Virus record (IMG/VR): IMGVR_UViG_3300031241_000016
Span: 1 to 28,857 of that record
Direction: 5' to 3' (one strand)
Origin: a virus
Length of the DNA stretch: 28,857 nt
Made by a program: the position numbers and the translations under genes. A model generated the notes under the pieces. It did not search any database. It was not told the DNA's origin and worked only from the letters and a program-made list of their open reading frames with translations. Below are positions 1 through 28,857 of this stretch, in pieces (position 1 is the stretch's first letter; each line of letters starts with the position of its first letter).

Positions 1-2
1 AA

Positions 3-272
3 GCAACAGCCATTTCATATTACGCAAAAGATGATGCCTTGTTTACAGGTAAGCAACTTCTCGCATTCGCCCAATCCTGCTGTGCCTTCCAAAAAGAACA
101 ATCAAACGAAGATGCTAAACGCTGGCAGTGGCTTGCTGGAGATTGTGATGGAAACGGTCAAGATGACTTTGCGCATCTACTTGTTGGAGCAGTGGCTGAC
201 AAGCAATATTGGGATGAGTTGGTTGATGCCATCCGAAACACCAAAGATAGCCCTGAGACCGATTTAGACTAG
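3..272 (+). CDS. Partial small protein, 5' end outside the window
   Basis: The reading frame is open from the first full codon of the window to a TAG at 270-272, so the true start lies upstream. A TTG at 39 could serve as a start, but in-frame codons before it read as normal protein sequence (ISYYAKDDAL). About 89 residues are visible. The stretch GDCDGNGQDDF resembles a calcium-binding D-x-D-x-N-G loop as in EF-hand or dockerin proteins, but a single loop is weak evidence. I do not recognise the family. It is followed 13 nt later by the next rightward gene, so it is probably in the same operon. Confidence 0.6.
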   Translation, partial: ATAISYYAKDDALFTGKQLLAFAQSCCAFQKEQSNEDAKRWQWLAGDCDGNGQDDFAHLLVGAVADKQYWDELVDAIRNTKDSPETDLD

Positions 273-285
273 GCGATGAGGATGC

Positions 286-528
286 GTGACTACCTGCGCC
301 TCCTGCCGGTTCTGGAAATATGACGTTACCAATCCTCAAGATCGCGGGATGGAAGCGCACGATAGACGACCGTGCGCACTTGCGAATAGCGAGATTGAAC
401 GCGGCACGTTCTTCCATTCATCTACCCCGGCTTGCAGAAATTATTCAGCCAATGAGTCGGTGACAAAAAAGGAAGTGTTCGATAAACGAATTGAGGGCGC
501 TTATGCCGCTCTTGGAAAATTGAAATGA
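286..528 (+). CDS. Small Cys-rich (probable metal-binding) protein
   Basis: An 80-residue protein starting at a GTG, with GAGG 4 nt upstream. Two ATGs just before it are out of frame. Four cysteines lie at residues 4, 7, 30 and 50, and the N-terminal CASCRFW (CxxC followed by an aromatic pair) is typical of small phage proteins thought to bind zinc or an iron-sulfur cluster. The C-terminal part is charged and helical (KKEVFDKRIEGAYAALGKLK). The stop overlaps the next start as ATGA, which implies translational coupling to the nuclease gene. The role is unknown; metal binding is inferred from cysteine spacing only. Confidence 0.7.
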   Translation: MTTCASCRFWKYDVTNPQDRGMEAHDRRPCALANSEIERGTFFHSSTPACRNYSANESVTKKEVFDKRIEGAYAALGKLK

Positions 529-875
529 AAAAAGTCAGCGTGCCTGAAGAGTTATTTGCCCTCCATTGCCGAGCCGAGGGATTCAATCCTCATCGTGAGT
601 ACAAATTCCATCCTACCAGGCGGTGGCGGTTCGACTTCGCGTTCCTTGACGTGCTAGTGGCTACGGAGGTCGAGGGCGGCGTTTGGTCAGGTGGCAGGCA
701 TGGCACAGGGGTTGGGTTCACAAATGACTGCGAGAAGTACGCAGAGGCCGCTCTGCTCGGTTGGCGGGTGCTTCGTTTCACGTCCGCCCAAGTGAAAAGC
801 GGATACGCGATTGAGTGTACGAAAAAGCTGATTGCAATGGAGCGGTCTATTCAGAAACAGGAATTCCCTGCCTGA
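525..875 (+). CDS. PD-(D/E)XK-type phage endonuclease
   Basis: A 116-residue protein that looks like the small restriction-fold nucleases common in phages (VSR/DUF559-like). The visible signature is WRFDFAF at about 36-42, giving the conserved Asp, followed by VATEVEGG at about 45-52, giving the Glu-x-Glu element. Further on, GWRVLRFTSAQV at about 79-90 is the usual beta strand and helix before the end of this fold. The substrate is not shown by the sequence: Holliday junctions, mismatches or host DNA are all possible. It starts inside the stop of the gene before it. Its 3' end overlaps the leftward spanin gene by 29 bp, and no terminator is visible between the convergent genes. Confidence 0.75.
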   Translation: MKKVSVPEELFALHCRAEGFNPHREYKFHPTRRWRFDFAFLDVLVATEVEGGVWSGGRHGTGVGFTNDCEKYAEAALLGWRVLRFTSAQVKSGYAIECTKKLIAMERSIQKQEFPA

Positions 876-1275
876 TCGCCCATTCCTGCCATTGCTCTGC
901 AAGCAATTCCGCTTTCAGGGCTTTGTCGTAGAAAGCACTTTGGCAAGTTCCGCCTTCAACGGCGGTGTAACCATCAGGGACTTTGGAACCGATGGAGCCT
1001 GGGGGCAGCTTGCCGGTACTGGCGTTGTGCAAGCGGGCAAGAGCATCATCAAGACGCTTACCAGTGGCACTAATCGACGTTTTGAGGTCTTCTGTGATTT
1101 TTGCATGTTCAGCATCCTTTTCTTTAGTGGCAGCGTCTTGCGCCTTTGCGATAGCGGTAATTTCAACGATCTTGTCATGGTTAGATCGCCATCCTTCGTA
1201 ATACCCACCGCCAAGCAAAACGAACGTGTAGACGATGAACGCGAGAATTTTTATTTCGAGAGAGGTGAGAGTCAA
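847..1275 (-). CDS. Rz: Inner-membrane spanin (Rz-like)
   Basis: A 142-residue protein with one N-terminal membrane segment at about 8-25 (short N-terminus inside) and a charged, coiled-coil-prone periplasmic domain at about 30-85. This is the architecture of i-spanins, which bridge to an outer-membrane partner and fuse the membranes at lysis. A single Cys at about residue 111 could cross-link subunits. Its start overlaps the stop of the holin-like gene upstream (ATGA at 1272-1275). The o-spanin gene is nested within it in another frame. The family is highly divergent, so the call rests on topology, position and the nested partner. Confidence 0.8.
   Translation of the reverse strand: MTLTSLEIKILAFIVYTFVLLGGGYYEGWRSNHDKIVEITAIAKAQDAATKEKDAEHAKITEDLKTSISATGKRLDDALARLHNASTGKLPPGSIGSKVPDGYTAVEGGTCQSAFYDKALKAELLAEQWQEWAIRQGIPVSE
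915..1106 (-). CDS. Rz1: Outer-membrane spanin lipoprotein (Rz1-like), nested in Rz
   Basis: A 63-residue reading frame lying wholly inside the i-spanin gene in a different frame. The start at 1106 gives a basic N-terminus (QKSQKTSKRR), a hydrophobic stretch (LVPLVSVLMMLL) and a lipobox-like LPAC, with the modifiable Cys at residue 26. The predicted mature part is only 38 residues and proline-rich (CTTPVPASCPQAPSVPKS), as in Rz1 proteins. An ATG at 1115 is an alternative start, and the frame is open to 1214. Proline at the -2 position of the lipobox is a little unusual. The lipoprotein would sit in the outer membrane and pair with the i-spanin. Confidence 0.78.
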   Translation of the reverse strand: MQKSQKTSKRRLVPLVSVLMMLLPACTTPVPASCPQAPSVPKSLMVTPPLKAELAKVLSTTKP

Positions 1276-1490
1276 TTTTTTCCTCTAAATCCAAACCAGC
1301 CGCCGATACCTGCCGCCATAGCGCCGAACCCCATTCCGAAATCCTGCATCTTGAAATCGTGATGCTCGTTCATTATGACAGAAGTTACGGCGCACCCAAG
1401 GAATGTGAGCACGGTAATCATGGCGCCAACACGCGCCTCGTCCATGGCACCAACGTCATCGGATAGACCTTTTTTAACCCACTCAAACAT
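1272..1490 (-). CDS. Holin-like two-TM membrane protein
   Basis: A 72-residue protein with an acidic/basic N-terminus and two hydrophobic segments at about 21-40 (VGAMITVLTFLGCAVTSVIM) and 51-68 (Gly-rich). A charged loop, NEHHDFKMQD, separates them, and a short basic tail (FRGKN) follows. It lies directly between the endolysin gene (stop at 1490) and the i-spanin gene, the usual holin slot. Two segments with a short loop match class II holin topology. The sequence family was not recognised, so holin activity is inferred from size, topology and position. Confidence 0.68.
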   Translation of the reverse strand: MFEWVKKGLSDDVGAMDEARVGAMITVLTFLGCAVTSVIMNEHHDFKMQDFGMGFGAMAAGIGGWFGFRGKN

Positions 1491-1867
1491 CAGAACACCT
1501 CCAACGCTTGATCTGGTGAGCCGTGCACTCTCACGCGAACGATATGCGGCATAATAATGCAGCCTTCGGATGCGTTGCCAGGAGGATTGGTATCGCCGTG
1601 CATAAAGAAGTCACCGCGACCGTACATTTCGTTCGCCTGGTCTGGAATGAGTGGAATTGCATACGGGCCGAGTTTGGAAAATGGAACGACCTCGCCAAAA
1701 GTGAACTTGCCAGTCGGCAGCGGGCCTACGCACTTGACGCCTTGCAGGTTTGGATTGTTCACACCTTCAGGATTCTCGCCGCAGTTACCGCCCGCGTATC
1801 CGGTATAAATGTGGATACCGGAAGGGTCGAATAGCTTACCGGTTCTTTGTTCGTAGCGCCAACTCAT
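1490..1867 (-). CDS. Endolysin, L,D-transpeptidase-like (DUF2778/Tlde1-like)
   Basis: A 125-residue protein whose pattern (W-x-Y-x-Q at 3-7, G-Y-x-G at 23-26, GPLPTGKF at 48-55, then HGD at 90-92 and SEGC at 100-103) fits the L,D-transpeptidase-fold family DUF2778. That family includes type VI secretion peptidoglycan-cleaving effectors (Tlde1). The HGD...SEGC set would supply the catalytic His and Cys103. A longer frame reaches 1903, but GGAGG at 1873-1877 sits 5 nt before the ATG at 1867. There is no signal peptide, so it would need a holin. Its place among holin-like and spanin genes makes lysis the obvious role. Whether it acts as a carboxypeptidase, an endopeptidase or a transpeptidase is not shown. 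Confidence 0.75.
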   Translation of the reverse strand: MSWRYEQRTGKLFDPSGIHIYTGYAGGNCGENPEGVNNPNLQGVKCVGPLPTGKFTFGEVVPFSKLGPYAIPLIPDQANEMYGRGDFFMHGDTNPPGNASEGCIIMPHIVRVRVHGSPDQALEVF

Positions 1868-1868
1868 A

Positions 1869-2108
1869 TCAACCTCCAACCTTCGGCCATAATCCAGAAT
1901 CATTTACCCGCTGGTGAAAGTGAATTGCAGAGTTTTCCACATGACGCTCCACCTTTGCCTCAAGGTCTTTCTGATCTTCCTTGGCGTTTTTTATGCGCTC
2001 GTGCATCAACTTCAAATCAACACGAATCCCGACATAAATACCAATGGCGGCGAAGAACATGCCCACAAAGGCAATCCACGCATCTGCGTGGTTCGTGAAG
2101 ATTTCCAT
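1869..2108 (-). CDS. Single-TM, coiled-coil membrane protein (holin or antiholin candidate)
   Basis: A 79-residue protein with a hydrophobic segment at about 9-29 (WIAFVGMFFAAIGIYVGI) and a charged coiled-coil tail (HERIKNAKEDQKDLEAKVERHVEN). ATG 2108 was chosen because AAGG lies 7 nt upstream. A GTG two codons earlier overlaps the stop of the upstream gene and is the alternative. The stop overlaps the ribosome-binding region of the endolysin gene. Small one-segment proteins of this shape next to an endolysin are often annotated as holins or holin partners. Nothing in the sequence separates these options. Confidence 0.62.
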   Translation of the reverse strand: MEIFTNHADAWIAFVGMFFAAIGIYVGIRVDLKLMHERIKNAKEDQKDLEAKVERHVENSAIHFHQRVNDSGLWPKVGG

Positions 2109-2110
2109 AA

Positions 2111-2350
2111 TCACACCTTGACCGGAGCTTTTGAATCCACGACCTGAGTTCCAGACTGCGGCTTTCCTGCGCCTTTCGCCTCGAAGCGGAAAATTACAGG
2201 GTTGTGCATCGTGTGAATAGACGGTGCATTATGTACGTCTTGGCCTGTGCCGAAGTTCTGGTTATTCCATGAACGTCTTTCACTCTCGACGGGAATTCTG
2301 TCAAGGAACATGCGTGGCGGTTTGCCGTAGATAAATGTTTTGTTCGACAT
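2111..2350 (-). CDS. Small soluble phage protein, unknown function
   Basis: A 79-residue protein. The start at 2350 was preferred over upstream in-frame starts because AGGAG lies 6 nt before this ATG. It has no membrane segment and no recognised motif. It is rich in polar and aromatic residues (MSNKTFIYGKPPRMFLDRIP at the N-terminus, VIFRFEAKGAGKP later). It lies between two membrane-protein genes and overlaps the next gene's possible GTG start. A minor virion role is possible but unsupported. Confidence 0.6.
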   Translation of the reverse strand: MSNKTFIYGKPPRMFLDRIPVESERRSWNNQNFGTGQDVHNAPSIHTMHNPVIFRFEAKGAGKPQSGTQVVDSKAPVKV

Positions 2351-2351
2351 T

Positions 2352-2603
2352 TCAATCTCCTTTTGTAACAGCCCTATTTCTTTCCTGCACATCAAGCCAT
2401 ACGGTCGGTAAGTAGACCAACACGGCGAAGATGGTTGCCGCTACCAGCCGAGTATTGTCCGCCGTGGACAGCGCCCAGAGGAAAAGCACGAAGGTCAGCA
2501 ACAGCGCCAACAACATGCTCATCCTCGCGGATAAAACCCTACTACCAATCTGAATGAAGCGCAATAGATGCTTCACCTGTGAAACTTGATCTTCGTCCGT
2601 CAT
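2352..2603 (-). CDS. Two-TM membrane protein (second holin-like candidate)
   Basis: An 83-residue protein with an amphipathic N-terminal third (DEDQVSQVKHLLRFIQIGSRV) and two hydrophobic segments at about 28-45 (MSMLLALLLTFVLFLWAL) and 51-71. A charged C-terminal tail (DVQERNRAVTKGD) follows. The start at 2603 is preceded by GGGGG, a modest ribosome-binding site; the frame extends upstream to 2663 without a better one. It ends 1 nt before the next gene's ATG. Topology would fit a class II holin or an antiholin. The cassette therefore contains three small membrane proteins, and which one makes the lesion cannot be read from sequence. Confidence 0.62.
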   Translation of the reverse strand: MTDEDQVSQVKHLLRFIQIGSRVLSARMSMLLALLLTFVLFLWALSTADNTRLVAATIFAVLVYLPTVWLDVQERNRAVTKGD

Positions 2604-2619
2604 TTTCAGCCCCCTCTGG

Positions 2620-2826
2620 TTACTCTTCGTCAGGCTCAGAAAATCCACCTCCGAACCCATCATCTGCCATCTTCTGCTTCAACTGCTCCAATTTTAGCAT
2701 ACGGTCGATGATCTTCATTTTGTCAGTAAGTGACGTTTCCTGAGAATTCATCGTTTCCTTCATCAACTTGTTCAAGTGCTTCTCAATATCTGGATTGATG
2801 CCGTTTGCCTTCGCCGGTTTGCTCAT
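2620..2826 (-). CDS. Small helical protein, unknown function
   Basis: A 68-residue, strongly charged and helical protein with an acidic glycine-containing tail (DDGFGGGFSEPDEE). GAGGG lies 5 nt upstream, and the ATG overlaps the stop of the large virion gene (ATGA at 2823-2826), indicating translational coupling. There is no membrane segment. It could be a virion-assembly or DNA-packaging helper, but no family was recognised. Confidence 0.62.
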   Translation of the reverse strand: MSKPAKANGINPDIEKHLNKLMKETMNSQETSLTDKMKIIDRMLKLEQLKQKMADDGFGGGFSEPDEE

Positions 2827-5800
2827 TTCAGCCCTCTTTCTTCTTTCAAGTCCCGCTGTTGCTGCCGCAATTCCTCGCGCTTGTCGGTCGAGATACCTGT
2901 GCGCGGGAAGCCAATTGTACCGCCGAACGAGCCGCTACCCAACTGCTGCACGGACATTGGGGTATGTTGCTTCGCCCACCATTTCGCGTAGTCTCCCGCC
3001 TTCTCGCCGGTCGTGCCGCCCTCGCTGATCTTGGGCGCCCAGGTGGGCGACAGCCACTGTTTGTTCATGGAGGCGTTCAACGGGTCAGTCACGATACTGG
3101 ACAGCTTACCCATACCGAACTTGGCCGGGGCGGTCATGGCGTGGGCGAACTCGAACAGGTGCTTATTTCCTTCGATCTTCGTGCCGTCGCCCATGTCGAT
3201 AAAGGTCATATCGTGGATAACGTCAAGCGCATTCCTACCCTCATCTTCAGGGTCAGCATCCTTCTGGCGTTGAGAGCGGAAGTCGTTTTCCCAAACATGG
3301 TGGCCGGAGTAGTACAGGTTCAGCGCGTCGGTGATAGCTATGGTGTACATCAGGGAGCGTGCAAGGTATGCTCGGTGCATCTTCGCCACGGCTGCATTCT
3401 CGCCCAATCCCGGAACGGCCTGAATCCATGAGCGCATCGTTGACATGAGCCAGTCCGGGGCGAATGCGACGGTTTGCAGTACCGCGCGACCATGCTTGGA
3501 ATAGGCCGAGCCAGCCATGCCGCGCCCGAACTTCGATTTCATGCCCTCGATCACCCTATCCCAATTCAGGCCGCCGAAGATATTGTTCGTGTAGCTGGCG
3601 GCATCGGCGGCAATCTGGTTCACGTCCTTGCCCGCATTCTTCGGGTCGGCCAGCATCTTCTCGAACTCGCGCCCGAAGGTTTCCAGCTTCATGCCGGTGT
3701 GCAGATAGCCCCATGTGAACTCATGCACGGCGTTGTCGGTAGCGGTGAAAGGCTTGATGCCCGTAACGTCGCCACCGAGCGCCTTATCAATCGCGCCAGT
3801 CATCTTCAGGAACGAATCCCGGCCAACCGTATCTTCCAGCGTCGTTCCGATCTCAAGGCCGTTTCGAATAGCGAAGTCTGGAATATCGCCCGCGCCAGCC
3901 TTCAGGTACTGGTCACGCGCCGCGTCAACGGCAGACTTGAACGGTATTTTGATGCGGTTTCCGGTCAGTTTCTCGACACCTCTCGCAGTCGCGCCCGCCG
4001 CGAATCCGAACGGGTTGCCGCCCGCACCGGTATAGGCCACCAGCAGCGACATAGGGTGAAACATGGAATAGCTGACCGCAATACGCTTGGACGCGAAGGC
4101 TACGGACAGCATGGCCTTCTGGATTGCGCCTGGTCGGTAGTCGTCGAAACCCCTGCGCACAGCGTCAACCATTTCAGGATGGACGCCAAAGCCTTCCAGC
4201 CCGCTTATCTTGTGGTCGGTAATGTAGGACTTCGGCATTTCCTTACTCAGCGGCTCCGCAGCGTAATGGCCGTCCGCCAGCTTCATCGACTTCAGTGTGT
4301 ACAGCGCGTTCGCGTTCTCGGTGGCCTTGATGACGGAATTGGCGTACAGGCCGAGCAATTCGGCATGGTCCAGGGTGAGCGGCTTCAATTGGTCGGACTT
4401 CATGCCCTGCAAATAGGTCGGAATGCTGCGCTTCAGGGAGTGGGGGGTGAAAGCGCCCGCGCCAGCCGCATCGCCCGCGCCGGAGGCCAGTAGGTCGTCA
4501 AAGAACTTTTTGGTGGACGCATCCTTGAAATCCCACATCATCGGGACGTAATCCTTGCCAATCAGCCTGCCGATCACGCCCGCCTGCTGCGCCGCCGTAC
4601 CCATCTGGCCATACAGTTTTTCGACCGCCTTGACGTAGTAAAGCTCCTTCGGTGACAGGCTGGACAGGTCGCCGGACTGCACGACATGGGTAATGTGTTC
4701 GCGCCGAGCCTTGGGCACGTCACGCATGTACGCGCGCTGCACCGCGCCCACGTCGCGCATCTTGGCCTTCACATTGGCCGTTTTAGCGTTGTGCACGTCC
4801 GCCGCCGCCTTGCGCATCGGGTCAACGGAAGGCTTCAGAACGTCGACCGCCGCCTTTAAGGATGCACCAGCACCGTAGTCGTGCAGCACATGGCCGACTC
4901 GCGCCATGGCGAAGCCTGCACCAGCACCCTCGAATGCGCCGGTCAGCGGGTCGTCGGATAGGGCAGCGCCTGCCGCCGCGCCTCCTGCTGTGATGCCGAC
5001 ATAGGCTGCCAGCGCCTTATTGACGCCACCAGACTGCTTCTTTCCTTGAGAGATATACTCGCCCTTCTTCAAATCCCAAGAACGAATCCTGTCCGCCTGG
5101 ACCGCGCCCTTAACCTTCTCTGCCGCCACGTTCTGAGCAACCTCCACGGCCTCTGGATGCCCCGCATGCAGGTCAGGGTCAGATAATGCCTCGTGGATGG
5201 ACTGGTGGGCCTCTGCGCTCGGTTCGTAGGACTCAATCGGGGGTAAATCACCCTCATCCGGTGAAGAAATGAAGTCGTCGTTCGTTTTGCGAGTCTTCAT
5301 GCCTACTATTTCAGGGCTATCAACGGGCGTGGAGGCAGATTTACCCTTCGAAGTGACCCATTCTGGTGCTGGCGTAGCTCCGGTGGGGGTGGTCTCGGCC
5401 ATGCGCTTTCTGGCAAGCTCTGACACCTTTCCTGCCGCCTTGCCGCCGCCGATCAGTAAGTCGCCAGCCTTCGCCATGACGATATTCGCCGCCTGCCTGA
5501 CCAGCGCACCGTGTTCTGAGTTGCCGGATGACTGAGTGGCCGCGTCAGCAACCTTATCCACCGCGCCGCCGATCTTGCCCATGAACTGCCCGACAGCGGT
5601 TTTTTCAGGGTCAATACCGAACGTGGTTTGAAGCGGGGCTTGCAGGAAGTGTTCATCGGCCCAATCGGCCTCAGTTGCCTCGGTGGCAGACTGCAATGGA
5701 TGAGGGTCTCCGGAAACCGCCGCTACAACGTCCGTTATGCCGGTCTGCCCCATCTTTGCTACCCACGCCGGCACGCCAAGCGCGAGGTCGCCTACGGCAG

Positions 5801-5960
5801 CGGCGTTCCGGCCTATGGAGGTCAGGGTTGAGGGTTTCTCGGGTTCAGGTGCTGCCGGTGCGGGCGAAGCAGCCGACCAAGCAGGGGCAGGCGGCTCGGC
5901 AGGAGCGTTCGCCCATGCCGGTGCAGGTTCACTCGCCGCCCATGCCGGTGCGTCTGCCAT
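2823..5960 (-). CDS. Large internal virion / DNA-ejection protein candidate
   Basis: At 1045 residues this is the largest protein here. The N-terminus (1-45) is a low-complexity Ala/Pro/Trp segment with repeated PAW motifs. A Gly/Ala-rich hydrophobic stretch at about 320-355 (AAYVGITAGGAAAGAALSDD) could insert in a membrane, and the rest is long helical sequence. In short-tailed phages, very large helical proteins encoded after the tail genes and before lysis are usually internal virion proteins, ejected to build a channel through the envelope. No lytic transglycosylase motif was found. The function is inferred from size, composition and position. The start at 5960 follows 2 nt after the stop of the frameshift extension. 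Confidence 0.62.
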   Translation of the reverse strand: MADAPAWAASEPAPAWANAPAEPPAPAWSAASPAPAAPEPEKPSTLTSIGRNAAAVGDLALGVPAWVAKMGQTGITDVVAAVSGDPHPLQSATEATEADWADEHFLQAPLQTTFGIDPEKTAVGQFMGKIGGAVDKVADAATQSSGNSEHGALVRQAANIVMAKAGDLLIGGGKAAGKVSELARKRMAETTPTGATPAPEWVTSKGKSASTPVDSPEIVGMKTRKTNDDFISSPDEGDLPPIESYEPSAEAHQSIHEALSDPDLHAGHPEAVEVAQNVAAEKVKGAVQADRIRSWDLKKGEYISQGKKQSGGVNKALAAYVGITAGGAAAGAALSDDPLTGAFEGAGAGFAMARVGHVLHDYGAGASLKAAVDVLKPSVDPMRKAAADVHNAKTANVKAKMRDVGAVQRAYMRDVPKARREHITHVVQSGDLSSLSPKELYYVKAVEKLYGQMGTAAQQAGVIGRLIGKDYVPMMWDFKDASTKKFFDDLLASGAGDAAGAGAFTPHSLKRSIPTYLQGMKSDQLKPLTLDHAELLGLYANSVIKATENANALYTLKSMKLADGHYAAEPLSKEMPKSYITDHKISGLEGFGVHPEMVDAVRRGFDDYRPGAIQKAMLSVAFASKRIAVSYSMFHPMSLLVAYTGAGGNPFGFAAGATARGVEKLTGNRIKIPFKSAVDAARDQYLKAGAGDIPDFAIRNGLEIGTTLEDTVGRDSFLKMTGAIDKALGGDVTGIKPFTATDNAVHEFTWGYLHTGMKLETFGREFEKMLADPKNAGKDVNQIAADAASYTNNIFGGLNWDRVIEGMKSKFGRGMAGSAYSKHGRAVLQTVAFAPDWLMSTMRSWIQAVPGLGENAAVAKMHRAYLARSLMYTIAITDALNLYYSGHHVWENDFRSQRQKDADPEDEGRNALDVIHDMTFIDMGDGTKIEGNKHLFEFAHAMTAPAKFGMGKLSSIVTDPLNASMNKQWLSPTWAPKISEGGTTGEKAGDYAKWWAKQHTPMSVQQLGSGSFGGTIGFPRTGISTDKREELRQQQRDLKEERGLK

Positions 5961-6257
5961 TTAATAATCCCCGTCATCGTGATTAGCGAACACACTTTTC
6001 CCTTGAGACACTCTAGCTCTCGCAAAATCAGTCGATTTTTTCACAATCGAGTCGGTTGGTTTATTTCCGTCTAACATCCATTGAACCTCATCTTTTGTTA
6101 GCGTAGGAACTAACGAAGGAATCTCTATTTCATTACCATTTATTTCTACACCAATGCTAATCTCTGTTGACACCCCTCCATCTTTATGCGGAAGTTGTCC
6201 TAAAAATCCTTGGCCTTTTTCAGACCCGTCTGACCTATACCAAGACGGGTCATTTAG
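5961..6257 (-). CDS. C-terminal domain reached by -1 frameshift from the upstream gene
   Basis: This frame encodes 98 residues beginning LNDPSWYRSDGSEKGQGFLG and ending at the TAA 5961-5963. It has no ATG, GTG or TTG before the middle of the domain. The first start codon, GTG 6173, would delete about 28 residues that look like the natural beginning of the domain, and its SD-like GGAGG abuts the start. From memory, phage proteins with this domain have the layout DGTxKGxGFLG...ExSxGVEING...IPxLVPTLT...GKSxFA, all seen here. It should therefore be made as a tail on the 334-residue protein through the slippery site at 6257-6263, giving a 432-residue product. Confidence 0.72.
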   Translation of the reverse strand, partial: LNDPSWYRSDGSEKGQGFLGQLPHKDGGVSTEISIGVEINGNEIEIPSLVPTLTKDEVQWMLDGNKPTDSIVKKSTDFARARVSQGKSVFANHDDGDY

Positions 6258-6266
6258 TTTTTTTTT
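6223..6266 (-). promoter_or_regulatory. Programmed -1 ribosomal frameshift signal
   Basis: On the minus strand the gene ends in a run of nine A followed by C. In the reading frame this forms the heptamer A-AAA-AAC (6263-6257), a classical -1 slippery sequence, right before the zero-frame stop TAA (6256-6254). After a 5-nt spacer there is a perfect 9-bp hairpin, GACCCGTCT (6251-6243) pairing with AGACGGGTC (6231-6223), loop 11 nt. A -1 slip joins the frames exactly (432 codons, no stop). Slippery site, spacing, hairpin and a start-less conserved downstream domain all agree. Confidence 0.78.
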
Positions 6267-7258
6267 GAGCCATCAGGTTCTACGCCAAAGTGAGCGACGA
6301 ACGCCGCCTTTGTCTCGGGATGCGCCTTGACGTAATCAATATCCGACTGCGAAGGGGTGGGCTTGCCGGAAGGCGCGGCAGATGCAGGAGCGGCACCGCC
6401 GCCCATCGCCTTGATCTGCTGGTCGAACCGCGCATTGATCTCGGCAGCACGTTTCGGACTTTTGGCAATCTCTTTGTCGCGCTCAAGGTTCAGACGCGTC
6501 ACATCGGCAGAAGCGCCTTTGGCTGGTTTGGTTTGCGCAGTCAAATCAGGTTTGACTAGGCCAGCCATCCATTGATCTACTTGGTTCTTCACCTTGGCAA
6601 GCTCAACGCCGTGCTTCTGAAGCGCAATGTCGTGCGTCATCTGGTCGTGAGAATACTTCTCGCTGATACCCTCGTTTAGCCGCCACTGGTTCATCAGTTC
6701 CTTCTCAACAGCCAAGTCACCCTTGGACTCGGCCATAATCTCTTTGCGCCGATCAAGCGCGCGATTGTAGTTCTCCATCGCCACTTTGTAGTTGGCGTCG
6801 AACTCCTGCTTGTTCTTCGTGTACGCCTCGGCATTGCCTTGCTTGATGCCCTGCATAACGCCGGTCATGTTGTTCAGCGCGGCGGTGGCCGGGGCCATGG
6901 TCTTGCGGCCCATCAGGGAGCCAAGCACCAGAAGCATTGACGAGAGTGTAGAGAACGACTTCTGCTGCTCAGGCGTGAACTTGGCAAGCGGCTCGGACGG
7001 CAACGGATTGGCGGCAAGCTGCTTATCCCGGTCAGCCATGATCTGTTTTGTGTCGGACATAATGCCTTGCGGGATGGTGTCAATGCCCATAGCCTGTTTT
7101 GCGGCTAGCGTGGCAATAGTCTTTGGCACGGCCTTGCCCGCCCCCGCCTTCGGAGCGACAGGTTTTACAACGGGAGGCGCAATGGGAGGATTTTTCGTTC
7201 CCAACACCTCGGACGCTTTATCACGAAGCTGCTGCTCTACTTCTTGTGTCGTTGCCAT
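6254..7258 (-). CDS. Virion-associated protein, frameshift donor (334 aa; 432 aa with extension)
   Basis: A 334-residue hydrophilic, mostly helical protein: Pro/Ala-rich region at about 22-45, then long charged helices at about 130-230 with coiled-coil character (NKQEFDANYKVAMENYNRAL). A low-complexity Ala/Ser/Pro linker at about 290-310 precedes the end, EPDGSKKN. AAGGGG lies 6 nt before the ATG. The linker just before the frameshift site is what one expects between a core and an optional C-terminal domain. Position between two other probable virion genes suggests an internal or tail-associated structural protein. The family itself was not recognised. Confidence 0.68.
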   Translation of the reverse strand: MATTQEVEQQLRDKASEVLGTKNPPIAPPVVKPVAPKAGAGKAVPKTIATLAAKQAMGIDTIPQGIMSDTKQIMADRDKQLAANPLPSEPLAKFTPEQQKSFSTLSSMLLVLGSLMGRKTMAPATAALNNMTGVMQGIKQGNAEAYTKNKQEFDANYKVAMENYNRALDRRKEIMAESKGDLAVEKELMNQWRLNEGISEKYSHDQMTHDIALQKHGVELAKVKNQVDQWMAGLVKPDLTAQTKPAKGASADVTRLNLERDKEIAKSPKRAAEINARFDQQIKAMGGGAAPASAAPSGKPTPSQSDIDYVKAHPETKAAFVAHFGVEPDGSKKN

Positions 7259-7268
7259 TTTGTACCCC

Positions 7269-8270
7269 TTACGAAGACGCGCTCATCAGCGCCATTGTCT
7301 GCAAGAATTGAGATTGAGCCTGTTGCGCTTGCTGGTCGGCGGCAATCTGCTGGCTGATGATTGGAGTTAGGGCGTTCGACGCGCCTCCAAGGGCGTTCAT
7401 GCCGCTCGACAAATAATTCTGCAATACCTGCTGGCGCATTGCCGAGGCCTGCTGCTGCACACCGGCAAGAGCTTGTTGAGCCATAGAAGAATCAGCAAGA
7501 CCGGCCTTGGCGTAGTATTGCTTGGTCGCCTCAGTCTGCCCCTGCTCCCACTGAGCCACATTGTAGCCATCTGCGGCATTCAATTGCCCGCTATTGTACT
7601 GATCAAGCAACTTTTGGCCTTGAGCTTGTTGGGCTGCTGCATTTGCGGATTGTTGGTTCTGCGCATCCGTGGGTCTGGGTGATCTGGAAGTAAGTGCATT
7701 TATTCCAGAAATGGCAAGCGGCCCGTATTTCAGGGCCGTAGCCCCCCATCCGGTAGATGTTGTAGGGGGTGTGGTCGTCGTTGTAGTCGCTGACGGAGTG
7801 TATCCTGGCGCTTGGTTCGGAGGAACGTCTACAGCGCTTCCGTCTGGATTGGTGTACACATTTCCACTAGGCGGAGAATCCGCTGGCAACTGGCTTGTTG
7901 TCATACCATCGCTTGGATTTACCGTTCCCGTTCCCGTTTCTGCCCCGCCACCGGCAGCAGTACCATTTCCGCTACTACCCGCCCCCCCAATAGCATTCAT
8001 TGCCGCATAAGAGGCATACAACTTACCGGCAGTATTGGCAACATTGGCCTGCCTATCCATTGTGTGTGGGCTGAAAATGTCCTTGCCGCCTACGCTTCGG
8101 TTCATGGCGTTACCGACGCGCTCTTTTGAGATAAGCGGGTCGAAGGCGTGGATAGCAGCCAGACCGCCAGAGCTAAACGAGCCCCCATGAAATCCCTGCT
8201 GCATGTTGTCGCGCAAAGCCCCTAAATCAGAGCCGGTTAATTTTTCAAATTCGCTACCTAACCATGTCAT
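7269..8270 (-). CDS. Ala/Gln-rich virion protein candidate
   Basis: A 333-residue protein. The N-terminal third is mixed, the middle (about 95-175) is a disordered Gly/Ser/Thr/Pro linker (GTGTVNPSDG, TTTTTPPTTS). The C-terminal part is helical and rich in Ala and Gln (QQSANAAAQQAQGQKLLDQY). Such Ala/Gln-rich helical proteins are common among internal virion (ejection) proteins and tail-tip components of short-tailed phages. AGGAG lies 5 nt upstream of the ATG. It sits in the presumed ejection-protein block, between the tailspike and the frameshifted gene. The role is inferred from composition and position. Confidence 0.6.
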   Translation of the reverse strand: MTWLGSEFEKLTGSDLGALRDNMQQGFHGGSFSSGGLAAIHAFDPLISKERVGNAMNRSVGGKDIFSPHTMDRQANVANTAGKLYASYAAMNAIGGAGSSGNGTAAGGGAETGTGTVNPSDGMTTSQLPADSPPSGNVYTNPDGSAVDVPPNQAPGYTPSATTTTTTPPTTSTGWGATALKYGPLAISGINALTSRSPRPTDAQNQQSANAAAQQAQGQKLLDQYNSGQLNAADGYNVAQWEQGQTEATKQYYAKAGLADSSMAQQALAGVQQQASAMRQQVLQNYLSSGMNALGGASNALTPIISQQIAADQQAQQAQSQFLQTMALMSASS

Positions 8271-8279
8271 GATGTTCTC

Positions 8280-8618
8280 CTATACCAAGCCCAATGCGTC
8301 GTTGACATACTGGTGCATGAAAGCATGTTGCTGCATCCACTCAATATACTGCGCTTCATCCTTCAAGTCCACTTCGCTCAGATCAACCGATTGCTGAGTT
8401 ATTCCGAGCGCCGCTAATTCTTCCTGATGAATTTCGTTGTGGACAAGCAGCCAATCCTTCTCGCTTCTCATGTCCGAAATCGGCTGCGAGTTGATTACCG
8501 TACCCAACCCCTCAAGAGTCTTTGCAACCAAGCTGTGCGCCTGAGAATTCGAAAACAAAAAATCCTTCATAGCGGCATCATCGCCAAATGGAGTGTCGGT
8601 GAAGATCGTAATGTCCAT
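8280..8618 (-). CDS. Small acidic phage protein, unknown function
   Basis: A 112-residue acidic protein with no membrane segment and no cysteine. The C-terminal half (KDEAQYIEWMQQHAFMHQYV) is helical. CGGAG lies about 9 nt before the ATG. It follows the tailspike gene and precedes the Ala/Gln-rich virion gene. In many phages a small protein here is a tail accessory or chaperone, but no motif supports a specific role. Confidence 0.65.
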   Translation of the reverse strand: MDITIFTDTPFGDDAAMKDFLFSNSQAHSLVAKTLEGLGTVINSQPISDMRSEKDWLLVHNEIHQEELAALGITQQSVDLSEVDLKDEAQYIEWMQQHAFMHQYVNDALGLV

Positions 8619-8642
8619 TTTTAATGACTCCGTACGTCACGG

Positions 8643-10181
8643 TTAAGAGTTAGCTAGATAAGTTGCTGAAAAGTATATTGTAGGAGTTGCACCAACAGCA
8701 GAAGTAGAGTACACGTTACCAGCAGACAAAACTAAATTCGTACAGCTCGTGCTAACAATAGCATTACCACTGCTCGCCGCCGCTGTGGTGAAAGGCAAGT
8801 TTGTGCATATCTGCCCACCTGCCACAAGAGCTACCGAAGTGCTGCCTGTTATTGACCAGTTTAGAGTTACTTGATTTTCAACTTTTGTCCATGTCCCGCT
8901 ACTGGAAAAACTACCAACCAACGTAACTCCTGTCCCTTGATTTGGCGTCCACACGCCTTCTCTGGCCGTGTAATCAAACGCGGTTCCGCTTATATAGTTT
9001 GCTGTTGAGTAATTCTTCAGATTAAAGCCTGTGCCGCGCATCGTAACTGCGCCAGAAGCACCAGATAATATGAATGCTCTGTCGCCTGCCGCAGTTGGCA
9101 CTCCGTCACCGCCCATAACCACAAAGTCTATCGGGCGTGAATCTCCTGAAGATGCCGTTATGAATTCTCCGAAAGTACCAACCCCAGCGGCTGAGTTTTG
9201 CAGAGAGTAGCATCCGTTAAATACTACCCCGTGAATATCTTGCGCTGCTGCCGGAACTCCTACGGCAGATGCAGTTGAAGTTGTTAATTGGAACGCACTA
9301 CGCTGATTGCTTTCTGCTCCACACCCATTGAACGTGACGCCGCACAAATTCGACAACGCCCATCCTGAAAACGCATTAGTCTCAGCGCCGCACGCTTCAA
9401 AGGAAGAATAAATCATTCCGTTAATCGTCCAGCCATTACCAGTGGAAGATGTTGAGCCATCACAGCCACGACCACTAATGGAGGTATGAAATCCATCAAA
9501 TCTAAATCCGTCCCCTGTGTTAGCTTCCCCAAACAGGCTATTCAACACGCCAAGGTATGTATTTGTGAAATGGAAATTATGCCCACCAGAACTCATCGCG
9601 TGAATATTTTCCAGAATGTAATGGGCGCTATAATTTGCGCCACTGTTTCCTTTACCGATATAAATACCATCCCCAGGTGCGTGCAGAATGGTTAGATTTT
9701 TAACGCCAAAATAAACCCCAAGGTTAAACGAAATTCCGTTAGTTCCTCCTGGCGACCCCGTGAAATCAAGAATGGTATTTTGTTTTCCTTCACCCTCGAT
9801 ATATACGTTATGAAGCAATGCTGTTGAAGTGAAAGCCAACTCTGCCGTCAGGTTGTAGTATCCGGCGGGAATAATTATCTTATGCCCGCGCGTTGCGCCC
9901 GCTGTCTGCACAAATGTTATCAAAGCCGCGAACGCTGCTGTATCTTCCGCTGCGTGCGCCCCGTCACCGATAGCTCCAAACTGCTGCGGAGTAATAGTCA
10001 TTCTTTCTTGCGATTGAACCGTAAGCGGAACAGCGCCGCTACCTGCCTGCAAAAACCCAACTAAGGACGAGCCAGAATATGCGGCAAGTTCCGTATTCCC
10101 TGCGCAAGCCGCAAAGTTAGCGTCCAGTTGCGCTCCTGTCGCGCTGGTAACTGCCGTAAATAAATTGGGTACTGCGGCCAT
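8643..10181 (-). CDS. Tailspike / receptor-binding protein with beta-helix fold
   Basis: A 512-residue protein. After a roughly 60-residue virion-attachment region, residues about 62-80 read TPQQFGAIGDGAHAAEDTAA, the F-G-A-x-G-D-G...D-T motif that opens pectate-lyase-like beta-helix domains in phage tailspikes. It is followed by the usual strand-rich repeats with N/G turns to about 400. The last part (about 400-512) is Ser/Thr/Gly-rich and may be the trimerisation or adhesion tip. Such spikes bind, and often cleave, capsule or O-antigen polysaccharide. No catalytic residues can be assigned by eye. AGGAG sits 6 nt upstream of the start. Confidence 0.82.
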   Translation of the reverse strand: MAAVPNLFTAVTSATGAQLDANFAACAGNTELAAYSGSSLVGFLQAGSGAVPLTVQSQERMTITPQQFGAIGDGAHAAEDTAAFAALITFVQTAGATRGHKIIIPAGYYNLTAELAFTSTALLHNVYIEGEGKQNTILDFTGSPGGTNGISFNLGVYFGVKNLTILHAPGDGIYIGKGNSGANYSAHYILENIHAMSSGGHNFHFTNTYLGVLNSLFGEANTGDGFRFDGFHTSISGRGCDGSTSSTGNGWTINGMIYSSFEACGAETNAFSGWALSNLCGVTFNGCGAESNQRSAFQLTTSTASAVGVPAAAQDIHGVVFNGCYSLQNSAAGVGTFGEFITASSGDSRPIDFVVMGGDGVPTAAGDRAFILSGASGAVTMRGTGFNLKNYSTANYISGTAFDYTAREGVWTPNQGTGVTLVGSFSSSGTWTKVENQVTLNWSITGSTSVALVAGGQICTNLPFTTAAASSGNAIVSTSCTNLVLSAGNVYSTSAVGATPTIYFSATYLANS

Positions 10182-10190
10182 ATCTATCTC

Positions 10191-12407
10191 CTAAAATGGT
10201 GTGCCAGTCCAAGGCGTTCTGTTTTCGTATTGCAAATGGAATCCAACATACGTCACTCCGGGCGTAGTCGCTGTTCCTGTTATTCCCACGTAGTTACCGA
10301 CATTGGAAACGTCTTTTCTTGCGAACACATAGCCGGTCGAATACCACGTAATCGGCTGGCTCAAATTATTAGTCCACACTATAGGCTGGTTGAGGTTGTT
10401 GTACCACAGCATCACGCTCCCGCCAGTCGCGGAGTAGTTCGTGGTTCTAACGTCAGTGTCGATATTCACCGTAAGCGCAGAAGGCAGCGACGAGATTGTT
10501 TCGAGTCCGAATTTAAGAACCTGCTTCGTCACAAGCGGGTCGGTCATGTCCCACAGCTTCGACTGAATAATCTGAGATACCGCGCCAGTGGAATTTGAGA
10601 ACAGCTTATACAGGCTTGTTCCATTCGTGGCCCATACGCTCGGAACATCTGGAACGGGATACGCTGTCGCTATGAAATTCATTCCCTCAACTTGAGAAGA
10701 GAAATACCATTTCTTGTTGAAGAACAGGCAGAGCAACTGACGAGTGACGCCAGCAACGGGGTCGTTGTACTTCACCAGATAGCACAGGCATAGGATGTTA
10801 AATATCACGACCACGCCGCCGCTGATGGGCTGCGTGAAGTCAATGTTTTGGTACATACCATCCAGCGGGTCTGAAATCTTTTGTGGCGTAGAGCCGGTCA
10901 GCGACATAACGCCGTAGTCAGTGGCGAACATGATTGATCTGTAGTACGAGACAACAGAATCGCCCATCGTTGTGCCGATTGATGGAGTGATATTTGTGTT
11001 AGAAAAAATAGTTGTGGAAGAAATGAGCAATGCGCCGGTCGTGCTGTACACCGGCTGAGTGACAGTCACGTTTGAAATCACGTTAACCGAATTCTGCCCG
11101 ATGATATATAGGAAATCATTTGCGGAGAACAGACGAACAATCGAACCCTTCATTGTCTCGTCGCTCATTACAAGCGAACCGGCCAATTGCGTCGGGTCAA
11201 AGTTGCTGTAGCTGTTCGGCGCGGAGAATATGATTGATCTGCCGCTGGCAATCCACACGCGGCCCGCGTAGGTGCCGATTGACGTTCCGCTGGCGCTGAT
11301 GGAAAGGTTGGCGGTCACGGAGCCGCCAGTGCCTGTTGCAATCATTGTGAATGGGGTTGGGCGAGTATAGGATGCGCTTAACTGGTAAGTTCCAGTTCCT
11401 CCCGTTCCAGTTCCGTATGCAATAATAGTTCCAAGATTGCCAACTCCGGCTTCGATGATGGTCTGCCCAATGGCTATAGGCGTTCCTAATGTGGCAATCG
11501 TTACGTTCAGGGTCGCTCCTGAAATTGTTCCGGTAAAAAAAGATAGTCCGAAATATCCAACATTCAATGCAGGAGCCGAGGTATACCCACTGCCTGGATT
11601 GTTTACGGAAACGCTCACTATTCTTTCGTTCAGGTTGAAAGTTGCCCCGCTTCCATGCCCCCCGATGAAGTGGACGTGAAATGCAAGTCCGGTTTGACCG
11701 TATCCAATGGTGCTTATATTTGCTCCGGTTATTGCCCCGCTTGCGTCAACCGATGACACGGTAATTTGAGGAAGAATAAATCCGGTAATCGGAAACCATG
11801 CTGCGGCATCCATGGTTAATACGTCGCCTACCCAATATCCAGTTCCTGCCGTGACTACGCCGGCCAGATCAACCCCTATATAGGCGGTGAATGTTGCGCT
11901 TCCAGACCCAGTCACGTTTGGTGCTGCGGTGTACCCAAGCCCTCCATTAACAACATTTACCGAAGCGACCGTTCCCTTGTACGCAGTCAGCGTAGCCCCA
12001 TCCCAATCAAAGTACCCGTTTGATACGTCGATCAAAACAATGCGCTCGTTTTTCCATTGGGCGAATCTGGTATGCGTGCCAGAGAATGTTCCGGCAGCGC
12101 CTACAACGGTCTGCGCGAAGGTGAGTAGATTAACCTGATAGGCCGAGCCGTCCGTGCAGAACATGAACATGTAGGAAACACCGTTGATGTTCCCTTCGTC
12201 CATGTAGTAACAGGTCTTGCCGCCCGGTAGAGCGTAGAGGGCCGCAGACGGGCCGTAAACGGTCTTGGCGTTGCCATTACCGATTGGGATGACGTTCTCT
12301 AGCCAAGCGAACTCATCGTCGTCTATGACCTTCCTATCGGCCTGAGTGTTGACGCCCTTGAAGTTTCTTAACGAGTGATTCTTTTTGGTATCCCGCGATT
12401 CGGCCAT
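10191..12407 (-). CDS. Tail / DNA-stabilisation-type protein with GYTxAP modules
   Basis: A 738-residue, beta-rich protein that begins with a basic tail (AESRDTKKNHSLRNFKGVNT), a start typical of podovirus tail proteins of the P22 gp10 / T7 gp12-like functional class (RNFKGVNTQAD...ENV). At about 148-170 and again at about 265-285 it contains the module GxGYTxAP (NGGLGYTAAPNVT, NPGSGYTSAPAL), also found in the 374-residue protein at 13539-14663. The gene follows the adaptor gene directly, as expected for a tail-tube or nozzle component. AAGGAG lies about 6 nt before the ATG. The class is assigned by position, size and N-terminus, not by a confirmed homologue. Confidence 0.68.
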   Translation of the reverse strand: MAESRDTKKNHSLRNFKGVNTQADRKVIDDDEFAWLENVIPIGNGNAKTVYGPSAALYALPGGKTCYYMDEGNINGVSYMFMFCTDGSAYQVNLLTFAQTVVGAAGTFSGTHTRFAQWKNERIVLIDVSNGYFDWDGATLTAYKGTVASVNVVNGGLGYTAAPNVTGSGSATFTAYIGVDLAGVVTAGTGYWVGDVLTMDAAAWFPITGFILPQITVSSVDASGAITGANISTIGYGQTGLAFHVHFIGGHGSGATFNLNERIVSVSVNNPGSGYTSAPALNVGYFGLSFFTGTISGATLNVTIATLGTPIAIGQTIIEAGVGNLGTIIAYGTGTGGTGTYQLSASYTRPTPFTMIATGTGGSVTANLSISASGTSIGTYAGRVWIASGRSIIFSAPNSYSNFDPTQLAGSLVMSDETMKGSIVRLFSANDFLYIIGQNSVNVISNVTVTQPVYSTTGALLISSTTIFSNTNITPSIGTTMGDSVVSYYRSIMFATDYGVMSLTGSTPQKISDPLDGMYQNIDFTQPISGGVVVIFNILCLCYLVKYNDPVAGVTRQLLCLFFNKKWYFSSQVEGMNFIATAYPVPDVPSVWATNGTSLYKLFSNSTGAVSQIIQSKLWDMTDPLVTKQVLKFGLETISSLPSALTVNIDTDVRTTNYSATGGSVMLWYNNLNQPIVWTNNLSQPITWYSTGYVFARKDVSNVGNYVGITGTATTPGVTYVGFHLQYENRTPWTGTPF

Positions 12408-12416
12408 TTTCGCTCC

Positions 12417-13055
12417 TTACTGGAACGGCTGGGAAATGCGTCTTGTGAACGACGACCTCACAGCGGAGCCGACTTTTTGGTTGTAGGTTTGCAGGAAACG
12501 GTTTGCCTCTTCCGTACTCTGTTCCTTCTCTTTAGCCAGATACGCGGCGTAGTAGATCACCGGCTCGGTGAACGGGAAAGAGATTGTGTCCTGAGTTGCC
12601 AACGATGACAGCGTGGCTGGCGCTACTACCGTGTCCCACTCGGAGGAATAGGTTTGATCTGGAATCGGGCCTACATATACCGTGTTGTTTCCGTACACAC
12701 AGAACGCGACCGGACGACCTTGATAGGACACCCAATTGCGCATCTTCAGGTTGAACTCTGTGTACGGCATGTAAGTCAGCGGCACGCGCATACCGCCCCA
12801 CAAGATCGTGAGGTTCAGCACGTCGAAGGTGCTTATCCCGCTCGGAATTATTGCGTAGGAGTATGTCTCCGTGCCGGTCGTCAGAGGAACGGTTTGGAGA
12901 ACGCGGTTGCATCCGGTATCAGCAACAACCCGATACCGAGCCTGATTGATGTAGTCAATAAGCTCGGCATCAGACCAATAGTTTCCCGTAGCGTCATGGA
13001 CAAGCCGCCTTACGCCGGTAAGGTAATCCGACAGTAAGGGCGGATTGGAAGCCAC
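12417..13055 (-). CDS. Head-tail adaptor (gp4/gp11-type) protein
   Basis: A 212-residue protein starting at GTG 13055. The beginning, LLSDYLTGVRRLVHDATGNY followed by WSDAELIDYINQARYRV, is typical of phage adaptor proteins that form the ring below the portal. In these the phrase W(S/T)D-x-E-L-x-x-Y-I/L-N-x-A recurs. The C-terminal helix (AAYLAKEKEQSTEEANRFLQ) also matches the adaptor style. It would attach to the portal and receive the tail protein encoded next. AAGG about 9 nt upstream is a weak ribosome-binding site; the start lies 2 nt after the stop of the upstream gene, so coupling is likely. Confidence 0.78.
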   Translation of the reverse strand: MASNPPLLSDYLTGVRRLVHDATGNYWSDAELIDYINQARYRVVADTGCNRVLQTVPLTTGTETYSYAIIPSGISTFDVLNLTILWGGMRVPLTYMPYTEFNLKMRNWVSYQGRPVAFCVYGNNTVYVGPIPDQTYSSEWDTVVAPATLSSLATQDTISFPFTEPVIYYAAYLAKEKEQSTEEANRFLQTYNQKVGSAVRSSFTRRISQPFQ

Positions 13056-13057
13056 GG

Positions 13058-13519
13058 TTAGCTACCTTTCTTGCTCTTGCTTTTGTTGAAATAGCCCAAT
13101 GCGCCGCCCTTATCTTCTTCCTCTTCAACAACAGGAGGAGTGGGTTGTGCCGCTTCCACCGCCAACCCGTCAGGCTTGGAGGTTTCTGCGGCACTTCCCG
13201 TTTGCAAGGGGGCTGAGCCTTGCTCTGGTTCCTCATCGTTAGCAGGAATCTCGACCTCGATTATTTCACCGGCCTCGACCTGATCTGCAACATTGAAGGA
13301 GAATTTGTTGAGGATTGACATGGCAGACGCAAAGGCTGCGCCATTTGTCATCCAGCCATGCCGCACCAGTACGTCTGTTTTGTCGGCCAAGCCAACGCCG
13401 AAGATGTGCTTTGCAGCATCCTCCGGCAAAGCGGTCGTTTTTCCTGCGGGAAAGCTAAAATCAACTCCGTCAAATCGTCCAGCGAAGTTGAATTCATTGC
13501 CGTTGGTAACTGTAAGCAT
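13058..13519 (-). CDS. Virion-associated protein with acidic tail
   Basis: A 153-residue protein. The start at 13519 (MLTVTNGNEFNFAGRFDGVD) was chosen because GGAGG precedes it by about 10 nt and it lies clear of the upstream gene's stop. A longer frame to 13579 would overlap that gene. The N-terminal 90 residues look like a small globular beta-containing domain. Then come an acidic segment (EAGEIIEVEIPANDEEPEQG), a Pro/Ala linker, VEEEEDK and a very basic end (NKSKSKKGS). Its place between the capsid-side gene and the adaptor suggests a head-completion or minor head protein. Confidence 0.62.
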   Translation of the reverse strand: MLTVTNGNEFNFAGRFDGVDFSFPAGKTTALPEDAAKHIFGVGLADKTDVLVRHGWMTNGAAFASAMSILNKFSFNVADQVEAGEIIEVEIPANDEEPEQGSAPLQTGSAAETSKPDGLAVEAAQPTPPVVEEEEDKGGALGYFNKSKSKKGS

Positions 13520-13538
13520 TTGGTCAGCCCTCCAAAGA

Positions 13539-14663
13539 TTAAACCGGCAAGACCCACGAAGTATCGCTTGCAACACCACCAGACGCGCCAGAGGCGTATG
13601 TGGCAGTACCGGAAGCGGCTGCGGGAGAGTCCATCGACACGCACAGGTTGGACACGTCCAATTGGCTCATACCGCCATCCAGGATGGTTTGAGTAGCCAG
13701 AGAAGCGGACGTGTTGTAGTTGCCCAGGCCGTTGCGCATGGTGAACAAGTTGGTCGAATAATCCGGGTTGGTCATCGAACCGAACAAGGTGGCTGCGGTC
13801 TTTTGGGCGCAGTACACCAATTGGTTCGCAACGCGGCCAGTGGCAGACGACACGGTAGGTGCTGTGATGACGGACAGGCAAGTTACTGCCGTAGCCGCCA
13901 CAGAGGTTAAACCTGCCGCTGTGATCGTCGGCACAGCAGCATAGCCGCCGCCGTAGTTCGCCATCGTGACCAAGCAGGCCTGGCCGTAGCCGCCAGTAGT
14001 CGAAGTGACCAGAGCCGGAGTCAGTACCGCGCCAGTGCCAGGGTCGCCCGCAACAGGGGTGACGGTAATGGACGGAGCCGAGGTATAACCTGCGCCTTGG
14101 TTAGTGACCACTACGCTCGAAACAGCGCCAGCGGTCAGAACGGCGTAGCCGGTTGCTGCCAATCCGCCGGTGGGCGGGTTGGAGAACTGGATGTACGGAG
14201 GCACGACATAGCCGGAACCGCCTGCGGTCACGGTGACGGTGGTATTCACGGCACCGCCGACGATCACGTTGAATTGCGCCGTCAGTGCCGGAGCGTTGCC
14301 GCCCGCCGTGGTGGTCATTGTCACGCCGGTTGTGCTGTTCGAGCCTGCCAGCCAGATACCGTTTTTGGCTGCGTTCGAGGTGCCACCGTTGGTGACAACA
14401 GCGCCGACCACGCAACCGGACAGGTTGATGATGCGGTAGTTGTAACCATCGGACGAGAAGAAGAACGGAATGCCGTTGTAGGCCGTGTTCAGGTTGCGCC
14501 ATGTGGTAGATACAGGGTCGTACCACTGAATGACGGAATACTTGCCGAGCGTAACCATGTACTGACCGGAAGGCAGGACGGCATACTGACCACTGACCAG
14601 CGTGATTGCGGTTGAAGGGTTGGCTAATGTCTTAGCCCCGTAACCCATTGCATTAAATGCCAT
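13539..14663 (-). CDS. Structural protein with repeated GYTxAP beta modules (possible head decoration)
   Basis: A 374-residue Gly/Thr/Val/Ala-rich protein encoded immediately after the major capsid gene. A central region, about 120-250, carries related modules: GGSGYVVPPYIQ, NQGAGYTSAPSITV and YGGGYAAVPTIT, alternating with strands. The N-terminal part (LVSGQYAVLPSGQYMVTLGK) and the C-terminal part look like separate beta domains. AAGGAG lies about 6 nt upstream. The position next to the capsid gene suggests an abundant head decoration or head-fibre protein, but tail function is possible because the neighbouring tail protein shares the modules. Confidence 0.65.
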   Translation of the reverse strand: MAFNAMGYGAKTLANPSTAITLVSGQYAVLPSGQYMVTLGKYSVIQWYDPVSTTWRNLNTAYNGIPFFFSSDGYNYRIINLSGCVVGAVVTNGGTSNAAKNGIWLAGSNSTTGVTMTTTAGGNAPALTAQFNVIVGGAVNTTVTVTAGGSGYVVPPYIQFSNPPTGGLAATGYAVLTAGAVSSVVVTNQGAGYTSAPSITVTPVAGDPGTGAVLTPALVTSTTGGYGQACLVTMANYGGGYAAVPTITAAGLTSVAATAVTCLSVITAPTVSSATGRVANQLVYCAQKTAATLFGSMTNPDYSTNLFTMRNGLGNYNTSASLATQTILDGGMSQLDVSNLCVSMDSPAAASGTATYASGASGGVASDTSWVLPV

Positions 14664-14673
14664 GTCGTTCTCC

Positions 14674-15687
14674 TTAGATGGTCAGGTAGTTGAAGCCGCC
14701 CACACGAGAGCAGGAGGTCGGTTTGGTCAGCACCAGTTCGGCAATGTTCACCACCGCGCCAACGTAGCCAAGCTGCCAGTTCGACAGGGTAGACTCGAAG
14801 CCGGTAAACGCGAACGCGCCTTGCTCATGGATGTACATGGACAGGTAGTTGCTGTTCAGGATGTACATCGTGCCTTCGGGACAGTTCATGTCGGCAAACA
14901 CCGGCACTCCTGCAACCATCAGCGCGCGGAAGCCAGAGCGCGGGCCATCTTCCAGTTTGTCGAAAGACGCGCCGGGAGTGACCATGTAGGTTTCCTGTCC
15001 AACGAAGTCTTGAGCCAGAAGCGCCCAGGTTCCGAATCCGCACACGGCGAAGTTCGGCATTTCACCGCCTGCGGCCTTGGCAGTACCAGTCAGGTATTGC
15101 AGGACGTTCTGGCGGGTCGGGTTTGCGCCTGCTGCGGCGTAGACCTTGGATTTCCAGAACGGGTTGGCTGAACGGCTGATGTTGCCGTAAGTGACCAGAT
15201 TGGTAGAGTCATCCACCGCACCGGGCAAACCGATCATTTGCAGGTTGTTCGAAGTGTTGTTGTACAGGGCTTGCGACCAGAACGCTGCCAAGTTATTACC
15301 GGCATCGTTCATGCGGGCTTCGATGATGGGGATAACGGCATAGTCCACCTGAACCGCGGCCTCCATACCCAAGAACGGGATGGGGGTAATCGACAGTTTC
15401 AGGTTGAACTCAGCATTCTGAATACCGGGCTGAACGGACGGCTGACTGAAGGTGCCGGAGTAATCCGAAGCCTGAGTCGTGACCATGTTCGTACCCTGCA
15501 CCGGCACAGTAACGCTCGACGCGCCACCCGAAGCAGACTGATTATTGGCAATCAGCATGGACAGCAACGGCGTAGAGCCGTAGGTTTGGACAACGAGCTT
15601 GGGGATAAAAGCCCTTCTCGTCACCGCAGTTAGTTCGGATGCTACGGCACCCGCAGCCGGTAAAATTCCACTTCCAAGTACAGGCAT
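14674..15687 (-). CDS. Major capsid protein
   Basis: A 337-residue protein with the features of an HK97-fold capsid subunit: a short N-terminal arm, a beta-rich P-domain-like section (GGASSVTVPVQGTNMVTTQA), then mixed helices and strands, with IPFLGMEAAVQVDYAVIPII in the middle. It has a strong ribosome-binding site (AGGAGG, 6 nt before the ATG). The preceding gene has scaffold character, as in the usual scaffold-capsid pair. No protease cleavage site or maturation protease is evident nearby. Homology was judged by pattern and gene order only. Confidence 0.8.
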   Translation of the reverse strand: MPVLGSGILPAAGAVASELTAVTRRAFIPKLVVQTYGSTPLLSMLIANNQSASGGASSVTVPVQGTNMVTTQASDYSGTFSQPSVQPGIQNAEFNLKLSITPIPFLGMEAAVQVDYAVIPIIEARMNDAGNNLAAFWSQALYNNTSNNLQMIGLPGAVDDSTNLVTYGNISRSANPFWKSKVYAAAGANPTRQNVLQYLTGTAKAAGGEMPNFAVCGFGTWALLAQDFVGQETYMVTPGASFDKLEDGPRSGFRALMVAGVPVFADMNCPEGTMYILNSNYLSMYIHEQGAFAFTGFESTLSNWQLGYVGAVVNIAELVLTKPTSCSRVGGFNYLTI

Positions 15688-15731
15688 TGTAGCCTCCTAT
15701 TAATTAAACACAGCCCTGCTTTTTACTGCAA

Positions 15732-16268
15732 TCAAACTTTAATGCGACCGCTCTGAATGTCAGAAATCGTGTTCGCCGCTTCATTCCGTGCCCACTGAGC
15801 GATATTCCCGCCGTATGGCTTGGTATCGACCTGCGGCTTCTGGTGTGAACCGAAACCGGCCTGGTACGGCGTTGGCTTCGCAGACTGACGCTGCGCCACC
15901 ATGAACTCCGCTGCCGTATCATGGTTACTGATACCCTTCTCGACCATGATCTTCTCGACCTCGGCAACGTCTGCGTCAGAAAGCCCTTTTGACTTTTTGA
16001 GCGCATCGCGCCGGTTCATCACGTTCTCACGCGCATCACGCTCAATGATCTTCGCTTCCAAAGCCTCACGCTTGGCGCGTTCCTCGGCAACAGCCGAAGT
16101 AATCTGGTTCGCAATGTCCAATTCAGGAATGCTCATGGACGGGTCGGCCTTCTTCGCCAAACTCAAAAAACCTGTCCGAGTCTCAGGATTGTCGGACAAA
16201 CCCTTGGCAATCTGCGCCAATCCAACAATTGCTTCCTGACTTAACCCTTCCAACGATACGTCACTCAT
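15732..16268 (-). CDS. Capsid scaffold protein candidate
   Basis: A 178-residue charged, almost entirely helical protein with a coiled-coil core at about 55-100 (EERAKREALEAKIIERDARE) and a positively charged end (ISDIQSGRIKV). It lies directly before the major capsid gene. Helical, low-hydrophobicity proteins with a basic C-terminus just before the capsid gene are typically scaffolds, which organise procapsid assembly and then leave. AAGGGG lies 6 nt upstream of the ATG. Confidence 0.7.
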   Translation of the reverse strand: MSDVSLEGLSQEAIVGLAQIAKGLSDNPETRTGFLSLAKKADPSMSIPELDIANQITSAVAEERAKREALEAKIIERDARENVMNRRDALKKSKGLSDADVAEVEKIMVEKGISNHDTAAEFMVAQRQSAKPTPYQAGFGSHQKPQVDTKPYGGNIAQWARNEAANTISDIQSGRIKV

Positions 16269-16304
16269 GTTTAGCCCCTTTCACAGTTAGTGATTACTCA
16301 CACT

Positions 16305-16493
16305 TTACATCGTTCCGCCCGGTTTGCGCAACTTCAAGCTGTTGACCGTCTTGCCGTACGTTTCATGCAGCTTGTCCATGCCGCCAATCTCGCTCATGCG
16401 AGGGGGATTGAGGATGCGGCCATGCTGCTTGGCAACCTCGGTGGGTTTGCGGATAGGGTAAGCCTTCGGTTTGAACAGTTGGTTTTCAGACAT
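16305..16493 (-). CDS. Small basic phage protein, unknown function
   Basis: A 62-residue basic, proline-containing protein (LFKPKAYPIRKPTEV, LNPPRMSEIGGM). AAGGAG sits 7 nt before the ATG, a strong site that supports a real gene. It lies between a Gly/Pro-rich structural gene and the scaffold candidate. No motif was recognised. It may be a minor head protein. Confidence 0.62.
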   Translation of the reverse strand: MSENQLFKPKAYPIRKPTEVAKQHGRILNPPRMSEIGGMDKLHETYGKTVNSLKLRKPGGTM

Positions 16494-16504
16494 TTCGTTC
16501 TCCT

Positions 16505-16924
16505 TTATTGCATTGGTGGTTGTTGTGGTGCGCCTGGTGGTGCGCCTGCGCCTTGTGGCGGCTGACCGCCTGAACCTTGAGGCATACTCGACACCATATT
16601 CATAATCTCTGACGGAATCAGCGCCCGTCCTGCATCCTGACTCTTGCCAAACGTGTTGGATAACTTCTTCAATACGTCCAAGATCGTCTTTCCCTCGTCA
16701 GAATCCGAACCAAACGCGGAAAGGGTCTGCTCAAACAGCTTGATACCCATTTGAACCTGCGACATTGCCGCGTGCTTCTCGCCCGCGTTGTCCTGCGGCG
16801 TACTCATCGGCGCGGATACGGGCCCGGATGGCGGTGGTGTAGCGCCCGCTGCCGGTGCGCCCCCTTGCTGACCGCCGCCCCCTTGCATTGCCTTCATCAA
16901 TTCTGGTGGAATTTGGTCAGGCAT
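16505..16924 (-). CDS. Gly/Pro/Gln-rich structural protein
   Basis: A 139-residue protein starting at ATG 16924, chosen because AGGAG precedes it by 8 nt and the ATG overlaps the TGA of the upstream gene (ATGA). Both ends are low complexity: an N-terminal Gly/Gln/Pro segment (QGGGGQQGGAPAAGATPPPS) and a similar C-terminal segment (PPGAPQQPPMQ). They flank a helical core at about 50-110 (VQMGIKLFEQTLSAFGSDSD). This layout suggests a flexible tether around an oligomerising helix pair. The function is unknown; position suggests head assembly. Confidence 0.62.
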   Translation of the reverse strand: MPDQIPPELMKAMQGGGGQQGGAPAAGATPPPSGPVSAPMSTPQDNAGEKHAAMSQVQMGIKLFEQTLSAFGSDSDEGKTILDVLKKLSNTFGKSQDAGRALIPSEIMNMVSSMPQGSGGQPPQGAGAPPGAPQQPPMQ

Positions 16925-18279
16925 CAGTAAATCTCCTTCCAATCCAGTGAAACCGCTAATGTCGGCGCAATGGTGGTTGTTCCTTGCAGAGAACCAACAG
17001 CCAGCGCCAAAACATTGATTCCGGTGATGGTCAAACTGCCGGCCGCGTTCTGCCCGACACGAATCTGATTGTCGTCACATTGGGTAAGATCGAAGTCGTA
17101 TGCACCAACAGTGTTGGGTAGGGTGCCGCTGAACAGGTATTCGCCGGTAACAGCCGTTCCCTCTGCCGCTCCTTGGTCGATTTCACAGATGCTTGACGGG
17201 GCCGGGAAGATGCCGAAGGTTGCTCCGGTCATGGGCGTAGGCATGGCGACGAGCGCCCATTGGATAGCCGTTGTGCCGGTTCCTGCCGTCAGGACGGTTA
17301 TTCTCGCCCGAACAGGGATGATCGTAGCCCGCTTGGTCAGGTCATTTGTCAGAAGGGCGCGAACAGCAAGTAGCGGGTACAGAGCATTCGCCGTACCGAT
17401 GGCGCTGGCAGTCGTTCCAGAATTGGCTGAGAAGTACCGCCAGCCGCGTTTCCGCGTACCGTCAGTCTCCTGCAAAACAACCATATTGATGAGTTGCAGG
17501 GTAGCCGCTGCCGGTATCGCGCCGGTCGTGTAAATCTCGGCACGAACAGGGAATGAGCCGGTACGGGCGTAGGGCGTTGTCAGAGCGTTGACGCTGACGA
17601 ACTCATGCACCCAAACAGTCTCGAATCCAGTATTGAACCCCATGCGTATGACGCCGACGCCGAGGTATTGGAATTGCATAATGAAGTGCTGCGGAACCGC
17701 CCAATTGATATTCAGGCCGGAAGGATTGCCCGCTGTCGGCCCTGTTCCGTCCATGTGGTCAATCGTCCACTGATTCTGCGGAACGCGAATTTCATTGACC
17801 GTTCCGCCGATATAGTTGCGCAACACCAGATTGATCGTTGTGCCGACCGCTTCCAGATACAGGCCGTCGCCGATACCGGAAGGGGCGCTGCCGGTGGCCG
17901 CTTGATCTGAGAACATGCCGACGCGCTGCGTCAAGTTGGCGACCAAAGGGGCGAACGTGAAGGTGAAACGCTGCAAGGTGCTGATGCCCGGTGCGTACCG
18001 GATGTACTGGTAGCTCTGAATCCAGTAACCGCTCCCTGATGTTGTGACGATCGTATTCAGGCTGGTCGTGCCGGAGTTGGCCGTGTTGGTCAGTGTGCCA
18101 GAGCCGTAGGCGGTCTTTTCCCAAATCGGGTCGGCGGGTGCTTGGGAGAAGTTTTGCTCAAATATCACGCTCGGAAGCGACACTCTGCCGCGCCCGAAAC
18201 TGTCAACCATCGGGTCGCGCGTACTCGTCGTGACTACTGCCACGCCTTCAGGAATATATCGTGCGCCGCTTATTGGCAT
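16924..18279 (-). CDS. Structural beta-rich protein (possible lectin-like head protein)
   Basis: A 451-residue protein with little charge and many Thr/Gly/Val strands. Residues about 40-240 (FEQNFSQAPADPIWEKT through GVGVIRMGFNTGFETVWVHE) read like a concanavalin-like jelly-roll domain, as in some phage head-fibre and surface proteins. Residues about 290-450 form a second beta domain (RATIIPVRARITVLTAGTGT). No strong ribosome-binding site is visible; the start lies 3 nt after the stop of the upstream gene, so coupling is likely. The role is inferred from fold style and neighbours. Confidence 0.62.
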   Translation of the reverse strand: MPISGARYIPEGVAVVTTSTRDPMVDSFGRGRVSLPSVIFEQNFSQAPADPIWEKTAYGSGTLTNTANSGTTSLNTIVTTSGSGYWIQSYQYIRYAPGISTLQRFTFTFAPLVANLTQRVGMFSDQAATGSAPSGIGDGLYLEAVGTTINLVLRNYIGGTVNEIRVPQNQWTIDHMDGTGPTAGNPSGLNINWAVPQHFIMQFQYLGVGVIRMGFNTGFETVWVHEFVSVNALTTPYARTGSFPVRAEIYTTGAIPAAATLQLINMVVLQETDGTRKRGWRYFSANSGTTASAIGTANALYPLLAVRALLTNDLTKRATIIPVRARITVLTAGTGTTAIQWALVAMPTPMTGATFGIFPAPSSICEIDQGAAEGTAVTGEYLFSGTLPNTVGAYDFDLTQCDDNQIRVGQNAAGSLTITGINVLALAVGSLQGTTTIAPTLAVSLDWKEIY

Positions 18280-18282
18280 GGT

Positions 18283-18687
18283 TTAGGCCGTGTAAATGTC
18301 GCCGTAGACGTAAATATCAACCGTAGCCGCTGCTCCTTGCGCGGTGCCAAGGTTGAGGTACAGAGCGCCAATGCCGCTGATCGTGTTGGTAGACGCAATC
18401 GAAAGGTCTTGCACAACAGCAGCGGACGACAGAGAAGGGGTGACTGCGGTTACAACCGCTACGCCGCCTGCCGCTACCGCTGTATTGATGGTGAAACGCG
18501 CTGTGGTTGGGTTGATCGAGCCGTTGGTCATTGCCACGGCACGAACGCGGAATTTGGTTGGAGTGTCGATCATCGGAATGACCGTATCGACGTTGGTGGC
18601 GGTGTTCAGGTTCACGCCCATCGCGGAGCCGAGCAGTATGCTACCAAACTGTGCAGCTAATTTTGTGCCTACTTTATCGCCTGCCAT
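18283..18687 (-). CDS. Small beta-rich structural protein (decoration candidate)
   Basis: A 134-residue, Ala/Thr/Val-rich protein of alternating strands (ATVDIYVYGDIYTA at the end) with no cysteine and few charges. AGGAG lies about 7 nt before the ATG. It is the first gene after the 18730-18761 terminator and heads the block leading to the capsid genes. It could be a capsid stabilising or decoration protein. No family was recognised. Confidence 0.62.
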   Translation of the reverse strand: MAGDKVGTKLAAQFGSILLGSAMGVNLNTATNVDTVIPMIDTPTKFRVRAVAMTNGSINPTTARFTINTAVAAGGVAVVTAVTPSLSSAAVVQDLSIASTNTISGIGALYLNLGTAQGAAATVDIYVYGDIYTA

Positions 18688-18729
18688 GTCATCACTCCTA
18701 AACTGTGAACACTTACTTCGAATTTGGTG

Positions 18730-18761
18730 AAAAAAAGAGAAGGCGCTGACGGACGCCCCTC
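18730..18761 (-). terminator. Intrinsic terminator (or attenuator) after the mini-gene
   Basis: On the minus strand GAGGGGCG (18761-18754) pairs with CGCCTTCTC (18745-18737) across an 8-nt loop, leaving a single T bulge and one G-T pair. Seven T follow at once (18736-18730). This is a standard rho-independent terminator for leftward transcription. It stands upstream of 18283-18687 and, further on, the capsid genes, so it must be leaky, regulated or bypassed. Confidence 0.65.
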
Positions 18762-18771
18762 AGTCGTAAGA

Positions 18772-18816
18772 TTACTTACGTGCCTTGCGGCCATGTTTAC
18801 GGGCTTTACGGGCCAT
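18772..18816 (-). CDS. 14-residue Arg/Lys-rich mini-protein
   Basis: The minus strand reads MARKARKHGRKARK then TAA. It has an ideal ribosome-binding site, GGAGG (18827-18823), 6 nt before the ATG, better than most genes here. Eight of 14 residues are Arg or Lys, arranged as repeats of (A/G)RK. The stop codon lies in the loop of a perfect 6-bp hairpin (18765-18770 with 18775-18780), and the terminator starts 10 nt after the stop. It may be a genuine nucleic-acid-binding micro-protein, or a leader peptide whose translation controls the terminator. The repeats make a random ORF unlikely. Confidence 0.62.
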   Translation of the reverse strand: MARKARKHGRKARK

Positions 18817-18879
18817 AATAAACCTCCATTGAAGAAGTTGGGCCACTTTTTTCAAAGGGAGCAGCCATACCCCGAATGC

Positions 18880-18909
18880 ACTTTACTTCTAATAAAACAC
18901 GGCTGTCAA
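18880..18909 (-). promoter_or_regulatory. Putative sigma-70-type leftward promoter
   Basis: A perfect -35 TTGACA (18909-18904) is followed after 18 nt by TAAAGT (18885-18880), four of six matches to the -10 consensus. Transcription would begin near 18872, just after the portal gene, and would run through the mini-gene and its terminator into the structural genes. The -10 match is modest. Confidence 0.5.
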
Positions 18910-18921
18910 GTGAGTACCCAC

Positions 18922-20613
18922 TTATTTTCCCATCCCGACAAGCTGCTTGATCTTTTCCAGTAATCCCTGCTGCTCCTGCGCCGACTGTTGAGAATCGCCC
19001 TTTGGCTGATTCTTTGCCGCTTCCGCCGCCTGTTCCGCCTTCTGCGCCTCTTCCTGTTTTTTCTCGATGATTTTGAGTTCGCGAAGAATTAGTTCCTTGT
19101 CGGGCGGGCTGATAATCTCGATGTACCGTTCCCGGTTGATCGCGCCTGCCTGAAGCATTTCGGTTGCCAATTCCTTCAAGTCCTCGACAAACAAAGGCGA
19201 GTTGGAGTGAGCGTCCACTTTCACTACATAGTGCTGCGTGAATTGGTCTGCAACGAAAGTGTTTTTCTCAGGGCTGTCGTCACGATATTCAGTCGGGTCG
19301 TACTTCTGCATAATCTTCAGGAAGATGGTTGCCATGCCTTCCAGTGCGTCCTCAACGACCAGGGCGCGTTTCTTGATGCGCGCGCTGGACAGGCGGGCAA
19401 GCTCGGACGTTTGACGCCCTGATCTAACTCCTACCTCGCCCTTACCCATGAGAATGTTCTGAAGGCCAGAGCGTTCCGCGAACGCAGCGTCAATCTCGCG
19501 TATCTCGGCAAACAGGTCTTGCGGCAGGGTAGGTGCGTGCCGCTCGATCTTCGACTGCATCCCTTCCGTGCTGATGTATGAGCCCTCGGAGAATGCGGCA
19601 TATTGCTTCTCTTCCAACAATCCCATCCAGCCGGTCATGGAGGTAGGAGGCTTGACTTGCAGGTTGAGCAGTTTCTTGATCTGCGCCACGCGCTCGTTGC
19701 GCCACTTCTGCAATCCGATCATCCCGGCCACTTCCGACATTCCCCAATAGTACGAGTACATCGGCGTCGGGCATATCTGAACGAAGGGATGCTCGCCCTT
19801 GATGAAGAAGTTCTTGCGGTCGTAGATGGTAGTTCCGCTGTCGGGGCGGGTGACAATCTGGTAATCGTTCTCTTCGTCGTTCCACACGTACAGGTCGTGC
19901 ATCCTGACCAAATCCTCATCCACTTCCGGCAGGTATTGAATATCCATTTCCAGATTGGAGTTCACATTGCCGGTGACGTTTGGTGAGGTGGATGCAACAA
20001 GAATCCTGTCCAGCCCTGTCTGCTCCATCTGACTGACCGGCGCGGCGTGAACGCTCTCGATAATCTGCTTTTGCTGCGGGTGCGCCGACAGGTCTTTGGT
20101 AAGCTGTGAAACAGTTGTGTAGTAGCTGTGCGTGAATGCTTCCTGACGGTCGGTGAACGGCAAGTCCTCGCGCAGTACACCAATGGAGGCAGGGTCAACA
20201 GTGAACGGATGAATCTCACTCCCGCGCACGATCAGTTTGATGAACATGCTGCCGTACACAAGGCTCCACGTCATTGCCTGGGAGAATACTTGGTCGGCAT
20301 TGCTCGAAAGCCAAACATCGTTCATTGCCCGATTGAGCGGCTTGAGGCGCAGGTACTCGGTTTCAGGTTCACCGGACGGAAGGTGGATTGAGAACTTGGT
20401 TGTCTCCGACGCAAACAGGAACGCAGTCAGGGTGTCGATGTGGGAGAAGATTTTGTTGTAGGGGGTCTCATCCTCTTCGGCAGAGCGTCCATGGAGGTAG
20501 TAGTGCCGGAGCATCGCATAGTTCTGCGCACGCCCCTCCTGTGAGGCCGTACATTTCCGAATCAACTCTTCATAGAACTGATCGCGCTCATTCGGCTCTG
20601 TTGGTATTTTCAT
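18922..20613 (-). CDS. Portal protein
   Basis: A 563-residue protein. Typical portal traits are the helical N-terminal region (NERDQFYEELIRKCTASQEG), the stretch around 130-165 with SLVYGSMFIKLIV, followed by a long wing/clip region. A stem helix region follows at about 290-330, and GVRSGRQTSELARLSSARIKKRA at about 388-410 resembles the conserved crown-side helix of podovirus portals. The C-terminus (about 500-563) is a charged coiled coil rich in Glu, Gln and Ala. The portal is the dodecameric DNA gate of the capsid vertex, working with the terminase encoded at 21515. GAGGA lies 7 nt upstream of the ATG. Confidence 0.82.
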   Translation of the reverse strand: MKIPTEPNERDQFYEELIRKCTASQEGRAQNYAMLRHYYLHGRSAEEDETPYNKIFSHIDTLTAFLFASETTKFSIHLPSGEPETEYLRLKPLNRAMNDVWLSSNADQVFSQAMTWSLVYGSMFIKLIVRGSEIHPFTVDPASIGVLREDLPFTDRQEAFTHSYYTTVSQLTKDLSAHPQQKQIIESVHAAPVSQMEQTGLDRILVASTSPNVTGNVNSNLEMDIQYLPEVDEDLVRMHDLYVWNDEENDYQIVTRPDSGTTIYDRKNFFIKGEHPFVQICPTPMYSYYWGMSEVAGMIGLQKWRNERVAQIKKLLNLQVKPPTSMTGWMGLLEEKQYAAFSEGSYISTEGMQSKIERHAPTLPQDLFAEIREIDAAFAERSGLQNILMGKGEVGVRSGRQTSELARLSSARIKKRALVVEDALEGMATIFLKIMQKYDPTEYRDDSPEKNTFVADQFTQHYVVKVDAHSNSPLFVEDLKELATEMLQAGAINRERYIEIISPPDKELILRELKIIEKKQEEAQKAEQAAEAAKNQPKGDSQQSAQEQQGLLEKIKQLVGMGK

Positions 20614-20623
20614 GTGTTAGTCC

Positions 20624-21079
20624 TCACTTACCGTCCCAGCTTGCTTGGATAAGGGGTTTAGGCTGGTTCAATTGCGACTTTACCACATCGCTAGTGAGCG
20701 CATTGTCACTCACAAAGCCGTTTGATTGCAAGGTGTTCGGAATTGCGTTATCGCCACTACCCAAACCTCCGGCATACGTCTGCCCGCTCAGCATCTGCTG
20801 CTGCATATTGTTCTGAGCCTTGAGAAAGTTCTTGTCCTGAATGAAAGCGCCGGTATCACCACCGTTGTTATTCATGTCGGACAGGCCGTGATCTTGAGCA
20901 AGCCCGCGCAAGGTAGCGTCAATATTCTTCGTGCGCGCCGTTCCGATATTCGGGGCGCTGACCAGCTTCTGAACCATCCTGCTTGAGCAACCATGGGGGC
21001 ACTTTGGGGTTGCGGCAGAGCTTGAGCATAGCTTCTCGAACTTGCCGTGGGCCATGCAAACGTATTCGTAGAGCGGCAT
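20624..21079 (-). CDS. FmdB-like zinc-ribbon phage protein
   Basis: A 151-residue protein opening with MPLYEYVCMAHGKFEKLCSS, then PKCPHGCSSRMVQKLVSAP. This is the pattern of FmdB/CxxC regulatory zinc ribbons (MPxYEYxCxxCGxxFE...CPxC), here with Cys at 8, 18, 27 and 31 and a His at 11. The rest is an Asn/Gln-rich tail of unknown function. AAGGA lies about 7 nt before the ATG. In cellular genes the domain binds zinc and its role is poorly known. Its place between terminase-side and portal genes suggests a packaging or head-assembly role. Confidence 0.7.
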   Translation of the reverse strand: MPLYEYVCMAHGKFEKLCSSSAATPKCPHGCSSRMVQKLVSAPNIGTARTKNIDATLRGLAQDHGLSDMNNNGGDTGAFIQDKNFLKAQNNMQQQMLSGQTYAGGLGSGDNAIPNTLQSNGFVSDNALTSDVVKSQLNQPKPLIQASWDGK

Positions 21080-21080
21080 T

Positions 21081-21518
21081 TTATTTTCCTTTGAAGATTG
21101 TTGCGAAATTCGGCATTACTTTCGGAGGCGCGGCCTGCTGCACCTTCGTCAACGATACACCTCCCACTCCGATGTTCACTCTCATTTCCCTGACCGGCTC
21201 ACCTACAGGGTGGTCATGGAACACGTACTTTCCGTGCTTGATCTTGGTAATCATTCCGGCATCTACGAGCCGAATTATTCTCGACAGCCTGCGCCTACGA
21301 ATATTTCCGTAGTTCAAGTTTCCGGCAATCCACTTCCTGAAATTATTCTCGTGGTCTTTCATTAATATCGCCAAATCCCAAAACCTGATCTTGGTGCTGC
21401 GCGGCTGACCTCGCGGACCCGGACTGTTAGGCCCACGATACCTTGAGCACATCCGACGAAGCTCATCTTGGGGAATTATTTCCCAATCCTCATCGGCGGG
21501 CTTTGAGACCTTATTCAT
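21081..21518 (-). CDS. Basic protein beside the terminase, unknown function
   Basis: A 145-residue basic protein with an Arg-rich centre (GNLNYGNIRRRRLSRIIRLV) followed by DAGMITKIKHGKYVFHDHP, which reads like a small winged-helix turn-and-wing. It overlaps the terminase stop (ATGA at 21515-21518) and has AGGA about 8 nt upstream. DNA binding is plausible. A terminase accessory or small-terminase role is possible, though the winged-helix gene at 23659 is an equal candidate. Confidence 0.6.
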   Translation of the reverse strand: MNKVSKPADEDWEIIPQDELRRMCSRYRGPNSPGPRGQPRSTKIRFWDLAILMKDHENNFRKWIAGNLNYGNIRRRRLSRIIRLVDAGMITKIKHGKYVFHDHPVGEPVREMRVNIGVGGVSLTKVQQAAPPKVMPNFATIFKGK

Positions 21519-23353
21519 GCGGACATTCCTATTCCACGGAGATAATTTTCCACGGTCTTTCCCGCCCCGCCCGTTGTGCCGTCAGCATCACGCTTCTGGC
21601 AAGCCTGCCGAGACAATCCTTGTTGCACCAGCCTAATTCTAACGTAGTCAATCCATGTGACAGTGGCGAGGGCGCTGGCAACAATCCGATCATCCTTGCC
21701 GCGTCCAGGCGCTCCAAGGAATCCATCCTCGCGCACGATGTTTTTCATTTCATCAATGCAGCCTGACGACTTGACGCGAATCATACTGCGCTCAAATCCG
21801 TCCTTGAAGGCGTTGAACATGCGCTCCTTCTCAAGCGTGTTCGTGCGGGTGTGGTACGCGCTCGGTGCTCCGAACGAGTCCTGACGCTTGTACATGAAGT
21901 TCTGGATGTTCGACACGATGTTCAGCAATCCACGACCACCACCGTTCGGAGAATTGGCCGCAACCCTCTTTAAGCTGTTCATTTCAGTAAGCACAGCCTG
22001 ACCCGGACCGTTTATCTCAAGGTTCAACATACAGGTGGATGACGACTCCATCATGTACGCCCCGGCCAGATAGCAGATTATCCAAGCGAACTGGTAGGGC
22101 GAACAGTCGGACGTGTTGAACTCGGCTACTTGCTCCATACCGTCCGAGTAGCACCTATAGACGCTTGCACAAAATCTATCAGCCCATTCTGACGAACCAT
22201 AAGCAGGGTCTGCTCCAATAACATAGTGCGCCCCTGCTTTCGGGAAGTCCCATATCTTGAGGTTCTGCAACTTCTCCGAACACTGGACAAGCTCGGTGTC
22301 TTCGAAGTTGTCCTTGAGCATGAACCGGAAGTTGTTGACGGGCAGCTTGACTGCAATCTTGTACTCATCGGTTATCCTGTTCGTGTTGAAGAAGTTCGAC
22401 CCGGACATGATGAAGGCGTAGTCCTCGGTCGGCGGGTGGTTCTGGTACATCAACTGCTCGTCACGCGTCTTCTCCGCGATGTTCCAGCGCCACCAAGCTA
22501 TCTGCTCGTCGGTAATGTCGAAGTCGTACAGCTTCTTCACCGCCGACACCCACTTCCTTTCCTCCGGCGAGATACGGCCATCCCAATACACGCGGTACTC
22601 GGCAGAGCCCTTCTTCTTGACATAGAACTGGTTGCGCCACCAGCCGATGAAGATCGCGCGCTGCGAGTGCGCGTCCTTGGCGTTCTCCCACATATCGACA
22701 AAGTGGTTCATGCCCTGGGCGGTCGATTCGAAAATGAACAGACGGTCTGGATTCTCTTCGGCCAACGAAGCCTCAAGGGATGCCATGCCTTCCTCGTCAC
22801 CCCACTCGGAAACCTCCGTGCCGTGCAGGAAGGTCAGTGCGCCACCCTTACCCAGCTTGGTATTTTTGCGCGTCCCTGCTACCAGATAGGACAGTCTGGA
22901 ACGGTTTTTGAGGACAAGCTGTGTGCGGTTGTGTCGTTCTTCCGGCACTTTCCACTTGTCCGGCAGTCCCGCCATGTACATCGTGATCGTGGCGCGGAAC
23001 ATTTCGCGTGACTCTTCGTTGTGAGTGACGAGCGACCCGCTCATGCCGTTGTGTTTGAACGACCAGTACAGGTCGAGAGCAATGCAAATGGTGGTGATAC
23101 CCTGCTGCCGCCCCTTCAGGATGACGAAGTGGTGACAGCCTTCGTTGATGCCAATGGATATTTGTTCGATGAAATAAACCTGCGTGCCTAACAGATTGTC
23201 GGGAGACAGAGTAATCTCGCCCTTTTCCTTAGTGTCCACCCGCAGAGCGGAGCAGAACGACCAGAAGTTTTTCAGGTTGAATGTGGTTTTCTTCGGTACG
23301 TCAATCGTTACCTCATCGCCCGATACCGATACCTTTGGTTTTTTGACAGTCAC
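21515..23353 (-). CDS. terL: Terminase large subunit
   Basis: A 612-residue packaging motor and nuclease. ATPase signatures: Walker A-like KGRQQGITT at about 80-88, Walker B region ALTFLHGTEVSEW at about 172-184, coupling motif FESTAQG at about 208-214. Nuclease signatures: YVIGADPAYG at about 377-386 with the first catalytic Asp, and GKDDRIVASALA near the C-terminus with the last acidic residues. The start was taken as GTG 23353 because AAGGA lies 4-5 nt upstream and it overlaps the preceding stop (GTGA). A TTG at 23374 would add seven residues. It cuts concatemers and drives DNA through the portal. Confidence 0.9.
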   Translation of the reverse strand: MTVKKPKVSVSGDEVTIDVPKKTTFNLKNFWSFCSALRVDTKEKGEITLSPDNLLGTQVYFIEQISIGINEGCHHFVILKGRQQGITTICIALDLYWSFKHNGMSGSLVTHNEESREMFRATITMYMAGLPDKWKVPEERHNRTQLVLKNRSRLSYLVAGTRKNTKLGKGGALTFLHGTEVSEWGDEEGMASLEASLAEENPDRLFIFESTAQGMNHFVDMWENAKDAHSQRAIFIGWWRNQFYVKKKGSAEYRVYWDGRISPEERKWVSAVKKLYDFDITDEQIAWWRWNIAEKTRDEQLMYQNHPPTEDYAFIMSGSNFFNTNRITDEYKIAVKLPVNNFRFMLKDNFEDTELVQCSEKLQNLKIWDFPKAGAHYVIGADPAYGSSEWADRFCASVYRCYSDGMEQVAEFNTSDCSPYQFAWIICYLAGAYMMESSSTCMLNLEINGPGQAVLTEMNSLKRVAANSPNGGGRGLLNIVSNIQNFMYKRQDSFGAPSAYHTRTNTLEKERMFNAFKDGFERSMIRVKSSGCIDEMKNIVREDGFLGAPGRGKDDRIVASALATVTWIDYVRIRLVQQGLSRQACQKRDADGTTGGAGKTVENYLRGIGMSA

Positions 23354-23532
23354 ACAATCCTTTCTTCCAGCCAACGCTCACCAAGCACTTTGAACGCCTT
23401 CAGCGCGTCGTCGTCCATATCGTCATACGCCTTATGCTTCAGCGATAAAAGGAACCTGACGCGCCCCTCTTCGTCCAGTTTGTCGAAGTGATCGCTGTAG
23501 ATTTCGGTTAGGGTGGCGTGAGTGCTGTTCAT
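23350..23532 (-). CDS. Small acidic protein before terL, unknown function
   Basis: A 60-residue acidic helical protein (DEEGRVRFLLSLKHKAYDDM). No clear ribosome-binding site is present, but it starts 1 nt after the stop of the gene upstream and its stop overlaps the terL start, so all three are probably translationally coupled. It has no recognised motif. Confidence 0.6.
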   Translation of the reverse strand: MNSTHATLTEIYSDHFDKLDEEGRVRFLLSLKHKAYDDMDDDALKAFKVLGERWLEERIV

Positions 23533-23533
23533 T

Positions 23534-23662
23534 TCAATCGGACATTGAAAGAATGATAAACGATGCCGCTACATAGGCAGATGCGTCAAGATGATTTATT
23601 ACTTGAGCTATAGCAAACGCTATGCAAACAAACCACATTAAAAATTGCTTCGCGGATTTCAT
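23534..23662 (-). CDS. 42-residue membrane protein
   Basis: The minus strand encodes 42 residues starting MKSAKQFLMWFVCIAFAIAQ, with hydrophobic segments at about 7-21 and 31-40 and a charged N-terminus. The ATG overlaps the TGA of the winged-helix gene (ATGA at 23659-23662), and AAGGGG lies about 9 nt upstream. The stop is 1 nt before the next start. Tight packing on both sides supports a real gene. The function is unknown. Confidence 0.55.
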   Translation of the reverse strand: MKSAKQFLMWFVCIAFAIAQVINHLDASAYVAASFIILSMSD

Positions 23663-23970
23663 TTCAATCTACCCCTTGTGATCTTCTCCATCCGAATCTG
23701 CGAACGGTCAGCCTGCTGGTCGAAGATTTTGGTGTTCAGCATGACCTCGCCCTTCATCTTTCCTTCGATCAAGATACCGGCCTGAACCATTACCTCGATC
23801 TGCCGGTGAAGGGTGATGCGATGAATGCCAAGCTGCTTGGCGGCGGCAAGCTGCCATCCGTGACGCAGGATGTTTCCAGGCACCCCGGCATCCAACATCC
23901 ACCATAAGATGCGATGCACGACCGCCTTCACATCCTTGCGCCAGATGACAGTAGGAACAACTCTGGACAT
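23659..23970 (-). CDS. Winged-helix DNA-binding protein (possible small terminase)
   Basis: A 103-residue protein. Residues about 43-68 (AAAKQLGIHRITLHRQIEVM) form a clear helix-turn-helix: AKQLGI, the turn, then recognition helix RITLHRQIEVM. AGILIEGKMKGEVML follows as a wing. The N-terminus (WRKDVKAVVHRILWWMLDAG) is helical and may dimerise. The tail is basic. In position it precedes terL by two tiny genes, so a terminase small subunit that recognises phage DNA is the most likely role; a transcriptional regulator is the alternative. Confidence 0.65.
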   Translation of the reverse strand: MSRVVPTVIWRKDVKAVVHRILWWMLDAGVPGNILRHGWQLAAAKQLGIHRITLHRQIEVMVQAGILIEGKMKGEVMLNTKIFDQQADRSQIRMEKITRGRLK

Positions 23971-24212
23971 TACTCGTCAGCCCGACCCTTGCGGCCCTTG
24001 ATTGCGTCCACAGCGCCGCCGAGCAGCCCGCCGAACGTGCTGGCAACTGCGCCAGTTTTGGCCTTATCGGACATGGTAATCGACTTTTTCGCGGCTTTTT
24101 GCTTCACAGCGGCCTCTTCATCTTTGTTGCGCGGCACGTTTTTGCTCTTGTTTGCAAGAGCTTCCTTGCGCTGTTTTTCGTTAATTTCTTTCTGCTTTGC
24201 TGTCAGTGCCAT
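23970..24212 (-). CDS. Lys-rich small protein with Gly-zipper segment
   Basis: An 80-residue protein starting at 24212, with AGAGGA about 9 nt upstream; an in-frame start at 24248 lies within the neighbouring gene. The first 50 residues are charged helix rich in Lys, Glu and Gln (ALTAKQKEINEKQRKEALAN). Residues about 54-70 are a small-residue hydrophobic stretch (TGAVASTFGGLLGGAVDAI), then a basic end (KGRKGRADE). It could bind nucleic acid or associate with membrane. No family was recognised. It overlaps its neighbours at both ends. Confidence 0.58.
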   Translation of the reverse strand: MALTAKQKEINEKQRKEALANKSKNVPRNKDEEAAVKQKAAKKSITMSDKAKTGAVASTFGGLLGGAVDAIKGRKGRADE

Positions 24213-24379
24213 GATTGATAGTCCTCTTCGTGAATGACGATGACCCATTCATCGCCTACTTTGTACAGGCTGGTGTTCTTGAATTCAAAATCAACGCGAG
24301 GCAAAGGAATGTCCTCGCCAACACGCCTCTCGAATGAGGCTTGCAGGTTGCAAACGTCATCAAGAGGCAGGCAGTCCAT
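24203..24379 (-). CDS. 58-residue small protein
   Basis: The minus strand encodes 58 residues beginning MDCLPLDDVCNLQASFERRV and ending EWVIVIHEEDYQSWH. The TAA of the upstream gene overlaps this ATG (TAATG), and the end overlaps the next start, so the reading frame fills the space exactly. It looks like a compact beta-containing protein (LYKVGDEWVIVI). No function can be assigned. Confidence 0.58.
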   Translation of the reverse strand: MDCLPLDDVCNLQASFERRVGEDIPLPRVDFEFKNTSLYKVGDEWVIVIHEEDYQSWH

Positions 24380-24573
24380 TATTCCCCCGCCGCGTCAGTC
24401 GATGTTTCCAACGCAACGCGGTCGCCCAACAGGCGAACTAAGTCGCCCTGAGAGGCCAACTCGACGCTCATTGTGGTCTTGACCGCGTAAGACAAAGCTG
24501 CTGACTTGCTGGACGCTTCGATCAGACGTTCCTTGTCGCCATTCTTTACCACGTAGATACGATTTGTTGCCAT
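24379..24573 (-). CDS. Small phage protein, unknown function
   Basis: A 64-residue protein with beta-strand-like N-terminus (MATNRIYVVKNGDKERLIEA) and a helix with SAALSYAVKTTMSV, a fold style seen in small phage proteins that keep a Y-x-V-x-x-G...L-I-x-A-x-x...A pattern. AAGGGGG lies 4 nt before the ATG. It begins a run of tightly overlapping small genes leading to terL. The function is unknown. Confidence 0.65.
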   Translation of the reverse strand: MATNRIYVVKNGDKERLIEASSKSAALSYAVKTTMSVELASQGDLVRLLGDRVALETSTDAAGE

Positions 24574-24590
24574 GATGCCCCCTTGCTTGG

Positions 24591-24701
24591 TTAAAAAGTT
24601 TTACCGCTCATTGATACCGGAATCAACCCATGTCCGTGATGGTGCTTGACACGAATGCCGAGCAGCCAGCACAGGAACCTGAGAATCATCCGGCGAATCA
24701 T
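24591..24701 (-). CDS. 36-residue basic membrane micro-protein candidate
   Basis: The minus strand encodes 36 residues: MIRRMILRFLCWLLGIRVKH, then HHGHGLIP and a short tail. The ATG overlaps the TGA of the upstream gene (ATGA at 24698-24701). It has a basic start, one short hydrophobic segment and a cluster of four His around GH, an odd composition that could bind metal. There is no separate ribosome-binding site, so translation would depend on coupling. Confidence 0.42.
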   Translation of the reverse strand: MIRRMILRFLCWLLGIRVKHHHGHGLIPVSMSGKTF

Positions 24702-24985
24702 GCTGTCGTGCCAGTCATGGACAGCGGAATACTGTACACGGCAGGTGTTGAGATAGTGAATGTGTCGGTCACAGGAGCGCCGACCGGACCACCGTTTGCA
24801 TCTACAGCCTGGATTGTTGCTGTGTAGCTGTCAGCGTCCAACTTAACGTCAACGCTTGCAACACCCATTACCACATCAAAAGACTGCGTTCCAGTGGTAG
24901 CGCCAACGACTGTCAAAACAGCTTTTGCCACAACAGCGCCTTCCGGTGCCGTTCCCCATACGATTATCTCTGTGCGAATTGCCAT
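24698..24985 (-). CDS. Ig/fibronectin-like small structural protein
   Basis: A 95-residue all-beta protein. The regular strand pattern (AKAVLTVVGATTGTQSFDVV, VASVDVKLDADSYTATIQAVDANGG, then TDTFTI) resembles an immunoglobulin-like or fibronectin-type domain as used in phage decoration proteins. AAGGAG lies 6 nt before the ATG. It is the first gene after the promoter at 25035-25063. It may decorate the virion or bind carbohydrate. The fold is inferred by eye. Confidence 0.6.
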   Translation of the reverse strand: MAIRTEIIVWGTAPEGAVVAKAVLTVVGATTGTQSFDVVMGVASVDVKLDADSYTATIQAVDANGGPVGAPVTDTFTISTPAVYSIPLSMTGTTA

Positions 24986-25034
24986 GTGATTCTCCTTGTT
25001 TCATTAAGCCCTGTGGCGCTATGCCAGTACGCGA

Positions 25035-25063
25035 ACTCTAAACCACCATGCCGGTAATTGCAA
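25035..25063 (-). promoter_or_regulatory. Putative leftward promoter, TTGCAA-N17-TAGAGT
   Basis: The -35-like TTGCAA (25063-25058) and -10-like TAGAGT (25040-25035) are 17 nt apart on the minus strand, just after a terminator and just before the leftward gene run starting at 24985. The -10 region and flanks, GGTTTAGAGTTC, closely match GGTTAGAGTTC in the leftward promoter at 28024-28053, which strengthens both. Confidence 0.5.
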
Positions 25064-25074
25064 CATTTATTTAC

Positions 25075-25128
25075 ACAAAAAGAAGGCCGCGAAAGTGGGG
25101 ACTTTGCGGCCAAAGAGCCTTGCGGCTC
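25075..25128 (-). terminator. Intrinsic terminator after the tRNA-like element
   Basis: On the minus strand a small hairpin GAGCC-gcaa-GGCTC (25128-25115) is followed by a strong one: GGCCGC-AAAGT pairs with ACTTT-(C)-GCGGCC (25111-25085), 11 bp with one bulged base and a CCCC loop. TTCTTTTTG follows. This should end leftward transcripts coming from the tRNA-like region. A fresh promoter follows at 25035-25063. Confidence 0.75.
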
Positions 25129-25153
25129 AGGGAGGTGCTACGGGTAAAACTGA

Positions 25154-25251
25154 AGTTGGTGAAAGGAATTGAACCTTCGACCGTCACACACCATCGCGTT
25201 TGTCGACAACGCTAAGGATTCGCGCCGCTCTCCCGTCTGAGCTACACCAAC
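25154..25251 (-). tRNA. tRNA-like element with abnormal anticodon region
   Basis: On the minus strand an acceptor stem GTTGGTG (25251-25245) pairs perfectly with CACCAAC (25161-25155). After TA comes a canonical D arm, GCTC-AGACGGGA-GAGC, and near the 3' end a canonical T arm, GAAGG-TTCAATT-CCTTT. Between the D and T arms there are 48 nt instead of about 22. One hairpin there, GCGTT-GTCGACA-AACGC, has a 7-nt loop with U at position 33 and would give anticodon CGA, but C37 is unusual. Another folding would give a 9-nt loop. No CCA is encoded. It may be a degenerate, extended-variable-arm or interrupted tRNA, or a tRNA mimic. Confidence 0.5.
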
Positions 25252-25257
25252 ACGGCT

Positions 25258-25335
25258 GGATATTTGGCTTCATTTTATCCACTTAAGGAACCCGGCTATC
25301 TGACCCATTTAAGGGCGACGACTGGTCAAATATCC
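25258..25335. repeat. 9-bp perfect inverted repeat flanking 60 bp
   Basis: GGATATTTG (25258-25266) and CAAATATCC (25327-25335) are perfect inverted copies separated by 60 bp. They lie directly 5' of the tRNA-like element in its transcription direction. The spacer shows no convincing gene beyond a possible 29-codon ORF running into the tRNA-like sequence. Confidence 0.5.
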
Positions 25336-25349
25336 ATGCGTCTTGATGC

Positions 25350-25562
25350 TCAATCAAAAGGTCGAAGCTGATGCTCCAACTCGGAAATCCGTTTTTCGTA
25401 CTTCAGTACCATGCGATCATACGCCTCGCTCATCAGTTTTGAGGCGCATTGTGCGTCCGCAATGTCGTGCCTTAATTCAAAAACCAATGCCGCCAGATGA
25501 ACCACTGACGGCCTGACTTCTCCATCAATCCCACTCGTTATCGTCCCAAAGTCCTTCGTCAT
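25350..25562 (-). CDS. Small coiled-coil protein, unknown function
   Basis: A 70-residue protein starting at ATG 25562; GGGAG lies 5 nt upstream, and the ATG codon just before is too close to it. The N-terminus is polar, then a helix-rich segment (SVVHLAALVFELRHDIADAQ) and a charged C-terminal coil (YEKRISELEHQLRPFD). No motif was recognised. It is the last protein gene before the tRNA-like element. Confidence 0.6.
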   Translation of the reverse strand: MTKDFGTITSGIDGEVRPSVVHLAALVFELRHDIADAQCASKLMSEAYDRMVLKYEKRISELEHQLRPFD

Positions 25563-25574
25563 CATTCTCCCCCA

Positions 25575-25718
25575 TCACTCTCTTTCAATAATCGGCACAT
25601 CAATCCAGCCTGACCAAATAGGCTCTTGCAACCCGACCTCAAGCACATTCACCCGAACCCTGTACTGCAACTTGTACTCTCCCTTTGGCGTAACTTTAAC
25701 CCATCTAATCTCGACCAT
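25575..25718 (-). CDS. 47-residue small protein
   Basis: The minus strand encodes 47 residues: MVEIRWVKVTPKGEYKLQYR, then a strand-rich second half ending WIDVPIIERE. It looks like a small beta hairpin protein (alternating V/I/W with charges). GAGGGGG lies about 3-4 nt before the ATG. It fits exactly between the neighbouring genes. Good codon pattern and ribosome-binding site support it. The function is unknown. Confidence 0.58.
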   Translation of the reverse strand: MVEIRWVKVTPKGEYKLQYRVRVNVLEVGLQEPIWSGWIDVPIIERE

Positions 25719-25726
25719 ACACCCCC

Positions 25727-25942
25727 TCACAAGCACCGATGCACCGTAACATCACCCTCAACCTTCAGCCGGTTCTTCTCGGCGTACTCAAGGTCTTTAG
25801 CGGCCTGACGATCACCAACTGGTATGGATGATACCAAATCACGACGAGCCTTTGTTTCACGCTGACGCGCCCGCTCATACTGCCGCTTACGTTCCAGGCG
25901 CTGCTCCCGATCTGTCTTTTCGCATTGCATACGAACCTTCAT
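25727..25942 (-). CDS. 71-residue charged protein downstream of the satellite
   Basis: Starting at ATG 25942, with CGGAG about 8 nt upstream, the protein begins MKVRMQCEKTDREQRLERKR and is a highly charged Arg/Glu/Lys helix to about residue 40, then AAKDLEYAEKNRLKVEGDVT. The same frame stays open upstream through the whole hexanucleotide satellite to a TTG at 26182, which would give a 151-residue form with an N-terminal Gly-Arg-Leu repeat domain. The short form is preferred because of its ribosome-binding site. Confidence 0.6.
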   Translation of the reverse strand: MKVRMQCEKTDREQRLERKRQYERARQRETKARRDLVSSIPVGDRQAAKDLEYAEKNRLKVEGDVTVHRCL

Positions 25943-25998
25943 TTCAAATACTCCGAGCAATGGTGCGGCTGAATTATGTTCAGCCCTCCATTCAATAC

Positions 25999-26176
25999 GA
26001 CCCCGACCCCGACCGAGACCACGACCGAGACCCCGACCCCGACCCCGACCGAGACCACGACCCCGACACCGACCGAGACCACGACCGAGACCCCGACCCC
26101 GACCCCGACCGAGACCACGACCCCGACACCGACCGAGACCCCGACCGAGACCCCGACCGAGACCCCGACCACGACC
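25999..26176. repeat. Hexanucleotide satellite with 60-bp higher-order units
   Basis: About 30 copies of a 6-bp unit, plus strand GACCCC alternating with GACCGA, GACCAC and GACACC. The order of variants itself repeats: 26041-26080 and 26101-26140 are identical, and 26000-26040 matches 26060-26100 with one difference, so the array is nearly three copies of a 60-bp unit. Because the unit is two codons long, all six frames are open: Asp-Pro/Asp-Arg, Thr-Pro/Thr-Glu and Gly-Arg/Gly-Leu repeats among others. Confidence 0.95.
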
Positions 26177-26206
26177 TATCAAACCCCGCTCTGATTATAC
26201 AGGCAT

Positions 26207-26563
26207 TCATTTCTGGCTCCGCAGAGTTTCCTTGCCTTTAACAAAGTCCACAATCGACCCGCACGAAACACCAACCAAGCCATCAGGGAAGGGCTCGACC
26301 TCGTTGAATTGCCATTTCTTCAAAGCGTCGGCAAAGCGACCCGTATCCGCAACCCAGGCCGCGTCTTCAAGAATCACCCATTGCTTGCTTGCCGCGACCA
26401 CGCGCCCGACTTCGATCATGGTCACGGTTCGAATCAGGTATACCGCGCCAATCTCGAACGGTTGAAACTCCCCGTCATACACCGGCTTGATCGTTTCTTT
26501 ACCCACAGAGTCAGCACGAACATACTTCACTTCGTCAATCGTAATGGTTTCCGGTTTGCTCAT
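26207..26563 (-). CDS. Conserved phage protein of unknown function
   Basis: A 118-residue protein. The segment from about 38 to 110 (GAVYLIRTVTMIEVGRVV, then WVILEDAAWVADTGRFADAL and NEVEPFPDG, then GSIVDF) has the pattern I recall from many phage and prophage proteins: YxIRTVTxxxxGRVV...LEDAAWIADTGRFADAL...EVEPFP...G-x-(I/L)-V-D. These are annotated only as hypothetical. The N-terminus (ETITIDEVKYVRADSV) is a separate strand-rich piece. GGGG lies about 6-7 nt upstream. It is the first gene after the promoter at 26612-26639. Confidence 0.72.
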   Translation of the reverse strand: MSKPETITIDEVKYVRADSVGKETIKPVYDGEFQPFEIGAVYLIRTVTMIEVGRVVAASKQWVILEDAAWVADTGRFADALKKWQFNEVEPFPDGLVGVSCGSIVDFVKGKETLRSQK

Positions 26564-26611
26564 TTTTCAACCCCTTCGTTGTTAGTTAAGATATGTTGCA
26601 AGATACTCCGC

Positions 26612-26639
26612 AGTCTATTCCTTTTTTCAACCATGTCAA
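26612..26639 (-). promoter_or_regulatory. Putative sigma-70-type leftward promoter
   Basis: TTGACA (26639-26634) and TAGACT (26617-26612) are 16 nt apart on the minus strand, 49 nt before the start at 26563. The -35 is perfect and the -10 has four of six matches. It would drive the leftward run of small genes. Confidence 0.5.
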
Positions 26640-27079
26640 CACTTTTATTGAGCAGCAACACGAAATTAAAACCAGCAGATCAACCCATATCACAACCCCA
26701 TAAAAGCACCAGTTCGACTCTCAAACCCTTTATCATATTCATAACCTACTGAATATACGAAAATTCTTATGGGGGATAACTTGTGACCCCCCTTAACATC
26801 ACAGGGTCAAGACCCACCCTCTCTATGCCATTCACCAGTCCGTCCACCCAGGCAATCCATCACCCTCCAACTCATCTCATCATCCAGCACCACCATTAAG
26901 GAACTCGCTAGCCGCTCGTGCTATTGAACAACCAAACCCCTTCGGCTACGCAACCACAGCCAGCCGGTCAACTGGACACCAAACCGGATAATTACTTTTC
27001 AGTCGGAGAGGGGGTGGGGTGGGACGTAGTCCATCAAGTATTAGGACTTGCCTTTAATCTGTTGTATATTTGAGACACT
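26640..27079. other. Non-coding, strand-asymmetric stretch
   Basis: No convincing gene was found. Between about 26785 and 26890 the plus strand is rich in C and T with very few G, and at 27008-27021 it switches to three adjacent G runs (five, four and three). Weak dyads include a GGGGG/CCCCC pair at about 26772-26792 and CCGGT/ACCGG at 26964-26987. Such compositional switches can mark replication or packaging regions, but nothing specific is demonstrated. Confidence 0.4.
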
Positions 27080-27245
27080 TTACGGTTGTACCGTCCTGAG
27101 CAGCTTTGACGAGTACGGCCTTAGGCTACGCAATAAAGAGCGGAAAAAGCAGTCTACAGGAAACAGGTAAGCACTCACTACGGAGGTTTGCCCTTCGGGC
27201 TGTTTAGTTTGGTACCTGTTTGCAGACAGCCCATGCGGGCTAGTG
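27080..27245. ncRNA. Hairpin-dense region, possible structured RNA
   Basis: Several stems are packed together: ACGGT-tgt-ACCGT (27082-27094), or the competing GTACCGTC (27088-27095) with GACGAGTAC (27108-27116, one bulge). Then AAACAGGTA (27161-27169) with TACCTGTTT (27213-27221), enclosing GCCC-ttc-GGGC (27190-27200), and AGCCC-atgc-GGGCT (27228-27241). No well-supported protein frame covers this stretch. Strand and function are undetermined. Confidence 0.35.
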
Positions 27246-27359
27246 CCAAGTGCCTGCGCGCCTTCGACTTGCTGTGGGGTTTTGTGGGCGATACTTTGAA
27301 TCGGTTCCCCCCTTATGCGGTCGGGAGGGATTGCGCCGCGTTTGATAGTTTTCAAACAT
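27240..27359 (-). CDS. Possible 39-residue basic peptide
   Basis: The minus strand frame from ATG 27359 encodes 39 very polar residues beginning MFENYQTRRNPSRPHKGGTD and ending SRRRAGTWH. There is no good ribosome-binding site. It continues the series of tiny Arg/Lys-rich ORFs upstream, which is the main reason to list it. A competing frame starting at TTG 27355 would run to 27080. Confidence 0.25.
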   Translation of the reverse strand: MFENYQTRRNPSRPHKGGTDSKYRPQNPTASRRRAGTWH

Positions 27360-27407
27360 AAAAATGACCGGCCAACGGTTTCAGATTTTAGAGAAGCGTT
27401 CCTCGGA

Positions 27408-27515
27408 CTACTGCGGATTGGCTTCTGCTCTCACAAGGATGGTTTTGTGATCGCCGTCTATTCGCCTTTTGGTTGCATGGTTTGGCTGACGAGGCGCGGT
27501 TGATTTTCTCGTCAC
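27408..27515 (-). CDS. Possible 35-residue basic peptide
   Basis: It begins at GTG 27515, which overlaps the TGA of the 57-residue ORF (GTGA), and encodes 35 residues such as TRKSTAPRQPNHATKRRIDG. Translation would depend on coupling. It is rich in Arg and Lys like its upstream neighbour. Support is limited to the overlap and composition. Confidence 0.33.
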   Translation of the reverse strand: MTRKSTAPRQPNHATKRRIDGDHKTILVRAEANPQ

Positions 27516-27685
27516 TTGGGTTTTGATTTCGCGCGCCGGTAAAACTTTCTAGGACAATGCCCTTTCGCCCTGGCTGTAATCCGTTTCGAGTTTGGGTAAT
27601 AGCCGGTAGCAGCAGGCAAAGCGTTTATCACATGACCGGACTCAATGCGGGTTATGGTGCGCTTAGTTGTCGGAACTAACGACAT
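27512..27685 (-). CDS. 57-residue Arg/Lys-rich protein
   Basis: The minus strand encodes 57 residues starting MSLVPTTKRTITRIESGHVI and ending with a very basic tail (KGHCPRKFYRRAKSKPK). It starts 2 nt after the stop of the 65-residue ORF, so it can be translated by coupling although no ribosome-binding site stands out. A TGTCG-N7-CGACA palindrome lies at 27668-27684 around its start. Nucleic-acid binding is plausible from charge alone. No family was recognised. Confidence 0.45.
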   Translation of the reverse strand: MSLVPTTKRTITRIESGHVINALPAATGYYPNSKRITARAKGHCPRKFYRRAKSKPK

Positions 27686-27687
27686 GG

Positions 27688-27885
27688 CTATTTAGCCGCG
27701 AAACATTTTGAATTCTGTGATCTTGCTACGGCTTTCGAATCGTGCTTCTTCTGGACTTTCTGACTTAGGTGCTTGGGCTGGGTCGGAATGAAGAACTTCT
27801 TGGCCGATTCAATGTTTGCCAGGATTTCAAGCTGGCGTGTTGCCTGGGTTGGGAATGCTGTTCGTGAGTCTATGACGTGTGGCAT
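27688..27885 (-). CDS. 65-residue basic protein, first ORF of the leftward control transcript
   Basis: Encodes 65 residues starting MPHVIDSRTAFPTQATRQLE and ending with a Lys/Ser-rich segment (KVQKKHDSKAVARSQNSKCF). It follows a structured leader whose 3' stem arm carries its only SD-like sequence, GGGGA, 7 nt before the ATG. It may be a small regulator, since it is the first gene leftward of a promoter with an overlapping palindromic operator. No helix-turn-helix was identified, so function is open. Confidence 0.5.
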   Translation of the reverse strand: MPHVIDSRTAFPTQATRQLEILANIESAKKFFIPTQPKHLSQKVQKKHDSKAVARSQNSKCFAAK

Positions 27886-27994
27886 AAAAAAATCCCCATT
27901 GTTGAAGGTTGGGTCGGCGAACCTGATTACATGCGCGGATAACGGACGCGGGCAACCACATAAGCAACCCTCAACGATGAGGATTCCCGTTATC
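27886..27994 (-). promoter_or_regulatory. Structured leader / attenuator with SD-sequestering stem
   Basis: Two 21-nt arms (27889-27909 and 27965-27985) are complementary at 18 positions, with two more G-U pairs in the minus-strand RNA. The stem is followed at once by T7 (27892-27886) and then the ATG at 27885, so it has the form of an intrinsic terminator that also hides the SD. A second pair, GATAACGG (27938-27945) with CCGTTATC (27987-27994), crosses the first, so the leader could form a pseudoknot or switch between folds. Confidence 0.55.
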
Positions 27995-28016
27995 TGTCGC
28001 CCGGAGCCACCGGACT

Positions 28017-28053
28017 GGTTAGAACTCTAACCGATCTCATTTTCACCTGTCAA
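28017..28053 (-). promoter_or_regulatory. Leftward promoter with overlapping palindromic operator
   Basis: TTGACA (28053-28048) is followed after 18 nt by TAGAGT (28029-28024). The -10 lies inside a perfect palindrome, GGTTAGA-AC-TCTAACC (28017-28032), with 7-bp arms. A repressor bound there would block the promoter. The transcript would start near 28017 and enter the structured leader. The host or phage repressor is not encoded in the window as far as I can see. Confidence 0.6.
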
Positions 28054-28089
28054 CATATTTTCGAATGTGCCGTAAATTATCAGCCCAAT

Positions 28090-28180
28090 GTGACGCTTTT
28101 TGTCACTCAAGAATGGCGTGCCTATTGGGTTGCAGCGATAGTGACAATTTTCGTCACTTTGATGTGACGTTTTGCGGCAC
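28090..28180. promoter_or_regulatory. Three GTGAC-N7-GTCAC dyads (probable activator/repressor sites)
   Basis: Site 1 is 28090-28106 (GTGAC...GTCAC, perfect), site 2 is 28141-28157 (perfect, with flanking A/T extending the dyad), site 3 is 28164-28180 (GTGAC...GGCAC, one mismatch). Each has a 7-nt T-rich spacer. Centres lie about 128, 151 and 202 bp upstream of the predicted start of the sigma-54-type promoter, the usual distance for enhancer sites. They could instead be repressor operators. Confidence 0.65.
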
Positions 28181-28216
28181 ATGACGGTATTCGGTCAACC
28201 GTTTGCGGGCGCTAAC

Positions 28217-28229
28217 TATCAATAAATCG
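28217..28229 (+). promoter_or_regulatory. Possible IHF site
   Basis: TATCAATAAATCG matches the IHF consensus WATCAANNNNTTR at all defined positions but one. It lies in an AT-rich stretch between the dyad sites and the sigma-54-type promoter, where IHF bending is normally needed. IHF motifs are short, so chance matches are common. Confidence 0.35.
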
Positions 28230-28273
28230 TATGCTGCTATTGATATAAAATAGTTATACGATATATGAGATTG

Positions 28274-28289
28274 TGGCACGGCACTTGCA
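28274..28289 (+). promoter_or_regulatory. Sigma-54 (RpoN) type promoter, rightward
   Basis: TGGCACG-GCAC-TTGCA matches the sigma-54 consensus TGGCACG-N4-TTGCW at every defined base, with GG (28275-28276) and GC (28287-28288) at the required spacing. Transcription would begin near 28300 and reach the first rightward gene at 28344 after about 44 nt. Sigma-54 promoters need an ATP-dependent activator bound upstream, which the dyads at 28090-28180 could provide. Confidence 0.62.
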
Positions 28290-28343
28290 TATATACAGGT
28301 GTCCAGATAGCTACGGACTCAACACATAAACGGAGGTTCTACC

Positions 28344-28478
28344 ATGTCTCAATCAATCTTCATGCAACATGCCGCCGAGTCGGTACTGTTTGCGATATTC
28401 CTAGCCGAAACCCGCGGGATTTGCCACACTCAGATCGACCTGTGGTTGCGCGCTCTGGCCGCCCGTTCAATCCACTAA
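28344..28478 (+). CDS. 44-residue small protein, first gene of rightward operon
   Basis: GGAGG lies 7 nt before ATG 28344. The protein begins MSQSIFMQHAAESVLFAIFL and ends WLRALAARSIH, an amphipathic helical pattern with one moderately hydrophobic stretch at about 12-21. It is probably expressed early after induction of the rightward promoter. No family was recognised. Small first genes of early operons are often host-takeover factors, but that is only a general expectation. Confidence 0.62.
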   Translation: MSQSIFMQHAAESVLFAIFLAETRGICHTQIDLWLRALAARSIH

Positions 28479-28490
28479 TCGGGGGACGCC

Positions 28491-28595
28491 ATGAGCTACC
28501 ACACCGCTTTGATGCTGTTCGCAATGGCCTTTATGTCTACCCCGTTCGTGCTGATGGCGCTAGCTGGGGCGGCTATCAAGATCACCAGTAAATAA
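28491..28595 (+). CDS. 34-residue single-TM peptide
   Basis: Starts at ATG 28491, with GGGGGA 5 nt upstream, 12 nt after the previous stop. The protein begins MSYHTALMLFAMAFMSTPFV, continues hydrophobic to about residue 29 and ends KITSK. It is essentially one membrane segment. The function is unknown. Confidence 0.55.
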   Translation: MSYHTALMLFAMAFMSTPFVLMALAGAAIKITSK

Positions 28596-28603
28596 CCACA
28601 CCC

Positions 28604-28628
28604 TGCGCCCATTATTGGAGTGGGCGCA
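28604..28628 (+). other. 8-bp perfect hairpin between rightward genes
   Basis: TGCGCCCA (28604-28611) pairs with TGGGCGCA (28621-28628) across a 9-nt loop. No T run follows, so it is not a standard intrinsic terminator. A smaller TGGCC/GGCCA hairpin follows at about 28662-28681. They could stabilise or process the transcript between the 34-residue ORF and the next gene. Confidence 0.5.
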
Positions 28629-28700
28629 TAGAGTGGCTATCACTCGCAACACCTTAACCACTGGCCGAAGAGTAAAGGCCACAACCGAGAGGAAAATATA

Positions 28701-28857
28701 ATGTTCTACTTCACTTCAGAATCAGGCCACATCTACCAATCAAAGCGCAAGGACGCCGGTTTTCTTCCTTGGACGAAATTACCCAACAAGGCAGGCAAGG
28801 ACGCCTATCAGGCTCAATGCCGCGCCGAACTAAAACCGCTACTGTTCGACGGTCGCA
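28701..28857 (+). CDS. Partial phage protein, runs off the window end
   Basis: Starts at ATG 28701, with AGAGGA about 8 nt upstream, and stays open to the end (52 codons visible). The protein begins MFYFTSESGHIYQSKRKDAG and continues with a basic, Lys/Ala-rich sequence (NKAGKDAYQAQCRAELKPLL). It is soluble and probably helical at the end of the visible part. Not recognised. It is the third gene of the rightward operon. Confidence 0.6.
   Translation, partial: MFYFTSESGHIYQSKRKDAGFLPWTKLPNKAGKDAYQAQCRAELKPLLFDGR

Follow-up and report, generated by a model that had tools for sequence, protein, structure and literature searches.

A conserved phage domain with no start codon of its own begins, as far as comparison with its family tells, exactly at the junction formed by a run of nine A and the stop codon of an upstream gene, and it lies in the -1 frame relative to that gene. 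The window, a 28,857-base virus record (IMGVR_UViG_3300031241_000016) that consists of one metagenomic contig, was analysed over its whole length; the arrangement is on its minus strand, where the upstream gene closes with GGC TCA AAA AAA AAC TAA (Table 1). Recoding of one kind or the other, ribosomal or transcriptional, probably operates here, a judgement that rests on the run of nine A being unique and standing in the right phase. The narrower proposal, that ribosomes slipping by -1 on this run append the domain to a fraction of the copies of a probable DNA-ejection protein, falls just short of an even chance in our estimate.

Candidate slip run, stop and hairpin at the junction

The anatomy described in an earlier note on this DNA held up when the minus strand was read directly: A-AAA-AAC stands immediately before the zero-frame stop, and a 5-nt spacer (TAAAT) and a perfect 9-bp hairpin follow. 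The same is true of its account of the other frame, which has 98 codons and no early start and would give a 432-residue fusion. The -1 frame (CTA AAT GAC CCG TCT TGG ...) is bounded by a TGA just 5′ of the A-run and by its own TAA at 5963-5961, and it contains no ATG, GTG or TTG until GTG 6173, which lies inside the domain; it is a real coding frame without its own start. GTG 6173 was rejected as the start of the domain since it would delete the conserved first third, and a re-start at the ATG after the stop was rejected since it yields an unrelated 17-aa peptide. Two overlapping heptamers, A_AAA_AAA and A_AAA_AAC, are in the zero frame and adjoin the TAA. Whichever of them slips, the fusion has 432 aa, with a predicted junction of SKKK-LND via A_AAA_AAA and SKKN-LND via A_AAA_AAC.

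Table 1. Features at the junction and in the adjoining genes (window coordinates).
Feature	Position	Strand	Basis or remark
Following gene, 1045 aa, large internal-virion-type protein	2823..5960	-	ORF and homologues
Start-less conserved domain, LNDPSWYRSDGSEKGQGFLG...GDY, -1 frame, 98 codons	5961..6257	-	ORF and family comparison
Perfect 9-bp hairpin, GACCCGTCT-11 nt-AGACGGGTC	6223..6251	-	about -15 kcal/mol
ATG adjoining the zero-frame stop, one base off the frame of the domain	6251..6253	-	possible relic of a standalone start
TAA stop of the zero frame	6254..6256	-	sequence
Zero-frame gene, 334 aa (...VEPDGSKKN)	6254..7258	-	ORF; probable internal/DNA-ejection protein
Heptamer A_AAA_AAC	6257..6263	-	sequence; stem 5 nt away
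Nine-A run, candidate slip site	6258..6266	-	T 6258-6266 on the plus strand
Overlapping heptamer A_AAA_AAA	6260..6266	-	sequence; stem 8 nt away
Preceding gene, 333 aa	7269..8270	-	kept in relatives just before the 334-aa homologue

The nine-A run is the only homopolymer of at least 8 bases anywhere in the window. The background set comprised 1640 ORFs of at least 150 aa, from either strand of the window and related loci (about 1.87 Mb); an A6-type heptamer no more than 5 codons from the stop, combined with a -1 extension of at least 40 codons, occurred there in one other case. The arrangement around the A-run is beyond chance. No Shine-Dalgarno-like stimulator is apparent 5′ of the slip site, and Rfam yielded no known frameshift element. 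As to the heptamer itself, the earlier note had named A-AAA-AAC as the slippery site; the motif is there, but in E. coli it slips inefficiently, even if IS elements do make use of it, whereas the overlapping A_AAA_AAA is a member of the efficient V_VV.A_AA.R class in that species and, with A_AAA_AAG, makes up 72% of IS1/IS3 heptamers (PMC4066793). A_AAA_AAA is likely to be the better bacterial slip heptamer of the two.

The distance from a slip site to its stem is usually 5-8 nt, and the stem-loop lies within that span downstream of either heptamer. Nowhere else in the 28.9 kb does a perfect stem of 9 bp or longer close a loop of 3-15 nt; across 85 related loci such stems occur at about 0.05 per kb. 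Part of the pairing is a by-product of coding, because the DPS...SDGS residues help to encode complementary arms: when DPSWYRSDGS... was given random synonymous codons, 1.2-2.4% of the trials produced a 9-bp stem in the same position, and 4.5-18% equalled the folding energy. The hairpin is weakly above chance. The signal proposed in the earlier note is present and well spaced, and the frequency of such stems among synonymous codings makes it modest evidence. A candidate pseudoknot pairing, of the loop GGUC with a downstream GGCC, was seen by eye.

The same bases read on the plus strand give the hairpin, then ATTTAG and T9, and might form a terminator for that strand, with the -1 frame silent. 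No plus-strand gene abuts the site, however, and the site is absent from a terminator scan. Readthrough of the TAA, for which a predicted tRNA-Stop (tta) at 25154-25251 (ARAGORN anticodon UUA) could be invoked, would take the zero frame through 17 sense codons to a TAG without ever entering the domain; moreover, an intact domain right behind a slip run is not expected of a silent insert. Terminator and readthrough both appear highly improbable.

A closer competitor is slippage of RNA polymerase on the A9, by which some transcripts would gain an A and be translated normally into the 432-aa product (SKKKLND), the hairpin being incidental. Bacterial polymerases slip efficiently on runs of nine A or T, and in Thermus dnaX such slippage is put to productive use (PMC5009743). 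The window has no second run of this kind, the one present is longer than a ribosomal heptamer requires, and a transcript with ten A encodes exactly the 432-aa product. Slippage in transcription would leave the well-spaced hairpin unexplained, although given the coding this is a coincidence of 1-2%. It is because of the hairpin that we favour the ribosome over the polymerase, and we consider polymerase slippage unlikely.

The domain family in the -1 frame

That the -1 frame encodes a conserved domain, as the earlier note supposed, is borne out by over 280 IMG/VR stretches that encode relatives: 286 were returned by one scan and 372 by another, and the best 80 of each were kept. The domain is compact and strongly conserved, and its members share the motif R-x-DG[ST]-x-KG-x-G[FY]-x-G ... 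TE-x-S-x-GV ... E-x-EIP-x-LVPTLT ... K-A ... HA-x-R. The window copy is complete, with the DPSW family motif three codons past the A-run and all invariant residues kept. Pfam, PHROGs and NCBIfam had no entry for the domain when 46 members were scanned, so that a domain which these relatives indicate to be widespread among phages is missing from the family libraries. In an AlphaFold model (mean pLDDT 84) the domain folds into two strands and two helices, and a PDB search with this model gave no Foldseek match at E <= 0.001 and no VIA-align Z >= 2; an Ig-like beta-sandwich was rejected on these grounds. Matches of the model in BFVD were phage proteins only, one of them named as a lytic-transglycosylase-domain protein. 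The partners to which the domain is joined include a P22-type portal, an endolysin/lytic family and large polyvalent proteins with nuclease domains, and in one locus (L033) it is found immediately upstream of the terminase gene. Of 229 genomes surveyed from the class of one relative's host genome, 1 had the domain, in frame.

Among 102 distinct copies, the domain is standalone in 42 (31 of which start within 12 codons), N-terminal in 25, C-terminal in 17 and internal in 16. An in-frame start is found in 100 of the 102; one more is cut by the end of its contig, and the window copy alone has no start. The commonest architecture suggests another explanation for this: a standalone gene (...TAA ATG GAC CCG TCT TGG, MDPSWYR...) that lost one G, through mutation or an assembly error, to leave ATGACCCG, the A-run being coincidental. 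This explanation expects ATGGACCC where the window reads ATGACCC. Most standalone genes of the family do open directly at the upstream stop (...TAATGGAYTAYGG...), abutting or overlapping it, with a start that is usually ATG-GAY, and the window has TAA-ATG at that exact place, one base off frame (TAA ATG ACC CGT). A broken start would nevertheless leave to chance the window's only A9, its right phase before the stop and the hairpin. The standalone genes found are, furthermore, MDYG-type, unlike the window copy, which has a W before the first conserved R; W-type members follow linkers, with a leader of at least 20 codons in 15 of 17 and with the other 2 forming N-terminal parts of larger proteins. 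We consider loss of a start unlikely, though it deserves to be taken seriously.

A plain in-frame fusion is a third possibility. Here the true run would be ten A (or the phage would be a slip mutant from A10 to A9), and SKKKLNDPSW would be read in one frame. The closest relative among the matches listed (L008, 63% identity) is just such an in-frame C-terminal fusion; Lys-rich, A-rich linkers occur, one locus (L185) has A10 directly before the domain, and homopolymers are prone to indels. What speaks against a fusion is that the immediate stop at TAA-ATG is left to chance, while relatives have a genuine stop/start overlap, and that no other frame breaks were noticed in the genes of the window. 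It seems to us improbable, though still a serious rival.

Homologues do not settle the matter in favour of a frameshift. Single-protein scans found no close relatives of the domain or of the 334-aa protein, and the collections searched held no close homologue of the junction. The earlier note had named comparison with homologues as a check, and its outcome was unfavourable: the slip site is kept in none of them, and all other complete copies use their own start or an in-frame fusion. A pattern search for the domain motif preceded at 11-41 nt by any A6-type heptamer returned 11 loci and 0 frameshifts, the A-run coding for in-frame lysines in the genuine domain copies among them, and a search for DPxW variants returned 5 loci, all in frame behind leaders. 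In all, the 102 distinct copies and the pattern searches gave no other locus with a frameshift at the domain. The -1 frameshift that the earlier note read here is supported in part, by an anatomy that fits and by a domain that starts at the junction, but no homologue keeps the site and rivals that require an indel of one base remain; a programmed event affecting a fixed fraction of copies, as that note had it, goes beyond these findings.

The composition of the domain region sets it apart from its surroundings. Its GC is 41%, whereas the genes on either side have 56% and 60%; among stretches of equal size in the minus-strand block it ranks in the lowest 0.2%. As a low-GC island between richer flanks, the domain is best read as a recent insert.

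The 334-residue protein and its neighbours

The 334-aa protein belongs to a fast-evolving family, with distant homologues in the same place in MW202753, MW202825 and IMG/VR relatives. Core genes of the window match two Manatee Spring phage genomes, and in these phages and in four IMG/VR relatives the 334-aa homologue lies between a gene like that for the 333-aa protein and a large downstream gene. The four IMG/VR relatives have no module after the homologue, whose stop overlaps the next start (TAATG), and for this reason the zero-frame TAA of the window looks ancestral and genuine. A search of 26 related records with a profile of the domain found it in 0. Downstream, the ATG (5960) of the 1045-aa gene directly abuts the TAA of the -1 frame. 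Homologues of the 1045-aa protein share 27-31% identity, and those of one group (the L077 group) carry an N-terminal copy of the same domain, which suggests that the domain repeatedly joins proteins of this gene block.

The 334-aa protein had no family or PDB match. A weak match (44% over 25-27 residues, E 2-4) links its C-terminal tail (SDIDYVKAHPETKAAFVAHFG) to the very C-terminal ends of P22 gp20-like DNA-transfer proteins, and the order of the gene trio resembles that of P22 genes 7-20-16. Gene position and the gp20-like tail are what lead us to read the protein as a probable ejection protein. Most likely, to judge by these comparisons, the stop is genuine, the 334-aa product is complete as an internal or ejection protein, and the domain comes as an optional extra. 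The adaptor of the phage is SU10-type and its portal SU10-like, and none of the proteins scanned gave a tape-measure, tail-tube or sheath match, from which it is a reasonable inference that the phage is short-tailed. The major capsid protein (14674-15687; PHROG 9953) is distinct from the shifted gene.

The proposed slip and its precedents

If ribosomal slippage is the correct reading, the events might be as follows. A low-GC accessory domain would have been inserted between two adjacent internal-virion genes and would be made solely as a C-terminal extension of the upstream 334-aa protein. A ribosome on TCA AAA AAA AAC TAA would slip one base back within the A9, most likely on A_AAA_AAA, where both tRNAs would be tRNA-Lys, or else on A_AAA_AAC with Lys and Asn tRNAs, while the 9-bp hairpin just ahead slows it. 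Most chains would end at 334 aa, and a minority would reach 432 aa with the domain attached. The anatomy of the sequence, the conserved domain, its missing start and the setting of the insert are all seen in the data; we infer from them the slip event, its rate, its ribosomal origin, the presence of both forms in the virion and the identity of the 334-aa protein as an ejection protein.

Several observations support a frameshift: the slip run, stop, hairpin spacing and frame are all exact; a complete family member without a start is unique among 102; W-type members nearly always stand behind a linker or partner; the tail of the 334-aa protein resembles natural C-termini of DNA-transfer proteins; and domains appended to virion proteins by frameshifting have precedents. 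The case is weakened by the site occurring in no other locus and by an out-of-frame ATG that resembles a damaged start.

The precedents are closer than the earlier note allowed. It had contrasted the frameshifting known from long-tailed phages with a short-tailed context here, which overstates the novelty, because in T7 and T3 a -1 shift at the end of gene 10 already gives a minor, C-terminally extended form of the capsid protein (PMC5009743). The candidate in the window is like gene 10A/10B in that a short-tailed phage would shift at the end of a gene for a virion protein. It differs in site and partner (a G_GU-type site on the major capsid protein in T7, A9 on a probable ejection protein in the window), and its appended domain belongs to another family. 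The window gene would act like 10B but is not a member of that group, the shifted gene not being the major capsid protein.

In many phages frameshifting equips capsid or tail proteins with promiscuous domains (PMC5009743, PMC6316719, PMC6669499). The Ig-like or carbohydrate-binding extensions of Lactobacillus phage A2, Listeria A118/A500/PSA, SPP1 gp17.1* and the 936-group tail protein were compared: they share with the window a promiscuous accessory domain on varied virion proteins, present on a fraction of copies by recoding. However, they are exposed decorations of capsid or tail tube, whereas the window domain would sit on an internal protein and lacks any relative in Pfam, PHROG, NCBIfam or the PDB. 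Lambda gpG/gpGT likewise has a -1 shift near the gene end and a longer form with an identical N-terminus, but it belongs to long-tailed phages, whose virions contain neither product, while the window has no tape-measure context. A tail assembly chaperone of the G/GT kind was rejected for the window on the SU10-type adaptor, the lack of any tape-measure, tail-tube or sheath match and the internal-virion-type neighbours. The IS1/IS3 families offer A_AAA_AAA/G/C heptamers with hairpins, and Thermus dnaX offers transcription slippage on A9/T9; these are, however, transposase or polymerase genes. A limited search of the open-access literature found no described ejection protein with a frameshift extension. 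What would be new, if real, is the domain family and its partner, a probable ejection protein.

A broader picture, which we put forward tentatively, is of a domain mobile among virion-associated genes, its frameshifted tail putting a set fraction of the ejection protein's copies, domain attached, into the host. The domain would, with the same reservation, move as a standalone gene, as a fusion at the N-terminus, at the C-terminus or inside a partner, and, here, as a tail appended by frameshifting. If this is true, frameshift-appended virion domains reach beyond the decorations of capsid and tail to an internal protein that is probably ejected, there is a handle on a very common phage domain recorded in no family library, and the role of domain stoichiometry in genome delivery becomes testable. 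If it is false, the damaged start of a small gene beside an A-run has produced a clean mimic of a frameshift cassette.

A second frameshift-like arrangement was noticed in a related record (IMGVR_UViG_3300033143_000941; L090, 3885-4943). There, GAT TTT TTC GGA TAA (U_UUU_UUC) ends a 350-aa ORF a few genes before a large internal-virion homologue. A -1 frame of 352 codons opens at the heptamer, with TTG 3915 as an alternative start, and a hairpin shortly downstream has -22.4 kcal/mol, in the lowest 0.2% of that contig.

Elsewhere in the window, the tRNA at 25154-25251 (minus strand; Rfam RF00005, 40.9 bits) has an unusual length of 98 nt, and besides the ochre-suppressor anticodon UUA assigned by ARAGORN another anticodon loop is possible by eye. 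A tandem repeat at 25997-26170 consists of 60-bp units with 12-bp subunits (GACCCCGACCGA-like; 96% matches), with several frames open on both strands. Near small late genes, at 1490-1903 (minus strand), a 137-aa protein has a Tlde1 / L,D-transpeptidase-like domain (PF10908, E 6e-9) and is possibly a lysis enzyme.
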